NCBI GenBank assembly: GCA_900316245.1
Contig: ONCE01000009.1
Span: 23,423-87,422 of the forward strand
DNA length: 64,000 nt
Direction: 5' to 3'
From: an uncultured Bacteroidales bacterium
Lineage (GTDB): Bacteria > Bacteroidota > Bacteroidia > Bacteroidales > UBA932
Positions 1-64,000 of the stretch are shown here, one piece after another (position 1 is the stretch's first letter; each line of letters begins with the position of its first letter). A program made the position numbers and the translations under genes. Under the pieces are notes generated by a model, which made no database searches, had not been told where the DNA came from, and saw only the letters and a list, made by a program, of their open reading frames with translations.

Positions 1-123
1 TTCTGCCAGCAGCACGTTTTCCCCCTGTCCCAGGAGGTTCCCCATCAGGGTGACATCGGCCCTTCTTCCTACGAAGTTCTTGCCGGTGACGTACTGCGAA
101 TAAGGGAAAGGGGTATCAATCAT
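1..123 (-). CDS. ATP-binding protein (archaeal-type ATPase/AAA), N-terminal fragment
   Basis: Only the first 41 codons lie in the window; the gene continues past the left edge. The start region reads FPYSQYVTGKNFVGRR, then GQGENVLL. That is the opening typical of the ATPase_2/AAA family of Bacteroidetes proteins, in which a pattern like F-x-G-R is followed by a Gly-rich stretch leading to the Walker A loop; the Walker A itself is outside the window. The ATG overlaps the TGA of the upstream EF-hand membrane protein as ATGA, so the two are probably translationally coupled. Family assignment rests on this short segment only. Confidence 0.6.
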   Translation of the reverse strand, partial: MIDTPFPYSQYVTGKNFVGRRADVTLMGNLLGQGENVLLAE

Positions 124-2336
124 TCTTCTACGGTTTCAGGGGTCTCAACAACGGGCTCTGCTGCAGCGGGGGCTTCCTCCACCTGCTCCTGCGGAGCTTC
201 CGGCTGGGCTTCAGCCTTCTTGAAGCACTTGCCGCTGGACAGGCACCAGTATACGCAACCGGCTACCACCAGGCAGATCACAATGCCACAGAACCATCTC
301 CAGAAGCGCTTCTTGCGGGCGGCGGAATCCACAGCGGTGAGCTTGGGGAACTTGGCCAGCGAGGTGAGCGTCTTTCCGAATCTCACATTCACCAGGGACT
401 TGGCGTTGATGGCCCAGCCATTGGCGTTGAGGACCGGGCCCAGGTCACGCTTGCGGAGTTTTCTCCAGGCAATGAACATAGACGGGCCGGAAATGAGGAG
501 GAGGATGCCCACAATCACCAGCAGCAGCTCCCAGATCTTGAGGCGGGCGGCGCCCTGGACTACAGCTACCAGGAACTGGCCGATAAAGCCTATGGCCATG
601 CCGATGGCGGCAAAGATACCGGCGAACTTGGCAATGTCAAAGCTGGAGGTGGCAGACTTGGCGGCTTCCTTTCCGTCTCCTTCCAGCTTGGTGGAAGTGG
701 CCGTATCGGCCTTGTCGGTGAGGTCGGAGAGGGACTTTTCGTTCTTCTCCGCCGCGCTCTTGTCTATCTTGTCGCTGATCATCCGGGCCACCTTCTTGTA
801 AGGGGACCAGAAGGCCTGGCGCACGGAGATGGGATTGTCCACGATGGCGATGACCTTGGCGGTGTAGTCGTTGCCGTCTCGGTCGTAGAAGACGGCGTTC
901 TTGCCCTCGCGCAGGCCGTCCACGTCTCCGTCCGTGAGCACGGCGGCAATGTTGAAACTCTTGCCCAGTTTCTCACTGGTGCAGGTGCAGTACAGGATGT
1001 ACATACCGCTGAGCGAGGAGATTTCCGGGGAAGGACCGTCTACCTTGATGCAGAGGTCCGTGCTGCGCTGGTCTATGAACAGGCGGCCGGCCTGGAACAT
1101 AGCCTTCTTGTCCTTGGCATAGAAATCGGACAGGACCACATAGTTGTTGAGGAAGCGGTAGAAGTACTTCTCCAGGCGCAGGACCTTGTCCACTTCTTCG
1201 ATGGAAAGGGCGTTGGCTTCTTCGGCCTTGTCCTTTTCGATGAGTTCCAGCAGGGCGGCTTTCTTGTCTTCCTTGAGGATGGCCTTCACGGCATCCAGGC
1301 CCAGGGCTTCCACCTCTGCGCCCTTCTTCTCGGCCAGCCAGGCGGTGTAGGGAGCAAACTGGGAGCACAGGGTGGCCCAGTCTGCCTCGGTGATCTGGTC
1401 TTTCTTCCAGCCGGTGAGTTCCACCAGGGCATCCACGGCGGCCTTCCAGGCGGGGTTCACGGACTTGATGTCCAGCACGCAGTCTGCGGTGGGCTTGGCC
1501 AGCGGCTGCTGGGCAATCTCCTCGGAAGCGGAGGCCAGGGAGCCCTCGATGGCGGCAATCTTGTCCACGTTCACATCTACGGCCGCAGCGGTGGCGGCAT
1601 CGAAGCCGATGAGCTTGCAGCGCATGAAATAGTCTGCCATCTTGTCTTCCAGGGCCTTGACGGCTGCGTAGGCGTCTGCGGTCTTGTCTCCGAAGGCAAA
1701 GACCTCCTTGGTGGCGTCTTTCTGCCACTGGGCATAGTCTGCGCAGGCGGCGTAGAAGGCGTCGATATGCTCTGCGGTAATGCCGGGAACGCCGCTGCGG
1801 TCCACGGCCGAGGCAATGCCGGCAATGGTCTCGATGAGTTTGGAAGTGGCTTCATCGGAAGCGCTGGCGGGGGTAATGATGCCATCTCCGTTGAACTGCG
1901 TACCGGCAAAGATGCGTACGTTGTCGGACGTATCTTCCAGGGAGATGGAGTCCTTCTTGATGCCCAGGTTGTTCAGGATTTGACGGGCCGAAGACTGCAG
2001 GCGGGCCCCTACGGGATCCTCTGCATTGAAGTCATCCAGCTGAAGGGTATCGCTTTCCTTGAGGAGGATGTCAGGGTCCTTGAGGATGCTGGTGATCCAC
2101 TTGGCGGTGGCGATTACCTCGTCTACGCGAATCTTGCCATCTGCGTCTACATCGATGTATCCCAGACAGGCAGGGTCAAATTCCAGGTTCTTGACGGGGC
2201 AGCTCAGGACCGTCCACATCTTGCGGTCCAACTCTCCCAGATGACGGATGTCTTCTCCGCTCTGAATCTTGACGCGGACCGTTCCTCCAACCGGGGCGAA
2301 GGTCCAGGGATAGGTGTTTTTGGCAGGCTTTTTCAT
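120..2336 (-). CDS. EF-hand membrane protein of unknown function
   Basis: A 738-residue protein without a signal peptide. Residues 62-73 (DVDADGKIRVDE) form a textbook 12-residue EF-hand loop with acidic residues at positions 1, 3, 5 and 12; a weaker loop-like stretch, NGDGIITP, follows near residue 148. The middle is long, helical and rich in Ala, Lys and Glu. Two hydrophobic helices lie at about 573-597 and 602-626 and a third at about 683-703, followed by a Pro/Glu/Ala-rich acidic tail. This suggests a large calcium-sensing cytosolic region anchored by C-terminal membrane helices. A TAnnTTTG box lies 45-52 nt upstream. No enzymatic motif was recognised, and the role is unknown. Confidence 0.75.
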   Translation of the reverse strand: MKKPAKNTYPWTFAPVGGTVRVKIQSGEDIRHLGELDRKMWTVLSCPVKNLEFDPACLGYIDVDADGKIRVDEVIATAKWITSILKDPDILLKESDTLQLDDFNAEDPVGARLQSSARQILNNLGIKKDSISLEDTSDNVRIFAGTQFNGDGIITPASASDEATSKLIETIAGIASAVDRSGVPGITAEHIDAFYAACADYAQWQKDATKEVFAFGDKTADAYAAVKALEDKMADYFMRCKLIGFDAATAAAVDVNVDKIAAIEGSLASASEEIAQQPLAKPTADCVLDIKSVNPAWKAAVDALVELTGWKKDQITEADWATLCSQFAPYTAWLAEKKGAEVEALGLDAVKAILKEDKKAALLELIEKDKAEEANALSIEEVDKVLRLEKYFYRFLNNYVVLSDFYAKDKKAMFQAGRLFIDQRSTDLCIKVDGPSPEISSLSGMYILYCTCTSEKLGKSFNIAAVLTDGDVDGLREGKNAVFYDRDGNDYTAKVIAIVDNPISVRQAFWSPYKKVARMISDKIDKSAAEKNEKSLSDLTDKADTATSTKLEGDGKEAAKSATSSFDIAKFAGIFAAIGMAIGFIGQFLVAVVQGAARLKIWELLLVIVGILLLISGPSMFIAWRKLRKRDLGPVLNANGWAINAKSLVNVRFGKTLTSLAKFPKLTAVDSAARKKRFWRWFCGIVICLVVAGCVYWCLSSGKCFKKAEAQPEAPQEQVEEAPAAAEPVVETPETVEE

Positions 2337-2381
2337 ATGGCTTTTAGTTTAGTATTCAAGTCTATAACAATTGTGTTACCA

Positions 2382-2430
2382 CAAATATAATAAATAATTT
2401 TGTCCGTTGTCAAAAATTTTCTAACTTTGC
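2382..2430. promoter_or_regulatory. Divergent overlapping promoters for the EF-hand protein gene and rpsU
   Basis: Two Bacteroidetes -7 boxes face away from each other. The minus-strand box TATATTTG is at 2382-2389, with a TTG -33 element 21 nt further upstream (2411-2413). The plus-strand box TAACTTTG is at 2422-2429, with TTG at 2400-2402, 19 nt away. Each -33 element falls close to or inside the other promoter's footprint, so the two promoters may compete for polymerase. Confidence 0.7.
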
Positions 2431-2446
2431 AGCCCAATTGAAAAAA

Positions 2447-2454
2447 AAGGAGGT
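2447..2454 (+). promoter_or_regulatory. Strong Shine-Dalgarno of rpsU
   Basis: AAGGAGGT lies about 8 nt before the rpsU ATG and is nearly a full complement of the 16S 3' end. Almost no other gene in this window has such a site. In Bacteroidetes the anti-Shine-Dalgarno is sequestered on the ribosome with the help of bS21. A strong site on the bS21 gene is therefore expected for autoregulation, as described in Flavobacterium. Confidence 0.85.
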
Positions 2455-2462
2455 GTAAAAGC

Positions 2463-2657
2463 ATGATCATCGTTCCCATCAAAGAAGGCGAAAACATCGA
2501 GAGAGCCCTGAAAAAGTTCAAGCGTAAGTTCGAAAAGACCGGCGCTGTCCGCGAGATGCGCGCCCGCAAAAACTTCGAGAAGCCTTCCGTGAAGAAGCGC
2601 ATGGCGCTCCAGAAGGCTATCTATGTTCAGCAGCTTCGTCTTCAGGAGGAGCAGTAA
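2463..2657 (+). CDS. rpsU: 30S ribosomal protein bS21
   Basis: A 64-residue basic protein with the bS21 start MIIVPIKEGENIERALKKFK and the conserved Arg/Lys-rich helix (ARKNFEKPS). Length is normal for Bacteroidetes. It sits at the 30S platform near the 16S rRNA 3' end and, in this phylum, takes part in hiding the anti-Shine-Dalgarno. It has its own promoter, a roughly 30-nt leader with an exceptional Shine-Dalgarno, and its own terminator, so it is probably monocistronic and self-controlled. Confidence 0.97.
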   Translation: MIIVPIKEGENIERALKKFKRKFEKTGAVREMRARKNFEKPSVKKRMALQKAIYVQQLRLQEEQ

Positions 2658-2684
2658 GCTTTTTACGCAACCTTACATTATAAA

Positions 2685-2709
2685 AACCAGCCTTCGGGTT
2701 GGTTTTTTT
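2685..2709 (+). terminator. Intrinsic terminator after rpsU
   Basis: An 8-bp stem AACCAGCC/GGTTGGTT (one G-U pair) with a TTCG tetraloop is followed by a run of T. It lies 27 nt after the rpsU stop and separates rpsU from dnaX. Confidence 0.9.
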
Positions 2710-2746
2710 GATTTTGGGACCTTGGTTCTATTTCGCCGTTTTTTGT

Positions 2747-2754
2747 TATATTTG
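2747..2754 (+). promoter_or_regulatory. dnaX promoter -7 box abutting the start codon
   Basis: TATATTTG matches TAnnTTTG, with a TTG at 2722-2724 as a possible -33 element. Only 6 nt separate the box from the dnaX ATG, so transcription should start at or just before the start codon. Confidence 0.6.
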
Positions 2755-2760
2755 TAGTCT

Positions 2761-4485
2761 ATGAGTGACTACATTGTATCGGCCCGGAAATATCGGCCGG
2801 ATTCGTTTGAAACCCTTATAGGCCAGGACAACATTGCCCGCACGCTGTCCAACTCCATCCGGAGGGGGCAGCTGGCCCACGCCTATCTTTTCTGCGGTCC
2901 CCGTGGAGTGGGCAAAACCACCACAGCGCGCATCTTTGCCAAGATGATCAACTGCGCCAACCCGGGCCCGGAGATGGAGCCCTGCGGAGAGTGCGAGTCC
3001 TGCGTCAGTTTCCAGGAAGGCCGAAGCTATTGCATCCACGAGCTGGACGCCGCCTCCAACAACTCCGTAGAGGACATCAAGGCCCTTATGGAGAAAGTGC
3101 AGGTGCCTCCGCAGGTGGGCAAGTACAGTGTATACATCATAGACGAGGTCCATATGCTCTCGCAGAGCGCTTTCAACGCTTTCCTCAAAACGCTGGAAGA
3201 GCCCCCGGCACACGCCATCTTCATTCTGGCCACCACGGAGAAGCACAAGATTCTCCCCACCATCCTGAGCCGCTGCCAGACGTATGACTTCAACCGCATT
3301 TCCATCCCGGACATGGTCCGGAACCTCCGCAGCATCGCAGAGAAGGAAGGCGTAAAGATAGACGACGAATCCCTCCACGTAATAGCCTCCAAGGCCGATG
3401 GCGCCATGCGCGACGCCCTCACCATCTTTGACCAGACGGTGGCTTTCTGCGGAACGGATGTCCAATACCAGGATGTCATCAGAAACCTCAACGTCCTGGA
3501 TTACGAATACACTTTCAAGATGGTGGAAGACTTCCTCACCGGCAATTACGCAGACGCCTTCCTCATCCTGGACGAGATTCTGGCCAAGGGCTTCAACGCC
3601 CTGCATTTCGTAGGCTCGCTGTCCAGCCATCTCCGCAACCTGGTGGTGGCCAAGACCGGCGGCCTGGAGCCCCTGCTGGAACTGCCCGATTCCCTGAAGA
3701 AGCGCTATCAGGAGCAAGCCGCCCGCTGCTCCAACCAGTTCCTCTTCGAGGCCCTGGGCATCACCAAAGAATGTGAGACCGGCTACAAGGCGGCCGTCAA
3801 CCCCCGCCTCCACATCGAGTTCTCCCTGATGCGCCTGAGCTACATCCTGGGCAAGCCGCAGGCTCAGATTCCCGGTCAGGCCGGGAATGACGCAAAGCCC
3901 GCCGCTGTCATACCGAGCGAAGCGAGCGTATCTCCTGCCCCGAAGGTCGAAGCTCCTACTCCTGTCATACCGAGCGAAGCGAGCGTATCTCCTGCTCCCG
4001 CCCCTTCCCGTCGCCGGGCCCCCAAGACCGGATCGGCCCTCTCTATGAGCGCCATTATGGAGGAGGACCAGAAGGAAGAGGCCGCTCCGGAGGCTGCTAC
4101 CGAGAGCCAGGCCCTGCCGGAAGACGAGACCCTCCGCCTCAAATGGAAAGAACTGGCCGGCCAGTACAGCGCCAAGCCGCGTCTGGCCAATATGCTCTCC
4201 AGCGGCAACATCAACCTCAGTGAAGAGAACGGAATCAAAGTTGTAGAGTTCTTCGTGATCAACGAGGCCCAGAAGCAGTGGGTGGAAGAAAAGATGCTCC
4301 GCGAACTGGAAGGCAAACTCCGTGACCTGGCGGGCTGCCAGAAGGTAAACGTGATGGTTTCCGTCACCCCTATGGAAGAGGCCGAAAAGAAACCCTATAT
4401 GCCGGAAGAAAAGGCCAAAGACCTGATGGAAAAGAACCCCGAAGTTAGAGCCCTAGTGGCCGATTTCGGACTAGATACTAAGTAA
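2761..4485 (+). CDS. dnaX: DNA polymerase III subunit gamma/tau
   Basis: The clamp-loader ATPase of the replisome, 574 residues. Residues 1-230 hold the AAA+ module: Walker [10 protein letters not shown] near residue 45, a four-Cys zinc module (C-x8-C-x2-C-x2-C) near 65-83, Walker B DEVHML near 127, and the sensor-1 region [17 protein letters not shown]. The collar domain follows to about residue 365. A low-complexity Pro/Ala/Ser linker (about 369-420) then leads to a tau-like C-terminal domain. The linker contains a hairpin sequence and two exact in-frame copies of a 33-bp repeat that resemble interspersed genomic repeats rather than ordinary coding sequence. lptB follows after 2 nt. Confidence 0.97.
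3868..3995 (+). repeat. Interspersed repeat modules embedded in the dnaX linker
   Basis: A perfect hairpin, ATTCCCGG-TCAG-CCGGGAAT (3868-3887), is followed by two identical 33-bp units starting TGTCATACCGAGCGAAGCGA at 3906-3938 and 3963-3995. Their offset is 57 bp, a multiple of three, so the frame is kept. Each unit encodes [11 protein letters not shown]. Related GAGCGAAGCGA sequence recurs in the non-coding repeat patch near 38.1 kb. Confidence 0.75.
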
Positions 4486-4487
4486 TT

Positions 4488-5291
4488 ATGAAGCTCCGCG
4501 CAGAAAAACTGGTCAAGAAATACGGCGTCCGCACGGTTGTGAAGGGCGTCTCGATGGAAGTGAAGCAAGGAGAGATTGTGGGCTTCCTGGGCCCCAACGG
4601 CGCCGGCAAAACCACCAGTTTCTATATGATTACCGGCCAGATCAAGCCCAACGGCGGCCGGATTTTCCTGGACGACGACGAGGGCAACACCACGGAAATC
4701 ACCAACCTGCCTATGTACCAGCGTGCCCAGAAGGGCATCGGCTACTTGCCGCAGGAGGCCTCCGTGTTCCGCAGAATGTCCGTAGAAGACAACATCCTCT
4801 CCGTGATGGAACTTTCCAAGAGCACGGAGAATATGACCAAGGCCCAGCGGCTGGAGCGTATGGAGCGCCTCATTGACGAGTTCAACCTCTCCAAGGTCCG
4901 CAAATCCCTGGGCATCCAGCTTTCCGGCGGCGAGCGCCGCCGCTGCGAGATTGCCCGCGCCCTGGCCGTAGATCCCAAGTTCATCCTCCTGGACGAGCCG
5001 TTCGCCGGCGTGGACCCCATTGCCGTGGAAGACATCCAGTACATCATTGCCAAACTGAAATACCGCAACATCGGCGTCATCATCACGGACCACAACGTGG
5101 GTGAAACCCTGGCCATCACAGACCGCGCCTACCTCCTGTACGAAGGCGTCATCCTCCAGGCCGGTACTCCCGAGGCCCTGGCTTCCGACGAAGACGTCCG
5201 CACCAAGTACCTGGGTTCCGGCTTCGTACTAAAGCGCTCTAAATCAGTGGAAAGAGCCCGCGCCGAGGTAGAGAGCGAAAAGATCGTCTAG
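4488..5291 (+). CDS. lptB: Lipopolysaccharide export ABC transporter ATP-binding protein LptB
   Basis: A 267-residue ABC ATPase powering the Lpt machine that moves LPS from the inner to the outer membrane. It has Walker [11 protein letters not shown] near residue 34, the LptB-typical Q-loop segment ([18 protein letters not shown]), signature LSGGERRR, Walker [14 protein letters not shown] and the switch His in [10 protein letters not shown]. The C-terminal extension after residue 240 is slightly longer than in E. coli. It starts 2 nt after dnaX and is probably co-transcribed with it. The membrane partners LptF and LptG are not in this window. Confidence 0.95.
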
Positions 5292-5295
5292 AGTT

Positions 5296-5311
5296 TGGCA
5301 CACCTCTTGCA
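5296..5311 (+). promoter_or_regulatory. Sigma-54-type promoter downstream of lptB
   Basis: TGGCAC-N5-TTGCA matches the -24/-12 consensus of RpoN promoters with the exact spacing and invariant GG and GC. It begins 5 nt after the lptB stop. The expected start near 5322 would give a transcript of about 70 nt ending at the hairpin at 5364-5389. No convincing ORF lies in that span. It could drive a small RNA or be a chance match. Confidence 0.55.
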
Positions 5312-5321
5312 TTAACTAAGC

Positions 5322-5389
5322 CAGGTTAGTTTTAGTTGGTTTAGTTAATAATAGGTTAGAATGAAAGGCTGCAGGGATGCAGCCTTTTT
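5322..5389 (+). ncRNA. Putative short sigma-54-dependent transcript
   Basis: The interval between the predicted sigma-54 start site and the intrinsic terminator is about 68 nt. It is rich in GTTAG/GTTTAG repeats and A/T and carries no ORF with a plausible start and stop inside it. It is proposed only from the promoter-terminator pairing; no RNA family is recognised. Confidence 0.35.
5364..5389. terminator. Bidirectional terminator between lptB and the S41 protease gene
   Basis: A perfect 10-bp stem AAAGGCTGCA/TGCAGCCTTT with a GGGA loop is followed by T residues on the plus strand. The symmetric A/T edges let it act on the minus strand too. It sits between converging transcripts. Confidence 0.85.
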
Positions 5390-7000
5390 CTATTGTTGCT
5401 CAGCGGGATTGGAGATGAGCTCCAGGGCTTTGTTGACGGTTTCGTCTACGGGAAGATAGTACTTGTAGAAAGCGTTGTCCCCCAGTTTGGAGTAGCGGGC
5501 GATGAGCGCCTTGAGCTGCGGGACCAGGTAGGACTCGGTGGCTTCCCACTCGGCGGGCGTGCAGGTGATGCCGTCCTTCTTCTTGGCGTAGGCCAGGAAA
5601 TCGGCCTTCAGATTGAGACCGGCCAGGAAGGCATCCATCTGAGGGAAAGAATCGATCTTGGAGAGGGCGCCGGTATGGCGGTCGAAGATGTCCGAGGCGA
5701 AGCGCATCTGCGTGGCCTTGCGGTTGCAGGCAATGAAGAAGGCCGATGCCCGGGTGGTATCCATAGGCACAAAGACATCCGGCATAATGCCGCCGCCTCC
5801 GTATACCACACGGCCTCCGCGGGTGTAGTGCACGTCTTCCTTATTGAGTTTCACACTGTCGGCGCTGAAGACCTCTCCGTCGGCGTAGCGGCGGTAAATG
5901 TCGTAACTGTAATCGGTCCTGGTGTCTCCGTAGGGCTTCTGGATGCATCGGCCCGAAGGCGTGTAATAACGCGCCACGGTGAGGCGGATGCCGGATTTAT
6001 CCGTGAAGAAGAAGGGTTCCTGCACCAGGCCCTTGCCAAAGGAGCGGCGGCCCACTACGGTTCCGCGGTCGTTGTCCTGGATGGCTCCGGCAAAGATTTC
6101 GCTGGCGCTGGCAGAGTTCTCGCTGATGAGCACCGAAAGCTTGACGCTCTGGAGCTGGCCGCTTCCATCGGCCTTGTATACCTCCTTGGCCCTATGCTTT
6201 CCTTCCAGGTAAACGATGGTGTCTCCGGAAGAGAGGAAGTCGTTGGAAAGGAGGAGGGCCTGGTCCATATAGCCGCCGGTGTTGTCCCGGATATCGAAGA
6301 TGAGATGGGCCATTCCCTGGTCCAGGAGTTCCATAGCGGCCGTGTGGCACTCTTTGTAAGTGGTGCGGGAGAACTTGCCCAGGCGGAGGTAACCCACGCC
6401 GGGACGGACCATAAAGGCGGCGTCCATACTGTGCACGGGAATCTTGCCGCGGGTAATTTCAAAGGGAATCACGTCTCCCCCACGCTTGACCGTAATGACC
6501 ACCTTGCTGCCCGAAGGGCCCTTGATGCGGCTCACCATACTGTCCTGCGGGAACTTGACACCGGCTATCACCTTGTCGTCTACCTTCAGAAGACGGTCTC
6601 CGGGCTGCAGGCCCACCTTCTCGGAGGGGCCGCCCGCAATGACCTCCAGCACGATGGCGGTGTCGTTGGGGACGTTGAACTGGATGCCAATGCCGTCAAA
6701 GTTGCCGGCGAGTTCCTGCTCGGAAGCCTCCAGCTGCACGGGCGGGAGGTACACCGAGTGGGGGTCCAGCTTGGCCAGTGCGGCCGTGACGGCGGCGTCG
6801 GTCATTCCTTCCATATTGACCGTATCCACATAATTCTTCTCAACGATATCCAAGATAAGGTTGAGTTTGCGCCAGTCTGTGTACTGGGAACGGATGAGGT
6901 GCTGCTTTTCGCGGTAGCGGACAATGGAGAAGGTGACCATGGCCCCAATGGCCACGCCCAGCACCACTTCCAGGATATGGATGACGGTTCTTTTCTGCAT
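5390..7000 (-). CDS. S41 family C-terminal processing peptidase
   Basis: A 536-residue periplasmic serine protease of the CtpA/Prc family, held by an N-terminal signal anchor (about 8-28). A PDZ domain spans about 100-180 (VGLQPGDRLLKVDDK). The S41 catalytic domain follows, with nucleophile Ser in NSASASE near 298 and general-base Lys in SFGKG near 323, plus the substrate-rim motif FDIRDNTGGYMDQA. Such proteases trim or degrade exported proteins from their C-termini. It is the last gene of a four-gene minus-strand operon, 4 nt after the deaminase gene. Confidence 0.93.
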   Translation of the reverse strand: MQKRTVIHILEVVLGVAIGAMVTFSIVRYREKQHLIRSQYTDWRKLNLILDIVEKNYVDTVNMEGMTDAAVTAALAKLDPHSVYLPPVQLEASEQELAGNFDGIGIQFNVPNDTAIVLEVIAGGPSEKVGLQPGDRLLKVDDKVIAGVKFPQDSMVSRIKGPSGSKVVITVKRGGDVIPFEITRGKIPVHSMDAAFMVRPGVGYLRLGKFSRTTYKECHTAAMELLDQGMAHLIFDIRDNTGGYMDQALLLSNDFLSSGDTIVYLEGKHRAKEVYKADGSGQLQSVKLSVLISENSASASEIFAGAIQDNDRGTVVGRRSFGKGLVQEPFFFTDKSGIRLTVARYYTPSGRCIQKPYGDTRTDYSYDIYRRYADGEVFSADSVKLNKEDVHYTRGGRVVYGGGGIMPDVFVPMDTTRASAFFIACNRKATQMRFASDIFDRHTGALSKIDSFPQMDAFLAGLNLKADFLAYAKKKDGITCTPAEWEATESYLVPQLKALIARYSKLGDNAFYKYYLPVDETVNKALELISNPAEQQ

Positions 7001-7004
7001 ACGG

Positions 7005-7409
7005 TTACTGAATCTGTTCCACCTCTATTCCGGCGCGGGCCAGGAGATCGATGCCGTCCGTGAGGCGGTAGGCATCCCTATACACCACGCGGCGGATGCC
7101 GGACTGGATAATGAGTTTGGCACACTCTGCGCAGGGCGAAGCCGTCACATAGAGCGTGGCACCTTCACTGCTGTTGCCGCTCTTGGCCACCTTGGTAATG
7201 GCATTGGCTTCGGCGTGCAGGACGTAGGGCTTGGTTACTCCGTTCTCGTCTTCGCAGATGTTCTCGAAGCCCGAGGGGGTTCCGTTGTATCCGTCCGAAA
7301 TGATGGTGCGGTCCTTGACCAGCAGGGCTCCCACCTTCCTGCGCTTGCAGTAGGAGTTCTGGGCCCATACTTCGGCCATTTGCAAATAGCTGCGGTCGAA
7401 TTTTTCCAT
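7005..7409 (-). CDS. dCMP deaminase family protein
   Basis: A 134-residue zinc deaminase of the ComEB/deoxycytidylate deaminase type, converting dCMP to dUMP for dTTP synthesis. The zinc site is visible as HAEAN (His ligand and catalytic Glu) and PCAEC (two Cys ligands). The segment SDGYNGTPSGFEN is characteristic of this group. Its ATG overlaps the last base of the acyl-CoA ligase gene, so translation is probably coupled. Confidence 0.93.
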   Translation of the reverse strand: MEKFDRSYLQMAEVWAQNSYCKRRKVGALLVKDRTIISDGYNGTPSGFENICEDENGVTKPYVLHAEANAITKVAKSGNSSEGATLYVTASPCAECAKLIIQSGIRRVVYRDAYRLTDGIDLLARAGIEVEQIQ

Positions 7410-9064
7410 TAGATTCTTTGATAGAGATAACGCTTGATGCTCTTCTTGGGCGTGCGCTCAAAGTCTTCGGGCATCAGTTCAATCTTCTTGATCTGGGCAT
7501 ACTTGGGCAGCTCATCGTTGATGGCGGAAAGCATACCCTTGATGCGTTTTTCAAAGTCCTGGCGGGTGAAGCCGTCCAGTTCGCCCTGGTGCCAGTCCGG
7601 ATAGATGAGGGCGGTGAGGCCGCCGTCGTCTTCCACTACCAGGGAGTCCACCACATAGTTGAAGTTGTTGATGGTGGCTTCCACCTCTTCCGGATAGATG
7701 TTCTGGCCGGAAGGGCCCAGCACCATACACTTGGAACGGCCTCTCAGGAAGAGGTAGCCGTCTTGGTCGATGACACCCATGTCACCGGTGCGGAACCAGC
7801 CGTCCTCCGTGAAGGCTGCGGTGGTGGCTTCTTCGTTTCTGTAATAGCCCAGGCACACGTTGGGGCCCTTTACCTGCACCTCTCCGGGGATGTTGCGGGG
7901 ATCCGGGGAATCGATGCGGATTTCCATATTGAGGGCGGCGCGGCCGGCGCTTCCCACCTTCACCTTGTCCCAATGGGCATAGCAGATGATGGGGGCGCAC
8001 TCCGTCATACCGTAACCTACGGTGTAGTGGAAACCAATCTCGTGCAGGAACTTCTCCACCTCCGGGTTGAAGGCGGCGCCGCCCAGGATGACTTCCTCGA
8101 ACTGGCCACCGAAAGCGTTGGTGAGTTCCGTGCAGAATTTCTTCTCGATCACCTTGTCCAGCACAGGGATGCGGCGATAGTATTTGGTCTTGTCCACCAG
8201 GGGCTTGAGCTTGCTCTTATACACTTTTTCCATCACCAGCGGCACGGCGATGATAATGTCCGGATGGACCTCGCTGAAGGCCTGCATAATGATCTTGGGG
8301 CTGGGAACGCGGCTCAGGAAATGCACATGCATGCCGATGGTCATCTCAAAGAGGAACTCGAACATCATTCCGTACATATGGGCCGAAGGGAGCATGGCTA
8401 CCACGTTCATCCCGGCCTTGAGCATAGGGCAGGCGTCCTTGGCGGCAAACTCCACGTTGGAGTAGATGGCGCGGTAAGGAATCATCACACCCTTGGAGAA
8501 ACCGGAGGTTCCGGAAGTGTAGTTGATGATGGCCAGCTCTTCGGGGCTGTCTTCGTAATAATGAAGGTCTTCCGGGCCGAAGCTGTTGGGGTACCGTTTG
8601 CCGAACTCTTCGTTCAGGTGCTCCCGCACATAGGTGAGGGCCTGGCTGGCGGCATACAGGAACTTGAAGTTGTTGATCTGGACCACCACGGAAAGGTCCG
8701 GCATTTCTTCGGGGCTCAGGCCTTCCCAGATGACCTCGTCCACAAAGAGGACGCGGGCCTCGGAATGGTTCACCAGATAGTGGATATTGCCGGGTTTGAA
8801 CTCGTGCAGAATGGGCACGGCTACGGCACCGTAAGTGATGGCGGCAAGAAGGCTCACGCCCCAGTTGGCCTGGTTGCGGGAGCAGATGGCTACTTTATCT
8901 CCTTTCTTGAGGCCGCACATTTCAAAAGCGATGTGCAGCTTGGCAATTCTGAGGGCAACCTCGCGATAGGCAAGCGTCATACCCTGGTAGTTGGTCAGAG
9001 CCGGGCGGTCCCAGTTCTTGATCATACTCTCCTGCAGAATTTTGTTTACAGACTTGAATTCCAT
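7409..9064 (-). CDS. AMP-binding acyl-CoA synthetase (long-chain fatty acid-CoA ligase type)
   Basis: A 551-residue ANL-superfamily enzyme that activates a carboxylate to acyl-AMP and then a thioester. The phosphate loop YTSGTSGFSKGV lies near residue 180, GYGMTE near 350, and the hinge motif with GWFRTGDMG follows near 420-440. The catalytic Lys near the C-terminus is probably the one in RTPKKSIKR. The soluble form and overall length fit long-chain acyl-CoA synthetases of Bacteroidetes; the substrate cannot be read from sequence. It lies 16 nt downstream of the anchored propeller-like protein. Confidence 0.9.
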   Translation of the reverse strand: MEFKSVNKILQESMIKNWDRPALTNYQGMTLAYREVALRIAKLHIAFEMCGLKKGDKVAICSRNQANWGVSLLAAITYGAVAVPILHEFKPGNIHYLVNHSEARVLFVDEVIWEGLSPEEMPDLSVVVQINNFKFLYAASQALTYVREHLNEEFGKRYPNSFGPEDLHYYEDSPEELAIINYTSGTSGFSKGVMIPYRAIYSNVEFAAKDACPMLKAGMNVVAMLPSAHMYGMMFEFLFEMTIGMHVHFLSRVPSPKIIMQAFSEVHPDIIIAVPLVMEKVYKSKLKPLVDKTKYYRRIPVLDKVIEKKFCTELTNAFGGQFEEVILGGAAFNPEVEKFLHEIGFHYTVGYGMTECAPIICYAHWDKVKVGSAGRAALNMEIRIDSPDPRNIPGEVQVKGPNVCLGYYRNEEATTAAFTEDGWFRTGDMGVIDQDGYLFLRGRSKCMVLGPSGQNIYPEEVEATINNFNYVVDSLVVEDDGGLTALIYPDWHQGELDGFTRQDFEKRIKGMLSAINDELPKYAQIKKIELMPEDFERTPKKSIKRYLYQRI

Positions 9065-9080
9065 ATTATTCGAGTAGGTT

Positions 9081-11195
9081 TTAGTTCAATTTGAATTCCC
9101 GGTTGCGGCCGTCGTAGCACTCTCCGCTCACTCCCTTGGAAGTAATCTTGAGTTCTGCGTCCGGACGCAACATCTTATTCCCCTCTTCCTTGACAAGTGG
9201 TTCACCGCCGGCAAAGGGATATACCAGCGTACGCACACTGGTGCGCACCACCCAATAGTTCTTTCCTTTCACCTCCACCAGTTCCGGCAGGTTCTTCACC
9301 GTCTCGGGGGCCACGATGCCCTTCCAGCCGTCCGGTTTCTGGCCGTGGAGGTTATATCTTTCCAGCGTATTGTCTTTGTGCAGCACCATCACGGTGTAAC
9401 CGCCGGCTCCGGTGAAGTCATACACGTCCGGACCCAGGAGCACCGCCTTGGGCAGTTTGACGGGGAAGCCGTTGACCCAATGGCCCAGACGGTCCAGCAG
9501 GTAGAGCTTGTCTCCGGCAGCAAAGAGGAACTGGATTTTTCCGTTCTTGTAATAGTCCAGGTTCTGTACCCGACCGCAGAGGGGTTCCTTGAAAGGAATG
9601 CCCCAGACACCCTTTCCATTTTCGTCGTTCAGGCAGATGGACAGGCTCTTGCTCTGGTACAGCTGGTTGTTTTTCTTGGTATAGTAATTATATACGGTAT
9701 ACGGACCGGCAGGCACCTCTACGGTGGTGTCTCGTTCCATTACCTGTACCTTGTTGCTCTTGAGGGTATGGGTGCTCAGTTGAACGCGGAGGGAAGGATA
9801 CTCTTCCGAGAGGTCCAGCGAAGCGGAAGCCGGCACAAAAGCGCCGCCCAGAGCCCACTCCTTGAGGGGCTGGGCCAGGTTCTTGTCCAGCAGGCGGGCG
9901 GGCACGTCGGGTGCATCCGTAAACGAGGCGTAGGCCACCAGGCCGCCGCCCAGGGAGACCGATGCGTCTGCCATCCGGTTCTTGAGCGTATATTCCTTGA
10001 TGGATTTGTCCAGCAGGGCCTGCACGGTGGGTGCGTCTGCAAAGGCCGTCCACTTGCCGCCCAGGGAGGCATAGACGGTATCTACGGCAGCAAAGCTGTC
10101 CCCTGCCACCAGGGCCAGGCAGCCGGCATACTCATTGGGGGCGGGAGCCTGCTTCGCATCTTTGGCCGATTTCACCAGCACGGCTTCGCGGAGCTGGCCG
10201 TCCTGGTTGAAGGTAATACGGGCCACCTCACGGGGCTGGAGGCTGCGGAACCACTCTTCCGGAGAAAGGGGGCGGCCGGCCTTGGCCTTGAGGCTCTTGT
10301 TGAAGAGGCCCAGGCGGCCGTGTCCGTCTTCTTCCCTGCGGCGGGCGTTCATAAAGGCATCCACATCCGGAATGGGAACCGCCACCGCCGTACCGGTATA
10401 ATAAGGAACGGCTTCCGGGAACTCAGCCACATTGGCCGAAGTACCGGCAAAGGCTTTGAAGAAACTGGCCGAAGCCTCCCCGGGAAGGGCAATGCCCTTG
10501 AGGAGAATACGGTCTTTCTGAAGATCCTGCAGCGTCCAGGCGCTCCAGGAAGTAAGGTCTTTTACAAAGGAACCCTTCTGCCACTCCTTGCCGGCAAACG
10601 TCTGCAGGAGCTTGGCGGAATGGGCGTGGGACACCAGCATCACCACCGAGCCGGACACCTTGCCCATCAGATTCTGCAAATGGCCCGTACCCAGGATGGA
10701 CAGGCCCTCCGTCAGATGGCGGACGCTGGCGTTCACAAAAGTCTCCGAGCGGGAGGCAATGAAGAAGCCTTCCTTCTCCGTGGTCTTGAGACCCGCCTTG
10801 GCGGCCAGCTGTCTGGCCAGGGTATCGGAGGGTTGGATCTGGGCGGCCACCAGGGGAACCAGGGAACCGCTGTTGTGCAGCGAAACGGCCATCTTGCGAC
10901 GGTCCAGGGAACGGAGGAACGTCATAAAGGCATCGTTGCCGGGGGCTATCATAGCCTGCAGGAGGCCGGTGGAATCTGCGAGAATCCGTGCGCTCTTGGA
11001 AGAGCCGTCAAATACCAGGACGGCGGCGGCGTCGGAAGGAACGGCGCGAAGCACACTCCAGCCCGACGGGGCTACGGGAGCGGCAACGGTTTCTTCTTCG
11101 GGTACCTCTGTATACAGTTTTGTAACAGCGTATACAATCCCCGCCAGAAGGACAGCGACCAGTACGATGGCAGCTATGGTGCTTCGTTTAGCCAT
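9081..11195 (-). CDS. Membrane-anchored extracytoplasmic protein, propeller-like C-terminus
   Basis: A 704-residue protein with a signal-anchor helix at about 6-26 (AAIVLVAVLLAGIVYAV). The exported part begins with a region resembling DUF3352-type domains. The C-terminal 200 residues have repeating blade-like phrases (NGFPVKLPKAVLLG, YDFTGAGGYTVMVLH, GNKMLRPDAEL) as in periplasmic beta-propellers. The ATG at 11195 is preferred over an upstream in-frame TTG that falls inside the -7 box. First gene of the operon with acyl-CoA ligase, dCMP deaminase and S41 protease. Function unknown; a scaffold or envelope-biogenesis role is only a guess. Confidence 0.75.
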   Translation of the reverse strand: MAKRSTIAAIVLVAVLLAGIVYAVTKLYTEVPEEETVAAPVAPSGWSVLRAVPSDAAAVLVFDGSSKSARILADSTGLLQAMIAPGNDAFMTFLRSLDRRKMAVSLHNSGSLVPLVAAQIQPSDTLARQLAAKAGLKTTEKEGFFIASRSETFVNASVRHLTEGLSILGTGHLQNLMGKVSGSVVMLVSHAHSAKLLQTFAGKEWQKGSFVKDLTSWSAWTLQDLQKDRILLKGIALPGEASASFFKAFAGTSANVAEFPEAVPYYTGTAVAVPIPDVDAFMNARRREEDGHGRLGLFNKSLKAKAGRPLSPEEWFRSLQPREVARITFNQDGQLREAVLVKSAKDAKQAPAPNEYAGCLALVAGDSFAAVDTVYASLGGKWTAFADAPTVQALLDKSIKEYTLKNRMADASVSLGGGLVAYASFTDAPDVPARLLDKNLAQPLKEWALGGAFVPASASLDLSEEYPSLRVQLSTHTLKSNKVQVMERDTTVEVPAGPYTVYNYYTKKNNQLYQSKSLSICLNDENGKGVWGIPFKEPLCGRVQNLDYYKNGKIQFLFAAGDKLYLLDRLGHWVNGFPVKLPKAVLLGPDVYDFTGAGGYTVMVLHKDNTLERYNLHGQKPDGWKGIVAPETVKNLPELVEVKGKNYWVVRTSVRTLVYPFAGGEPLVKEEGNKMLRPDAELKITSKGVSGECYDGRNREFKLN

Positions 11196-11201
11196 ATTAT
11201 G

Positions 11202-11230
11202 CAAATTTACACATTTATTTCGTATCTTTG
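11202..11230. promoter_or_regulatory. Divergent -7 boxes between the propeller-like protein gene and the EEP lipoprotein gene
   Basis: TAAATTTG on the minus strand (11202-11209) sits 6 nt from the ATG of the minus-strand operon. TATCTTTG on the plus strand (11223-11230) lies 31 nt before the EEP lipoprotein ATG. Both match TAnnTTTG. Confidence 0.65.
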
Positions 11231-11261
11231 CGTTAGAACCTAAAATGTTTTAACCAAGATC

Positions 11262-12098
11262 ATGAAAAAAATCGCCCTTCTTCTGGCAGCCCTTCTGCCC
11301 CTGTTCGCAGCCTGCGACCAAAAACAGCCTACCACGGTCAAAGTAATGTCCTATAATATCCGCTACGGAACGGCCGATGACGGAGACCACGTTTGGTCCA
11401 ACCGCCGCGAGGCAGCCGCCGCCATGGTCCTGGACCAGCATCCCCTGGTGTTTGGCGTACAAGAAGCCCTGGACTTCCAGCTGGCGTATCTGAAGGAGAA
11501 CTGCCACGGCTATGACTTCGTGGGCGTGGGCCGTGAAGACGGCGTTTCCGAGGGTGAGCATATGGCCGTATTCTATGACACGGAAAGGGCCCAACTGGAG
11601 AACTGGGGAACCTACTGGCTCTCCGAAACCCCGGAAGTTCCTTCCTTTGGCTGGGACGCCGCCTGCAAGCGCACCGCCACCTGGACCTTGATCAAGGACC
11701 TCACCACCGGCCAGCATTTCTACTTTGTGAACACCCATCTGGACCACGTGGGCAAGGAAGCCCGCCGCAACGGCCTCATCCTGCTGGTAGAGCGCATCGG
11801 CGCGATGAATCCGGAAGGCTATCCTATGATCCTGTGCGGAGACTTTAACGTCTATCCCACGGACCCCTGCCTCAACGACCTCCGCGGCCTGATGGACGAC
11901 GCCCGCATCACCGCCACCTCCAGCGACACCGGCACCACCTGGCACAACTGGGGAAAGGTAGACGGCACCCCTGGCATCGACTACATCTTCTACAAGGGAT
12001 TCAAGAGCTGCGACAGCTTCCAGCGCGTTACCAAGGAGTATCTGGGCACGCCTTTCGTGTCGGACCACTACCCCGTGACCGCCGAGTTTACTTACTAA
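11262..12098 (+). CDS. Secreted endonuclease/exonuclease/phosphatase-family lipoprotein
   Basis: A 278-residue protein with a lipoprotein signal (MKKIALLLAALLPLFAAC, Cys18 as the lipid site) and a complete EEP fold. Visible motifs are SYNIRYG and the metal-binding Glu in GVQEAL, NTHLDHVG, GDFNVYP and the C-terminal SDHYPV catalytic pair. The family includes phosphodiesterases acting on nucleic acids, phosphoinositides and sphingomyelin, so the substrate is open. Its end overlaps the GH95 gene on the other strand by 11 bp, tail to tail. Confidence 0.9.
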   Translation: MKKIALLLAALLPLFAACDQKQPTTVKVMSYNIRYGTADDGDHVWSNRREAAAAMVLDQHPLVFGVQEALDFQLAYLKENCHGYDFVGVGREDGVSEGEHMAVFYDTERAQLENWGTYWLSETPEVPSFGWDAACKRTATWTLIKDLTTGQHFYFVNTHLDHVGKEARRNGLILLVERIGAMNPEGYPMILCGDFNVYPTDPCLNDLRGLMDDARITATSSDTGTTWHNWGKVDGTPGIDYIFYKGFKSCDSFQRVTKEYLGTPFVSDHYPVTAEFTY

Positions 12099-14370
12099 GC
12101 TTAAGACGGGTTACCTTCCCGTTTTTCCAAGACAAATCGAGCGTCTGCCCCGTTCTGGTGCGGACGCCTTTTATTTCTCCGCTGGGCCAGGCCGAAGGAA
12201 GGGCGGGCAGGGCCTCCACTCCGTCAGGGGTAGACTGCACCAGCATCTCCAGCACGCCTGCGCAGCCGCCGAAGTTGCCGTCAATCTGGAAGGGAGAATG
12301 GGCATCCAGCAGGTTGGGATAGGAGCCGCCGCCGCGGCGGGCATCGGCCCCCTGGTAGCCGTCCGGACTCACGTAACGGAGCAGGCGGCGATACATCTTG
12401 TAGGCGCTCTCCCCGTCCCTGAGGCGGGCATAGAGGTTCACCCTCCAGCCGCAGCTCCAGCCGGTGGTTTCAAAGCCTTTGACCTCCAGCGTCCGGTGGG
12501 CAGCCTGGGCCAGGTCGCTTCCGGCCCCTATCTGGTGGCCGGGATAGACGCCAATCAGGTGGGACTGATGGCGGTGGCGGGGGTCTTCATCGGCCCAGTC
12601 GTAGTACCATTCCTGAAGGGTGCCGGAGGCTCCCACCTGGTACTCCTTCAAATCCGGCAGCACCGCTTCCACCTCGTTGGCAAAAGCCGCATCTCCCACC
12701 TCCCGCGCTGCGGCGAGGGCATCGGTGAGGCATTCGCGGACCAGCGCCAGATCGGCCGTTGCGCCGTAGAGGGTGCGGCCGTGATAACCTTCGGGGGTGA
12801 TATAGATGTTCTCCGGAGAGGTAGAGGGCGAGGTAATCCACTTGCCGTCCTTTTTCACCAGAAGGCCCATACAGAACTGAGCCGCGCCCTTGAGGACGGG
12901 ATAGTCCCTTTCCAAATCTTCTCGGTTGCGGGTAAAGAGCCAGTGCTCCCAGATGTGGGTGGACAGCCAGGCTCCGCCCATATTCCAGTTGGCCCAGGAC
13001 GGGTCTCCGGAGCCCAGGCCCACGGGGCAAGTCATGGCCCAGATATCCGTGTTGTGCGCCTCGCACCAGCCTGGCTGCACGCCGTAATAGTCCCGGGCGC
13101 TGCGCTCCCCCGTCACAGACAGGTTGTGCAAGAAGCTCAGTAGAACCTCGTGCATCTCCGGGAGGGCGGCGGCTTCGGCCGGCCAGTAGTTCTCCTCCAG
13201 GTTGATGTTGGTGGTGTAATTGCTGCTCCACGGCGGGTCCATGCTCTCGTTCCAGAGGCCCTGCAGGTTGGCGGGCACGCCCGGGGTGCGGGAACTGGAG
13301 ATGAGCAGGTAGCGGCCGTACTGGAAGTAAAGGGCCTCCAGCTCGGGGTTGGCCTCGCCCTCGGCGTACCGTAGCAGCTGCTCGTCGGTGGGCAGGGCAC
13401 TCACCGCGGGATCCGTCCGGCCCAAATCCAGCGAAACGCGGTTAAAGAGTTCCTGATAATCGGCCCTGTGCCGCTTTTGCAAGGCTTTCCAGGGCTTGGC
13501 GGCGGCAGCGGAGGCCTGTGCCAGGGCGGAGGCTTTGTACTCCCTCCCCTCCTTCACCGGGTCCTTGTCAAACCCGTTGAAGCTGGTCTGGTTGGCTACT
13601 ACAATGACGGCCTCCTTGACACCGGAGATATGAAGGGTCTCCCCCTGGGCCTGCGCCTGGGGGCACAGAACCACGGTACGGTAATGGATGCCGCGGTCCG
13701 GATCGTAGGAGAAGCGCTCCCCTTTCGGCGTAAAATAGCCGGGATAGGCGTGGTAGGCGGCATAGCCGTCGCTGATGAGGGTGTTACCGGCAGCCTCGGT
13801 GCGGTGGGGCAGTTCGGAGGAGAGTTCCAGGCTCACCTCCAGCGGCTCGGCGGAAACCAGCCGGATGACGATGGCCGAATCCGGAGCCGAGACAAAGCAC
13901 CGGGCCTCAAAGGGCTTTCCGTCCCTGAGGTAACTTACCGTGGCGGTGGCATCGGCCAGGTTCAGGGAACGGCGGTACTGGGAAATCTGCGCCTGAGGGA
14001 ACTGCAGCAGCAGTTTCCCCAGCGGCTGGTAAGTTTCACTGAAATGGCCCTGCAGGTGGGTCTGGAGGGTATCGGCCTGGGCATAATCTTCGGCCTCCAA
14101 GGCTTCCCTGACTATCTCTACCCAAGGGTATACCGGTTCCTCCAGGCCGCGGTCGGGCTCTCCCGTCCAGAGGGTGATGTCGTTGAGCGAGAGCCGGAAC
14201 TGGCAGGGGTCTCCATAGACCAGGGCGCCCAGGCGGCCGTTACCCAGGGGCAGGGCCTCCTCGAAGTAGGTGGCGGGCCCATTGTAGTGCAACTCCAGGG
14301 GCTGCGGGGAACTGCAGGCCCAGCTTGCCAGGGAAAGGACCCCGCAGGCTATGAAGAACGGTATTTTCAT
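12088..14370 (-). CDS. Glycoside hydrolase family 95 (alpha-L-fucosidase type) lipoprotein
   Basis: A 760-residue enzyme with a lipoprotein-type signal ending SWACSSP. The N-terminal domain has the GH95 hallmark LPLGNGRLGALVYG and LNDITLWTGEP. The (alpha/alpha)6 barrel carries NLQGLWNESMDPPWSSNYTTNINLE split over about 370-400, a region that holds catalytic residues, and HNTDIWAMTCP. GH95 enzymes invert alpha-1,2-fucosyl or related galactosyl linkages on host or plant glycans. It lies 10 nt after the acyltransferase gene and may share its transcript, though there is no obvious functional link between the two. Confidence 0.92.
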   Translation of the reverse strand: MKIPFFIACGVLSLASWACSSPQPLELHYNGPATYFEEALPLGNGRLGALVYGDPCQFRLSLNDITLWTGEPDRGLEEPVYPWVEIVREALEAEDYAQADTLQTHLQGHFSETYQPLGKLLLQFPQAQISQYRRSLNLADATATVSYLRDGKPFEARCFVSAPDSAIVIRLVSAEPLEVSLELSSELPHRTEAAGNTLISDGYAAYHAYPGYFTPKGERFSYDPDRGIHYRTVVLCPQAQAQGETLHISGVKEAVIVVANQTSFNGFDKDPVKEGREYKASALAQASAAAAKPWKALQKRHRADYQELFNRVSLDLGRTDPAVSALPTDEQLLRYAEGEANPELEALYFQYGRYLLISSSRTPGVPANLQGLWNESMDPPWSSNYTTNINLEENYWPAEAAALPEMHEVLLSFLHNLSVTGERSARDYYGVQPGWCEAHNTDIWAMTCPVGLGSGDPSWANWNMGGAWLSTHIWEHWLFTRNREDLERDYPVLKGAAQFCMGLLVKKDGKWITSPSTSPENIYITPEGYHGRTLYGATADLALVRECLTDALAAAREVGDAAFANEVEAVLPDLKEYQVGASGTLQEWYYDWADEDPRHRHQSHLIGVYPGHQIGAGSDLAQAAHRTLEVKGFETTGWSCGWRVNLYARLRDGESAYKMYRRLLRYVSPDGYQGADARRGGGSYPNLLDAHSPFQIDGNFGGCAGVLEMLVQSTPDGVEALPALPSAWPSGEIKGVRTRTGQTLDLSWKNGKVTRLKLSK

Positions 14371-14380
14371 AAGCTAGGGT

Positions 14381-16189
14381 TTAGCGTTGAAGGCGGGCGT
14401 TGAGCTCTTCCAGTTTCTCCGGGCTGAGGAACTTGGCAAACGAGTTGTAGGAATTCTCCGGCATGTCTCCCAACCACTGGATGATGAACGCATCCAGGGT
14501 ATTGAATTCCGTATCCACGTTAAAGGCCAGGTACTTGGAGCCCAGGCTGGCGTACTTTCTGAAGAGTACCGGCAGGCGCACCTTTCCGGAAGAGAGGTAG
14601 CCCAGGAGGCGGTCAAACTCGTCCACGTTCTTGCAGCCGGCCAGGAGCTGGTCCGGATTCACGCGCAGGAAATCCGGCGTGAAGGGCGTGGTGGGCCGCA
14701 CTATGTCCGAGGCGTTCTCCACGGAATGGTTCTTCAGGAAATAGTGGTAGATCAGGCTCTTGTAGAAGGTGGGAACGTCTGAGGAGACGCTCACGGGACC
14801 CATTGTGTATTCCATACCGGGCAGATGGGCGCCGGCGGTAAGGATACCGGAGAGCAGGAGCTTGAGGGGCAGGACTTCCTTGCGGTAGTCACCCACAATG
14901 AAGCTGCGGCCCAGTTCCATGGTCTTGGGAAGGTAAGCATCCAGTCCCTCGCGGAATTCCAGCAGGGAGGCGGTATAGAAGCCTTTGGCTCCTTCCGGAC
15001 GGGCCAGGACTTCCGGTCCCACGCCAATGCGGTACGCGCCCGCTATCTTCTGGTCCTTGAGGTTCCACAGGATCAGGTGCCTGTAATACGTGTCGTAGAT
15101 GTCCGTATCTTTTTCCGTACCGGTTCCTTCTCCCACGGTGCGGAAGGTGATTTCCCTCAGGCGGGCAATCTCCAGCAGGGCATTGGGAATCTCCTGGGGA
15201 GAGGCCAGGTAGCAGCGGTAGTCCCCTACCTCAAACAGCACATCCTTCTCGATGGCGGCCAGGTCTTTCTTCACCAGCTCCGGATCTACGGGATCCATCA
15301 CGGGTGCCTGGTGCATCACATCGGCCCTCTTAGGGGTCTCTATGCAGCTGGCTTCCAGGGCATAGGTGACGTTGCGGAGATACAGGCCGAAGGTTTCCGT
15401 ATCCTCGAATTTGGCTATTTCCTGAGGGGTGATGGGCTGGCCGATACGCACCTTCACGTGCGTTCCCTTCTTGTTGAAGAGTTCGTGGATGAGCCGGACG
15501 GTTCTCAGACGGGGATGGATACAGCCCAGGATGTGGAAATTCTTGGAATTGGTTCCGTCAAAGTAGATGGGAATGACCGGCAGGCCGGACTTCTTGATGA
15601 GACGGATGATATTGGGGGCCCAGGGCTTGTCCTCTATCACACGGCCCGGGGCAACGGCTGTTTTCTTGCCTTTTTTCTGCCAGGTTCCTACCTCACCGGC
15701 CGGGAAGAGGCCCAGGCCGCCGCCGCTCTGCATATGCTCCAGAGCCAGGCGGATGCTGTTGATGCTGCGGGTGTCGTTCTTGCCTCCCAGGTTGTTCACG
15801 GGGAGGAAACTCTCCGTAAGGTTGGGGATGAGCGACAGCATAAAGGTGGTGAGAATCTTGTAATCCTTTCTCCTGCGGCACACGACATCGCTGAGGATGA
15901 GGCCGTCAATGCTGCCGAAATGGTGGTTGGACACGGTGATGAAACCGCCCTCTGCGGGAATGTTGTCCACTTGTCCTTCGGGGATATCGTAGGTGACGCC
16001 CACCTCTTTGAGGATGCCCGCAGCAAAGTCCGGACCCATGAACTGGGCATACTGGGCCTGCGTACGGTTTACCTTATCAATCTCCAACACTTTGATAATG
16101 AGGCCTGCAACAAATTTTCCGAAGCCTCCTTTGAGGCCCAGCATCCGCTGCATGTCCTCCTTGCTCAGCACTTGTTTGGTAGTATCCAT
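14381..16189 (-). CDS. Bifunctional aminolipid acyltransferase (OlsF/GlsF-like fusion)
   Basis: A 602-residue fusion. The N-terminal half is a PlsC-type glycerolipid acyltransferase with the H-x4-D motif NHHFGSIDG near residue 88 and FPAGEVG downstream. The C-terminal half (about 330-590) is a GNAT/hemolysin-type N-acyltransferase like OlsB, with EITFRTVGEG and the GAYRIG block. In Bacteroides, GlsB (N-acyl) and GlsA (O-acyl) are separate proteins making glycine lipids; in a few bacteria the two are fused as OlsF. This arrangement would make a lyso-amino-acid lipid and acylate it again. An in-frame TTG upstream (16216) lies before the -7 box at 16194-16201, so ATG 16189 is chosen. Confidence 0.85.
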   Translation of the reverse strand: MDTTKQVLSKEDMQRMLGLKGGFGKFVAGLIIKVLEIDKVNRTQAQYAQFMGPDFAAGILKEVGVTYDIPEGQVDNIPAEGGFITVSNHHFGSIDGLILSDVVCRRRKDYKILTTFMLSLIPNLTESFLPVNNLGGKNDTRSINSIRLALEHMQSGGGLGLFPAGEVGTWQKKGKKTAVAPGRVIEDKPWAPNIIRLIKKSGLPVIPIYFDGTNSKNFHILGCIHPRLRTVRLIHELFNKKGTHVKVRIGQPITPQEIAKFEDTETFGLYLRNVTYALEASCIETPKRADVMHQAPVMDPVDPELVKKDLAAIEKDVLFEVGDYRCYLASPQEIPNALLEIARLREITFRTVGEGTGTEKDTDIYDTYYRHLILWNLKDQKIAGAYRIGVGPEVLARPEGAKGFYTASLLEFREGLDAYLPKTMELGRSFIVGDYRKEVLPLKLLLSGILTAGAHLPGMEYTMGPVSVSSDVPTFYKSLIYHYFLKNHSVENASDIVRPTTPFTPDFLRVNPDQLLAGCKNVDEFDRLLGYLSSGKVRLPVLFRKYASLGSKYLAFNVDTEFNTLDAFIIQWLGDMPENSYNSFAKFLSPEKLEELNARLQR

Positions 16190-16193
16190 ACAG

Positions 16194-16201
16194 CAAAGAT
16201 A
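16194..16201 (-). promoter_or_regulatory. -7 box before the OlsF-like gene
   Basis: TATCTTTG on the minus strand ends 4 nt before the ATG, implying an almost leaderless mRNA that begins inside the 33-nt gap after the PrsW-like gene. Confidence 0.55.
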
Positions 16202-16222
16202 ATCAAATCTTCGCAATATTGT

Positions 16223-17263
16223 CTAGGAGGCTTTGCATTCTGCCAGGAGGTCCTGCAGGGCCTTGCGGTCGGCCGGATAGAACTTGACCACCGGGGCTAT
16301 GGTCATACGGGCCACCTTGTCCAGCCGCTTTTCCAGGATCATGAATTCCTCATACTGAGCCAGGTAGTTCTGTTTCTGCTCCGGTTCCAGGGGCATATCC
16401 AGACCCGCCTCGCGCATCATGAAACGGCTCTTGGCCGCCACGGAGAGTTCTATGTTCAGTTCCACGTAACAGAGAATGTCGAAGAAGACTTCCGGCGGGA
16501 AGGTCTCCTTGACAGACATAAGGTACTGGCCCGTCTTGGTATCTCCCAGATGGCCTTCCTTGATGGACTGCAGCAGGCTCACCTGCTTGTCCAGGCCGCG
16601 GTCCAGCCAGCGGTGAATCATATCGCCGTCGTACTGGTAGGTCCAGATGAGGAGGCCGGTCATTACGGCAAAGACTACGGCAAACTGGATGACCGGGTTG
16701 AAGTGAAGCGAATTGTGCAGGGCGTGGAGAACGGGAGGCGTCACGAGCAGCATCACGGCCATGGCTACATCGGCCTTCTTTACCGGGAGCTTGGCTTTGA
16801 AACGCTCCTCCAGGCGCACCACAAACATAAAGGCCGCGGCCATCAGGGCGGTGCAGCCCATATGGATCAGGGAAACCTCCAGGCTGCGGAACAGCACCGT
16901 TCCCAGGGCCAGGGGCTCTCCCAGAACCAGGTAGAAGATATTCTCCAGAATGGCAAAACCGCCACCTACCGCCGCGCCGCAGACCACGCTGTCTATGAAG
17001 AACACGATTCGCTTCTTACGGGCCAGGATGGCGAGCGGGAAGAGTTTCACCAGTTCCTCCAGCACGGGGTACAGGAAGTCCGAAACCTTTTCCGGCACAT
17101 AGGCGTCCAGCACCCAGAACAGGCCGAAGCAGAACAGGGCGGCCAGCATACCGCATCCTACCAGCATCAGGAGCTTTTTCACACTCAGGAACGCGAAAGA
17201 GTCCAGTTCAAATACTACAAAAATGTAGACGATAACGGGCAGGAGGGCAGCGACAAACGACAT
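16223..17263 (-). CDS. PrsW-family intramembrane metalloprotease
   Basis: A 346-residue protein with about eight membrane helices in the first 240 residues. The family signature is present: EELVK (E-E-x2-K) at about 68-72, F-x3-E in GGFAILENI, and an H-x3-H-like motif in PVLHALHNS. PrsW proteases cleave membrane anti-sigma factors in Bacillus; here the substrate is unknown. The C-terminal 100 residues form a soluble helical extension. Its ATG shares one base with the stop of the large secreted peptidase-like protein upstream, so the two are coupled. Confidence 0.85.
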   Translation of the reverse strand: MSFVAALLPVIVYIFVVFELDSFAFLSVKKLLMLVGCGMLAALFCFGLFWVLDAYVPEKVSDFLYPVLEELVKLFPLAILARKKRIVFFIDSVVCGAAVGGGFAILENIFYLVLGEPLALGTVLFRSLEVSLIHMGCTALMAAAFMFVVRLEERFKAKLPVKKADVAMAVMLLVTPPVLHALHNSLHFNPVIQFAVVFAVMTGLLIWTYQYDGDMIHRWLDRGLDKQVSLLQSIKEGHLGDTKTGQYLMSVKETFPPEVFFDILCYVELNIELSVAAKSRFMMREAGLDMPLEPEQKQNYLAQYEEFMILEKRLDKVARMTIAPVVKFYPADRKALQDLLAECKAS

Positions 17264-20200
17264 TACAGCAGTTTTAGAGAAATCATAAATTCGTTTCCGT
17301 GACGGCCACCGGGGAAGCCTTCGGGGGCAAAGAGGTGTCCGTAACCCAGGGAGAGCGTGGTCTTGAGGTAATTGAAGAACACAATCTCGGTGGTAACCTG
17401 GATACCGGTGCTATAATACATCCGGTGCGGCTCTCCGGGATTCCAGGCACTCAGGCCCGTTCCAAACAGAGAGCACTGGATCCAGGTGGGATACAGGAAG
17501 AGGGCTCCGAAGTCGTTGAGACGGATGGGCCTCAGGTTGAGTTCGGCGGTGGCTTTGGCATAGGAATGCGCCTTGATGGCATCGATGCCGGCACCCGGCA
17601 TGGCCGCAGCCATACGGTACTGAAAGGCGTTGCGGTAGTCGATGCGGTTGTTGCGGAAGCCGCCAAAATAGGAATTGCCAAAGGCCGATGCGGGATCACC
17701 GAAGGAGTGACCGCCGGCCGTACGGAGCCAGAAGTGGGTGTTGCGGTCGATGGGCAGCAGGAAGCCCACATCGGCCGTGGCATCGATGGACGGGAAGAAC
17801 TTCCCGCCGGCCAGGTAGGTGTAACCCGACACGCCAAACTCATAACCCTGCTCCCGCATCACGGCGCCCAGCGTACTGCGCACGCGGGCAATCTTGGCAT
17901 AGGCCGATGCGGTCTGCATGGAACGGATGCCCTTGTCCACCTCGATTTCCTGATACATAGGAAGGGCGTCCATATCACCGTAAGCGGCAATGGAAGCACC
18001 CCAGGACTTGTTGTACGGGGATACCAAGGTGTTGCTGTAATCGTAGGACAGGCTTACCATATAACCCTTGCGGCTGCTGCGCATAGGACCGGCCAGATCG
18101 TAGAAATCCGTATGGTTCCAGGCAGCCTTGAGCTTCCAGAAATAATACTTCCACTCAAAGTCTACGTGGAACTTGTTCTTGAGGTCGTTGCTGCTCCAAG
18201 GCGACATACCCACGGCCAGCTTGATGCTGCTGAGGCCCACCGGGTCGCTGAACATAAAGCGGTAACCCAGCACCGGCGTCACGCGGTTCCAGGCCTGCTT
18301 GTCCGTAAAGCCGGTTATAATGGGATAGGCCCCGGTAAAGCGCATCTCCTTGAAAACGTTGTAAGGAGTGATGTTGTTGTAAACATCTCCGAACTCGATT
18401 TTCTTGAGGGGCTGCTTGAGAAGGCCCACCGACTCCAGCGCCTCCACGTTGTTCTCATACGCTTTCTGGCCAAAGAGTTCGATGGCATTGGCATCTTCCA
18501 CCACCTGGCGTTTCAGAGTTACGGGGCGCAGGCCGTCCCGCTCAAATTCAAGGGCCAGCAGTTTCCCGGGAGAAATCTCCAGAGGAGCAAAAAGGCCGAT
18601 GTCCGTATTGGAGAGAAGCTCCATCTCCCCCGTAGTGCGGTTAATCTGCCACAGGTTGGAAACACCGGTATAATAAGAGCTGCCCAGGAGATATTCATCG
18701 TCCAGGGAAAAGCGGAACTGCCCCAGGTTGCTGTCTTCCCAGGTAACCAGTTCACGGGGCTCGAACTTGGCATTGGCCAGTTCTTCGGTGTTGAAGAGCA
18801 TCAGCGTATGCTCTCCGTTGTCTCCCTGCCGGGTCATGGAAATCCACTTGCCGTCATGGCTCACGTCCATATCAAACACGCTCACGCCAAAGGGGAAGGC
18901 ATAAATGATTTCCGGATTTTCAAGGTTACTGTCGTACCGGATGATGGACTGGGTTCCGCCGTTGGAGAACAGACCGTACAGGCGGTCTGTGGCGTTATCG
19001 TACACAATGTTGTTGACGCGCTGGAAGGTGCGCTTCTTGACCACCTTCCTTTTCTGGAGGTCGTACACTTCCAGACCGCGCATCTTGGAATTGTTAAAGG
19101 TAAAGATCAGGCGCTGGTGGTTGCGGTCCAGGGCCACAAAGGCCGGATTGTAAAGCTGGATGCCGTGAATGGGCACCACCGAGCGCTGTTTGCCGGTATT
19201 CAGGTCAATCTCCGTAATGTGGGCAAAGTCTCCGGGGGCGTTCATAGCGGCGTAGGCCTTGCCGGTAGAGGGGTCATACACAAAGGGAGAAACCGATCCC
19301 AGCGGGTCCTTGGTAAGCGGAGTGGTTTCCGTAAGCGGGAACTGACGGATGACGGCCAGGTTTTCTTCCTGGTGCTTTCTCTCCTCTTCTTTCCACTCGT
19401 TCCATACCTGGCGGAGCGGACGTCCGTAGATGTGCTTGAACTGGTTGCCGAAGAAGGTCTTGCTGTCTGCCGTACGGTTGTAAAAACGGATAAGGTTCTC
19501 GTAGCCGTACTGGGCCACCATATAGTTGACAAAGCGGGTTCCGTACAGGTAAGCGTTAGCGCCCACCTGGAAGTCCATGGTGGAGCCTTCCGTTTCCAGG
19601 CCCACGACAGAGAACAGGGGCTCGTTTCCGGCAATGATGCTGCGGAAATACATCTCGTCGTAGCCGCCCAGGGCACGGCCCACACCACCGCCCAGCCAGG
19701 TCTCCATAAAACAGGCAATGCCCTCGTGGTACCAGCGGGGGGCATACCAGCGGGGCACGGTCATATAACTCCAGAGGGCCGAAATGGGCTGCGAGTTGTC
19801 TGTCCCTACCTTGGTCCCGAAAAACTTGCGCCAGCCCAGATCCTTGCGATTATACTTGTCCGTCATCACAACATGCGTGTACTCGTGACAGAAAAGCTGA
19901 CGGTAACGCTCTCCGGACGGATTTACGTAATAGGACATGTTGAGAGGGGCCATGCCAATCTGTATCAGGTTACGCGGCAGGGGCGTTACACCGCCGTTAC
20001 CGTCGTCTTCCCAGTCGGTCAGAAGCAGAAGCGGAGCCTCGGAAACATAAACAGAGTCCGTAGTCCAGATTTGCTCGTGGAGAGCTTTGCCATTCTGGAA
20101 CATACGGACCATATGGGGAATGTAGCGGGACAGGTTCTTGTCAAAGAAAACCAGTCGGGCCTCATCGGTCTTATACTGAAAATAGGTCTGGTTCTGTGCT

Positions 20201-20268
20201 TGCGCGGCAAGCGGCAGAACCAGGACCAGTATCAGTAAACCTATTCGTTTGCCAAGAACCTTTGTCAT
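17263..20268 (-). CDS. Secreted HExxH peptidase-like protein with propeller and probable outer-membrane barrel
   Basis: A 1001-residue protein with a cleavable signal (GLLILVLVLPLAAQAQ). Residues 20-300 resemble the peptidase MA-like/gluzincin fold: zinc motif HEYTH near 130 and a downstream YHEGIACFME giving the third ligand Glu. Residues 320-640 contain TolB/WD40-like blades. The last 350 residues alternate polar and aromatic residues as amphipathic strands and finish EFMISLKLL, ending in a hydrophobic residue like a beta-barrel. I infer an outer-membrane-anchored surface protease or a non-catalytic relative. It is encoded between the tandem-repeat protein and PrsW in one operon. Confidence 0.8.
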   Translation of the reverse strand: MTKVLGKRIGLLILVLVLPLAAQAQNQTYFQYKTDEARLVFFDKNLSRYIPHMVRMFQNGKALHEQIWTTDSVYVSEAPLLLLTDWEDDGNGGVTPLPRNLIQIGMAPLNMSYYVNPSGERYRQLFCHEYTHVVMTDKYNRKDLGWRKFFGTKVGTDNSQPISALWSYMTVPRWYAPRWYHEGIACFMETWLGGGVGRALGGYDEMYFRSIIAGNEPLFSVVGLETEGSTMDFQVGANAYLYGTRFVNYMVAQYGYENLIRFYNRTADSKTFFGNQFKHIYGRPLRQVWNEWKEEERKHQEENLAVIRQFPLTETTPLTKDPLGSVSPFVYDPSTGKAYAAMNAPGDFAHITEIDLNTGKQRSVVPIHGIQLYNPAFVALDRNHQRLIFTFNNSKMRGLEVYDLQKRKVVKKRTFQRVNNIVYDNATDRLYGLFSNGGTQSIIRYDSNLENPEIIYAFPFGVSVFDMDVSHDGKWISMTRQGDNGEHTLMLFNTEELANAKFEPRELVTWEDSNLGQFRFSLDDEYLLGSSYYTGVSNLWQINRTTGEMELLSNTDIGLFAPLEISPGKLLALEFERDGLRPVTLKRQVVEDANAIELFGQKAYENNVEALESVGLLKQPLKKIEFGDVYNNITPYNVFKEMRFTGAYPIITGFTDKQAWNRVTPVLGYRFMFSDPVGLSSIKLAVGMSPWSSNDLKNKFHVDFEWKYYFWKLKAAWNHTDFYDLAGPMRSSRKGYMVSLSYDYSNTLVSPYNKSWGASIAAYGDMDALPMYQEIEVDKGIRSMQTASAYAKIARVRSTLGAVMREQGYEFGVSGYTYLAGGKFFPSIDATADVGFLLPIDRNTHFWLRTAGGHSFGDPASAFGNSYFGGFRNNRIDYRNAFQYRMAAAMPGAGIDAIKAHSYAKATAELNLRPIRLNDFGALFLYPTWIQCSLFGTGLSAWNPGEPHRMYYSTGIQVTTEIVFFNYLKTTLSLGYGHLFAPEGFPGGRHGNEFMISLKLL

Positions 20269-20286
20269 AGCAAAAGTCCCTGACTA

Positions 20287-21480
20287 TTATAACTTAATAG
20301 CGTTGGAAACCACCTCTCCGGTAGCGGCAGCCTGAATGGTGTTAACGATGGTGTTGGCAACAACGCCCGAGTTGGTGCTCATGCTAATGACGCTGGTCAC
20401 GACAGCATTCTGCAGGTTAGGAAGACCTTGCGCAACAGAATTGCAAACCACCTCAGTGGTAATGGCGTTCTGGATGTTACCTACACCGGTAGCGCTCTGG
20501 ACCGTCTCGCTGGTGATGGCGTTCTGGACGGTCTCGTTGGTGATGGCGTTCTGGACGGTCTCGTTGGTGATGGCATTCTGGATGTTACCTACACCGGTAG
20601 CGCTCTGGACAGTCTCGCTGGTCACGGCATTCTGGATGTTACCTACACCGGTAGCGCTCTGGACAGTCTCATTGACGAAAGACTGGAAGTAATCGGCGCT
20701 TTCAGAAGCCATAACTCTCGGGGGGGCTTCTACGAAATAGCCAGCTACTACTGCGCTATTTACGACGGACACCTGCTGCGCTGCGTTAAAGGTCTGGGCG
20801 GCAGCGAGCGTCTGATCGGCCGACAGGAGGTGACCCTTCGCTTCCAGTTCTTCAGCGGCCTTTTCATCATTTTCCAGGGCAGCGGTAAGCTGCTGGTATT
20901 CTACCCACTGGTCGCGGACAAACTTGAGGCGGCTGTCTGCTTCGGCCTTGGCCAGATAGGCATCGGCCGTATCGATGAAACGGGTGGCCAGGCTGTTCTG
21001 CTTCTGGAGGGTAGTATAAGCCAGAGCAGCGTTGGTGGTATTCTGGGCCAGATCCTTGGGGGTTTCTCCACCCAGGGCGGCATTGAGGTCTTCACCGGCC
21101 TTGTCCATAGATGCGCATACATTCTCTACCATGGGACGGACAGCCTTCATATCTTTAAGTACGGACGCGAACTCGGGGATGCCGCCGGCCACTTCTTCCG
21201 ACATATCTGCCAGGGCACCGAACTGCTGGGCACGGGTCTTCATAACCAGGTAAGCGGCGACCAATCCGTTTTTGTACCCTTCGTCGCTAAGGAGGAGTTC
21301 CTGCATGTTGCTGGCTGCTTCCTGGGCAGTCTTGCGGGAAAAGCGGGAGGATTTGGCTACATTGCCACTGGTTTGATCCGTATTGACGGGCCAATCGAAC
21401 ACCTGAGAGGCAATGACACCGAGCAGGCATACGGCAACAACCGATACCACGATGATGAGGAGGCTTTTCTTCTGTTTCAT
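20287..21480 (-). CDS. Membrane-anchored protein with near-identical C-terminal 9/18-residue repeats
   Basis: A 397-residue protein of unknown family. An N-terminal signal anchor (about 5-24) is followed by a helical, Ala-rich region (about 45-260). The C-terminus has tandem repeats: 18-residue units like ETVQSATGVGNIQNAITS and 9-residue units like ETVQNAITN. They are rich in Gln, Asn, Val and Thr, as in beta-solenoids or amyloid-like adhesins. The DNA repeats are almost exact, so copy number may vary between strains. First gene of an operon with the surface peptidase-like protein and PrsW. Its -7 box TATTTTTG is at 21526-21533. Confidence 0.7.
   Translation of the reverse strand: MKQKKSLLIIVVSVVAVCLLGVIASQVFDWPVNTDQTSGNVAKSSRFSRKTAQEAASNMQELLLSDEGYKNGLVAAYLVMKTRAQQFGALADMSEEVAGGIPEFASVLKDMKAVRPMVENVCASMDKAGEDLNAALGGETPKDLAQNTTNAALAYTTLQKQNSLATRFIDTADAYLAKAEADSRLKFVRDQWVEYQQLTAALENDEKAAEELEAKGHLLSADQTLAAAQTFNAAQQVSVVNSAVVAGYFVEAPPRVMASESADYFQSFVNETVQSATGVGNIQNAVTSETVQSATGVGNIQNAITNETVQNAITNETVQNAITSETVQSATGVGNIQNAITTEVVCNSVAQGLPNLQNAVVTSVISMSTNSGVVANTIVNTIQAAATGEVVSNAIKL
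20455..20680 (-). repeat. 27/54-bp tandem repeats inside the repeat-protein gene
   Basis: At least three copies of a 54-bp unit containing TGGATGTTACCTACACCGGT alternate with two 27-bp units built on GTTCTGGACGGTCTCGTTGG. All lengths are multiples of three and differences are single bases, a pattern expected from recent slippage or recombination. Confidence 0.85.
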
Positions 21481-21663
21481 AGGGCTACAGACTTTTTCTT
21501 CTTGGAACTATTAATACACTCGTTGCAAAAATAACAATTTTTCTTAATAATGCATCAGCCATCGGCTTGATTTCTGACACAAAATTAGATAAGTGTCTCA
21601 AGCCCTGCGTCAAAAGACTACAAAACTTTGTAAAAACGCGTACAAATCTCCATTTTTATTTTG

Positions 21664-21671
21664 TACCTTTG
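21664..21671 (+). promoter_or_regulatory. -7 box of the secreted esterase gene
   Basis: TACCTTTG matches TAnnTTTG and lies 21 nt before the chosen ATG. This argues that the in-frame codons upstream of 21693 are not translated. Confidence 0.65.
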
Positions 21672-21692
21672 GACAGAACTAAAAACGCTGAA

Positions 21693-23339
21693 ATGAAAAA
21701 AATCACCCTCCTTCTAGCCTGCCTGCTGCTGTCCCTTTCCGCTGGGGCCCAGCCTGGCCTGCCCGAGCCCGAAAACGTGGTATTTACCCAGCGGGCCTCC
21801 TTCTCCATCGCCTATGGCGGTCCCACCAGAGCGGAAGGCCGCTCCTACAATTTCACCCCTACGTTCTTCATTTATCCGGACACCAGGTTGGATAAGGCCG
21901 ATGCCGAAGCGCTGGTAGCCTCGCTGGATCTCCAGCAGCTGCTGGACAATAACTACGGCACGGCCCTGGTGATAAACCCCACCGGTGAGAAGTACGCCGC
22001 CGAGGCCGATTTTGAAGCCTTTGCCCAGCTGTTCAACCGCTTCCGCGGTCCCGGCAACCTCAAGATTGTGGGCATAGGCAACGGGGCCACCTTTGTGAAC
22101 CAGGTGCTGGCGCCCAAGGCCGGCGGCCAGGTTTCCGGCATCCTCACCATTGGCGGCAAACCCGGCAAGAGCGTAGATCCGGCCGGCGTTCCCGCCTATG
22201 TGGCCGGCAAGGGTGCCGCCAAAGCGGCCAGGCCCTATCTGGCCGTCGTCCATCCCGACGAACCCCTGATGAAGGTGGTGGTGAACCCCGCATCGGCCCC
22301 TTTGAAAGAAATCTTTGCCGATGCCTGGAAGCAGGTGCTGGGCCGCTGCTACCGCTATAACAATTACAACCATACGCACTACGAGGGGGCCAAGCTGGGA
22401 GAGTACGGTTCCTATGAACTGGAGCCCTACCTGGACTGCGAGTCCCTGGGCATCAAGCGCATCATCGTGGAGCAGCCCACCGGAAAGGACACCAAACAAC
22501 TGTGGTACGAGTACTGGCCCGAAGAACTGCTGGAAGGCGCTCCGGCGCATAGTGTTCCCGTGATGGTGCTGCTCCATGGCAACCAGAACGATCCCCGCAC
22601 CCAGGCCGAGACATCCGGCTTTCTCCAAGTAGCGGCCCAGGACCGTTTCTTCGTCGTGGAAATGGAATGGCAGGGCAGCCCCAACTACCAGGGTATGGGC
22701 CATGACGGCATTGAATCCGTGCTGTACCAGCTCTTTGGCAAGTATCCGCAGCTGGATCCTTCCCGCGTTTACGCAGAAGGCCTGAGTGCCGGCTCCATGA
22801 CGGCCACCGCCCTGGGTATCAAGAAATCGCATGTGTTCGCCGCCGTGGGCGGTCATTCCGGCGGCTTGTTTGAAAGGCCGATGCCCGGCCCCTTCCCCAG
22901 CTACGGCCCCATCTGGGCCGAGGCCACCCAGAAGCGCGGCGCCGTGGAGATGCCCTACTGCTCGGTACTGGGAACGGCCGACAACGTGGTACCCTATATC
23001 AAGCCGGATAACTGGAAAGGCAACGGCTACCTCAACGCCTGGAACGCCTATGAGCAGATGAACGGCATGGAAGTGGTGAAGGAACTGGACTTCTACATAG
23101 ACCCCATCTTCGGCCAGCAGCTGCAGGACCGCGAGACCATCGTCACCAACAAGGGAGACGGCATAACCGTGGAAACCGGCCAATTATATAAAGGTAACAT
23201 TCCCCTCATCAAGATAGTAGCCGTGATGGATTACGGCCACTGGAACTTCCAGCCCACCGCCCGCATTATGTGGGACTACTTCAAGCAGTTCCGCAGAGAT
23301 CCTGAAACCAAAAAGCTTATTTACACAGCCCAACAGTAA
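21693..23339 (+). CDS. Secreted alpha/beta-hydrolase (PHB depolymerase/esterase-like)
   Basis: A 548-residue protein with signal peptide MKKITLLLACLLLSLSAGAQ. The catalytic domain occupies the C-terminal half: VMVLLHGNQ oxyanion strand, nucleophile elbow EGLSAGSMTA near residue 370, and later Asp and His (GTADNVVPY and MDYGHWNF). This is the pattern of LpqC/PHB depolymerase-like esterases, many of which remove acetyl or feruloyl groups from plant polysaccharides. The N-terminal 250 residues may be an accessory domain. Its last 23 bp overlap the tail of the GH106 gene on the opposite strand. Polymer specificity is not decidable. Confidence 0.85.
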   Translation: MKKITLLLACLLLSLSAGAQPGLPEPENVVFTQRASFSIAYGGPTRAEGRSYNFTPTFFIYPDTRLDKADAEALVASLDLQQLLDNNYGTALVINPTGEKYAAEADFEAFAQLFNRFRGPGNLKIVGIGNGATFVNQVLAPKAGGQVSGILTIGGKPGKSVDPAGVPAYVAGKGAAKAARPYLAVVHPDEPLMKVVVNPASAPLKEIFADAWKQVLGRCYRYNNYNHTHYEGAKLGEYGSYELEPYLDCESLGIKRIIVEQPTGKDTKQLWYEYWPEELLEGAPAHSVPVMVLLHGNQNDPRTQAETSGFLQVAAQDRFFVVEMEWQGSPNYQGMGHDGIESVLYQLFGKYPQLDPSRVYAEGLSAGSMTATALGIKKSHVFAAVGGHSGGLFERPMPGPFPSYGPIWAEATQKRGAVEMPYCSVLGTADNVVPYIKPDNWKGNGYLNAWNAYEQMNGMEVVKELDFYIDPIFGQQLQDRETIVTNKGDGITVETGQLYKGNIPLIKIVAVMDYGHWNFQPTARIMWDYFKQFRRDPETKKLIYTAQQ

Positions 23340-26300
23340 CGGGGCCCATAAGCCCGGAAGGAAGCAGGTCCGAATCGGCCTGGTAGAAAGTTACCAGCGT
23401 GAAGGCCTGCTTCTTTGCGTCCGGCTGGGCGTCCCCGATGAGGCGGTTCACCCACAGGTTCACCACTTTGATTTCGATGGTGTTCCTGCCGGGGCGCAGC
23501 GGACCGTTCCACTCCACCTTGTACGGGGCTTTCCACAGGAAGGCCACGTGCTCTCCGTTAATGAAGACATCGGCCATCTGGCCCACCTGGCCCAGGTCTA
23601 TCTGCAGGGTAGCCGACAGGGTCTTCTTCTTGACCGTGAAAGTATTTTTATAGGTAGCGATGCCGGAGAAGTACTTCAGGGCCGGGTCGGAAGATTCGGT
23701 CCAGGAGGCGAGCCTGTTCCACTTCTGTACGCCGTCCGGGGCTCCGGGGCCGTCAAAGGACACGCTCCAGGCGCCATCCAGGCGAAGGGTCGCCACGCTC
23801 TGAAGGGGCTTTTCTTCCGGTAGGGGCAGAGCATCCGGAGTGGCCACTACAAACAGGGCCTGGTTGGGCTCCAAGTGAAGGGTATGCCCATTAAGGGCGC
23901 GGTTCAGGCCGCTGCCGGTTTCGGGATTGAGAATCCTCCACGGGCCCTCTGCATCCCGGAGGGTCAGTTCCGTATCCACGGCGGCGTCGCTGAAGTTGCG
24001 GACCCAGTAGATATTCCGGTTACCGTCTTTCCGGTGCACGAAACGGACGCCGGGAACGGAGGTCTGGAAGTCCGGGGCAATGCCGGAACGCTGCAGCCCC
24101 TCCGCCACGCTGCCGGTAAACACGTTGGGACGGCGGGTATGCCAGATGTCCGCCACCAGGCGGATGAACTCAGGGGCATCGCCGCCGAGGCCCGCCATAC
24201 TCACGGGCTCCTTGCCAATGAGGAAAACGCCCTCGGAAACCAACTGGTGCAACTTGGCCAGAATCTCCAGGCTCATATTCTGCGTGTGCTCTCCCAGTAC
24301 AATCACCGGATAATCCCGGGCCGATATGCGGTGCAGCAGGGCGTGCGGGCTGGCGAAGTCATAGGAATAACCGTCCGGCACATCCGGCAGGACCTTGGCA
24401 TAAAGGGCCGTTATGTTGGTGTCCTCCCCGTAGTACCACAGGACATCGGCCACATTGCGGCCGGCCTGCAGCATATAGCAACTGCGGGCCAGGTAATCCA
24501 TCCAGTATTTGGCGTAAGGGGCCCAGGTATCGTGGCGGTTGAACCACTGGCCGAAGAAGAGCAGGCCCAGGCCGGGCTTGTGCGCATCGGAAGGCTGGTG
24601 GGCGCTTTCGTGGATGAAGAAGCGGTTGAGTCCGCTGAGCATTGCCACATCCGCCACCTTCTTCAGGTTGCCGGGGTACCAGCCATAGGCATTGCCCAGC
24701 AGGCCGTTGGTGGTAAAGCTCTCTCCGGCCACAATGTTCTGCCCGTAGATATGGGCCACGGAGGCCGATTCCCGGATATCGGCCTGATAAGAGACGAACG
24801 GACCGGAATCCTCCGTCCAGATGGCCGCCATAGGCACGGTGGCGCTGCGCTTGGGATCCATTCCGTCTCCCACGAAGGTGCGCCCGTTCTCGTGGCTTTC
24901 CGTATAGCGGCCCTTCATCCCGTATTCGGCCGCCAGCTGGTTCACGCGGTCGTAATTGGCGGCAAAGAGTTCTCCCAGGGTTTCCCTCCAGTCAAAGAGG
25001 AAGCCCTCGGTCTGCTTGGTGCTGCCCAGGATTTCACCGGCCAGGGCCGGCAGCCACGTCCGCAATTCATACCCCCGGGCCTGGCGGAAGGCCGCTTCCA
25101 TCCTGGGGGTCCAGGTCATATAGTCGGCCTCATAACTGTCTATCATCAGGTATTGGATGCCCCGCTGGCCCAGCAGGCCTCCGGAGGCTTCCTTATACAT
25201 ATCTAAATAAGTGTGGAAGTAACGGGACCAGGCATCCGGATCCAGTTTGTCCACTTCCAGGCCGGTAGCCTCTTCCGGAGCGGGATGGTTCTGCTTGCCG
25301 GTGAGGGAGGCGCCAAAGCGGTAGATGCGCCAGCGGCCGGCGGGAACCTCCCAACTGAAACTACCATCCTCCCCTACCAGAGCGGTCAAATCCCGCACTT
25401 CCTGGATGGGGGCGTCGGAGGCCGGGGTGGCATAAGTTCCCAAATCAATGGGGGTGGCAAAACCCGCCTTCTCCTCGGCGTGATTCACCTTATACACGGT
25501 ATGTAGCACCCACTCGTGAATCTTGGTGCCCGTGGGCATAACGACGGGAACTCCATAATCGGCCAGGCTGTAGTCCGGCTGGGGGTTCACCACCAGAATC
25601 CGGAAGTACCGGGCCGTGGTCTCGGGGAGGGAAATGGTCACCCTGGGCATAAAGGAGGAAGGAATCCGGCAGACCTCCTTCCATTCCTTCCCGTCCTGGC
25701 TGCACTGGAGACTGTTGTCCCAGTGACGCGTGGCATCGAAGATTCCCTGTTCCTGCCCGCCCGCCAGGGTCATCGAACGGACGGTCACGGGCTGGGGAAA
25801 ACTGTACTGGAGCCAGGCGTGTGTCCCGGAAGGATTGATGGCCAGTTCCTTGCCGTCAGCGATGTCTCCGTTGGAAAGCTGCTCAATAGTAAACGCTCCC
25901 CCGCTGGAAGAAACCACGGCTCCCAGCTGGGCCAGACTCTTTTCCGCGTCCGGCAGACGGACCGCCACTACGGCTATGTCCTCATACCAGGGGTCTATCT
26001 TCTCAAACACCGGGGCATAGATACCGGCATCGGCATTGAGGAACTTGCCAATGGTGCGGTAGGGTTCCGGCAGCCGGAACTGCATCGGACGGCCGGTACC
26101 GGTGCACTCGAAGGTGCGCCAGGTGAGCTTTTTCATAGCATCGGCCGGTTGTACCCAGGGACCTCCGGTGGAGCTCCAGCCGGGGGCCGAAGCCACGCCC
26201 ACCTCCATCCCCAGCGAATCGGCCAGGCGGATGGCATAGGAGAAACTCTCCTTCCAGGCGTCGCTCAGGTAGGGGCGCCGCTTCACGATGGGAGAATGGC

Positions 26301-26532
26301 CCTGCATCACGGAACCGCCGGCATCGAACTGATGGAAACCGGCGATGCCCGAGCGGTGCATCCATTCCAAATCTTTCCGGATACCGTCGTTGCTGATGTT
26401 CCCGTCCATCCAGTGCCACCACACACGAGGGTAGGCCTCCCGGGGAGGATTGGCAAAACCGTCAAGGTCTTGGGAAAAAGCGGCCAGACCCGTACAGGCG
26501 GCCAGGATCAGAGTCAGTGTTATCTTTTTCAT
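23317..26532 (-). CDS. GH106-like alpha-L-rhamnosidase, secreted
   Basis: A 1071-residue enzyme with a signal peptide (MKKITLTLILAACTGLAAFSQ). The mature start PPREAYPRVWWHWMDGNIS, followed by GIRKDLEWMHRSGIAGFHQFD, is the GH106 signature. A TIM-barrel core, beta-sandwich inserts and a C-terminal galactose-binding-like domain (FINGEHVAFLWKAPYKVEW) follow. It releases L-rhamnose from pectin or plant glycosides. The gene is transcribed divergently from rhaB-I-T-D, which fits release outside and catabolism inside. The upstream in-frame TTG overlaps the -7 box, so ATG 26532 is used. Confidence 0.9.
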   Translation of the reverse strand: MKKITLTLILAACTGLAAFSQDLDGFANPPREAYPRVWWHWMDGNISNDGIRKDLEWMHRSGIAGFHQFDAGGSVMQGHSPIVKRRPYLSDAWKESFSYAIRLADSLGMEVGVASAPGWSSTGGPWVQPADAMKKLTWRTFECTGTGRPMQFRLPEPYRTIGKFLNADAGIYAPVFEKIDPWYEDIAVVAVRLPDAEKSLAQLGAVVSSSGGAFTIEQLSNGDIADGKELAINPSGTHAWLQYSFPQPVTVRSMTLAGGQEQGIFDATRHWDNSLQCSQDGKEWKEVCRIPSSFMPRVTISLPETTARYFRILVVNPQPDYSLADYGVPVVMPTGTKIHEWVLHTVYKVNHAEEKAGFATPIDLGTYATPASDAPIQEVRDLTALVGEDGSFSWEVPAGRWRIYRFGASLTGKQNHPAPEEATGLEVDKLDPDAWSRYFHTYLDMYKEASGGLLGQRGIQYLMIDSYEADYMTWTPRMEAAFRQARGYELRTWLPALAGEILGSTKQTEGFLFDWRETLGELFAANYDRVNQLAAEYGMKGRYTESHENGRTFVGDGMDPKRSATVPMAAIWTEDSGPFVSYQADIRESASVAHIYGQNIVAGESFTTNGLLGNAYGWYPGNLKKVADVAMLSGLNRFFIHESAHQPSDAHKPGLGLLFFGQWFNRHDTWAPYAKYWMDYLARSCYMLQAGRNVADVLWYYGEDTNITALYAKVLPDVPDGYSYDFASPHALLHRISARDYPVIVLGEHTQNMSLEILAKLHQLVSEGVFLIGKEPVSMAGLGGDAPEFIRLVADIWHTRRPNVFTGSVAEGLQRSGIAPDFQTSVPGVRFVHRKDGNRNIYWVRNFSDAAVDTELTLRDAEGPWRILNPETGSGLNRALNGHTLHLEPNQALFVVATPDALPLPEEKPLQSVATLRLDGAWSVSFDGPGAPDGVQKWNRLASWTESSDPALKYFSGIATYKNTFTVKKKTLSATLQIDLGQVGQMADVFINGEHVAFLWKAPYKVEWNGPLRPGRNTIEIKVVNLWVNRLIGDAQPDAKKQAFTLVTFYQADSDLLPSGLMGPVTVGLCK

Positions 26533-26550
26533 AGGGCTAGCAGTCTGATA

Positions 26551-26619
26551 CAAAGATAACGATAAATGTCAATTCTTCCACAAAACCCTTCTTTCTAACA
26601 AAATTGTCTGCTATCTTTG
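26551..26619. promoter_or_regulatory. Divergent promoters of the rhamnose locus
   Basis: TATCTTTG on the minus strand (26551-26558) serves the GH106 gene and TATCTTTG on the plus strand (26612-26619) serves rhaB. They are 53 bp apart in an A/T-rich intergenic region that would hold any rhamnose-responsive operator. No clear operator repeat was found and no regulator gene is adjacent. Confidence 0.7.
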
Positions 26620-26640
26620 TAGTATAACCACACACCAACT

Positions 26641-28017
26641 ATGACCCACACTCCCTCTTTCCTGGCTTTCGACTGCGGCGCCACATCGGGACGCGCCGTG
26701 CGGGCCACCTTCTCCCAGGGCTCCTTCGAGATGAAGGAAGTCTACCGTTTTCCCAGCGGCCTCATTGAGCTGCAGGGCAAGTACTACTGGGATGTCGTAG
26801 CCATCTACGAGCACTTTCGGAAGTGCCTGGACCAGCTGAGGCAGGAGGGCGTGACCATTGACTCCATAGGCATAGATACCTGGGGCGTGGACTTTGGCTT
26901 TGTGGCCGAAGACGGTTCCCTGCTGGGCAATCCCAGGGCGTACCGGGACCCTTACACGGAAGGCATTCCGGAAAAGGTCTACCGGACCATTCCCAGGGAG
27001 CAGCTGTATGCCGCCACGGGCATCCAGATTATGAATTTCAACTCCATCTTCCAGCTCTATGCCCAGACGCAGGAGGGCTTTGCCCCGCTGCGGTACGCCA
27101 AGGAGATTCTCTTTGTCCCGGACCTGCTCTCCTATATGCTTACGGGCCGGAAAGTATGCGAGTACACCATTGCCTCCACCTCCGGAATGATGGACCAGAA
27201 TACCCGGCAGTTCAACAAAGAACTTCTGAAGAAACTGGGCATCCGGGCCGATGTGCTCCTTCCCATCGTCCAGCCGGGGGTGCAGATAGGCACCTTTGAA
27301 GGCATTCCCGTCATAGCCGTCGCCGGGCACGACACGGCCTCGGCCATCGCCGCCGTTCCGGCCGCCGACGAGCACTTTGCCTACCTCTCCAGCGGCACCT
27401 GGAGCCTGATGGGCATCGAAGCCCCCTCCCCCATCATCAATGAAGAATCGGCCCGCGAGAACTTCACCAACGAGGGCGGCATCGAGGAAACTACCCGCTT
27501 CCTCAAGAACATCACCGGAATGTGGCTGCTGGAGCAAAGCCGCAAGGTCTGGAAGGCCGCCGGCAAGGACTATTCCTATGCCCAGCTGATGGATATGGCC
27601 CGGGCCGAAGCCTCCTTCCCCGGCCGCATCGACCCTGACGACCCTCGCTTTGCCAACCCGGGCAATATGGTGGAAGCCATCACCTCCGTCATCGGCCCTG
27701 CCAATGATGCCCAAATCGTTTCCTGCATCTACCATTCCCTGGCCGACAAGTATGCAGAAGTTCTCAAGTGCCTGCAGAACTTTGCCCCCTACCGGATTGA
27801 AAAACTGCACATCATAGGCGGCGGATCGGCCAACGAACTGCTGAACCAGTGGACCGCCGACGCGATTGGCCTGTCCGTGGTGGCCGGTCCCACCGAAGCC
27901 ACCGCCATAGGCAACGTAATGATGCAAGCCAAGGCCGCCGGCCTGGTCCGGGACCGTTGGGAAATGCGCCGGATGATTGCCCAAACCTTCCAAGTAAAAA
28001 CTTATAACCCGTCATAA
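26641..28017 (+). CDS. rhaB: Rhamnulokinase
   Basis: A 458-residue FGGY-family sugar kinase phosphorylating L-rhamnulose to rhamnulose-1-phosphate. It has the N-terminal phosphate-1 motif AFDCGATSGRAV, IDTWGVDFGF, the FGGY-type GHDTASA and LSSGTWSLMG near 245-260, and the adenosine-binding IIGGGSANELLNQ near 395. It heads the four-gene cluster in pathway order with rhaI, rhaT and rhaD. rhaI starts 1 nt after its stop. Confidence 0.95.
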   Translation: MTHTPSFLAFDCGATSGRAVRATFSQGSFEMKEVYRFPSGLIELQGKYYWDVVAIYEHFRKCLDQLRQEGVTIDSIGIDTWGVDFGFVAEDGSLLGNPRAYRDPYTEGIPEKVYRTIPREQLYAATGIQIMNFNSIFQLYAQTQEGFAPLRYAKEILFVPDLLSYMLTGRKVCEYTIASTSGMMDQNTRQFNKELLKKLGIRADVLLPIVQPGVQIGTFEGIPVIAVAGHDTASAIAAVPAADEHFAYLSSGTWSLMGIEAPSPIINEESARENFTNEGGIEETTRFLKNITGMWLLEQSRKVWKAAGKDYSYAQLMDMARAEASFPGRIDPDDPRFANPGNMVEAITSVIGPANDAQIVSCIYHSLADKYAEVLKCLQNFAPYRIEKLHIIGGGSANELLNQWTADAIGLSVVAGPTEATAIGNVMMQAKAAGLVRDRWEMRRMIAQTFQVKTYNPS

Positions 28018-28018
28018 A

Positions 28019-29269
28019 ATGAAAGAAGCACAGATTCTCAAAGCTTACGAACTGGCCAAGGAGCGTTACGCCGCTATTGGCGTAGATACCGACAAGGCCA
28101 TCGAAACCCTGGAAAAGACGCCCATCTCCCTGCACTGCTGGCAGACGGACGACGTAATTGGTTTCGAGAGTGCGGACGGCCTGTCCGGCGGCATCCAGAC
28201 CACCGGCAACTACCCCGGACGCGCCCGTAATATAGAAGAAGTAAGGGCCGATATAAAATTTGCCAAGAGCCTCATCGCCGGCAACCACCGCCTCAACCTC
28301 CACGAAATCTACGGAGACTTCGGCGGCAAGTTCGTAGACCGCGACCAGGTGGACGTGCGCTACTTCGAAAGCTGGATCCAGTGGGCCAGGGAAAACAACC
28401 TCAAACTGGATTTCAACTCCACGTCCTTTGGCCATCCCAAGAGCGGAGACCTCTCGCTGGCCAACCCCGACAAGGGCATCCGTGACTTCTGGATTGAACA
28501 TACCAAGCGCTGTCGCCGCATAGCCGACGCCATGGGCAAGGCCCAGAACGACCCTTGCATCATGAACATCTGGGTGCACGACGGTTCCAAGGACCAGACG
28601 GTGGAGCGCAAGCGCTACCGCGAGATTTTTGCCGAGTCCCTGGACGAGATTCTGAAGGAGAACCTCCCGGGGATGAAGACCTGCCTGGAGGCCAAGCTCT
28701 TCGGCATCGGCCTGGAAAGCTATACCGTCGGGTCCCACGACTTTGTGGCCGGCTACTGCGCCACCCGCAAACTGATGTACACCCTGGACACCGGCCACTA
28801 TGAGATGACGGAAAATGTGGCCGATATGGTGGCATCCCTGCTGCTCTTCGTTCCCGAACTGATGCTGCACGTCTCCCGCCCCATCCGCTGGGACTCCGAC
28901 CACGTGACCATTATGAACGACCAGACCCTGGACCTCTTCAAGGAGATTGTAAGGGCCGATGCCCTGGGCCGCAGCCATATCGGCCTGGACTACTTTGACG
29001 CCGCCATCAACCGCATCGGCGCCTATGTCATTGGCACCCGCGCCACGCAGAAGTGCGTCCTGAGCGCCCTCCTGGAGCCCCTGGGCAAACTCCGCGAATA
29101 CGAAGACGCCGGCAAGGGCTTCCAGCGGCTGGCCCTGCTGGAAGAGGCCAAGACCCTTCCCTTCGGCGCCGTGTTCGACTACTTCAACTACAAGAACGGC
29201 GTTCCCGTGGGGGAAGCCTTCATCCCGGAAATCGAGAAGTACGAGAAGGACGTAACCAGCAAGCGTTAA
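28019..29269 (+). CDS. rhaI: L-rhamnose isomerase
   Basis: A 416-residue TIM-barrel isomerase converting L-rhamnose to L-rhamnulose with two divalent metals. Recognised from SLHCWQTDDVIGFE near the start, HEIYGDF, and the metal-site stretches NIWVHDGSKD, LEAKLFGIGLESY and DTGHYEMTENVADM. Length and sequence match RhaA/RhaI enzymes. rhaT follows after 4 nt. Confidence 0.96.
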   Translation: MKEAQILKAYELAKERYAAIGVDTDKAIETLEKTPISLHCWQTDDVIGFESADGLSGGIQTTGNYPGRARNIEEVRADIKFAKSLIAGNHRLNLHEIYGDFGGKFVDRDQVDVRYFESWIQWARENNLKLDFNSTSFGHPKSGDLSLANPDKGIRDFWIEHTKRCRRIADAMGKAQNDPCIMNIWVHDGSKDQTVERKRYREIFAESLDEILKENLPGMKTCLEAKLFGIGLESYTVGSHDFVAGYCATRKLMYTLDTGHYEMTENVADMVASLLLFVPELMLHVSRPIRWDSDHVTIMNDQTLDLFKEIVRADALGRSHIGLDYFDAAINRIGAYVIGTRATQKCVLSALLEPLGKLREYEDAGKGFQRLALLEEAKTLPFGAVFDYFNYKNGVPVGEAFIPEIEKYEKDVTSKR

Positions 29270-29273
29270 ACTT

Positions 29274-30308
29274 ATGAATACCTTCCTCGGACTGCTCATC
29301 ATAGCCATAGGGGCTTTCTGCCAAAGTTCCTGCTATGTTCCCATCAACAAGATCAAAGGCTGGGCCTGGGAATCCTACTGGATCGTGCAAGGCGTCTTCG
29401 CCTGGCTCATCCTCCCCTTCCTGGGGCTGCTGCTGGCCGTGCCCGCCGGGCACAGCGTGGGTGAACTCTTTGCCCAGGCCAGTTCCTTCAACATCTGGAT
29501 GACCCTCCTGTTCGGTGCGCTGTGGGGTGTGGGAGGCCTTACCTTCGGCCTGTCGATGCGCTATCTGGGCGTGGCCCTGGGCCAAAGCATCGCCCTGGGT
29601 ACCTGCGCCGCCCTGGGCACCATTATGGGCCCCGTGCTGCTGAACCTCTTCTTCCCGGAACTGAATGCGCTGGAGTCGCTCACCTTCTCCGTCATCCTGG
29701 GCGTGGTGGTCTGCCTGCTGGGCATTGCCATCATAGGCGTGGCCGGCGGTATGAAATCGGCCTCCCTCAGCGAAGAAGAAAAGAAGCAGGCCGTCAAGGA
29801 CTTCAACTTCCCCAAAGGCCTGGCCATTGCGCTGCTGGCCGGCTTTATGAGCGGCTGTTTCAACGTGGGCCTGGAGTTTGGCAAGGACATCCATTTTGCA
29901 GAGACCAACGAACTCTTCCAGACCCTGCCCGCCACCTTCCTGGTAACTCTGGGCGGGTTTGTGACCAATGCCGTCTACTGCTTCTGGCAGAACCGGAAGA
30001 ACAAAACCTGGGGAGACTACGCCAAGAAGGAAGTCTGGGGCAACAACCTGCTCTTCTGCCTGCTGGCCGGCGCCCTCTGGTACAGCCAGTTCTTCGGCCT
30101 GTCCCTGGGCAAGAGCTTCTTCGAGCCCGGCAGCAGTATGCTCACCCTGGCCTTCTGCATCCTGATGGCCTTCAACATAACCTTCTCCAACGTCTGGGGC
30201 ATCCTCCTCAAAGAATGGAAGGGTTGCTCCAAAAAGACCATCGCCGTGTTGGTGGTGGGTCTCGTTGTCCTTATTATCAGTACCTTTATTCCGCAATTGA
30301 TAAAATGA
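29274..30308 (+). CDS. rhaT: L-rhamnose/proton symporter
   Basis: A 344-residue inner-membrane transporter with about ten helices. RhaT-family phrases include QSSCYVPINKIKGWAWESYW at the start, LFGALWGVGGLTFGLSMRYL and LGQSIALGTCAALGTI. It imports rhamnose released by the secreted rhamnosidase. Its TGA overlaps the rhaD ATG as ATGA. Confidence 0.95.
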   Translation: MNTFLGLLIIAIGAFCQSSCYVPINKIKGWAWESYWIVQGVFAWLILPFLGLLLAVPAGHSVGELFAQASSFNIWMTLLFGALWGVGGLTFGLSMRYLGVALGQSIALGTCAALGTIMGPVLLNLFFPELNALESLTFSVILGVVVCLLGIAIIGVAGGMKSASLSEEEKKQAVKDFNFPKGLAIALLAGFMSGCFNVGLEFGKDIHFAETNELFQTLPATFLVTLGGFVTNAVYCFWQNRKNKTWGDYAKKEVWGNNLLFCLLAGALWYSQFFGLSLGKSFFEPGSSMLTLAFCILMAFNITFSNVWGILLKEWKGCSKKTIAVLVVGLVVLIISTFIPQLIK

Positions 30309-31114
30309 GCATTTTAGATAACAGGCCTGCTTTAAAGGCACAGATCGATCAAGTGGCCGAGGTAGCCGGCTACCTTTGGATAAAAGGTTGGGCCGAAAGA
30401 AACGGAGGCAACATTACGGTGAACATTACCGAATGGGCAGACGAAGGGATGAAGGCCCTGCCGGCCATCTCGGAGGTCAAGCCCATCGGAAAAACCCTGC
30501 CTAGACTGAAAGGCTGCTGGTTTTACTGCAAGGGTACCGGCAAACGGATGCGGGACCTGGCCAGACAGCCTATGGCCAACGGCTCCATCATCCGCATCCT
30601 GGAAGACTGCGCCCACTACGAGATAGTGGCCGACCAACCGGTGGCTCCCACCTCGGAACTGCCTTCGCACCTGGCGGTCCACGACTACCTGCTGGCCAAG
30701 GGCTCCCCTTACCGGGCCTCGCTGCATACGCATCCCATCGAACTGGTAGCCCTCACGCACAGCCGGAAATGGATGAAGAAAGATGCGGCCACCAAGATGC
30801 TGTGGTCCATGATTCCGGAGACCAAGGCCTTCTGCCCCCGCGGGCTGGGTATGGTTCCGTATATGCTGCCCTCCAGCGTGGAACTGGCCGATGCCACCAT
30901 CCGCACCCTGGACCAGGACTACGACGTGGTGATGTGGGAAAAGCACGGCGTCTTTGCCGTGGACGTAGACATTATGAGCGCCTTCGACCAGGTGGATGTC
31001 CTTAACAAAAGTGCACAGATTTATATTGCGGCCAAGAACATGGGCTTTGAGCCCGACGGGATGACAGACGCCCAGCTCAAAGAGATGTCCTTTGCCTTCG
31101 GCCTGCCCAAATAG
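30305..31114 (+). CDS. rhaD: Rhamnulose-1-phosphate aldolase
   Basis: A 269-residue class II aldolase cleaving rhamnulose-1-phosphate to DHAP and L-lactaldehyde. Visible motifs: AERNGGNITVN (phosphate-binding), SLHTHPIEL with two zinc His near 141-143, and VMWEKHGVFAV. A much longer open frame runs upstream in the same phase, but homology starts at MSILDNRPAL and the ATGA overlap with rhaT supports that start. Its stop abuts the stop of the converging transglycosylase gene with no gap. Confidence 0.95.
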   Translation: MSILDNRPALKAQIDQVAEVAGYLWIKGWAERNGGNITVNITEWADEGMKALPAISEVKPIGKTLPRLKGCWFYCKGTGKRMRDLARQPMANGSIIRILEDCAHYEIVADQPVAPTSELPSHLAVHDYLLAKGSPYRASLHTHPIELVALTHSRKWMKKDAATKMLWSMIPETKAFCPRGLGMVPYMLPSSVELADATIRTLDQDYDVVMWEKHGVFAVDVDIMSAFDQVDVLNKSAQIYIAAKNMGFEPDGMTDAQLKEMSFAFGLPK

Positions 31115-31960
31115 TTACGGGATTACAATCTGGTAGGTTTTACCGGCTTTATTGGTGAGTTTGGTGTCCTTCAGCCACAGATTGGCGTAGCGAAGGGCGG
31201 CATAGGTTGTACCCTGTGAGATGGCAAAGTCCACCAGGCTGGGGATGGGCTCCTTGACCGTAACGGTTTTGCGGGGCCTCCGGACGGGATACATATCCGT
31301 GGGGGAAATCTGGAAGCCGAAGGCGGCGGGGTTCTCGAAAAAGAGCTTGCACGCCAGCAGCCGGAACATATAGCGGGACGTCTCCTCGGTGAGCCAAAGC
31401 TCCAGGGCCGATGTCTGCTTCTGTTCGCTCAGGCGGGCGGTAATGCCGCCCTGACCGGCATTGTAACTGGCCGCCACCGTCATCCAGTCTCCGAACTTGC
31501 GGTAGGCGTCCTTGAGGAAATCGCAGGCCGCCTTGGTCTCTTTCTCAATATGGAAACGCTCGTCCACCTCTGCATTCACCTCCAGGTGGTAGGTGCCGGC
31601 AGTGGCCTTGGTGAACTGCCACAGGCCTGAAGCACCGGCTACCGACACGGCCGTGGGATCCAGGTTGCTCTCTATGGCCATCAGGTACTTAAGATCTTCC
31701 GGAATACCCTGGGCCTTCAGAATGGGAACCACCTGATTGAAGACCCGCCGCGAGCGTTTGAGCATAAGCATGGAATTGGTGTGCATATTGGTGAACGAGA
31801 GCAGTTCGCGGTCCATGCGCTCCCGGAAATCCAGCCGGTCCATACGGACCGTATCTCCGGCAAACACCACATAATCAGGGACTCTGGGGGCTTTGAAATG
31901 AAGATCCTGCCCGTGGAGGGCCAAGGGTATCAGAAAGAGGAAGAACAGTAGCTTTTTCAT
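31115..31960 (-). CDS. Lytic transglycosylase (SLT domain), secreted
   Basis: A 281-residue exported murein-cleaving enzyme with signal MKKLLFFLFLIPLALHGQ. The SLT domain spans about 80-220: catalytic Glu in YLMAIESNLDP, GASGLWQFTKATA, and AASYNAGQGG. The C-terminal 60 residues (SLVDFAISQGTTYAALRYANL) resemble a LysM-like tail, as in MltD. It would cut glycan strands during growth or division. Confidence 0.92.
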   Translation of the reverse strand: MKKLLFFLFLIPLALHGQDLHFKAPRVPDYVVFAGDTVRMDRLDFRERMDRELLSFTNMHTNSMLMLKRSRRVFNQVVPILKAQGIPEDLKYLMAIESNLDPTAVSVAGASGLWQFTKATAGTYHLEVNAEVDERFHIEKETKAACDFLKDAYRKFGDWMTVAASYNAGQGGITARLSEQKQTSALELWLTEETSRYMFRLLACKLFFENPAAFGFQISPTDMYPVRRPRKTVTVKEPIPSLVDFAISQGTTYAALRYANLWLKDTKLTNKAGKTYQIVIP

Positions 31961-31990
31961 ACCCGAAAGTTACCAATTATTCCCTTATTA

Positions 31991-32026
31991 TCAAAGAAAA
32001 GGGCCGGTCCCCAAAAGGAACCGGCC
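31991..32026 (-). terminator. Terminator of the susC-susD operon
   Basis: On the minus strand, GGCCGGTTCC and GGACCGGCC arms form a GC-rich hairpin around TTTTGG, followed by CTTTTCTTTG. It lies about 30 bp after the SusD stop. Confidence 0.75.
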
Positions 32027-32057
32027 ACTAACCAAACTATACATTAACCTAAATATC

Positions 32058-33854
32058 CTATTTCCAGTTGGTGTACTGGGCAGAGGAATCAGTCCAACCA
32101 GCGTTCTGGGTGAGAACACCGGCAGAGAGGCTCACTTCCGAAGCCGGGAAGGGACGGAAGCCCCAAGTGGCGTTGTAGCGGGCTTCGTAACCGGCACCCT
32201 GGTCCTTCATTACGATCCAGTCTCCACCGGCGTTGCGGATGGGCTGGCCCAGCTGGGTCTTCAGGGCGGCCAGGCAGTAAGCCTTGCCATAACGGCGCAT
32301 ATCGTTCCAGCGGATGCCTTCGAAGGCCAGCTCGTGCTTGCGTTCCATACGGAGAGCGTCTACACTGTAAGCTTTGTCGGGCAGGCCTACACGGGCGCGG
32401 ACGGCGTTCATACCGCTCTTGCCATTGTAGATAACCTTACCGTCGGTGAGTTCGGAGTGCATCAGGAGAACATCGGCGAAGCGGATGATCTGCACATTCT
32501 GAGGGGAGTGACCACGGCCCAGGTCAGAACCGGCTCCGCCGTACTCAGGCACAGAGGAGAACTCATAGTAGAACGTTCCGTTGACAACGGCACCCCAGGC
32601 CTGGTATTTCTTCTGCCAGAAACCGGTTTCTTCCATCTGGTTGTCGTTACCCCAGGTGTACTTTGAAGGATCGGCCATTTCTTCATCAATACTGTAGATG
32701 GAAGCAGCCTTGCGGATATCTCCGGGCTCCTCTTCATCCCACTCATCCCATACGTGAGGATTCACGGTAGCCATACCGTAACCACGGCTGAACGGGAAGG
32801 CGTTCACCTCGTACTTGCTGCGCTTGCGCACGCCCAGATACTGGTCAAATTTGTTGCGGTTGCGGGAAGACTCGGCCACGTTGGAGTAGCAGATGCTGAA
32901 CATTTCCTCGGGGTTCACATCGTCGGTGAGCCAGGTGCCGGGGATGTCCTTGGCATAGGCATACTGGGGCTTGGTCACGGAGTTCATATAAGGCCACATA
33001 AGGCGGAAGTCGCTTACCAGGCTATGACCGCTGTGAGCGATGCAGTCTTCCAGCTTGGAAACCACATAGTCCTTACCAATCTGCTCGTCGATGATCTCGA
33101 AGTTCTCCAGATCTACCAGAGGAAGGGCCTGGATGTTCTCTCCGTTCTTGTCGCTGTAGAAACCGGTGTAGAACAGATATACGCGGGCCAGCAGGGCTTC
33201 GGCATCCCACTTGGTGGCGTGACGGAGACCGGAAACACACTGGTTCCAGGGCTGGTCGGGCATAATCTCGATGGCCTTCTTGAGACCGGCGGCGATGTTA
33301 CCGTAGATCTCGGCAATGGTACCGGGAGCGGGGTAAACGGCAGCTTCGGATACGGAGTTGGGCACGGTAGCTACCAGCGGAATCTCGCCGAACTGCTGGG
33401 TAAGGTCGAACAGGAAGAAGGAACGGAGGAACCAGGCTTCACCAAGAAGCTGATTGCGGAGTTCTTCATCCTCCACCTTGTCCAGGTTGGCAATGGCCAG
33501 GTTGGCACGGGTGATACCGGAATAGTAAGGAGTCCAGAAATCCAGCTGGGCGTTGGGCTCGAAATAGAGCAGGTGGTCGTAAGCCTGGATCTCATAGTCG
33601 TCCTGTCCGCCACCGCCGAAGCACTCGTCGGACATGGTCAGGTTGGCAATGAAGGAGTGGGCGCTGGGCTCATAGGATGCCTGATTCAAGGCGGCGTAGA
33701 TACCCGTCACCAACTGCATGGCATCCTGCTGGGATGCGGGGTAGTTACTGGTGTTGCTCTCTGTGTAACTGACGGTATCCAGGAACTTTTCGCAACCGGC
33801 GAAAACGAGGGAAGCCAGCACAAGAGCGGAAAAATATTTGAAGTAAGTTTTCAT
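32058..33854 (-). CDS. SusD/RagB-family nutrient-binding outer-membrane lipoprotein
   Basis: A 598-residue surface lipoprotein; lipobox LVFAGC puts the lipid on Cys20. N-terminal helices (FLDTVSYTESNTSNYPASQQDAM, broken at 20 residues or fewer: FLDTVSYTES, YPASQQDAMQ) and the C-terminal RHELAFEGIRWNDMRRYGKA-like SusD motif (ERKHELAFEGIRWNDMRRYG) are clear. It caps the TonB-dependent transporter encoded 6 nt upstream and binds the glycan or other ligand. No glycoside hydrolase or sensor gene lies in the same transcript, so the ligand cannot be inferred. Confidence 0.95.
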   Translation of the reverse strand: MKTYFKYFSALVLASLVFAGCEKFLDTVSYTESNTSNYPASQQDAMQLVTGIYAALNQASYEPSAHSFIANLTMSDECFGGGGQDDYEIQAYDHLLYFEPNAQLDFWTPYYSGITRANLAIANLDKVEDEELRNQLLGEAWFLRSFFLFDLTQQFGEIPLVATVPNSVSEAAVYPAPGTIAEIYGNIAAGLKKAIEIMPDQPWNQCVSGLRHATKWDAEALLARVYLFYTGFYSDKNGENIQALPLVDLENFEIIDEQIGKDYVVSKLEDCIAHSGHSLVSDFRLMWPYMNSVTKPQYAYAKDIPGTWLTDDVNPEEMFSICYSNVAESSRNRNKFDQYLGVRKRSKYEVNAFPFSRGYGMATVNPHVWDEWDEEEPGDIRKAASIYSIDEEMADPSKYTWGNDNQMEETGFWQKKYQAWGAVVNGTFYYEFSSVPEYGGAGSDLGRGHSPQNVQIIRFADVLLMHSELTDGKVIYNGKSGMNAVRARVGLPDKAYSVDALRMERKHELAFEGIRWNDMRRYGKAYCLAALKTQLGQPIRNAGGDWIVMKDQGAGYEARYNATWGFRPFPASEVSLSAGVLTQNAGWTDSSAQYTNWK

Positions 33855-33860
33855 GACGCA

Positions 33861-36800
33861 CTAGAATTGAATGTTGACACCCACGAGGAAAGTACGGGCG
33901 CTGGGATAGTAACCCAGGTCGATACCGGAAACCCAGTCTTCATCGAAACCGTAACCGATTTCAGGATCCATACCGGAGTACTTGGTGATGGTGAAGAGGT
34001 TCTGGGCGGAAACATAGAGACGGGCCTTGCTGATCCAGGAACCCTTGATGATGCGGCTGAAGTCGTAGCCCAGGGTTACGTTGGAAATCTTGAAGAAGTC
34101 ACCGTTTTCGATGTAGATATCGGAGATGTTGGACCAGTTACGGTCGGAGCAAGTGGTCCACAGAGGCAGACGGTTGGAGGTACCTTCTCCACTCCAGCAG
34201 TTGAACAGGTCGCGGGTGTAGCTGTCGGTAGGACGGTCGAAGAAGGAACGGTAGGAACGGGCAATCTGCTGACCGAAGGCACCGTAACCGGTGACGCTGA
34301 AGTCAAAGCCCTTCCAAGCCATCCAGAAGTTGAGACCGGCGGTGAAGTCAGGGTGAGGATCACCGATCATAGTGCGGTCGTCGTCGGTGATTTCACCGTC
34401 GCCGTTCACGTCTACCCAAATGAGGTCACCGGGCTTGGCATCTTCGTACTTGGCGGCCGTCTTGTCAATCTGGGCCTGGTTCTGGAAGACACCGGCGGTC
34501 TTGTAGCCGTAGAAGTAACCGATGGGATAACCCACCTGTGCACGGTACATCTCGGAGGTGCCCTGGCTCAGGACGTCGTCCTCACCGTGGATGATACCTT
34601 CGGAGTTAGCGATACGGGTAACCCTATTCTTATTGAAAGCACCGTTGAGCTTGATGCCATAGGTGAATTCACCGGTGTGCTTGCCGTAGTCGATGGAGAC
34701 TTCCAGACCGGAGTTGCGGACATCACCACCATTCACATAAGGAGCGCTGAAGCCATACACGGCGGCGATGGGAGCGTCAACCAGCCAGTTCTTGGTGTTC
34801 TTGATGTAAGCATCGAAGGTGATACCCAAGGTGGAGTTGAAGAAGCGGGCGTCGAAACCGATGTTGGTCTGCTCGGAGGTCTCCCAGCTTACGTCAGGGT
34901 TGGCCAGCGTGCCGGGGATGGCACCGGTAGACATGGAAGCCTTGTTGGCAAAGTAGTAACCGGCGCTGCTGGACAGCTTGATGGTGGACAGGTACTGGAA
35001 GTTGGAGATGCTGGCGTTACCGTTCTGACCCCAGCTGGCGCGCAGCTTGAGGAAGCTCAGCCAATTCTGTGCATTTTCCATCCAAGGCTCGCTGGAGATG
35101 ATCCAGCCGGCGGAGAAAGAGGGGAAGACACCCCAGCGGTGACCGCGGGCAAAGTTGGAGGAACCGTCGGCACGGACCGTAGCGGAGAACAGATATCTGT
35201 CTTTGATGCTGTAGTTGACACGGCCGAAGAAGGAAGCCAGGGCACCGGCCGTAGAAGGAGAACCGGAAGCGGAAATCTGGCTCAGGATCGTGGGCTTGGT
35301 GTTGGAGAGATAAGCACGGTCAAAGTCGTTGGGGAAGATGCTGTTCCAGGCGCTGGCGCTGATGCTCTCACCCATGCCCCACTTTTCGATGGACTGACCC
35401 AGCACGACGTCAAAGACGTGGGCGCTGTTGATGTCAAAGTGGTAGGAAGCCGTATTTTCCCAAGTGATACGGTGACCCAGCTTCATACTCTGGGACACGA
35501 CGTCGTTATCGTTGTACTGGGAAGTATTCAGATGATAGATCATCTTATAGCTGCGGTTGGAGGAACCGGAGAGACGGTAACCGAACTGGCTCTTGAACTT
35601 GAGGTTCTTGATGGGCTGGAGCTCGGCGTACACGCTGGCGTGCAGGGAGTAGGTCTTCTCACGGTTACGGCCGCGGTTGAAATAGTCAACACCGATGGGG
35701 TGCTTGGCGTCGTTGAAGAAGGTCCAGCCTTCGCGGTCACGGGCGGCCTCATCGTAGAAACCTACGATATTGCCGTTGGCATCCACGTCGTAAACGGGGA
35801 GGAGCGGGTTGGCACCGATGGCATCGTGCAGGGAGCTGTCGTAGATGTCACCTTCGGCGATACCGCTGTTCTGGCCGTAGCTGAAGTTGAGGGTTTCACC
35901 CACCTTGAGGATCTCGAGGTTGTTGCGCTTGATGACAACATTGTCGGAGTTGATACGGAAGGTGTAACGGCGATACTGGGCGTTCATGGGTTCAATCTGG
36001 TTGTAACCCAGGATACCGTCCTGACCGGTGTAGGAGAGACCCATGGAGAACTTGTGGTCGGCGGAGCCGCCGGCAACGTTCAGGGAGTGGTTCTGGGTCA
36101 TAGCACCCTTATTATACATTTCCTCCACCCAGTTGGTTCCCTTCCAGGTACCATTGGTAACGGCCCTGTAGAGGTCTGCGGGGAGTTTGGTGGAGAAGTC
36201 TTCCTCGGCCAGGCCGCTGTTCTTGCGGGCCAGGTTGTAGAGTTGGATGTATTCCTGGGCATTTACCATATCGGGCATCTTGGCCAGGTACTGACCGCCG
36301 TAGTAGCCGTCATAAGAAACTACCACACGGCCTTCCTTACCCTGCTTGGTGGTAACCAGCACAACGCCGTTGGCAGCACGGGCACCGTAGATGGCGGCCG
36401 AAGCAGCATCCTTCAGGATATCGATGGACTCGATGTCGTTGGGGTTGAGGGCGTTGATGTCGCCGCCGGCCACACCGTCAATCACGTACAGGGGCTCGGA
36501 ATCTCCGATGGTACCGATACCACGGATGTTCACCTTATAGCCACGGCCGGGCTGACCGGAGTTCTGGGTGATGGAAACACCGGGGCTCTGGCTCTGCAGG
36601 GCACCCAGGGCGGAGGTGGTATTCAGTTTGGAGAGGTCATCCCCTTTCACCTGGAGGGTGGCACCGGTGAGGAGTTTCTTCTGCTGGACACCGTAACCGA
36701 TGACTACGGACTCGGAGAGTTGGTCAAGGTCGGGTCTGAGCTGAATGTCGAGGGAAGTCTTGCCGCTGACGGCTACTTCGGCTGCAATGTAACCGAGGCA

Positions 36801-37022
36801 GTCCACGGAAAGAGTGGCGTTGGCAGGGGCCTCGATGGTAAAGAGACCTTCTGCATCCGTAGTCGTCCACGTAGACATACCCTTGACAACGATGGTAGCA
36901 AACGGGACGGGGTCGCCATTGGAACCGTCAGATACCTTTCCCTTCACCGTCAGGTTTTGAGCGTTGAGGCTCAAAGCCGTCAAACCGGACAGAAGGAAAA
37001 GCAAGAATACTTTAGCTTTCAT
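33861..37022 (-). CDS. SusC/RagA-family TonB-dependent outer-membrane transporter
   Basis: A 1053-residue transporter. After the signal peptide (to about residue 21) comes a carboxypeptidase-regulatory-like domain (LTVKGKVSDGSNGDPVPFAT), then the plug with SVVIGYGVQQKKLLTG as the TonB-box-proximal motif and the SusC-typical DPNDIESIDILKDA-like stretch (NPNDIESIDILKDAASAAIY). A 22-strand barrel ends in FLVGVNIQF with the terminal Phe. It pairs with the SusD-like lipoprotein for uptake across the outer membrane. No anti-sigma-binding N-terminal extension is present. Confidence 0.96.
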   Translation of the reverse strand: MKAKVFLLFLLSGLTALSLNAQNLTVKGKVSDGSNGDPVPFATIVVKGMSTWTTTDAEGLFTIEAPANATLSVDCLGYIAAEVAVSGKTSLDIQLRPDLDQLSESVVIGYGVQQKKLLTGATLQVKGDDLSKLNTTSALGALQSQSPGVSITQNSGQPGRGYKVNIRGIGTIGDSEPLYVIDGVAGGDINALNPNDIESIDILKDAASAAIYGARAANGVVLVTTKQGKEGRVVVSYDGYYGGQYLAKMPDMVNAQEYIQLYNLARKNSGLAEEDFSTKLPADLYRAVTNGTWKGTNWVEEMYNKGAMTQNHSLNVAGGSADHKFSMGLSYTGQDGILGYNQIEPMNAQYRRYTFRINSDNVVIKRNNLEILKVGETLNFSYGQNSGIAEGDIYDSSLHDAIGANPLLPVYDVDANGNIVGFYDEAARDREGWTFFNDAKHPIGVDYFNRGRNREKTYSLHASVYAELQPIKNLKFKSQFGYRLSGSSNRSYKMIYHLNTSQYNDNDVVSQSMKLGHRITWENTASYHFDINSAHVFDVVLGQSIEKWGMGESISASAWNSIFPNDFDRAYLSNTKPTILSQISASGSPSTAGALASFFGRVNYSIKDRYLFSATVRADGSSNFARGHRWGVFPSFSAGWIISSEPWMENAQNWLSFLKLRASWGQNGNASISNFQYLSTIKLSSSAGYYFANKASMSTGAIPGTLANPDVSWETSEQTNIGFDARFFNSTLGITFDAYIKNTKNWLVDAPIAAVYGFSAPYVNGGDVRNSGLEVSIDYGKHTGEFTYGIKLNGAFNKNRVTRIANSEGIIHGEDDVLSQGTSEMYRAQVGYPIGYFYGYKTAGVFQNQAQIDKTAAKYEDAKPGDLIWVDVNGDGEITDDDRTMIGDPHPDFTAGLNFWMAWKGFDFSVTGYGAFGQQIARSYRSFFDRPTDSYTRDLFNCWSGEGTSNRLPLWTTCSDRNWSNISDIYIENGDFFKISNVTLGYDFSRIIKGSWISKARLYVSAQNLFTITKYSGMDPEIGYGFDEDWVSGIDLGYYPSARTFLVGVNIQF

Positions 37023-37065
37023 AGGGCTTTGTTTAAGAATGAGACTAATAATTGGTTATTTGCCG

Positions 37066-37073
37066 CAAATATA
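37066..37073 (-). promoter_or_regulatory. susC-type gene promoter -7 box
   Basis: TATATTTG on the minus strand, 43 nt before the SusC-type ATG, matches TAnnTTTG. The gene start itself is preceded by AGCCCT. Confidence 0.65.
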
Positions 37074-37148
37074 TCACTGAAAAACGGTTGTTTTTAGCTC
37101 AAATTGCGTATTATTACTCTCAATTCGCGCAACCCTATGGACAACAAA

Positions 37149-38039
37149 TTAAATGGGGGTTCTGTCGTGTTGCTCCAGCCAGGAGCCCAAGATGCGGCAG
37201 TAGTCCTGGTGGCGGTCCACAAAGCACATATGCCGGGCGCCTTCCATCAGTTCCCAGCGGCTGCCGGGAATGCCTTCGTACATAGTACGGGCCACCGTGG
37301 GGGTGCATAGATCCTCCGTTCCGCTGAACAGGAGGGTGGGCGTCTTGATTTCTCCCAGCCGGTCAATATACTCAAAGTTTCCCAGGCTTCCCGTGGGGAC
37401 ATACTCGTTGGGCCCCCAGCCGTACAGATAGGCCTCGTTGCCAAAGCGCTTGGGCCTTCTCACGCATTCCGGGCTGTTCTCGTCAATGCTGGCGCAGTGC
37501 AGTTCCATAAAATGGTCGTTGGCCCGGAGGTAGGCGGGGCTGTCAAACCGGCCGCTTTCTTCGGCCTGCTTGATGGCTTCCCTATCCTCCCGGGGCATAA
37601 GCTCAATCATACGGTGCTGCTCGCTGGCCCAGAGACTGGAAGAGGGATGGCCGCTGGAGATGATGGCCGAAGAGATGCCCGAAGGCTTCTTCTCAATCAG
37701 GTAGGCAATGATGAGCATACCGCCCCAGGACTGACCCAGAAGATGGACCTGGTCCAGGTGCAGGTGCTCCCGCAGGGCGATGAGTTCGTTCATCCACGTT
37801 TCCTGGGTCCACAGTTCCGGGTGCCCGTCCAGGTAAGAGTTCCCACAGCCCAGCTGGTCGTAGGAAATTACCTGTCGGCCCGTCTGGGCTATCTCATCCA
37901 GGACTTCAAAATAATTGTGCGTACTGCCCGGACCGCCGTGCAGAAGCAGCAGGGGCTTGTGTTCCCTGGAAGCTTCTCCCACAATCCGGTAGTAAGTCCG
38001 GTAGCCCAGGAAGGGCATATATCCTTCTTCGATTCTCAT
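37149..38039 (-). CDS. Proline iminopeptidase-type alpha/beta-hydrolase (S33)
   Basis: A 296-residue cytosolic hydrolase without a signal peptide. Motifs: LLLHGGPGSTHNYF (oxyanion HGGPG), QLGCGNSYLDG, nucleophile elbow LLGQSWGGMLI near 108, acid LFSGTEDLCTP and a C-terminal His in GARHMCFVD. The set is typical of proline iminopeptidases and related tripeptidases that release N-terminal proline. It is monocistronic; a -7-like TATCTTCG lies just before the start. Confidence 0.88.
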   Translation of the reverse strand: MRIEEGYMPFLGYRTYYRIVGEASREHKPLLLLHGGPGSTHNYFEVLDEIAQTGRQVISYDQLGCGNSYLDGHPELWTQETWMNELIALREHLHLDQVHLLGQSWGGMLIIAYLIEKKPSGISSAIISSGHPSSSLWASEQHRMIELMPREDREAIKQAEESGRFDSPAYLRANDHFMELHCASIDENSPECVRRPKRFGNEAYLYGWGPNEYVPTGSLGNFEYIDRLGEIKTPTLLFSGTEDLCTPTVARTMYEGIPGSRWELMEGARHMCFVDRHQDYCRILGSWLEQHDRTPI

Positions 38040-38099
38040 ACCGCGAAGATAATGAAAATCCGTGATAAAGGCATCTTTCTCTCCCCGAAGTATCTTTCC

Positions 38100-38161
38100 G
38101 GAGCGAAGCGACAGGGCCTGCAGGCCCGCACGCCGTCTTCTGACGGCGAGCCCTCCCCCGA
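38100..38161 (+). repeat. 62-bp direct repeat, copy 1
   Basis: Identical to 38236-38297. It begins GGAGCGAAGCGACAGGGCCT and contains two small palindromes, GGGCCTGCAGGCCC and GCCGTC-TTCT-GACGGC, then CCCTCCCCCG. Non-coding. Confidence 0.9.
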
Positions 38162-38206
38162 TTCTTCAGCATCGTACAATAACAAGACTATAACCGTTTA
38201 CGAAAA

Positions 38207-38230
38207 AGGTTCGATTCCCCTCCAGGCTAC
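38207..38230 (+). repeat. tRNA-Arg 3'-end fragment in inverted orientation
   Basis: These 24 bp match the T-arm and acceptor 3' strand of the neighbouring tRNA-Arg (minus strand, 38405-38428) at 23 positions; CCAGGC replaces CCGGGC. No matching 5' half is found, so it is a fragment rather than a gene. A shorter 14-bp piece, ATTCCCCTCCGGGC, recurs on the plus strand at 38352-38365. Confidence 0.8.
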
Positions 38231-38235
38231 TTTAT

Positions 38236-38297
38236 GGAGCGAAGCGACAGGGCCTGCAGGCCCGCACGCCGTCTTCTGACGGCGAGCCCTCCCCCGA
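38236..38297 (+). repeat. 62-bp direct repeat, copy 2
   Basis: An exact second copy of 38100-38161, 136 bp downstream. It continues into GGGGAGGGTTTGGGAGGGGG, which makes an inverted repeat with the CCCTCCCC end. The whole 38041-38405 stretch has no gene and consists of these repeats, the tRNA fragments, a GGGCGGC-TT-GCCGCCC hairpin (38335-38350) and the tRNA terminator. Confidence 0.9.
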
Positions 38298-38372
38298 GGG
38301 GAGGGTTTGGGAGGGGGTAACGTGAAGAGAATAGGGCGGCTTGCCGCCCGTATTCCCCTCCGGGCGTTATTC

Positions 38373-38404
38373 AAAAAGGCCCCGCCGTCTGGCGGAGCCT
38401 TTTT
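38373..38404 (-). terminator. Terminator of the tRNA-Arg transcript
   Basis: On the minus strand, AAAAAGGCTCCGCC-AGAC-GGCGGGGCCTTTTT forms a strong stem followed by T residues, directly after the tRNA. It is nested inside a 14-bp inverted repeat formed by the tRNA 3' strand (38408-38421) and 38352-38365. Confidence 0.85.
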
Positions 38405-38405
38405 G

Positions 38406-38477
38406 TAGCCCGGAGGGGAATCGAACCTCTATTTAAAGTTTAGGAAACTTCCGTTCTATCCGTTGAACTACCGGGCC
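38406..38477 (-). tRNA. tRNA-Arg (anticodon CCT)
   Basis: The minus strand folds as a cloverleaf: acceptor GGCCCGG/CCGGGCT, D-arm with GTTC/GAAC, anticodon arm GAAGT-TTCCTAA-ACTTT giving anticodon CCT, and T-arm GGTTCGATTCC. It reads AGG. The CCA end is not encoded. It follows rpmF on the same strand. Confidence 0.93.
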
Positions 38478-38498
38478 AAACCTAAAAAGAAAAAGCGC

Positions 38499-38681
38499 TT
38501 ATTCAGCGCTCTTCTCGATGATCTGACGACCACGATAGTAGCCGCACTCAGGGCATACACGGTGATACATCACGGTGGCGCCGCAGTTAGGGCAAACGCT
38601 CAGAGTGGGTACGGGAGCGAAATCGTGCGTACGCCGCTTGTCTCTTCTCTGCTTGGAGAGTTTGTGTTTCGGATGTGCCAT
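38499..38681 (-). CDS. rpmF: 50S ribosomal protein bL32
   Basis: A 60-residue zinc-ribbon ribosomal protein: MAHPKHKLSKQRRDKRRTH start, then CPNCG and CPECG zinc knuckles. Length is normal. It lies 20 nt after the DUF177 gene, the widely conserved DUF177-rpmF pairing. Confidence 0.97.
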   Translation of the reverse strand: MAHPKHKLSKQRRDKRRTHDFAPVPTLSVCPNCGATVMYHRVCPECGYYRGRQIIEKSAE

Positions 38682-38701
38682 TGTTTATAGTTTTTAATTG
38701 T

Positions 38702-39169
38702 TTATTTACTGTCAAAAAGTCCTTTCAGGGCAGCGAACGGGCTGTTCGAGGCAGCCTCCTCGTTCCCTTGCTCCTTGTGACTCAGAAACCGGACGGTGTT
38801 GGGATCGCACTCCCCTTCCGGATGTAACCGTTGCAAAGGCAGTGATAGACAGACGAAGTCGTATACTGCCTGGCTCAAGTCCCATTCCACTTCACCAGCA
38901 CCGGGGGTGAGGGTTTCGGAAGGAGCTGCCTCCACGGGTATCCTGACAGGGTCCAGGCATCGGTCGCAAGGGACGGTTACCGTTCCTTTGAGATAAAGAT
39001 CTGCCTCTATCTTGTTCCGGCCATCTTTGACCACCCGGATATCCACGTCTACATCGGCGTCCAGGATTTCTGAATTGTCAAACTGTTGAAAGAACTCTAA
39101 ACCTGCGTGAGAGTGAAACTTACGCTCTCCTGCAGCCCAATCGTTCAAGGGTATGAGTATGGTATTCAT
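38702..39169 (-). CDS. DUF177 (YceD-family) protein
   Basis: A 155-residue protein with the DUF177 core CDRCLDPVRIPVE and a C-terminal DP-x-RF-like stretch (DPNTVRFL). Relatives are linked to 23S rRNA accumulation or ribosome assembly and nearly always precede rpmF, as here. ATG 39169 is preferred over a GTG two codons upstream. A TATCTTTG -7 box lies at 39195-39202. Confidence 0.9.
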   Translation of the reverse strand: MNTILIPLNDWAAGERKFHSHAGLEFFQQFDNSEILDADVDVDIRVVKDGRNKIEADLYLKGTVTVPCDRCLDPVRIPVEAAPSETLTPGAGEVEWDLSQAVYDFVCLSLPLQRLHPEGECDPNTVRFLSHKEQGNEEAASNSPFAALKGLFDSK

Positions 39170-39220
39170 CTCCACAAAAACAGATTAAGGGGTGCAAAGA
39201 TACAAATAAATTTCGGAAAA

Positions 39221-41026
39221 TCAATCCTCGGTGGATGAATTTCTCTTACGGTCCAGCGGATCCAACTGAATCTTGCGCATACGCATATGGTTGGGCGTAA
39301 TCTCCACCAGCTCATCTTCCTGGATATATTCCAGGGCCTCTTCCAGAGAGAATTTGACGGCCGGAGGGAGCACTACCTTCTCGTCGGAACCGGAAGCACG
39401 GACGTTGGTAAGCTTCTTGGTCTTGCAGATATTAATATTAAGGTCACGGTCACGGGTGTGCTCACCCACTACCTGGCCTCCGTAAATTTCTTCACCGGGC
39501 TCCACGAAGAAACGGCCGCGGTCCAGCAGCTTGTTCATGGAGTAAGCGATGGCCTCGCCGGTCTCCAGGGAAACCAGGGAACCGTTGGTACGCATCTCGA
39601 TGTCTCCCTTGTAGGGCTGATAATCCTTGAAGCGGTGGGCTACCACGGCCTCACCCTGGGTGGCGGTGAGGAGGTTGGAACGCAGACCCATAAGGCCACG
39701 GGTCGGGATTTCAAACTCCAGCAGCGTCCGGTCTCCGCGGGGTTCCATCCGGATGAGGGCGCCCTTTCGGCGGGTGGAGAGCTCGATGGCGGCGCCTACA
39801 AACTGCTCGGGAACCTCGATGGAGAGTTCCTCGATGGGTTCGCAGCGCTGGCCGTTGATGGTCTTGTCCAGCACCTTGGGCTGGCCCACCTGCAGTTCGA
39901 AGCCTTCGCGGCGCATAGTCTCGATGAGCACGCTCAGGTGCAGCACGCCACGGCCGTACACCACAAAACTATCGGCATTGATACCGGGCTTGACGCGGAG
40001 GGCGAGGTTCTTCTCCAGTTCCTTCTCCAGACGGTCCTTGATGTGGCGGGAAGTCACAAACTTGCCGTCCTTGCCAAAGAAGGGCGAGTTGTTGATCATA
40101 AAGAGCATACTCATCGTGGGTTCGTCCACGGCGATGGGCGGGAGAGCCTCGGGGTTCTCGAAATCGGCAATGGTGTCACCGATCTCGAAGCCTTCGATAC
40201 CCACCACGGCGCAGATGTCGCCGCACTGGACCTCGTCCACATTGGCCTTGCCCAGGCCTTCGAACACCATCAGCTGCTTGATCTTGCTCTTCTCCACCAT
40301 ATCGTAACGCTTGCACAGCGAAACCGGCATTCCGGTCTTGAGGGTACCGCGGGTGATGCGGCCCACGGCGATTCGGCCCACATAGGGGCTGTATTCCAGG
40401 GAAGACACCAGCATCTGGGGCGTTCCTTCAATCATCTGGGGAGCGGGAATCTCTTCCAGGATGGTATCCAGAAGGGCCGTGATGTCCTGGGTGGGCTGCT
40501 TCCAGTCCTTGGACATCCAACCCTGCTTGGCACTTCCGTAGATGGTCTTGAACTCCAGCTGGTCCTCGTTGGCGCCCAGGTTGAACATCAGTTCAAACAC
40601 TTCTTCCTGGACCTCGTCGGGACGGCAGTTGGGCTTGTCCACCTTGTTGATGACTACGATGGGTTTCTTGCCCATATCGATGGCCTTGTTGAGCACAAAG
40701 CGGGTCTGGGGCATACAACCCTCAAAGGCGTCTACCAGCAGGAGCACGCCATCGGCCATATTGAGCACACGCTCCACCTCTCCGCCGAAGTCGGAGTGGC
40801 CGGGAGTGTCGATGATGTTGATCTTTACGCCTTTATACGTTACCGAAACGTTCTTGGCGAGAATGGTGATGCCACGCTCCCTCTCCAGGTCGTTGTTGTC
40901 CAGGATGAGGTTGCCCAGGTCTTCGGGCTTGCGCACCAGATTGGCCTGGTAAATCATACGGTCCACCAGGGTGGTTTTACCGTGGTCTACGTGGGCAATG
41001 ATGGCGATGTTTCTGATGTCCTGCAT
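39221..41026 (-). CDS. typA: Ribosome-binding GTPase TypA/BipA
   Basis: A 601-residue translational GTPase with G1 AHVDHGKTTL near residue 11, G3 DTPGHSDFGGEV, G4 NKVDKPN, domain II, and the BipA-specific C-terminal domain (TNVRASGSDEKVVLPP). It acts in 50S biogenesis and stress adaptation. Length matches the family. A TATCTTTG box at 41060-41067 provides the promoter. Confidence 0.97.
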   Translation of the reverse strand: MQDIRNIAIIAHVDHGKTTLVDRMIYQANLVRKPEDLGNLILDNNDLERERGITILAKNVSVTYKGVKINIIDTPGHSDFGGEVERVLNMADGVLLLVDAFEGCMPQTRFVLNKAIDMGKKPIVVINKVDKPNCRPDEVQEEVFELMFNLGANEDQLEFKTIYGSAKQGWMSKDWKQPTQDITALLDTILEEIPAPQMIEGTPQMLVSSLEYSPYVGRIAVGRITRGTLKTGMPVSLCKRYDMVEKSKIKQLMVFEGLGKANVDEVQCGDICAVVGIEGFEIGDTIADFENPEALPPIAVDEPTMSMLFMINNSPFFGKDGKFVTSRHIKDRLEKELEKNLALRVKPGINADSFVVYGRGVLHLSVLIETMRREGFELQVGQPKVLDKTINGQRCEPIEELSIEVPEQFVGAAIELSTRRKGALIRMEPRGDRTLLEFEIPTRGLMGLRSNLLTATQGEAVVAHRFKDYQPYKGDIEMRTNGSLVSLETGEAIAYSMNKLLDRGRFFVEPGEEIYGGQVVGEHTRDRDLNINICKTKKLTNVRASGSDEKVVLPPAVKFSLEEALEYIQEDELVEITPNHMRMRKIQLDPLDRKRNSSTED

Positions 41027-41109
41027 ATTGCGTCTTTTCTATAGCTTCAAAAAATCCCGCAAAGATACGTTTTTTTCCCGAAAGAGACAACTTATGCACA
41101 GAAGCGGTG

Positions 41110-41293
41110 AAACGGATAATTTTTTTCATTTCGGCCTTCCAGGTATTTCTCGGGCCGATTTTCTCCCGCGCCGGCGGCCCATTTTTGCAAAAAAGTGCAA
41201 ATTATCCGTTTGGTCGCCTCCAAAAATCGGCCTTAGCAGGGCCTGTAGGGCCGAAAATGCAATTAAACGTTTCATTATTCGTTACACGGATAA
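41110..41293. repeat. Inverted and direct CGGATAA sites upstream of the fimbria-like operon
   Basis: A perfect 13-bp inverted repeat, AAACGGATAATTT (41110-41122) and AAATTATCCGTTT (41199-41211), plus a third CGGATAA (41287-41293), occupies the gap between typA and the HExxH lipoprotein gene. The interval also holds several GGCCGAT/ATCGGCC words. No gene is seen. A regulatory site or the remains of a palindromic repeat are both possible. Confidence 0.5.
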
Positions 41294-41324
41294 CTTTTCT
41301 CAGCTTTGCAAAAAATGAAGCGTT

Positions 41325-42905
41325 ATGAAAAGACTGTTTCTCATCCTTCTGCCGATTTGCGCGCTGGTGGCGTGCAACCAATCGGCCCTGCCGGAGAACG
41401 GCTCCGGAAACTTCCCCGACCCTTCGCTCCAGCACGGAATGATCCGGCTGGGACAGAAGTTGGAAGACCCCTACACCGTGGCCAATATGCAGAAAGCCCT
41501 GCAGAACGTGTACGGCACCAAGGCCGAGCGCGTGGACATCACGGCCACCGACCTCTATGTAAGGTTCCTGCCCAAGGACAACGAGGAGTATATGGCCCTG
41601 CAGAAGAGCGGTCTGTACCTGCTTGACCATCCTATGGACTACGAGATTCTTCAGGAAGGAGACTACTACCAGGACCCTGAAGTGGGAGACGAGGCCATCA
41701 CCTGGCAGTACGCCGTGGTGCCCCGGGAGCAGAAGATTCCGGAAGGCATCCGCCACGAACTGCTGGACGAGGTATACATCTCCGAGCACGCGCCCGCTAC
41801 CCGCGCGGCCTCCGACATTGACTGGGAAGAAGTGGAAAGGGAGGCCTTCCGGCTCACCGGCAACGGGCAGCTGCTGGAGCAGGATCCCCTCACCAAGGCC
41901 GAATCCAAGACGCCGGCCGGACGCATCACCATCGAAGATCCGCTGTTCAGCGGAGGCAAGCCCTTCGGAGTGGCCGGCGTCAAGGTCGTGGCCAACATCT
42001 TTGTCAAGATTGCCAGCTGCTATACGGACCGCGACGGCTACTACAAGATGGGCAAGACGTTCTCCGGAACGCCCCGCTACCGCCTGGTCTTCCAGAACGA
42101 GAAAGGCTTCAACATCGGGTTCAACTTCCTGCTGGTGCCCGCCTCTGTGAGTACGCTGGGTAAGGCCGAGTCTTCCGGGGTGGACCTCCACGTAACCAAG
42201 GACAGCGAAGGAGCCCTCTTCCGCCGCTGCGTAGTGAACAACGCCGGCTACAACTATTATTCCAGGTGCACGGAGGACGATCTGGACATTGCCACGCCTC
42301 CCGGAGACCTCCGCATCTGGATCTTCCCGGACCTCAAGGACTGCAGTGCCAATATGCTGCACCACGGGGCCTTCATCAGCCACACGCTCATCCAGACGTA
42401 TGTGGGCGTATACCTTCCCCTGGTCAAGGTATTCCTGCCGGACATAACCATTGGGACCAAACAGATGACGTACTCAGACATCTATGAAATCACCGTCCAC
42501 GAACTGGCCCACGCCAGCCACTTCTCCCAGGTGGGCGTAGACTATTGGACACCTTACGTGGACTATGTGATCCAGTCGTTCGTAACTGCAGGCGGCAATC
42601 CATATGGCAGCGGAAGCGACGACAAGGCGGGCTACTGCGAGATTGGAGAAATGTGGGGCTACTTTATGCAGGAAACCCTCAAGAAAGACCGCTACGGCGG
42701 CACCGTCAAGCAGTTTGGCAACGCCTTCTGGTTCAAGCCGGACATCTTTACTTATCTGTACGAGCGCGGCATCAGCCGGGGAGAACTGTACCGGGCCCTC
42801 ACCAGTGAAGTCACCACAATGGACGACCTCAAGGAACAACTCATCACCCTGCTCCCGGACCGGGAAACCGTCATCAAACAAACCTTCCAACACTATGGCA
42901 AGTAA
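41325..42905 (+). CDS. Lipoprotein with HExxH zinc-protease-like motif
   Basis: A 526-residue protein with lipoprotein signal MKRLFLILLPICALVAC. Around residues 210-250 a carboxypeptidase-regulatory-like fold is suggested by GVKVVANIFVKIASCYTDRD. Near 388 the motif ITVHELAHASHF gives a HELAH zinc site. A third ligand is not evident, so activity is uncertain. It heads a three-gene operon with a DUF3575 protein and an Mfa2/FimB-like lipoprotein, each overlapping the previous gene by 11 bp. This suggests surface assembly, though I do not recognise the family. Confidence 0.75.
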   Translation: MKRLFLILLPICALVACNQSALPENGSGNFPDPSLQHGMIRLGQKLEDPYTVANMQKALQNVYGTKAERVDITATDLYVRFLPKDNEEYMALQKSGLYLLDHPMDYEILQEGDYYQDPEVGDEAITWQYAVVPREQKIPEGIRHELLDEVYISEHAPATRAASDIDWEEVEREAFRLTGNGQLLEQDPLTKAESKTPAGRITIEDPLFSGGKPFGVAGVKVVANIFVKIASCYTDRDGYYKMGKTFSGTPRYRLVFQNEKGFNIGFNFLLVPASVSTLGKAESSGVDLHVTKDSEGALFRRCVVNNAGYNYYSRCTEDDLDIATPPGDLRIWIFPDLKDCSANMLHHGAFISHTLIQTYVGVYLPLVKVFLPDITIGTKQMTYSDIYEITVHELAHASHFSQVGVDYWTPYVDYVIQSFVTAGGNPYGSGSDDKAGYCEIGEMWGYFMQETLKKDRYGGTVKQFGNAFWFKPDIFTYLYERGISRGELYRALTSEVTTMDDLKEQLITLLPDRETVIKQTFQHYGK

Positions 42906-43449
42906 ACGAATCCTTCTGGCACTGGGCCTGGCGGTCCTCTGCCTAAGCGCCCGGGCCCAGCAATGGGCCGTACAGACCAACCTGGTGGACTATGCCAACT
43001 TTGGCACCCTCAACATCGAAGGGGGCGTGGCCCTGAGCCAGCACTGGTCGGTCACGGCCGTGGCCAAACTCAATCCCTTCCATTTCAAGAAGGGAGGTGA
43101 GCCCCTCAACGCCCGCCAGCAGGTGTTGGGAGCCGGCTTACGCTGGTGGCCCTGGCACGTGTACTCCGGCTGGTGGGCCGGAACCCGCCTCCAGTTCCAG
43201 GAATACAACCGGGGCGGCATCAAGAGCCCGCTCACGGACGAGGGTGACCGCCTGGGAATAGGCCTGGCCGGAGGCTATTCCTATATGATCAATCCCCACC
43301 TCAACGTAGATATTGGCGTGGGCGTCTGGGGCGGCTGGGACCGCTACACCACGTATTCCTGCCCCGTCTGCGGACTGGTCAAGGACAAGGGAGACCGCGG
43401 TTTCATCCTCCCCAACGACCTTTTACTGGCTCTGGTCTATGTCTTCTAG
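42895..43449 (+). CDS. DUF3575 family outer-membrane-like protein
   Basis: A 184-residue protein with signal peptide MASKRILLALGLAVLCLSARAQ. The mature part QTNLVDYANFGTLNIEGGVALSQHWSV and the Trp-rich RWWPWHVYSGWWAGTRLQF are typical of DUF3575, a small barrel-like family often encoded with Mfa2/FimB-type proteins in Bacteroidales. It ends in Phe like a barrel. The start overlaps the preceding gene by 11 bp. Confidence 0.85.
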   Translation: MASKRILLALGLAVLCLSARAQQWAVQTNLVDYANFGTLNIEGGVALSQHWSVTAVAKLNPFHFKKGGEPLNARQQVLGAGLRWWPWHVYSGWWAGTRLQFQEYNRGGIKSPLTDEGDRLGIGLAGGYSYMINPHLNVDIGVGVWGGWDRYTTYSCPVCGLVKDKGDRGFILPNDLLLALVYVF

Positions 43450-44173
43450 AAAACTGCTCGCCGGCCTGCTGCTCCTGCTCTCCTGTTCCGTCAAGGAAGA
43501 CCGGGAACTCTGCCCCTGTGCCCTGAGCATCGAGCTCACCCACCTGCCCGGTCCTGTCACCGTGCAGGTGGTGGCCGGGGAGCACAGGGCCTCCTATTCG
43601 GCCCGGAACGACACGGTGATGCTGGTGCAGGTGCCCAAGGGGAAAATCCGCCTGATGGCCGTCTCCGGCGTCAAGCTGGAACCGGAGGAGAACCTGCAAA
43701 TCCCCTACGGCTACGAATGCCCGCCCGTTTACCTCTACTCAGACCTGGTGAACACCCTCTGCGATTCCACCACCGTAGCCGTGCAACTGAACAAGCACTT
43801 CTGCTCGCTGTCGCTCAGTTTTGACGGCCCGGCCGGATGGGGAGAACCCTATTGGGCCCAGATCCGCGGAGGCATAGACGGCCTGGACCGGGACGGCCAG
43901 CCGGTAGAAGGAGACTTCTCCTGCCGGCTGGATACCGGCTTCACCGTCCGCCTCCCCCGCCAGGAGCCCGAGCGTGAACTCTGGCTGGACATCACCCTGC
44001 CGGACCAGATTGTCCGCACCTTCCCGCTGGGTACCTATATGCAGGAATCCGGCTACGACTGGACGGCCCCGGACCTGGCCGACCTACCCTTGGAAATCCG
44101 CCTTTCCGTAACCGAACTCCTGGTCCGAAGCCCGCTCTGGGAAAAAGTAATTCCCGTGCAAATGGATATCTGA
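43439..44173 (+). CDS. FimB/Mfa2-like fimbrial anchor lipoprotein
   Basis: A 244-residue lipoprotein with signal LLAGLLLLLSC. The mature N-terminus KEDRELCPCALSIEL matches the DR-x-CPC-x-L pattern of FimB/Mfa2 subunits, which anchor or cap Bacteroidales fimbriae. Two beta-sandwich-like halves follow. ATG 43439 overlaps the DUF3575 stop by 11 bp. No matching major fimbrillin is adjacent; the nearest fimbrillin-like gene is 15 kb away. Confidence 0.75.
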   Translation: MSSRKLLAGLLLLLSCSVKEDRELCPCALSIELTHLPGPVTVQVVAGEHRASYSARNDTVMLVQVPKGKIRLMAVSGVKLEPEENLQIPYGYECPPVYLYSDLVNTLCDSTTVAVQLNKHFCSLSLSFDGPAGWGEPYWAQIRGGIDGLDRDGQPVEGDFSCRLDTGFTVRLPRQEPERELWLDITLPDQIVRTFPLGTYMQESGYDWTAPDLADLPLEIRLSVTELLVRSPLWEKVIPVQMDI

Positions 44174-44204
44174 TATTTTTATTTGGAGTTTCAAAAAAAG
44201 TGCG

Positions 44205-44212
44205 TATATTTG
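44205..44212 (+). promoter_or_regulatory. tRNA-Leu promoter -7 box
   Basis: TATATTTG with a TTTG -33 element 19 nt upstream gives a near-consensus Bacteroidetes promoter, 16 nt before the tRNA. Confidence 0.8.
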
Positions 44213-44227
44213 CAGTCCCAAATTGAT

Positions 44228-44311
44228 GCGCGGATGGCGGAATTGGTAGACGCGCTACTCTCAGGAGGTAGTGTCCGAAAGGACGTGTCAGTTCGACTCT
44301 GATTTCGCGCA
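44228..44311 (+). tRNA. tRNA-Leu (anticodon CAG)
   Basis: An 84-nt class II tRNA: acceptor GCGCGGA/TTCGCGC, anticodon arm CTACT-CTCAGGA-GGTAG giving CAG, a long variable arm (TGTCCGAAAGGACG) and T-arm GTTCGACTC. It reads CUG. CCA is not encoded. Confidence 0.96.
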
Positions 44312-44313
44312 CG

Positions 44314-44345
44314 AAAAAAGGCTGGAAGTTTTTCCAGCCTTTTTT
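44314..44345. terminator. Bidirectional terminator between tRNA-Leu and deoC
   Basis: AAAAAAGGCTGGAA and TTCCAGCCTTTTTT arms form a long stem with A and T runs on both sides, so it can end both the tRNA transcript and the converging ftsY-deoC operon. Confidence 0.9.
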
Positions 44346-44363
44346 CATTTGTTTCCGCTTCTA

Positions 44364-45251
44364 TTAGAAGTAGGTTACGGTCTGCTGCTCCACGGCGCTC
44401 AGCAGCTTGTTGGCCAGCGAAGATACACCAAAGCGGAAGAGATCCTTGGTGAGCCACTCCTCTCCCAGGAGGGTCTTGACAATGGTCCAGTAGCAGACGG
44501 CGTCCAGGGCAGAGGCAATGCCTCCGGCGGCCTTGAAGCCCACCTTCTTGCCGGTTCTCTCGTAGAATTTCTTGATGCACTCGCACATCACGTAGGCGGC
44601 CTGCGGCGTGGCGTTCACCTTTACCTTTCCGGTAGAAGTCTTGATGAAATCGGCCCCGTTCTCCATAGCCAGGAAGGAGGCTTCGGCAATGTTCTCCGGC
44701 GTTACCAGCAGGCCCGTCTCCAGGATGACCTTGAGCACCACGGGACGGCCCAGTTCCTTGGCCACGCGGTCAATGCACTCGCGGGAGGCCTTGATTTCCT
44801 CACCGGCCGTCTTGTAGTCTCCGGCCTGGAAGCTGTTGAGGGCCAGCACAATGTCAATTTCATCGGCTCCTCCGCGGACGGCCAGTTCAATCTCGTGGAG
44901 TTTGACCTCCAGGAAACTCTGGGACGTGGGGAAGCAGCCGGCTACGGTGGTTACCTTCACCGGAACCCTGCGCGTGGAAGCCACCACGGAAGCAAAGTTG
45001 GGATACACGCAGATGGAAGCCGGCAGCGGCCAGCCAGGGTAATCCTTGGCGAAGGCGTTCACCTTCTCCACCAGGTTCTTCACCCGTTCGGGCGTGTCTT
45101 CATTGGCCAGGGTGGTCTGATCCATAATGCCGAAGCAAGCCTTGTACAGGCTCTCGGAAGCCACCTCTTCCAAACCGGCGGCAATCACGGCCAGGCTGCC
45201 GGCAATGGCTTCCTGGTTGGGCGTATAGCCGTATTTTGCAGAAATAGACAT
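44364..45251 (-). CDS. deoC: Deoxyribose-phosphate aldolase
   Basis: A 295-residue class I aldolase splitting 2-deoxyribose-5-phosphate into acetaldehyde and glyceraldehyde-3-phosphate. The Schiff-base Lys is in DFIKTSTGKV near 180, with the second active-site Lys region VGFKAAGGI and VLKVILETG. Longer than the roughly 220-260 residue norm through N- and C-terminal extensions, as common in Bacteroidetes. Last gene of the ftsY operon, 3 nt after the radical SAM gene. Confidence 0.93.
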   Translation of the reverse strand: MSISAKYGYTPNQEAIAGSLAVIAAGLEEVASESLYKACFGIMDQTTLANEDTPERVKNLVEKVNAFAKDYPGWPLPASICVYPNFASVVASTRRVPVKVTTVAGCFPTSQSFLEVKLHEIELAVRGGADEIDIVLALNSFQAGDYKTAGEEIKASRECIDRVAKELGRPVVLKVILETGLLVTPENIAEASFLAMENGADFIKTSTGKVKVNATPQAAYVMCECIKKFYERTGKKVGFKAAGGIASALDAVCYWTIVKTLLGEEWLTKDLFRFGVSSLANKLLSAVEQQTVTYF

Positions 45252-45254
45252 AAT

Positions 45255-46004
45255 TTATCCTTTGATTTGAATTTGAAATCCTTCGTCCAGGAGGGGCTGC
45301 ACCAGACTGCGCATCTCCTCCACGGTATATTTACCCAGCCCCTTCATAGGGGTTTCGCGGTCAATGGTGTACACCATAATCTCGCGGGGTTTGAGTTCTC
45401 TTACAATCTCCATCCAGCCCTGGACCCACTGGGCGGTTTCCCAGCCCGGTCCACGCAGGAACATCGTCTGCAGCACAAAGTCTCCCTCAAAACGGGCCAG
45501 CTGCTTAACTACATCGGCCACGTGGTACTTCCCTTCCGGATGGTTGATGAGGGCCACCTGTTCATCGGTGGGCGCATCCAGCTTCAGGATGGGGTTGTCC
45601 ACCTTCCGGAGGGCTTCAAAGACGCCGGGACGGTCAATGCGCGTGGCATTGGACAGCACCGACACCTTGGCCTTGGGATAGTAGCGGTCCCGCAGTTCCA
45701 GCGTAAGGTCTATGATGGCCGGAAACTCCGGATTGAGCGTGGGTTCTCCATCCCCCGAGAAGGTAATGGAATCAATGGGCGTTCCCTTGGCGGCACATTC
45801 CGTGAGTTTGACCTCCAGGGCCTTCCGCACATCCTGGGCCGAAGGAAGAACGCGGTCTTCCAGGCCATCCCGGTTCCAGCCGCACTCGCAGTAAATGCAG
45901 TCAAAATTGCAGACCTTCCCTTCCTGGGGCAGCAGGTTGATGCCCAGCGAACTCCCCAGCCGGCGGCTGAAAATGGGGCCGAAAACGGTAGCTTCCCTCA
46001 TCAT
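45255..46004 (-). CDS. Radical SAM protein (COG0731/TYW1-like)
   Basis: A 249-residue Fe-S enzyme. The N-terminus reads FGPIFSRRLGSSLGINLLP, then the cluster motif CNFDCIYCECG (C-x3-C-x2-C) near residue 33; ITFSGDGEPTLNPEF is the SAM-binding GGE-like strand. This is the hallmark of the COG0731 group, whose archaeal members act in wyosine tRNA modification; the bacterial role is unsettled. It overlaps the amidohydrolase gene by 4 bp. Confidence 0.85.
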   Translation of the reverse strand: MMREATVFGPIFSRRLGSSLGINLLPQEGKVCNFDCIYCECGWNRDGLEDRVLPSAQDVRKALEVKLTECAAKGTPIDSITFSGDGEPTLNPEFPAIIDLTLELRDRYYPKAKVSVLSNATRIDRPGVFEALRKVDNPILKLDAPTDEQVALINHPEGKYHVADVVKQLARFEGDFVLQTMFLRGPGWETAQWVQGWMEIVRELKPREIMVYTIDRETPMKGLGKYTVEEMRSLVQPLLDEGFQIQIKG

Positions 46005-47170
46005 AGCAGGCGGGATTTTGAGGCCTTGGTCAGTTTGCCCTGGGCCAGGTTGTCAATGAACACCACGCCGGGCTTCTTGCCGGGCTCGAACGTACCCATC
46101 ACCTTCTCCTTACCCAGGAAACGGGCACCGTTGAGGCAGGCCCAGGTGAGCAGTTCTCCCAGCGGCAGATTAAAAGCGTCCTGCAGGCAGATCAGTTCGT
46201 CCAGCAGGCAAAGGTCGTCGTTGGAGGAGAGGGAATCCGTTCCCACGCAGATGGGAATGCCCGATTCCTTCATAAGGCCGATGGGCGGCAGGGTGTTATG
46301 GATGAACAGGTTGGAAAGGGGGCAGACGGCCAGGAAGGGCTCCTTGAGGGCAGCGCGGGCCGCCTTGACGCCTTCGGCCGTGAGGGAACACTCGTGAACC
46401 AGCAGCACGTGGCCGGAAACCGGCAGGGGCACTCCGGCCGCCAGGCGGTCCAGGAAGTACTGCAGGGAAGAGGTTCCCGTAACGGGAGGAGTGGGGATGC
46501 CGTTGGCGATGCGGTTGTCCCACATAGGGCCGCGGCCGTACATCATCATCTCCTCTTCTTCATCGGACTCCTCGCTGTGGAAGCTCAGGAATCCGCTCTT
46601 GAGGCCTTCCACGGAAGAAGCCGTTACCAGAGCCGGGCTCATGGTATAGCAGGAGTGCGGCGTGGGGGCGGCATCCAGGCCCATCGAGCGGGCCTTGGCC
46701 TCCAGGGCCTTCACGTCCTTGATCACGGCTTCCCAGCCATTGGGATCGGCCCCAAAGACTTCCAGGAAGGTGCGGGTATACATAGGGTGCTCTGCCTTGA
46801 CGGCAAAGGAATCGTCGCAGTTGGAGATATCGGCCATGGCCACCACCCCTTCCTTGTACATCTTGTCCATACCCTCTTTCAGGGCACGGACCTTGTCTTC
46901 CAGGGAGGAGGTATCGCGGAGGGCGTTGATCTGGTCAATGAAGCCGGCCATACCCGTCCCCTTGCGGAACAGACCCTTCATATAGGACAGTTCCACGTGG
47001 CAGTGGGCGTTGACCATACCCGGGCAGAGGGCGCCGTCCAGGACGGTCTCGCCTTCCTCGCACAGGCCGGTTCCCAGCACTACGCCGTCATTGTCCACTT
47101 CCACATAGGCATTTTCCAGGGGAAGGGGCGAAGTTAGCGTATACAGATATCTGGCAGCGTATCGGGTCAT
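46001..47170 (-). CDS. Amidohydrolase family protein (ATZ/TRZ-type)
   Basis: A 389-residue metal-dependent hydrolase. Zinc ligands are visible in GMVNAHCHVELS near 55, with the catalytic-site His in TPHSCYTM and FHSEESDEE, and the metal Asp in CVGTDSLSSNDD. The fold matches cytosine deaminase/ATZ-TRZ-like enzymes that deaminate or dechlorinate ring compounds. Substrate unknown; a nucleoside or futalosine-type deaminase is possible. It overlaps both neighbours by 4 bp. Confidence 0.85.
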   Translation of the reverse strand: MTRYAARYLYTLTSPLPLENAYVEVDNDGVVLGTGLCEEGETVLDGALCPGMVNAHCHVELSYMKGLFRKGTGMAGFIDQINALRDTSSLEDKVRALKEGMDKMYKEGVVAMADISNCDDSFAVKAEHPMYTRTFLEVFGADPNGWEAVIKDVKALEAKARSMGLDAAPTPHSCYTMSPALVTASSVEGLKSGFLSFHSEESDEEEEMMMYGRGPMWDNRIANGIPTPPVTGTSSLQYFLDRLAAGVPLPVSGHVLLVHECSLTAEGVKAARAALKEPFLAVCPLSNLFIHNTLPPIGLMKESGIPICVGTDSLSSNDDLCLLDELICLQDAFNLPLGELLTWACLNGARFLGKEKVMGTFEPGKKPGVVFIDNLAQGKLTKASKSRLL

Positions 47171-47655
47171 CTCTTGAACTTCTTTTTGCGGGGGCTGTAG
47201 CTGAGTGAATCCTTGTTGAACTGCACGTACAGCGTATCTACGGCCGAAGGACGCGGCTGGGGCTGACGGAATTTTTCGGGCCGAAGGTTATAGATGCGGA
47301 GGAAATCCTCGCGCCAGTTCTGCTCCTTCACCTCTTCTTCCACCACCTTGGCTTCCTTCTTCAGGCGTTCCTCCACCTTCTCCATCAGTTTTTCCATCCG
47401 GGAAGGGTCTTCCAGGTAGTACTCCAGGCTGTGGAGGTAATCGTCCGTGTTGTAGCCGTACTTCTCAAAGACTCCCTCGTAGACCAGCGTGGTATCCATC
47501 AGCCGCTTGGGCAGGGAAGTAACCTTGAGGTACTGGTCCTGAAGGAGAACTTCGCGCATAATCTCTTCCATCTCATCGCGCGGAATGAGCTCCGGACCCC
47601 TGTGACAGGAGACCGCCAACACAAACGGCACAATGAGCAGAAGAAGCTTTTTCAT
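47167..47655 (-). CDS. DUF4296 lipoprotein
   Basis: A 162-residue protein with lipoprotein signal MKKLLLLIVPFVLAVSC. Residues 25-110 carry the DUF4296 core (LIPRDEMEEIMREVLLQDQ, YGYNTDDYLHSLEYYLEDP). The tail is Lys/Glu-rich, then basic. A Bacteroidetes-specific envelope protein of unknown role. One-base overlap with pheT. Confidence 0.85.
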   Translation of the reverse strand: MKKLLLLIVPFVLAVSCHRGPELIPRDEMEEIMREVLLQDQYLKVTSLPKRLMDTTLVYEGVFEKYGYNTDDYLHSLEYYLEDPSRMEKLMEKVEERLKKEAKVVEEEVKEQNWREDFLRIYNLRPEKFRQPQPRPSAVDTLYVQFNKDSLSYSPRKKKFKR

Positions 47656-50096
47656 TAGCGAAGCGTGGCTCCCAGTTCAGTTTGCAGGGCGGTGAGCACG
47701 CGGTTCATAGTGCTTTCCACCTCGGTATCGGTAAGCGTGCGCTCAGGATCCTGAAGCACAAAGTTAAGGGCGTACTGCTTCTTGCCTTCGGGAATCTTCT
47801 CTCCGCGGTACACGTCAAAGAGGCTCACGCTCTTGATGAGCTTCTTGCCGGCCCGCAGGGCGCACTGACGGACGTCTGCATAGGCGACGCCTTCATTGAG
47901 CAGGAGGGCCAGGTCTCTGCGCACCTCCGGGAAGCGGGGCAGTTCCTTGAAGGAGAACTTGTCACGCTTGATGAGGGTGAACAGGACTTCCCAGTTGATC
48001 TCGGCGGCAAACACGGGCTGCTTGATGCCGAAGCGTTTGCAAACGACGGGGTTCAAGGTGCCCAGGGTGGCCAGGAGCTTGGGCTCCTTGCCGGGCAGGC
48101 AGTAGGTGATGCCCTCGGAGAAGAGGTCTGCGGGAGCGGCGCCGGTGGCCAGGCTGTTCACGTCAATGCGGTAACGGGCCATCAGGGCCTCCACATAACC
48201 CTTCAGGAGGAAGAAATTGGACTTCTGGGCGGGATTGCGCCAGGCCTTGTCCGGGGTTCCGCTGATGAACAGCGAGAAGCAGCGGTGCTCTTCATAACCG
48301 GCCAGGGTGGTGCCGTCCGTCTCGGGCAGGCGCTGATATACGGAGCCGTACTCGAAGAACTTGAGGGAGACCGCCTGACGGTTGAGGTTGTAGGCCACTA
48401 CCTCCAGACCGTTGAGCAGCAGGGTCTGCCGCATCACGTTGAGGTCGGAGCTCAGGGGGTTCACAATGTGGACGCATTTCTCGGCCGGGAAGGTCTCCAG
48501 TTTGGTATAGTAGTCCTCCTTGGTGAGGGAGTTGCTCATAGTTTCCACAAAGCCGTTGGCGGCCAGCCAGTTGGAGATGTTGTTGCGCGTGGCCTCGGGG
48601 TCCGGCTGCTGGGAAGGGTTCACGCTCATCCGCAGGTTGCCGGGCAGTTCGATGTTGTTGTAGCCGTAGATGCGGAGGATTTCTTCCACCACGTCGCACT
48701 CACGGGTTACGTCTACCATATAGGTGGGGGCTGCCACCAGGGCACCGCCGTCCCATTCCTTCACAAACTGGTAGTTGAGGCCCAGCAGAATCTTCTCGAT
48801 GGTCTTCCAGCCAATTTCCTTGCCAATGAAATGCTCGATGCGGGCATAATCCAGTTCAATCTGGGCACGGCCGATGGGCTGGGGATAAATCTCGCGGACC
48901 TTTCCAACCACCTTGCCGCCGGCCACCTCCAGGATGAGGAGGGCGGCGCGCTTGGCAGCGTACATAGCGGCTTCGGGGTCTGCTCCACGCTCGAAGCGGA
49001 AGCTGGCGTCGGTGCTCAGCTGCTGGCTCTTGGCCGTCTTGCGGATGCTCACGGGGTCAAAATAAGCGCCCTCGATGAACACGTCCACGGTGGATTCCGT
49101 TACGCCGGAATCCTCACCACCGAACACACCGGCAATGCACATAGGGCCGTCCTGGTTGGCAATGACCATATCGCAGGAAGCCAGTTTGCGGTCTACACCG
49201 TCCAGCGTGCGGATGGCCTCTCCCTGGGCAGCGCGGCGCACGATGACCTTGCCCCCAGTCTTGGCAGCGTCAAAGGTGTGCAGGGGCTGGCCCGTCTCGA
49301 AGAGCACGAAGTTGGAGATATCCACCACGTTGTTGATGGGTTTCAGGCCGATGGAAAGCAGGCGCTCCTGCAGCCACTCGGGGCTGGGGCCCACCTTCAC
49401 GCCCTTGACGGTGATGCCCACGTAACGGGGGGCGCCGGCGTTGTCCAGCACCTCCACGGGGATGGACTCGCCCTCGCCTTCCTTGAACGCATCCACGGAA
49501 GGAATGCAGAGCTGGGCGGGAATGTCCTTGCTCTTGAGGTAGCCGTACAGGTCACGGGCTACGCCGATATGGGAAGCCGCATCAATGCGGTTGGCGGTAA
49601 TTTCGTATTCAATGACAGCCTCGTCCTTGAGCTGGAGATACTCCTTGGCGGGAGTGCCTACAACGGCCTCTTCCGGCAATACCATAATGCCGGCGTGGCT
49701 GGCGCCAATGCCCAGTTCGTCTTCGGCGCAGATCATGCCGAAGCTCTCCACTCCGCGGATCTTGGACTTCTTGATCTTGAAGTCTCCGGGGAGCACGGTT
49801 CCCAGCTGGGCGAAGAGCACCTTCTGGCCGGCGGCTACGTTGGGAGCGCCGCACACTACCTGCACGGGCTCGGGGGTGCCGTCGTTCACGGTGGTTACGT
49901 GCAGGTGGTCGCTGTCCGGATGGGGCTCGCAGGTAAGGACCTGGGCCACTACCACACCCTTGAGACCGCCGGGAATCACTTCCTGCATTTCCACGCTGTC
50001 CACTTCAATACCGATGGAAGTCATAGCCTCGGCCACCTGCTCGGGGGTGAGGTCACACTTCAGATACTCCTTAAGCCAATTGTAAGATAACTTCAT
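47655..50096 (-). CDS. pheT: Phenylalanine-tRNA ligase beta subunit
   Basis: An 813-residue subunit: N-terminal tRNA-binding OB domain (about 40-150, ending around LFAQLGTVLPGDFKIKKSKI in pieces such as FKIKKSKIRGVESFGM), B3/4 editing domain (210-380), B5 domain (about 405-475), catalytic-like core and C-terminal FDX-ACB anticodon domain (about 720-813). Length is normal. pheS is not in this window. Its ATG overlaps the ftsY TGA as ATGA. Confidence 0.97.
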   Translation of the reverse strand: MKLSYNWLKEYLKCDLTPEQVAEAMTSIGIEVDSVEMQEVIPGGLKGVVVAQVLTCEPHPDSDHLHVTTVNDGTPEPVQVVCGAPNVAAGQKVLFAQLGTVLPGDFKIKKSKIRGVESFGMICAEDELGIGASHAGIMVLPEEAVVGTPAKEYLQLKDEAVIEYEITANRIDAASHIGVARDLYGYLKSKDIPAQLCIPSVDAFKEGEGESIPVEVLDNAGAPRYVGITVKGVKVGPSPEWLQERLLSIGLKPINNVVDISNFVLFETGQPLHTFDAAKTGGKVIVRRAAQGEAIRTLDGVDRKLASCDMVIANQDGPMCIAGVFGGEDSGVTESTVDVFIEGAYFDPVSIRKTAKSQQLSTDASFRFERGADPEAAMYAAKRAALLILEVAGGKVVGKVREIYPQPIGRAQIELDYARIEHFIGKEIGWKTIEKILLGLNYQFVKEWDGGALVAAPTYMVDVTRECDVVEEILRIYGYNNIELPGNLRMSVNPSQQPDPEATRNNISNWLAANGFVETMSNSLTKEDYYTKLETFPAEKCVHIVNPLSSDLNVMRQTLLLNGLEVVAYNLNRQAVSLKFFEYGSVYQRLPETDGTTLAGYEEHRCFSLFISGTPDKAWRNPAQKSNFFLLKGYVEALMARYRIDVNSLATGAAPADLFSEGITYCLPGKEPKLLATLGTLNPVVCKRFGIKQPVFAAEINWEVLFTLIKRDKFSFKELPRFPEVRRDLALLLNEGVAYADVRQCALRAGKKLIKSVSLFDVYRGEKIPEGKKQYALNFVLQDPERTLTDTEVESTMNRVLTALQTELGATLR

Positions 50097-51013
50097 TGTA
50101 TGTCTTCGAGTTTAAATAAATCTTCTACAAATTCTTTCTTGTCAAAGACCTTGAGGTCTTCGACGCCTTCTCCTATTCCCAGGAACTTGATGGGGAACTG
50201 GAACTGGTCCACGATGCCCACCACCACGCCGCCTTTGGCGCTGCCGTCCAACTTGGTCACGGCCAGGGCCGTCACATCCGTGGCCTTGGAGAACTCCCTG
50301 GCCTGGATGAAGGCGTTCTGTCCGGTGGAGGCATCCAGCACCAGCAGGACCTCGTGGGGAGCGTCCGGTACCACGCGGCGCACCACGTTGCGGATTTTGG
50401 TAAGCTCGTTCATCAGGTCCACGCGGTTGTGGAGACGCCCGGCGGTGTCAATGAGCACTACATCGGCCCCTTTGGCCACGGCGCTCTTGACCGTATCAAA
50501 GGCCACGGAGGCAGGGTCTGCGCCCATAGGCTGCTTCACGATATCGGCCCCGGCCCTTTCGGCCCAGACCGCCAGCTGGTCCACGGCGGCGGCACGGAAC
50601 GTATCGGCCGCACCAATCACCACTTTCTTGCCCTGCTTTCTGAGCATCGAGGCCAGCTTGCCTATGGTGGTGGTCTTCCCCACTCCATTCACGCCTACCA
50701 CAAGGACCACATAAGGCTTCTTGGAAAAATCGAAAGGCTGGACAGGAGCGTCATCACCCATAAGGTTGGCAATCTCGTCCCTAATGAGGGCGGTGAGTTC
50801 CTCCATATCCACGTACTTGTCCTTCTCCACGCGGTCCTGGATGTTGTCCAGGAGCTTGAGCGTGGTGTCCACACCCATATCGCTGCCCAGAAGGGCTTCC
50901 TCCAGGGCGTCCAGGATATCCTCGTCCACCTGGGACTTGCCCGAAATGGCCCTTCCCAGCTTCTGGAAGAAGTTCAAGTTGGTTTTCTTAACGCCGTTTG
51001 CAAAAATTCCCAT
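50093..51013 (-). CDS. ftsY: Signal recognition particle receptor FtsY
   Basis: A 306-residue SRP GTPase that docks ribosome-SRP complexes at the inner membrane. N-domain helices, then G1 GVNGVGKTTTIGKLA near 110, DTFRAAAVDQL, DTAGRLHN, TKLDGSAKGG and the closing GIGEGVEDLKVFD. It lacks the long acidic A-domain, as usual in this phylum. ATG 51013 is used because the TTG upstream lies within the -7 box TATATTTG. First gene of a six-gene operon. Confidence 0.96.
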   Translation of the reverse strand: MGIFANGVKKTNLNFFQKLGRAISGKSQVDEDILDALEEALLGSDMGVDTTLKLLDNIQDRVEKDKYVDMEELTALIRDEIANLMGDDAPVQPFDFSKKPYVVLVVGVNGVGKTTTIGKLASMLRKQGKKVVIGAADTFRAAAVDQLAVWAERAGADIVKQPMGADPASVAFDTVKSAVAKGADVVLIDTAGRLHNRVDLMNELTKIRNVVRRVVPDAPHEVLLVLDASTGQNAFIQAREFSKATDVTALAVTKLDGSAKGGVVVGIVDQFQFPIKFLGIGEGVEDLKVFDKKEFVEDLFKLEDIQ

Positions 51014-51019
51014 AGTCTG

Positions 51020-51027
51020 CAAATATA
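51020..51027 (-). promoter_or_regulatory. ftsY operon -7 box
   Basis: TATATTTG on the minus strand ends 6 nt before the ftsY ATG, the same near-leaderless geometry as dnaX. Confidence 0.6.
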
Positions 51028-51087
51028 CACAAAAAACCGCCCTTTAGCAAGGCGGGGGCCAAAAATGCCGAAATGTCCGACTTCCCG

Positions 51088-51139
51088 GCCACGTTGACAA
51101 AATATCGGCCTTGTAGCACGCTGGGCACGTCAACGCGGC
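51088..51139 (+). repeat. REP-like palindrome A
   Basis: A 52-bp element: GCCACGTTGAC arm, 30-nt centre containing ATCGGCC, and GTCAACGCGGC arm (one mismatch between the 11-bp arms). The centre and flanks are shared with copy B (about 75 bp of near-identity, offset 83 bp). Confidence 0.9.
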
Positions 51140-51170
51140 AAGTAAAAACGCCAAAATGTCCGAAATCCCG

Positions 51171-51222
51171 GCCACGTTGACAAAATATCGGCCTTGTAGC
51201 ACGTTGGGCGCGTCAACGCGGC
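51171..51222 (+). repeat. REP-like palindrome B, containing the helicase-tail stop codon
   Basis: The second 52-bp element, same orientation as A. Its right arm GTCAACGCGGC covers 51212-51222, so the TGA of the minus-strand helicase-tail gene (51213-51215) is part of the palindrome. Confidence 0.9.
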
Positions 51223-52823
51223 AAGAGCCAACCCTTCTCAAAAGCTCCGGGATACAGGAATTTGGACTCCCGGTCGGGGAATTTGACAATGATGTACTTG
51301 TCATCGATGGCCATCACCTCACCCAGGCCGATACTCTTGTGCGTCACGGTGTCACCAACTTGCAGATTTTCCCACGGTTGCGCCTCTTCCTGCTCAACCG
51401 GTTCAGGCATCTCTTCCGCAACCTCAGAAGCATCTTTCAACTTTGAAGTGTCTATGACAGTGTCCCAACCACCGATGAGAGTGCCAGTATGCTTGTCGAT
51501 GCCTGTGTATTCCAGGGAAGAGTCTTCGTACCGCTTGAACTTGTAGACCGCATCGTTCATCAGTTCACTGTTGAAGACACCCAAGCTCACCAGCAAACTG
51601 AAGTCTTTGAGGGTCAAGCCGGTCACTTTTCGGAACAGTTCCGGTTCCAACTGCTCAATAACATCCTTGAGACAGTATTCGCGGTAATCCGTGAGGTACA
51701 TAAAGACAGGTATACGGGTAGCGAACTTGATGAGTTTCTCCTGAATCTCTTTCCGCTTGCTCTTGTACTCCTTCTCCTCTTCGGTGAGCTGCTTCTTTTG
51801 TTTAGGCGTGAGGTCGTCACCTTTCTCCTTCTTGGTGTTCTTAACGTGCTCGGACTTGTTGATGATGGTCTCAATGTCGGAATTCAGATTGCGGAAGCCC
51901 TCAATGTTCATGAGGGCCTTCATGGCCTCGGGGTTACTCATCAGGCGCTGGAGGGTGGCATTATCAACGTTGACCAGCACAGCACTCTCCCAGCGACGAG
52001 CCAACAGTGTAGCCGTGGTTCCACTCATCGCCATATCAAGCACGCCGGCAGCGTCAATCTCCTTCATGGAAGAACCGTCGAAGGCCAGGATGGGCAGGAA
52101 CTTGATGAACTGCTCCACCTTCTTCTCCGGATTCGTCTCGTGGACATTGAGCTGGCAACTATATTCTTCTACCTGACGCAACGCTCGGTTAGGGGCAAAA
52201 TCAAAGACGTAGCACAGCGGCTTGAGAATAACTTCTTCGCCAGATTCATCCTTTGTGGTCCAGGGCGACTGTACACGAAAGGCCGCCTGGAAATAGGTCT
52301 CCGGGGAGGTGGTATTGCGCAGCATCATAATGCCTGTCCAGGGCTTTACGGTGACTCCTGTTGACAGTTTGCCACAAGACAGTGTGATGGTCTTGGTCTG
52401 CTGCGGGTCTTCCATCGCATTGTACACGGGTTCAACGGCCAAAGCGCCCATTCCCGCCTCGCTGCCAGCGGCGATAATCACCTTGTATTCGTCATAGAAG
52501 CGGTTGGATCGCTTCTGTAGTAATTTTGCCATAGCACGGCAGGCAGCCACGGATGGTAAGAACCAGTAAGTGTGCTGCAGGTAACTAAGCAGACGGGCAT
52601 CGGAGAAAGGCATAGGAGGTTTCTCTGTGCCCAATTTCAACTCGGTAACAATATTCTCCGTATAGGCTCCTCGAATTAAGTCAAGCCATTTCTGGACATA
52701 CTCCTCGTGCAGGAAATAATCATCTTCGGCCCGGAAGAACTCATTCAGGTCAAACTCGTCAAACTCTCCCTGCGAAGCAATTTCGCTGATGCTGTCCGGC
52801 ATCTGGTAGGTCAGCATGACCAT
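51213..52823 (-). pseudogene. Helicase/restriction protein, C-terminal part of a split gene
   Basis: 536 codons from ATG. The text MVMLTYQMPDSISEIA, then KTITLSCGKLSTGVTVKPW and YFQAAFRVQSPW corresponds to the second RecA-like half of a DEAD/DEAH restriction helicase (motif V/VI region). A coiled basic stretch near 315-355 and an SH3-like tail (GDTVTHKSIGLGEVMAIDD) follow. The N-terminal half is encoded upstream in another frame, so this is probably the 3' piece of a broken gene, though restart at its own ATG is possible. The protein ends LLPR, encoded by the REP-like arm. Confidence 0.75.
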
Positions 52824-53833
52824 CTTGGGTAAATCTGCTCCTCGATGAATTCGCCGGTGGAGATAGCACGGAAAGGTGTCCCGGAGAGGTAAAGATAGGC
52901 TCCGGTACGAAGCGGCATCAAACCCTCATCGTACATCTCACGGGCTTCCAGTTCTCGAACATTATCGGCATCCTCGGTGATAATCTCTCCAACCTCTTCG
53001 GCTAGTTTCAATGCGGGGTCTTTCTTGTCGTAGAAGTTCTTGGCGTTCTTACCCCAGGCCCCGTAGTGGTATTCGTCCAGGACGATGCAGTCCCAGTTTA
53101 CAGTCTGAATCCATTTGTTGGTGGCCTTGATACCACCGACATCATTTTTCCCCAAGACATCCTGGAAAGAGGCGAAACAGACAAATGGTTTGCGCTCATT
53201 GACGTAATTGAACTCCCGGTCTTCCTGCTTCTGGCAGAATAGGTCTTCTTCCCAGGCAGTCTTTACAGCAGGTTTGAAAGTCAGCACCAACACCTTCTTC
53301 CAGCCCATCTTGAGAGCAAGCTGGTAGGTGGTGAAGGTCTTGCCGAAGCGCATCTTGGCATTCCAGAGGAAGTGCGGCGTGAGGCCACGGTTGGTGGGGT
53401 CTTTCTTAAAAGCATCAAAGTAGGCCGAAGTCTTGATTACGGCGCGCTCCTGCTCCGGACGCATCGGGAAATCGTAGATGCGGTCAATCATCTTATCCTT
53501 CCCGGCGACGGCCGTAGCGATGGCCTGCTCCACTTTCTTGATGTCGCATACAAACCATTCACCCTCCGGGTTACGGATGCGGTCTTTGCGAAGGATGCGG
53601 TGGACCAACTTATCGGTGAAGGACGAGCCGTCTTTACGCATAGCAGGGCGCTTGAGAACGATCCGGTACTGGATGTTGCCGGTGAGGTTCTGCTCTTTTA
53701 CGCGAGTTTCCACGTCTCGAGTGGTATAACCGACTTTCAGCCAACCCTTATGGGCAGGATACCCTATGTGCTCATAGGCGTAGATGGTCGGGGTCTCGGC
53801 GACTTTATTCCGGAGTAGGTCTTGTGCTGCCAT
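52811..53833 (-). pseudogene. GIY-YIG-like nuclease plus DEAD helicase N-terminal half, frame-broken
   Basis: 340 codons. Residues 17-95 resemble a T5orf172/GIY-YIG domain (YAYEHIGYPAHKGWLKVGYT, then TRDVETRV). Helicase motif I AKMRFGKTFTT near 160, motif II DEYHYG near 235 and motif III YLSGTPFRA near 318 follow. The reading stops shortly after EEQIYPRWSC. The next frame resumes with LPKMVMLTYQMPD, overlapping by 13 bp. The join looks like a deletion plus frameshift between motif III and the second RecA domain. It lies 1 nt after methyltransferase 2. Confidence 0.75.
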
Positions 53834-53834
53834 A

Positions 53835-55376
53835 TTATTCCATAGGACGAATCATAGAGTCGATGAAAGCAATCTCTTCCTCTGTAAGGTCATACTTCTT
53901 GTATAGCATTTCATCGGTCCACGGATGGGAGAAATCCTGAATAGGGACCAGAGAATACACTTTCTTATATGCATTTTGTGTGTTCTTCATCATATTTACA
54001 AAATATCTAAAGAACTTGGTTCGCATATACGAGGCAACGTTTAGTGCGGTTTGCTCATCGTCATATTCTCCAATTGTCAAATATGTCATATTGCATATAG
54101 TCCCGGGGTTTGCCACGAAGGGTTTTCCAATGACAAAATACGGATAATCGCCCCTCTCTCCATATGCTTTACTAATCATCACCTTGTACTTGTCGACCGA
54201 ACTAAAATTGGTCGTTATGTACTTTCTGTCCGTGTATTGTATACCATCCTTGAGCCATCCAAAATAGTAAATCCCGACGCTATTACCTGATGGCGTCTTT
54301 GACATAAGTTTGAACATTTTTTCTACGCCATTCTCGTAGTAGTTAAGTCCATATGGGTCACGAGGGCTGACCAGTTGCTCAAAACTTTTCTCTTTATGAG
54401 CGAGAACTTTCTTTAATATACCGACCGCTTCATTCTGACGGATAAATGTATCTAATCCCTTCTCCAAGAGAGGACGGGTTGCTTTAGTGACCGTCCTGTT
54501 CCTATGGGTAAACACTTCGCAGTTTCCAGAATAATCTTTGTCCCAAAGAAAATAGCATACCCCACCAGATATGTCGATTCCAGGGAAGCATTCTTCTGAG
54601 TCGAGATAATCGTGTAAGACTCGTATCCTGCCGTCGTGAAGCATATCACTTCTAAACTTATCCAGGCCAAATCCTCCATTTAACCAACGAGCAGGGATAA
54701 TCATACATAAATACCTGGGCGCCAGTTTTATGGCCTGCTCAACAAACTTATTATAAATGGGGGTCGATTGGGATTCCACGCTTCCAGCTGTAACCATCTG
54801 ATATGGTGGGTTGCCTAATACTACGTCAAATTTCATATTGAAAAAAGATTGGGGAGAAGTCGTGTGTATAAACTGATAAGCATACTGTTCTGAAGCATCA
54901 TCTCGTTCGAAAACCTTCTGGCTCGCTCCACAGTATTTACATTTTCCGTTTTCCCATGAATGCTTCCATGAGTCATAAAGGATGTTGCCGCTTTCAGTAT
55001 TAAAATGTGAAACACTGTATTTCCCATTTGCGTGCTTGCTACAATAGAGAGAGCGACGGGTTAGATAAGAGGTAAGCTCTGTGATAGCGATTCCATAGAC
55101 CTGGGTATGCAAGATGTGGTCAATACGCTCCTGACGGTCCGGAATCTGGCTCTCTAGACCACGATCCAATCGCTTGACGATTTCCCTCAGGAAAACACCA
55201 CTTTTGGAGAATGGGTCAAGAAACGTAGTGTTCGGGTCTCTGAACAAATCTTGCGGCAACAGATCCAGCACCTTGTTCGCCAGCTCCGGCGGGGTAAAAA
55301 CCTCGTCGTTGCTCAAATTGGCAATGCAATTGAGAACGTCCGGATTGTAATTACTGTTCACCATAAGCAGCAGCAT
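53835..55376 (-). CDS. Eco57I-type DNA methyltransferase
   Basis: A 513-residue N6-adenine methyltransferase-like protein: SAM motif I FLDPFSKSGVFL near residue 52 and catalytic motif IV VVLGNPPYQ near 189. A Cys pair (CKYCG) sits near 146, and a probable target-recognition region occupies the C-terminal half. It is visibly more A/T-rich than its neighbours. It overlaps methyltransferase 1 by 26 bp; Met5 (55364) is an alternative start. Together the genes look like a restriction-modification system of the type in which a helicase-nuclease works with separate methylases. Confidence 0.85.
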   Translation of the reverse strand: MLLLMVNSNYNPDVLNCIANLSNDEVFTPPELANKVLDLLPQDLFRDPNTTFLDPFSKSGVFLREIVKRLDRGLESQIPDRQERIDHILHTQVYGIAITELTSYLTRRSLYCSKHANGKYSVSHFNTESGNILYDSWKHSWENGKCKYCGASQKVFERDDASEQYAYQFIHTTSPQSFFNMKFDVVLGNPPYQMVTAGSVESQSTPIYNKFVEQAIKLAPRYLCMIIPARWLNGGFGLDKFRSDMLHDGRIRVLHDYLDSEECFPGIDISGGVCYFLWDKDYSGNCEVFTHRNRTVTKATRPLLEKGLDTFIRQNEAVGILKKVLAHKEKSFEQLVSPRDPYGLNYYENGVEKMFKLMSKTPSGNSVGIYYFGWLKDGIQYTDRKYITTNFSSVDKYKVMISKAYGERGDYPYFVIGKPFVANPGTICNMTYLTIGEYDDEQTALNVASYMRTKFFRYFVNMMKNTQNAYKKVYSLVPIQDFSHPWTDEMLYKKYDLTEEEIAFIDSMIRPME

Positions 55377-55992
55377 TTATCTTGAGGAAATGGACAGGCG
55401 CATAGGTCTCGGCCGGAAGGTCAGAGAAAAGCCCGTCGCTTTCGTATTCACCAACGAGATAGGAGAATTCGTAGTCCCGGCGGTTGACCTTATCAGCCCC
55501 GATAAAGCTCCATTCACTGATATGAATCCACTCGTCAGGCTTGTCCACACGCTTGTAAGTGAGGGCATCGCCGTGGATGATATTCTTGGAAAGGATGTAC
55601 CGGGCCGCTTCGATGCAGTTGTCCTTGCATTTTGATTTAAAGAGGCTCTGGTATTGCTCCGTGAAGTAGTTCAGAAGACGCTCCCGACAGGCTGCGGCAT
55701 TATCGGCCAAGAGTTCGATACCGTAAATACTGGAGATGGCCCAGATGGCATCGTGCTCATACTGGAGCTGGGTATATTGCTTTGCTTTGACACGGGCCTC
55801 GCAGATGGCGAGTTTGCGGCGGAGGATTTCAATAAGGAAGTTGCCGTCTCCGCAAGCAGGTTCGAGGAAACGGGAGTCAAGCCTCTCCGTCTCCGGTTTT
55901 ACAAGGTCCAGCATGGCATTCACCTCCCGGGGATTGGTAAATACCTCCCCGTGAGCGGCCACCCGGTCCTTGGACTTGATCTGGGTGTCCAT
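55351..55992 (-). CDS. DNA methyltransferase-like protein, SAM-binding domain
   Basis: A 213-residue protein with SAM motif I FLEPACGDGNFLIEIL near residue 42 and IYGIELLADNA near 88. No NPPY motif is seen, so it is probably an accessory or regulatory methylase subunit, or a partner of methyltransferase 2. HGEVFTNPREVNAMLD at the start matches type I/ISP methylase N-termini. Its ATG lies 2 bp inside from the base of a 134-bp inverted repeat in its leader. Confidence 0.8.
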   Translation of the reverse strand: MDTQIKSKDRVAAHGEVFTNPREVNAMLDLVKPETERLDSRFLEPACGDGNFLIEILRRKLAICEARVKAKQYTQLQYEHDAIWAISSIYGIELLADNAAACRERLLNYFTEQYQSLFKSKCKDNCIEAARYILSKNIIHGDALTYKRVDKPDEWIHISEWSFIGADKVNRRDYEFSYLVGEYESDGLFSDLPAETYAPVHFLKINAAAYGEQ

Positions 55993-55993
55993 T

Positions 55994-56127
55994 CTGCGCT
56001 TTCGGTGCGCACAGGCGACTTATTCGAAAAGGCTTCCGGGCACAAAAAAAGGCATGGATGTTATTATCCATACCTGGGGCCCTAGGAAGCCCTTGCCTGA
56101 ATAAGTCACACCCACGCCAAAGCGCAG
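55994..56127. repeat. 134-bp imperfect inverted repeat in the methyltransferase leader
   Basis: The left arm starts CTGCGCTTTCGG; the right arm ends CCAAAGCGCAG. Both share GACTTATTC/GAATAAGTC and GGCTTCC/GGAAGCC blocks. The centre is a perfect 9-bp stem (GGCATGGAT/ATCCATACC with one G-U on the minus strand) around GTTATT. The arms pair with several bulges. It may be a MITE-like element or an RNA leader structure. Confidence 0.8.
56044..56074 (-). terminator. Terminator-like hairpin in the leader of the methyltransferase operon
   Basis: On the minus strand GGTATGGAT-AATAAC-ATCCATGCC is followed by seven T. It lies about 60 nt before the methyltransferase ATG and after the likely promoter, so it could attenuate the operon. 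Confidence 0.6.
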
Positions 56128-56237
56128 GCACTTGCCGACTTATCCGGTGGCTTATTGAAATTTCCTAGGTTTCAGGTAACCGAATAAATAGCTTGTGCTA
56201 TCATTAAATATGTTGCTGCAAATAGTCTTTGCGATAG

Positions 56238-56245
56238 CAAATCTA
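56238..56245 (-). promoter_or_regulatory. Probable promoter of the methyltransferase/helicase operon
   Basis: TAGATTTG on the minus strand fits TAnnTTTG, with a T-rich -33 region about 20 nt upstream. It implies a leader of about 240 nt holding the large inverted repeat. The rest of 56128-56340 is A/T-rich and has no gene. Confidence 0.5.
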
Positions 56246-56340
56246 CAAAAAATCATTAAAAACAGCAAAAAGCACCCTAAAACAACACATTGTTTTTTAC
56301 GATTCTTGCCTTTACAGAAACTACTATTTACCTTGGGCAT

Positions 56341-57261
56341 ATGAAGGAATCGTATCATATCTGTTTCACCTCACACGAAGAGGTAATGTTCAGGGATCTG
56401 GAAGACCATGGTGTATTCCTGAACCTCCTGGCACTCCGTGCTTTTTCCATGGATACGGAAATCGTGGTAGATGCCGAGATGTCTACACACGTCCACCTGG
56501 GTATCTTTTCAGGAACCCCGCAGCAATTCGCCGCCGCCCTCCGCATGTCTTATTCCAAATACTTCAACAAGAAGTATGACCGCAAAGGACGGATGGGAGA
56601 AAAGTACACCTTCCAGCTAAAGATAGAAGGACACGTTCACCAGATGATCTTTCAGAACTATGTGATACGCAATGGCCTGCACCACGCCGCATCGGCCACA
56701 GCCTTAGGATATCCTTTCTGCTGCGCGCGGGATTTGTTTCAGGAAGATATTGGCCTGGTCACGGACTTGCCGGCAAAGATGTCACGGGAAGACATCCACG
56801 TCTTCCTCCCCCGCCACGCGGAGTTTCCAGACCACTATCAGATGAACGAACACGGCGTATTTATCCGCCGCAGTTTTATGGAAATCCGACGGGCCGAACA
56901 ATACTACGGATCTCCCCGCAATTACCTGTACCAGATCAACCGTCTCACGGACGAGAGCTGGACCCGTGAACAGCTTAACGATGGCACCGGACTCCCCGTC
57001 ACCATTCAGTCCATTGAGCCGGCCGACGAAAAAAGCATCACCCAGATGCTTAAAAACGAATCGGGCCGATGCTTCAACCGCACCCGTATGCAAGACTTGG
57101 ACGTTTGCCGACTGATTGACGGGGACTTCCTACCTTCCTACGGTGCCACTTCCATCTACCAGCTCACGGAATCTCAGAAAAAAGCCATCGCACAAACGCT
57201 CTATTTTGAGTATCATCTTCCGGAGGGGCAGATCAAAAGGTGTTTGGCTTTGCCGCGTTGA
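56341..57261 (+). CDS. REP-associated tyrosine transposase (Y1/HUH, RAYT-like)
   Basis: A 306-residue protein with HUH motif MSTHVHLGIF near residue 48 and the following amphipathic helix with FQNYVIRNGLHHAAS, whose Tyr fits the single catalytic Tyr of IS200/RAYT enzymes. RAYTs are single-copy, domesticated-looking transposases that act on nearby REP palindromes. Two such palindromes follow directly, and the gene's last codons (TTG-CCG-CGT-TGA) are part of the first. The in-frame TTG start at 56290 is rejected in favour of ATG 56341. The C-terminal 100 residues are unrecognised. Confidence 0.85.
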   Translation: MKESYHICFTSHEEVMFRDLEDHGVFLNLLALRAFSMDTEIVVDAEMSTHVHLGIFSGTPQQFAAALRMSYSKYFNKKYDRKGRMGEKYTFQLKIEGHVHQMIFQNYVIRNGLHHAASATALGYPFCCARDLFQEDIGLVTDLPAKMSREDIHVFLPRHAEFPDHYQMNEHGVFIRRSFMEIRRAEQYYGSPRNYLYQINRLTDESWTREQLNDGTGLPVTIQSIEPADEKSITQMLKNESGRCFNRTRMQDLDVCRLIDGDFLPSYGATSIYQLTESQKKAIAQTLYFEYHLPEGQIKRCLALPR

Positions 57262-57303
57262 CGCGCCCAGCGTACCAAAAAGCCGGTTTTGTGTCAACGC
57301 GGC
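57252..57303 (-). repeat. REP-like palindrome C, containing the transposase stop codon
   Basis: A 52-bp element with perfect 11-bp arms GCCGCGTTGAC/GTCAACGCGGC. Judged by the GGGCGC-side of the centre it is inverted relative to A and B. The TGA at 57259-57261 ends the transposase gene. Confidence 0.9.
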
Positions 57304-57334
57304 AGCGAAAACCGTCCTTTCGGCCCAAAACTTT

Positions 57335-57386
57335 GCCACGTTGACGCGCCTGGCGCAGTAGAACGCCGTTTTCTTGTCAACGCGGC
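57335..57386 (-). repeat. REP-like palindrome D
   Basis: The fourth 52-bp element, same orientation as C, with arms GCCACGTTGAC/GTCAACGCGGC. It lies between the transposase gene and asnA, and its hairpin may also end transcription. Confidence 0.88.
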
Positions 57387-57424
57387 AAGAAGGGCAAAGC
57401 ACCCCGAAGAAATGAAGCGCTTGA

Positions 57425-58435
57425 CTAGGCGAGTTCGATGCCGGCGGCGTGGCAGGCTTTGCGCATATCGGCCGGCCAGATGGAAGACTGGATCTCCCCT
57501 ATGTGCGCCTTCCGCAGCAGGAACATACAAAGGCGGGACTGGCCGATACCGCCGCCGATGGTCTGCGGCAGCTTTCCTTCCAGAAGAAGCTTGTGGAAAT
57601 ACAGTTCCTCCTTCCAGAGCTGGTCCCTTTCCGCCAGCTGCCGATGAAGGGCTTCGGCATCCACGCGGATGCCCATACTGGAAATCTCAAAGGCGCTGTC
57701 CAGCACCGGATTCCAAAGCAGGATATCGCCGTTCAGGCTCCAATCGTCGTAGTCGGCGGCGCGGCCGTCGTGGGCTTCTCCGTTGGAGAGCTTGCCGCCG
57801 ATGCCCTGGATGAACACGGCTCCATACTTCTTGGCAATGGCATTCTCCCGCTCCTTGGCACTAAGGCCGGGGTAGCGCTGCAGGAGCTCTTCGGCCTTAA
57901 TGAAATATATCTCCTCCGGCAGCATAGGGGTAATCTGGGGAAACTCTACATAGAGCTTGTTTTCCGTTACCTTCACGGCCTCGTAGATGCGGCGGACGGT
58001 CTTGTACAGGAAAGCTTCGTTCCTTTCTTCAGGCAGCATCACCTTCTCCCAGTCCCACTGGTCCACATAGATGGAATGGATGTTGTCCAGGTCTTCGTCG
58101 GGCCGAAGGGCGTTCATATCCGTATAGATGCCGCGGCCGGGGACCACTCCAAGTTCGGCCAACTTGAGGCGCTTCCACTTGGCCAGGGAATGAACTACCT
58201 CGGCGGGGGCGTCTCCCATGCTTTTCACGGGGAACTTAACCGGGCGCTCCACGCCGTTAAGGTCGTCGTTGAGGCCCTGCCCGGAGAGCACCATCATAGG
58301 GGCCGTCACACGCAGCAGAGCCAGCTGGGCGCTCAGGTTTTCCTGAAACATATCTTTTACAGCCTTGATGGCCTTCTCCGTCTGCTCGACGCTACCAAGC
58401 AGATTCCGGTAATTTTTGGGGATATACACTGACAT
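57425..58435 (-). CDS. asnA: Aspartate-ammonia ligase (asparagine synthetase A)
   Basis: A 336-residue class II aminoacyl-tRNA-synthetase-like enzyme making asparagine from aspartate, ammonia and ATP. Family phrases: IPKNYRNLLGSVEQTEKAI at the start, YTDMNALRPDEDLDNIHS, YVDQWDWEKV, and C-terminal TIGGGIGQSRLCMFLL (motif 3). Upstream in-frame codons fall within the AraC-type gene, so MSVYIPKNY is the start. It follows that regulator by 13 nt and is probably co-transcribed. Confidence 0.96.
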   Translation of the reverse strand: MSVYIPKNYRNLLGSVEQTEKAIKAVKDMFQENLSAQLALLRVTAPMMVLSGQGLNDDLNGVERPVKFPVKSMGDAPAEVVHSLAKWKRLKLAELGVVPGRGIYTDMNALRPDEDLDNIHSIYVDQWDWEKVMLPEERNEAFLYKTVRRIYEAVKVTENKLYVEFPQITPMLPEEIYFIKAEELLQRYPGLSAKERENAIAKKYGAVFIQGIGGKLSNGEAHDGRAADYDDWSLNGDILLWNPVLDSAFEISSMGIRVDAEALHRQLAERDQLWKEELYFHKLLLEGKLPQTIGGGIGQSRLCMFLLRKAHIGEIQSSIWPADMRKACHAAGIELA

Positions 58436-58448
58436 AAGAGGGAGACTA

Positions 58449-59498
58449 TTATTCAAACTTAGCCTTGACGGCGTAATAGGCCTGGCGGGAATTGAAGCCG
58501 CTTTCCAGCACGGCTTCCTGCAGCGTGGCCGAAGGATGCGCCTTCTGATACGCCTCCACGTGCTGCAGCCGCAGACGGTTGACATAGGGGAAGAAGCCGC
58601 CGAATTCGCTCTTGAACAGGCCGGCAATGTAAGAACGGCTGTAGCCACAGCGGTCGGCCACGTCCTGGATGGTCAGGTGCGCGTCCAGAAAGGCCTCCCG
58701 CTCCACCACCACGGTATGGATGGCCGATAGGATTTGGGCCGAAGGAGCCTTCCTGACAGGTTCGGCCTCGGGTTTGTCTTCGGGCTCTTCTTCCAAAGGA
58801 CGCCTACGGTGCGGATGCAGGACAGCAATGATAAAGAGGACCTGGGATGCAGCCAGAAGCAGCATAATGACCGCCAGCAGAACGGGGCTGCCAACCAGGG
58901 CTCCCAGCCAGCACAGGGCCATATTCACCACAACCATCACCATGGAACGGCGGGCAAAGATCACCGGAAAATCGGCCGGATTGGAAAACTCGTCTTCGTC
59001 AAAGCTCTTGGCCCAGCTCAAAACCAACAACAGGGCGGTCACACAGATACCGGTAATCAGGATGCCCAGAGCGTACATCAACCACAGGGAGATTCCACCT
59101 ATCTGATCTCCCGGCACCAGCGCCAGCACATCGGCCGCCAAAATGCAAACGACCAGGGGCAGGCCGATAAGAAGCATCGGAGCGCGCCATTTGCGCCACT
59201 CCATCACACCTCCGAAATAGGAAAACTCCAGGACGGTGAACTGGAACAGGGTAAAGGGGAGGAAAAAAAGCCGCGCCAGGAACCAGGCATCCGGGCTCGT
59301 CGGGTTCATTACATAGGGCAGAAGAGCCAACGAGCTCAGGAAAACGACTATCACATACGGACGGCCGGGATAGTAATACCGGGGGTTTCGGTTATAGGGC
59401 CGGCACATATGAAACCAGCGTACCGCCGCCATCGAAAGACCCACGGCCACGAACATGGCCGCCGCCACACCACAGAAATATGAGAGTGAAAAAGGCAT
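58449..59498 (-). CDS. Membrane-embedded AraC-family transcription regulator
   Basis: A 349-residue protein with about seven hydrophobic helices in residues 1-235, an acidic linker (EEEPEDKPEAEPV) and an AraC/XylS double helix-turn-helix at about 255-349 (LTIQDVADRCGYSRSYIAGL, then LQEAVLESGFNSRQAYYAVK). The membrane part presumably senses an envelope or small-molecule signal and tethers the DNA-binding domain. It is divergent from the fimbrillin operon. A TATATTTG box ends 9 nt before ATG 59498; the upstream TTG is inside that box. Confidence 0.88.
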   Translation of the reverse strand: MPFSLSYFCGVAAAMFVAVGLSMAAVRWFHMCRPYNRNPRYYYPGRPYVIVVFLSSLALLPYVMNPTSPDAWFLARLFFLPFTLFQFTVLEFSYFGGVMEWRKWRAPMLLIGLPLVVCILAADVLALVPGDQIGGISLWLMYALGILITGICVTALLLVLSWAKSFDEDEFSNPADFPVIFARRSMVMVVVNMALCWLGALVGSPVLLAVIMLLLAASQVLFIIAVLHPHRRRPLEEEPEDKPEAEPVRKAPSAQILSAIHTVVVEREAFLDAHLTIQDVADRCGYSRSYIAGLFKSEFGGFFPYVNRLRLQHVEAYQKAHPSATLQEAVLESGFNSRQAYYAVKAKFE

Positions 59499-59507
59499 TC
59501 CGGGACA

Positions 59508-59515
59508 CAAATATA
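59508..59515 (-). promoter_or_regulatory. -7 box of the membrane AraC gene
   Basis: TATATTTG on the minus strand, 9 nt before the ATG. It lies 16 bp from the 21-bp direct repeat, so autoregulation is plausible. Confidence 0.6.
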
Positions 59516-59530
59516 AAAATTTTTATTAAA

Positions 59531-59572
59531 AGTAGACTCTGCGTTGACATCAGTAGACTCTGAATTGACACC
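59531..59572 (+). promoter_or_regulatory. Tandem 21-bp direct repeat, AraC-like operator candidate
   Basis: Two 21-bp units, AGTAGACTCTGCGTTGACAT+C and AGTAGACTCTGAATTGACAC+C, differ at only three positions. A 21-bp centre-to-centre direct repeat is the half-site geometry of AraC-family operators. It lies between the membrane AraC gene and the fimbrillin promoter. Confidence 0.6.
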
Positions 59573-59590
59573 TTTTTGGAGCAAGAAAAG

Positions 59591-59598
59591 TAATTTTG
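59591..59598 (+). promoter_or_regulatory. Fimbrillin operon -7 box
   Basis: TAATTTTG fits TAnnTTTG. A TTG at 59565-59567, within the second operator repeat, lies 23 nt upstream as a possible -33 element, so a bound regulator would touch polymerase. Confidence 0.55.
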
Positions 59599-59645
59599 TT
59601 CCCGCGTGCGAGAGACGCTAAAAACACACAAACCAATAATACGCA

Positions 59646-59762
59646 ATGGAACAACAACACAAAGAACTGTATGAAAGCCCCACGGCCGAAGTGGTGGAAC
59701 TGAGACCGGACGGATGTATCCTCCAGGCAAGTTTAACCGATTATGAATCCATCCCCTTTTAA
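59646..59762 (+). CDS. Small peptide preceding the fimbrillin-like gene
   Basis: 38 residues: MEQQHKELYESPTAEVVELR, then PDGCILQASLTDYESIPF. Short peptides of the form Y-x-x-P-x-A-E-V-V-E-L followed by a G-x-I-L-Q-A-S stretch are frequent in Bacteroidales near surface-protein genes; none has a function known to me. It lies 48 nt after the promoter and 11 nt before the fimbrillin-like gene. It could be a leader peptide, a secreted signal or a translational coupler. Confidence 0.7.
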   Translation: MEQQHKELYESPTAEVVELRPDGCILQASLTDYESIPF

Positions 59763-59773
59763 TTGAGAGCATT

Positions 59774-61363
59774 ATGAAAAGGACATTCTACTTCATAGCG
59801 GTACTTGCACTGGGTATTACCGCCTGCAACAAGGACCAAATCCAGACCCCTGCCGAAGAGCCTGCCGCCCCCGGCACCGAGGCTCCCATCTACCACTTCA
59901 GCATCCCCGCCTCCCTGGGCAACGAAGCCAACACCAAGGCCGTAACCCTCGGAGAATCCACCATTAACAGCACGTTCGCTAACACCGACAAGGTGTATGT
60001 ATTTATTGAAGGAAAAGGCTCCAATGCCGGAAAGCTGGCCACTTCCCATAATGGTGAAGATGCTGCCACTTATCTTACTCCTTCAAATATCAACGGAACG
60101 AGCTGTGACCTTACCGGAGCGCTCAAGTTCTACTACAAGAACAATGATGCCCTCGCTCCATACACGCCAGCGGAGGGCGACGTGGTGAACCTGTACTATA
60201 ATATGACTTATCCCTCAAATATGGATATGTCGTATTTTTATTATCGCATGCAGAATGGAAGCAAGAATCAAGATATTTATAGTGAAATATTCGGTTCTTT
60301 ATCTCTCGAATCGCAGGGTGCCTCCGCTTATGATTTCGCCATGGCAAAGATGAAGGTAACGGGAGTCACTGGCAACGGAACGGATGGCTATTCTCTGACG
60401 ATGGTGCAGTATGATGATGAGACTAAGTCCAACGTGCATTTCGAAAAACTGGGATCCATGTTCCGCCAGCGTCTCACGTTCACCGACAAGAATGGCGATG
60501 CCATTGCTGTCCCCACAATTAATAATTTGACCGTCCGCTTTGAAGGAGGCAATTTTATCGTAGGACAATATTGGCCTTTTAGTCCTTATGGCCCTTATTA
60601 TCAGTCCCCTACACTACCCATCAAAAACCCGATCATTTCGGCCGAAGGGGATCTGTATCTGGCCCTGATGTTCATTGACGCCAACAAAAACCGTCCCCTT
60701 GTCCTCGAAGCCACGGATAACCAGGGCAACGTCTATTCCGTCACCAAAGCTGCGCCAGCCGGCGGTTTTGAGAACGGCAAATACTATTATGGCTCCGCAA
60801 CCCTCGCCTGGCAGAAGTGCATCTTACCCACGGTCACCGGCACCAGTGCCACTCCCGTTAATGGATGTTTCACGATTACCGAGAACCCCTTCAACTTCAC
60901 CATCAGCGGCAATAGCGAGGGGTACAATTTCAAACTGCCCGAAGGTCACGGCGGCACCATTACCCTGGATAATCTTACAGCCTCCCGCGACGACAGTCCG
61001 ATCATCGAGCAGAATATCAATGATCCAAATGCAGACGTTTCGCTCGTCCTGACCGGGACGAACAGTATCACCGCTAGCTTTGATGGAATTCTTGTTTATG
61101 GCAACTTGAAACTGAGCTGCACCGGCACATCAGCCACACTCACCGTCACAGCATCCAGTGTCGGGAGTTGTGGTATTAAAGGCCACAATTATCGCAGTGA
61201 TGGCGTCCCCGGAGTCAGCTACAACGAACTTTACACCACAACAGAACTGGATGTAAGTTCCATGCTTGCCGCCACCGGCTACTCCGTCATCCGCAGTGCC
61301 CGCACGGACCACACCGACGGCTCCTATACCTGGACCTACACCGTAACACCAAAGAATCCGTAA
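59774..61363 (+). CDS. Fimbrillin-family lipoprotein
   Basis: A 529-residue protein with lipoprotein signal MKRTFYFIAVLALGITAC. The mature part begins with a Pro/Glu/Ala-rich spacer and then NTKAVTLGESTINSTFANTD and VYVFIEG, the typical opening of fimbrillin-like beta-sandwich domains. The C-terminal 180 residues are Ser/Thr/Gly-rich beta structure. It is probably a surface stalk or tip protein, matured by lipoprotein processing. Expression may be set by the neighbouring AraC-type regulator. Confidence 0.82.
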   Translation: MKRTFYFIAVLALGITACNKDQIQTPAEEPAAPGTEAPIYHFSIPASLGNEANTKAVTLGESTINSTFANTDKVYVFIEGKGSNAGKLATSHNGEDAATYLTPSNINGTSCDLTGALKFYYKNNDALAPYTPAEGDVVNLYYNMTYPSNMDMSYFYYRMQNGSKNQDIYSEIFGSLSLESQGASAYDFAMAKMKVTGVTGNGTDGYSLTMVQYDDETKSNVHFEKLGSMFRQRLTFTDKNGDAIAVPTINNLTVRFEGGNFIVGQYWPFSPYGPYYQSPTLPIKNPIISAEGDLYLALMFIDANKNRPLVLEATDNQGNVYSVTKAAPAGGFENGKYYYGSATLAWQKCILPTVTGTSATPVNGCFTITENPFNFTISGNSEGYNFKLPEGHGGTITLDNLTASRDDSPIIEQNINDPNADVSLVLTGTNSITASFDGILVYGNLKLSCTGTSATLTVTASSVGSCGIKGHNYRSDGVPGVSYNELYTTTELDVSSMLAATGYSVIRSARTDHTDGSYTWTYTVTPKNP

Positions 61364-61388
61364 CCCTTAAACTACCAATATAACAACA

Positions 61389-61422
61389 AGCGCCGAGCCC
61401 ACGGGCCCGGCGCTTTGCTTTT
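61389..61422 (+). terminator. Terminator of the fimbrillin operon
   Basis: AGCGCCGAGCCC-ACG-GGCCCGGCGCTTT (one bulge) is followed by GCTTTTC. It lies 26 nt after the stop and converges on the DUF4295 gene. Confidence 0.8.
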
Positions 61423-61437
61423 CACTGTGGAAAGGTC

Positions 61438-61596
61438 TTACTTCTTGTTGAAGAATTCCTTTTCCTTACCCTCTTCCACCAGCTGCTCTACGAACACGTA
61501 GGCACCGGTCTTGGGGCTCTTTTCCATACGGATCACCTTCACCATGTGCTTTGCACCGGCTTTTGCATCGAAGGTTGCAACTGCTTTCTTTGCCAT
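61438..61596 (-). CDS. DUF4295 protein
   Basis: 52 residues: MAKKAVATFDAKAGAKHMVK, then MEKSPKTGAYVFVEQ. This is a Bacteroidetes-only small basic family always next to rpmG and rpmB, probably ribosome-associated. 12 nt downstream of rpmG. Confidence 0.9.
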   Translation of the reverse strand: MAKKAVATFDAKAGAKHMVKVIRMEKSPKTGAYVFVEQLVEEGKEKEFFNKK

Positions 61597-61608
61597 AGTC
61601 TAAACTGT

Positions 61609-61797
61609 TTATTTAATCTCACGGTGGAGGGTTACTTTCTTGAGGTACGGGTTGTACTTCATACGCTCCAGGCGGTCGGGGGTGTTCTTCTTGTTCTTGG
61701 TGGTGATGTAACGGGACATACCGGGAACACCGCTGGCCTTCTGTTCAGTGCACTCCAGGATGACCTGCACCCTGTTTCCTTTCTGTTTCTTTGCCAT
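61609..61797 (-). CDS. rpmG: 50S ribosomal protein bL33
   Basis: 62 residues, [20 protein letters not shown] and [16 protein letters not shown]. This form lacks the Cys-x2-Cys pairs of the zinc type. It lies 21 nt after rpmB. Confidence 0.96.
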
Positions 61798-61818
61798 AGT
61801 TCTTAGGAATTAAAAGGG

Positions 61819-62061
61819 TTAAACAAGGTTCACGTATCCTTTCTCCTGAGCGGCCTTAAGAGTAGCGTCGAGACCATTCTTCTCGATGATACGCATACCC
61901 TTGGTGGTGACCTTCAGGGTGATGAAACGCTGTTCGGACTCGGACCAGAATTTCTTGGTCTTGAGGTTGAGGGAGAAGTCGCGCTTGGTGCGCAGCTTGG
62001 AATGGGCAACGTTGTTGCCAATCATTCTCTTCCTACCGGTTATCTGACAAACCTTTGACAT
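61819..62061 (-). CDS. rpmB: 50S ribosomal protein bL28
   Basis: 80 residues with MSKVCQITGRKRMIGNNVAH and FWSESEQRFITLKVTTKGMR, standard for bL28. It is followed by rpmG and DUF4295 in the usual Bacteroidetes order. Confidence 0.97.
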   Translation of the reverse strand: MSKVCQITGRKRMIGNNVAHSKLRTKRDFSLNLKTKKFWSESEQRFITLKVTTKGMRIIEKNGLDATLKAAQEKGYVNLV

Positions 62062-62082
62062 AATATTTTACTTTTTTTATTG

Positions 62083-63420
62083 TTATACAAGTTTAAGGAA
62101 GCGTTTCCAACGGATGCTCTTAGGGAATGCCTTGTTGGCATCGGTGGAAAGCCAGATGATGGACGGGGAACCCACAATGTGGTCTTCCGGTACGAATCCC
62201 CAATAACGGGAATCCAGGGAGTTGTGGCGGTTGTCGCCCATCATAAAGTAGTAGTCTTGCTTGAACGTGTATTCCGTGGCGGTTTCTCCGTTGATGACAA
62301 TGCTGCCATCTTTGATCTCCAGGGTGTTGTGCTCATAATCACGGATGATGCGCTCGTAAAAAGGCAGGTTTTCCGTATTGATGGGAACGGTGACACCCTT
62401 TTTGGGAATCCACAGCGGGCCGAAGAAGTCGCAGGTCCAGCGGGTCTTTCCAGTGAAGGGGAAGATGCCGGTATCCTGTCCGGTGGCGGGATAAAGGTCC
62501 AGGTTGGGCGTTACGTCCACCACAGTTTTGAGCTCTTTCACTTTCTCCAGCATTTCAGCGGTGAGCGGCATCGTAGGATAGCCGGGCAGGCGCGAATCGA
62601 AATACAGTTCGGAGAGGTTGAGGCCCAACTCCTCCAGCTTGAGCTGGTTGATACGGGAACCGTTGGTAATTACCTGATAGGTGAGCTGTCGTCCGGGATA
62701 ATCGGGTTCCTTTTCTCCGTTCACCCATACCAGACCGTCTTTCACTACCAGCGTGTCTCCGGCAACGGCGACACAGCGCTTAACGTAGTGGTCCTTTTTA
62801 TCGGTAGGACGGACAATGACAGGGCCGAACTGGGCAATGGTCTTTTCTCTTCCGTAGGTGCGTACCCAGGCGTAGTAATCGTCTGCGGGACGCTGGGTGA
62901 GAACCGTATCACCATTGGGGAATCCGAAAACCACAATGTCTCCCCTTCTGACCTCACGGAATCCTTTGAGCCTGCGGTACGGGTTCTGGATAAGAGTGGA
63001 ATAAGACTCTTTTCCAAAGGCCCGGTTGTGGGTGAAAGGAATGGTGAGGGGCGTCTGGGGGACGCGTGGTCCATAGGTAAGCTTGGATACGAAGAGATGG
63101 TCTCCGGTATACAAGGTGCTTTCCATGGACGAGGAAGGAATCTTGAAAGCCTGGAAGAAGAAAATATTGATGAAGGTTACCACAACCACGGCGAAGATGA
63201 TGGCATCCAGCCAGTCCAGCCAAAAATTGTGTTTCTCTCCCGGGGCATACTCTTTTTTCCAAAAGAGCCACTTCACCTTCTTGGTAACAATGAGGTCGAA
63301 GATGATGCCCAGTCCCAAAAGGAACCAATAGTTTCCCAGCCAGATCACCCAAACCACGTAGAGCACAGACCAGAAACCCAGTCTGACCCACTTGTTTTGG
63401 ATGATTTCCTTCCAGCTCAC
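62083..63420 (-). CDS. lepB: Signal peptidase I (Bacteroidetes type)
   Basis: A 445-residue inner-membrane serine protease that releases signal peptides. N-terminal helices at about 12-60, one more at about 80-95, then catalytic Ser in IPSSSMESTL and Lys in YVKRCVAVAGDTL, with the closing box GDNRHNSLDSRYWGFVP. It is longer than the E. coli enzyme because of a large insert between the catalytic blocks, usual for the phylum. The start is GTG (63420); no ATG lies nearby in frame. 10 nt after rplT. Confidence 0.95.
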   Translation of the reverse strand: MSWKEIIQNKWVRLGFWSVLYVVWVIWLGNYWFLLGLGIIFDLIVTKKVKWLFWKKEYAPGEKHNFWLDWLDAIIFAVVVVTFINIFFFQAFKIPSSSMESTLYTGDHLFVSKLTYGPRVPQTPLTIPFTHNRAFGKESYSTLIQNPYRRLKGFREVRRGDIVVFGFPNGDTVLTQRPADDYYAWVRTYGREKTIAQFGPVIVRPTDKKDHYVKRCVAVAGDTLVVKDGLVWVNGEKEPDYPGRQLTYQVITNGSRINQLKLEELGLNLSELYFDSRLPGYPTMPLTAEMLEKVKELKTVVDVTPNLDLYPATGQDTGIFPFTGKTRWTCDFFGPLWIPKKGVTVPINTENLPFYERIIRDYEHNTLEIKDGSIVINGETATEYTFKQDYYFMMGDNRHNSLDSRYWGFVPEDHIVGSPSIIWLSTDANKAFPKSIRWKRFLKLV

Positions 63421-63430
63421 GGGGCAATAA

Positions 63431-63775
63431 CTACTTTACGGATTTAACAATAGCCTCAAAAGCCTTGGGGTTATTCATGGCAAGGTCTGCGAGAACTTTA
63501 CGGTTGAGGCCGATGTTCTGCTTGGCGAGACGTCCCATAAGCTGGGAGTAGGTGAGACCGTGCTGACGGGCGGCGGCGTTGATACGCTGGATCCACAGGG
63601 AGCGGAATTCGCGCTTCTTGGCCTTGCGGTCGCGGTAGGCGTAGGTGAGACCTTTCTCGTAGGTGTTCTTAGCGACTGTCCAGACATTCTTGCGGGACAG
63701 GAAATTGCCGCGGGTCTTGCTAAGAATCTTCTTGCGGCGTGCCCTGGAGGCAACAGAGTTAACTGATCTAGGCAT
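63431..63775 (-). CDS. rplT: 50S ribosomal protein bL20
   Basis: 114 residues, [20 protein letters not shown] start and the globular end [20 protein letters not shown]. bL20 binds 23S rRNA early in assembly and in many bacteria represses its own operon. It follows rpmI. Confidence 0.97.
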
Positions 63776-63850
63776 AAATCTTTACACTTTTTGGAGGCAG
63801 TGACCTTTTCATTAAAGGTGCTTTCAGACTGCGTTCCAGTTAAACAATAA

Positions 63851-64000
63851 TTACATTACAAGAAGTTCCTTTACGCGAGCGTTGTCCACTTTCTCCAGGA
63901 TGGCGAAGTGATCCAGGTTGCGTTTCTGTTTCTTGGTCTTCTTGGTGAGGATGTGGCTGTGATAAGCGTGCTTCCTCTTGATCTTTCCCGATCCGGTAAG
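63851..64000 (-). CDS. rpmI: 50S ribosomal protein bL35, C-terminal part
   Basis: 49 codons plus stop; the start lies beyond the right edge. LTGSGKIKRKHAYHSHILTK is the bL35 core. The order rpmI-rplT implies infC just outside. The 75-bp gap to rplT has no other feature. Confidence 0.95.
   Translation of the reverse strand, partial: LTGSGKIKRKHAYHSHILTKKTKKQKRNLDHFAILEKVDNARVKELLVM

Follow-up and report, generated by a model that had tools for sequence, protein, structure and literature searches.

The 64,000-nucleotide stretch analysed here (the window), from an uncultured, rumen-type Bacteroidales bacterium, carries a block of restriction-modification (RM) genes and a transposase gene bordered by palindromes. 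All four of the 52-bp palindromes described in an earlier note were located, within positions 51088–57386, as two tandem pairs in opposite orientation. The two methyltransferases, broken helicase-nuclease and Y1 HUH transposase that it placed between the pairs are all present, and ftsY and asnA were confirmed as the housekeeping genes outside them. The features are as follows.

50093–51022, minus strand: ftsY, flanking gene, from a homologue search
51088–51139, no strand: palindrome A (left outer)
51171–51222, no strand: palindrome B (left inner)
51213–52823, minus strand: second ORF of the split T5orf172/helicase gene
52811–53833, minus strand: first ORF of the split gene, with T5orf172 and a ResIII-like part
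53835–55376, minus strand: Eco57I-type methyltransferase
55351–55992, minus strand: MmeI-like methyltransferase, just below the Pfam cut-off
56041–56183, minus strand: structured leader RNA for the RM operon, including a terminator hairpin
56341–57261, plus strand: RAYT-like Y1 HUH transposase
57252–57303, no strand: palindrome C (right inner)
57335–57386, no strand: palindrome D (right outer)
57425–58648, minus strand: asnA, flanking gene, ORF as listed with the true start internal

The T5orf172/helicase gene is a single ORF at two related loci (920 amino acids in L013 and 907 in L103) and is split over two frames in the window, where the RM operon is decayed. The structured RNA leader sits between this operon and the transposase gene. 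Stop codons lie inside both inner palindromes, that of the helicase in B and that of the transposase in C.

A divergent RAYT

The predicted structure of the transposase (pLDDT 93.4) identifies it as a divergent RAYT, in keeping with the earlier description of a RAYT-like Y1 HUH protein. The model matches IS200/IS605 transposases and the E. coli RAYT; its 30 best matches amongst PDB structures are Y1 transposases, with the RAYT 4er8 ranking third, and one match only has an E value below 0.001. His50, His52 and Tyr107 are invariant in 29/29 aligned members, L116 having been left out of the alignment for an internal stop. Pfam Y1_Tnp matched one of the 29 (E 0.067), no match to the window protein was found with the NCBIfam and PADLOC models, and a PDB sequence search with it returned no relative. 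Near-identical copies, as expected of an IS200/IS605 insertion sequence, are absent from the window's own genome, which holds five matches at E up to 0.001 with only two close members, 64% identical. The gene looks domesticated and sedentary.

Palindromes and genomic sites of related RAYTs

Searching 400 genomes gave 41 close matches to the RAYT over nearly its full length. Lineage-specific palindromes lie downstream of at least 36 of these, upstream of at least 33 and on both sides of at least 30; those downstream of L018, L106 and L113 exist too, and were missed by the script because it misplaced their stop. The 23 arm motifs were picked by eye, and foreign arms, belonging to another lineage, matched in 9 of 102 trials. 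Before counting, duplicate loci (L030, L104 and L108), rows without a testable arm motif (L096, L097, L098, L099, L100 and L102) and L119, where the RAYT is in two pieces, were dropped. The palindromes are the cognate repeats of the RAYT, flanking close RAYTs of the genus with arms specific to the lineage. Loci of this architecture are REPtrons, a term used in PMC6006769 and PMC8266576 for a RAYT/TnpAREP gene with flanking REPs.

At most sites the RAYTs group by site in the RAYT tree, with rows falling together for ftsY (five), GH92 (four), s30 (three), dnaE (two) and the L085 site (three). The exceptions are the uvrA-site rows, which are scattered, and L113.

Within each pair in the window the start-to-start step is 83 bp, and the opposite orientation of the pairs is reflected in an inner-sequence similarity of 0.71 inverted versus 0.46 direct. 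Inverted pairs do not carry over to other RAYTs as a general arrangement: the flanks are direct at 22/30 loci and inverted at 8/30, and inversion was therefore rejected as a hallmark. By inspection, no GTAG-type tetranucleotide is present in the four window palindromes or at their feet. A reading as integron attC sites was also rejected, the arms not fitting the core-site consensus.

When the whole of the window's own genome (G000; 35 contigs, 2.24 Mb) was searched with a looser arm pattern, only the four copies at the locus were found; the reversed control of that pattern and a tight inner pattern each gave no match there. Amongst related genomes the number of copies is 2 in G289, 8 in G019, 5 in G333, 37 in G178, 12 in G338 and none in G345. 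Copies at other sites, part of what the earlier note had named as counting against its proposal, occur in relatives (G178 and G338) and not in the window's own genome.

The empty ftsY–asnA junction that the note had suggested looking for was found in one relative (L191), where a single hybrid palindrome is kept. Its left 23 nt match the left outer copy of L014 at 23/23 positions and its right 28 nt match the right outer copy at 27/28, with flanks 94.8% and 97.2% identical. The hybrid shows how such a locus can disappear or arrive cleanly. Recombination between direct flanking palindromes would delete the element, and between inverted ones could flip it, which inverted palindromes presumably do; the RAYT itself may act on the palindromes that flank it.

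RM cassettes and their leader RNA

Two unrelated RM types, RM1 and RM2, adjoin RAYTs at five genomic sites, each of which also has RM-free members, and their position and orientation are constant in all RAYT-linked copies. One or other lies beside 10 of the 41 close RAYTs from the 400 genomes. No RAYT of the family is found beside 15/23 close RM2 copies and 15/18 RM1 entries. The palindromic arms go with the RAYT at each site and are independent of which RM is present there. Identity at four-fold sites is higher for DUF262 than for the adjoining RAYT in 13 of 15 locus pairs, DUF262 being the more diverged in the other two, in a comparison where synonymous sites are near saturation. Judged by eye, the RM stop codon lies inside a palindrome or at most 8 nt from one in 9 of 11 RAYT-linked copies (the exceptions being L022 and L103), compared with one of 14 testable RAYT-less RM2 loci, L167 being excluded as its sequence ends 9 nt past the RM stop. 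In L015, part of the first methyltransferase gene persists as the remnant of a lost RM. Since genes other than RM occupy the space between the upstream palindrome and the RAYT at about 12 loci (gaps of 576–1330 bp), the interval is not a slot for RM only.

The earlier note had ventured that a RAYT might carry or mark a whole defence cassette. RM cassettes do recur inside RAYT loci, at five genomic sites. Carriage as a unit is not supported, given that the RAYTs mostly group by site, that DUF262 is the closer gene in most locus pairs and that RM without a RAYT is common. With RM1 and RM2 beside RAYTs at five sites and yet mostly RAYT-less, the RAYT houses the cassette and probably does not carry it.

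Both RM types share a covarying RNA leader, which contains a terminator and is also found before other genes. Copies were identified with a covariance model, the window copy scoring 141 bits. No match to Rfam 15 was found at E up to 1 for window positions 50900–57500 or for L025, L174 and L182, and this may be a new RNA. That the leader is part of the RAYT element was rejected, as it occurs at RAYT-less RM loci.

Between L103 and the window, the RAYT, right pair and start of asnA are 96–100% identical as far as about position 57800, then 90%, while the RM cassette is 49–90% identical with an abrupt switch near 56200. L103, the aroC–RM–RAYT–asnA join of G289, may be either a recombinant or an assembly chimera.

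Interpretation and comparison with known systems

The preferred account, held slightly more likely than not, is that this REPtron belongs to a divergent clade of Bacteroidales RAYTs and that RM cassettes lodge in it and are swapped by recombination without being RAYT cargo. In this model a largely sedentary Y1 transposase gene has its own REPIN-like palindromes, in tandem pairs, on either side, and the interval from the upstream pair to the RAYT leader would offer a slot in which a cassette of promoter, RNA leader and RM genes could settle and be swapped. Entry would presumably be by recombination and not by RAYT catalysis. In its favour are the lineage-specific palindromes around most close RAYTs, the grouping by site, the hybrid palindrome of L191, the RM stop codons at palindromes, the share of RAYTs with an RM beside them, the L103 switch, the L015 remnant and the closer DUF262 genes. 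Points against this model are the non-RM genes in the interval, the ungrouped uvrA rows and L113, the two locus pairs with the more diverged DUF262 and the near saturation of synonymous sites, the chance that L103 is a chimera, the choice of arm motifs by eye, and the constant placement of RM, which also fits one ancestral capture.

Such a single ancestral capture by one RAYT locus, with the unit spreading, RM often being lost and its genes later swapped via the shared leader by homologous recombination, is unlikely but the strongest of the rivals. It accounts for the uniform position and orientation, the remnant in L015 and the L103 switch point at the leader edge, but sits poorly with RM-bearing RAYTs scattered across the tree, two unrelated RM types and the many RM copies without a RAYT. 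It is rather doubtful that palindrome pairs simply insert behind any neighbour of a RAYT, a place that RM merely tolerates. The non-RM genes at about 12 loci and the dispersed palindromes of relatives would suit this; however, RM1 and RM2 total about 41 in the 400 genomes and yet lie beside 10 of the 41 RAYTs, where chance would give far fewer than one (a rough estimate assuming about 2000 genes per genome). A composite transposon, with the RAYT mobilising both pairs, RM and RAYT as one unit, is improbable: the block is bounded by palindromes, the empty site differs exactly between them, albeit for an RM-free element, and RAYT lineages are mixed near uvrA, but the arms track the site's RAYT and not RM, RAYTs mostly group by site, RAYT-less RM is common, and the same cargo and ends were not found together at different sites amongst the loci compared.

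More speculatively, and with low probability, REPtrons of this clade may trap RM: RAYT nicks at palindrome edges would create joins where incoming modules are caught, in the interval from the upstream pair to the RAYT gene, with the leader as a riboswitch-like attenuator of a new type that curbs RM expression while the cassette settles in a new host. Mobile RM genes that have just reached a new host face a real difficulty in controlling their expression, and a leader common to two unrelated RM types and also preceding other genes is a candidate new regulatory RNA. To our knowledge the benefit of RAYTs to their hosts is unclear; a clade whose loci repeatedly house RM systems connects domesticated transposases with defence genes, and its sites are open to sampling.

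The locus varies a known kind, the REPtron. As in known REPtrons (PMC6006769, PMC8266576), a Y1 HUH protein is bordered by cognate palindromes, repeats appear dispersed in some genomes and there is no sign of movement as a unit; the motifs here, in contrast, are of the STHxH and Y-x-x-RNG type rather than NHxH and YIxxNP, the protein is about 306 amino acids, the GTAG foot is lacking, the palindromes are paired about 82 bp apart and RM cassettes lie inside. TnpAY1 subclass 2.6, or RAYT group 5 (PMC6006769), is mostly from Bacteroidetes and shares atypical flanking secondary structures with copies elsewhere, although, compared by description only, its proteins have a median of 179 amino acids and another Y motif. 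REPINs and their tandem clusters beside RAYTs (PMC3116915) likewise consist of units made of two inverted repeats, which are repeated in tandem together with flanking sequence, and each RAYT has a distinct cluster next to it, whereas here the step is fixed at about 82 bp and clusters lie on both sides of the gene. In TIRtrons (PMC3733652) RAYT-type genes also lie between long repeats other than GTAG REPs, but here each unit is itself palindromic and the flanks are mostly direct. Finally, an RM system whose movement is linked to an IS has been described (PMC3031569). RM genes and a transposable element are associated there as well, but here the transposase looks sedentary and probably does not transpose the cassette.

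Palindromes and transposase of the ftsY-asnA interval

The earlier note had described restriction-modification (RM) genes and a RAYT-like transposase bounded by palindromes at this locus, and rightly so: on contig C16 of the Bacteroidales genome G000, ftsY and asnA are the outer neighbours of two tandem pairs of 52-bp palindromes, A/B and C/D, with these genes between them.

51088-51139: palindrome A, first of the left tandem pair
51171-51222: palindrome B, second of the left tandem pair
56041-56183, minus strand: structured leader RNA
56251-56310: inverted repeat
56341-57261, plus strand: transposase gene (RAYT), 306 residues
57252-57303: palindrome C, first of the right tandem pair
57335-57386: palindrome D, second of the right tandem pair

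The step within each pair is 83 bp; palindrome B contains the helicase stop codon and palindrome C that of the transposase. The minus strand between the pairs encodes two methyltransferases, one MmeI-like and one of Eco57I type, together with a T5orf172/helicase gene divided between two frames. On single-strand DNA folding, stability clearly above that of shuffles was seen for palindrome C (z -3.8) and for the stretch from C to D (z -3.0), but not for A, B or the A-B stretch. The conserved inverted repeat in the RAYT 5' region, separate from the palindrome pairs, has an A-rich left arm and a T-rich right arm and recurs at the same place in many RAYT loci; it is possibly the RAYT's own regulation.

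The transposase had no Pfam match at 0.001 and none in NCBIfam or PADLOC, and one of its 29 aligned relatives matched Y1_Tnp (E 0.067). H50, H52 and Y107 are invariant in all 29. The 30 best PDB matches of the AlphaFold model (pLDDT 93.4) are Y1 transposases, one of them below E 0.001, with the E. coli RAYT (4er8) ranking third and giving the longest alignment among them. The gene product is a divergent, RAYT-like Y1 HUH protein, in keeping with the original assignment.

Restriction-modification cassettes beside RAYTs

Two unrelated cassette types, RM1 and RM2 (domain tests run on L103 and L025), adjoin RAYTs at five sites named by their neighbours, ftsY, GH92, s30, dnaE and uvrA, each of which also has RM-free members.

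RAYT-linked RM cassettes in the window and in loci (L numbers) of related genomes
RM1: window, L013, L103; MmeI-like and Eco57I-type methyltransferases with T5orf172/helicase
RM2: L017, L018, L021, L022, L025, L031, L106, L174 (RAYT visible only as a fragment where the contig ends); GmrSD/DUF262-HNH nuclease with EcoRI-type methylase

Every RAYT-linked RM is transcribed divergently from its RAYT, and in 9 of the 11 copies (exceptions L022 and L103) the RM stop codon lies within a palindrome or no more than 8 nt from one. Among 14 testable RAYT-less RM2 loci, judged by eye, such a palindrome was present at the RM stop in one (L165, at the GH92 site); RAYT-less L171 has a hairpin of a different type about 15 nt from the stop. 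Across 400 genomes, RAYTs of this family adjoin 8/23 copies of RM2 (identity of at least 81%) and 3/18 RM1 entries (at least 79%; four partial), and 10 of the 41 nearly full-length close RAYT matches have RM. RM cassettes are housed in REPtrons, RAYT genes with flanking cognate palindromes, more often than we would expect by chance. The space is not exclusive to RM: at about 12 loci the upstream palindrome and the RAYT are separated by non-RM genes (gaps of 576-1330 bp). The suggestion that the RAYT carries the whole defence cassette was not borne out, no evidence for such carriage having been found. At four-fold sites RAYT pairs are 29-51% and DUF262 pairs 37-66% identical; of the 15 pairs that can be compared for both, 13 are closer in DUF262. 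No published description of RM combined with a RAYT, REPtron or REP was found in the literature covered, mostly that outside subscription.

Between about 56200 and 57800 (RAYT, right pair and asnA start), window and L103 share 96-100% identity, with 90% in the last block; across the cassette the identity is 49-90%. The RM end in L103 faces aroC, as in RAYT-less L185; this joining of aroC to RAYT and asnA, with no left palindrome pair, is either a recombinant or an assembly chimera. The same genome, G289, carries a second, different RM1 copy (L180).

In L015 part of the first methyltransferase gene survives. An RM1 relic at L177:8249-8881, with no RAYT around it in that stretch, keeps the first 77 methylase residues beside the last part of the helicase and has the leader. 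The RM1 operon of L013 includes an MntA-like nucleotidyltransferase antitoxin gene (L013:5128-5448; below the NCBIfam cut-off; PADLOC PDC-S09). Most pairs of RM2 methylases are 91-99% identical over the first 150 residues and only 67-78% overall, and one stretch of the window's Eco57I-type methylase (54000-54800) drops to 49-59% against L103. On these identities, target-recognition parts appear to have been exchanged in both.

A structured leader RNA

RM1 and RM2 have a common structured leader of about 145 nt, its motif being absent from 6 of the 39 methylase starts examined. RNAalifold gave 37 pairs, of which 16 vary in both partners. Of the cells, 96.4% pair; shuffles gave 88.5% and sliding the alignment 32-44%. 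Four of five measures were higher than in any of 500 shuffles, the exception being the number of pair types, which 192 of the 500 reached; the structure was derived from the same alignment. Helix P1 (6-9 bp) is present in 29/29 sequences in 16 forms, with a mean of 6.8 bp against a maximum mean of 5.2 in 500 partner shuffles. P1 shares sequence with the base of a terminator-like hairpin that carries a U run, and in the minimum-energy fold of the window leader the 3' strand of P4 instead pairs with a repeat close to the start codon (z -5.2), so the RNA is likely to adopt alternative states.

Rfam gave no match. A covariance model matched in 38 of 141 genus genomes, and its 12 best matches were RM loci already found by other searches. 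Six of 19 further loci stand before a methylase gene or an ORF resembling one (L209 by Pfam; L206 and L211 as known RM copies; L203, L207 and L208 by eye), the others having other or unclear ORFs downstream, one of CsgG type (L215). The covarying leader with its terminator hairpin (alignment A3; L203-L221) thus stands before two unrelated RM operon types and other genes, and is a candidate new regulatory RNA; no description of RM combined with a riboswitch or attenuation was found in the literature covered, again mostly outside subscription.

Site history and comparison with known REPtrons

In L013 and L014 the RAYT lies between asnA and ftsY, oriented toward ftsY. The window RAYT points away from ftsY and asnA is also turned, so that more than one inversion is needed. 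The empty junction sought in relatives, which are mostly rumen MAGs, was found in G005 (L191), where asnA and ftsY are about 140 bp apart with a single palindrome. Its left 23 nt match the left outer copy of L014 (23/23) and its right 28 nt the right outer copy (27/28), with 94.8% and 97.2% identity in the flanks. This hybrid is explained by recombination between direct outer repeats, or possibly by insertion of an element into a standing palindrome. In a tree of 58 RAYTs, with site labels of our own assignment, rows cluster by site for ftsY (5), GH92 (4), s30 (3), dnaE (2) and L085 (3); the eight rows from uvrA are spread over the tree, and L113, also assigned to ftsY, falls elsewhere.

An automatic search found a downstream palindrome pair in 36/61 RAYT rows, spaced 73-93 bp (mostly 80-85), the arms varying by lineage. 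In a flank test that used a single arm motif for each locus (23 motifs picked by eye), the 41 close RAYTs (identity of at least 48%) had palindromes downstream in at least 36, upstream in 33 and on both sides in at least 30, the script having misplaced the stops of L018, L106 and L113. The 11 distant RAYTs had them in 8, 7 and 7, respectively, and foreign arms matched in 9/102 control trials. Flanks of the 30 both-sided loci are direct in 22 and inverted in 8, so the window's inverted arrangement belongs to the minority. Whether the 52-bp element occurs elsewhere has a divided answer: its family appears dispersed in some relatives (37 copies in G178, 12 in G338, 8 in G019, 5 in G333, 2 in G289; 0 in a genome search of G345), while a pattern search of the window's own genome found A-D only (reversed control, 0). 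Beside the RAYTs of L086 (up to about 15 units), L114 and L015, palindrome units repeat in arrays at a steady step of about 82-93 bp, and arrays of this step occur on G178 contigs C8, C20 and C33, some on contigs other than that of the RAYT.

The transposase differs in motifs and length from the published subclasses, as far as these are given in the table of PMC6006769. Compared with the systems described there and in PMC8266576, PMC3116915 and PMC3733652, the window element is a REPtron with REPIN-like units, and its RAYT belongs to a divergent clade.
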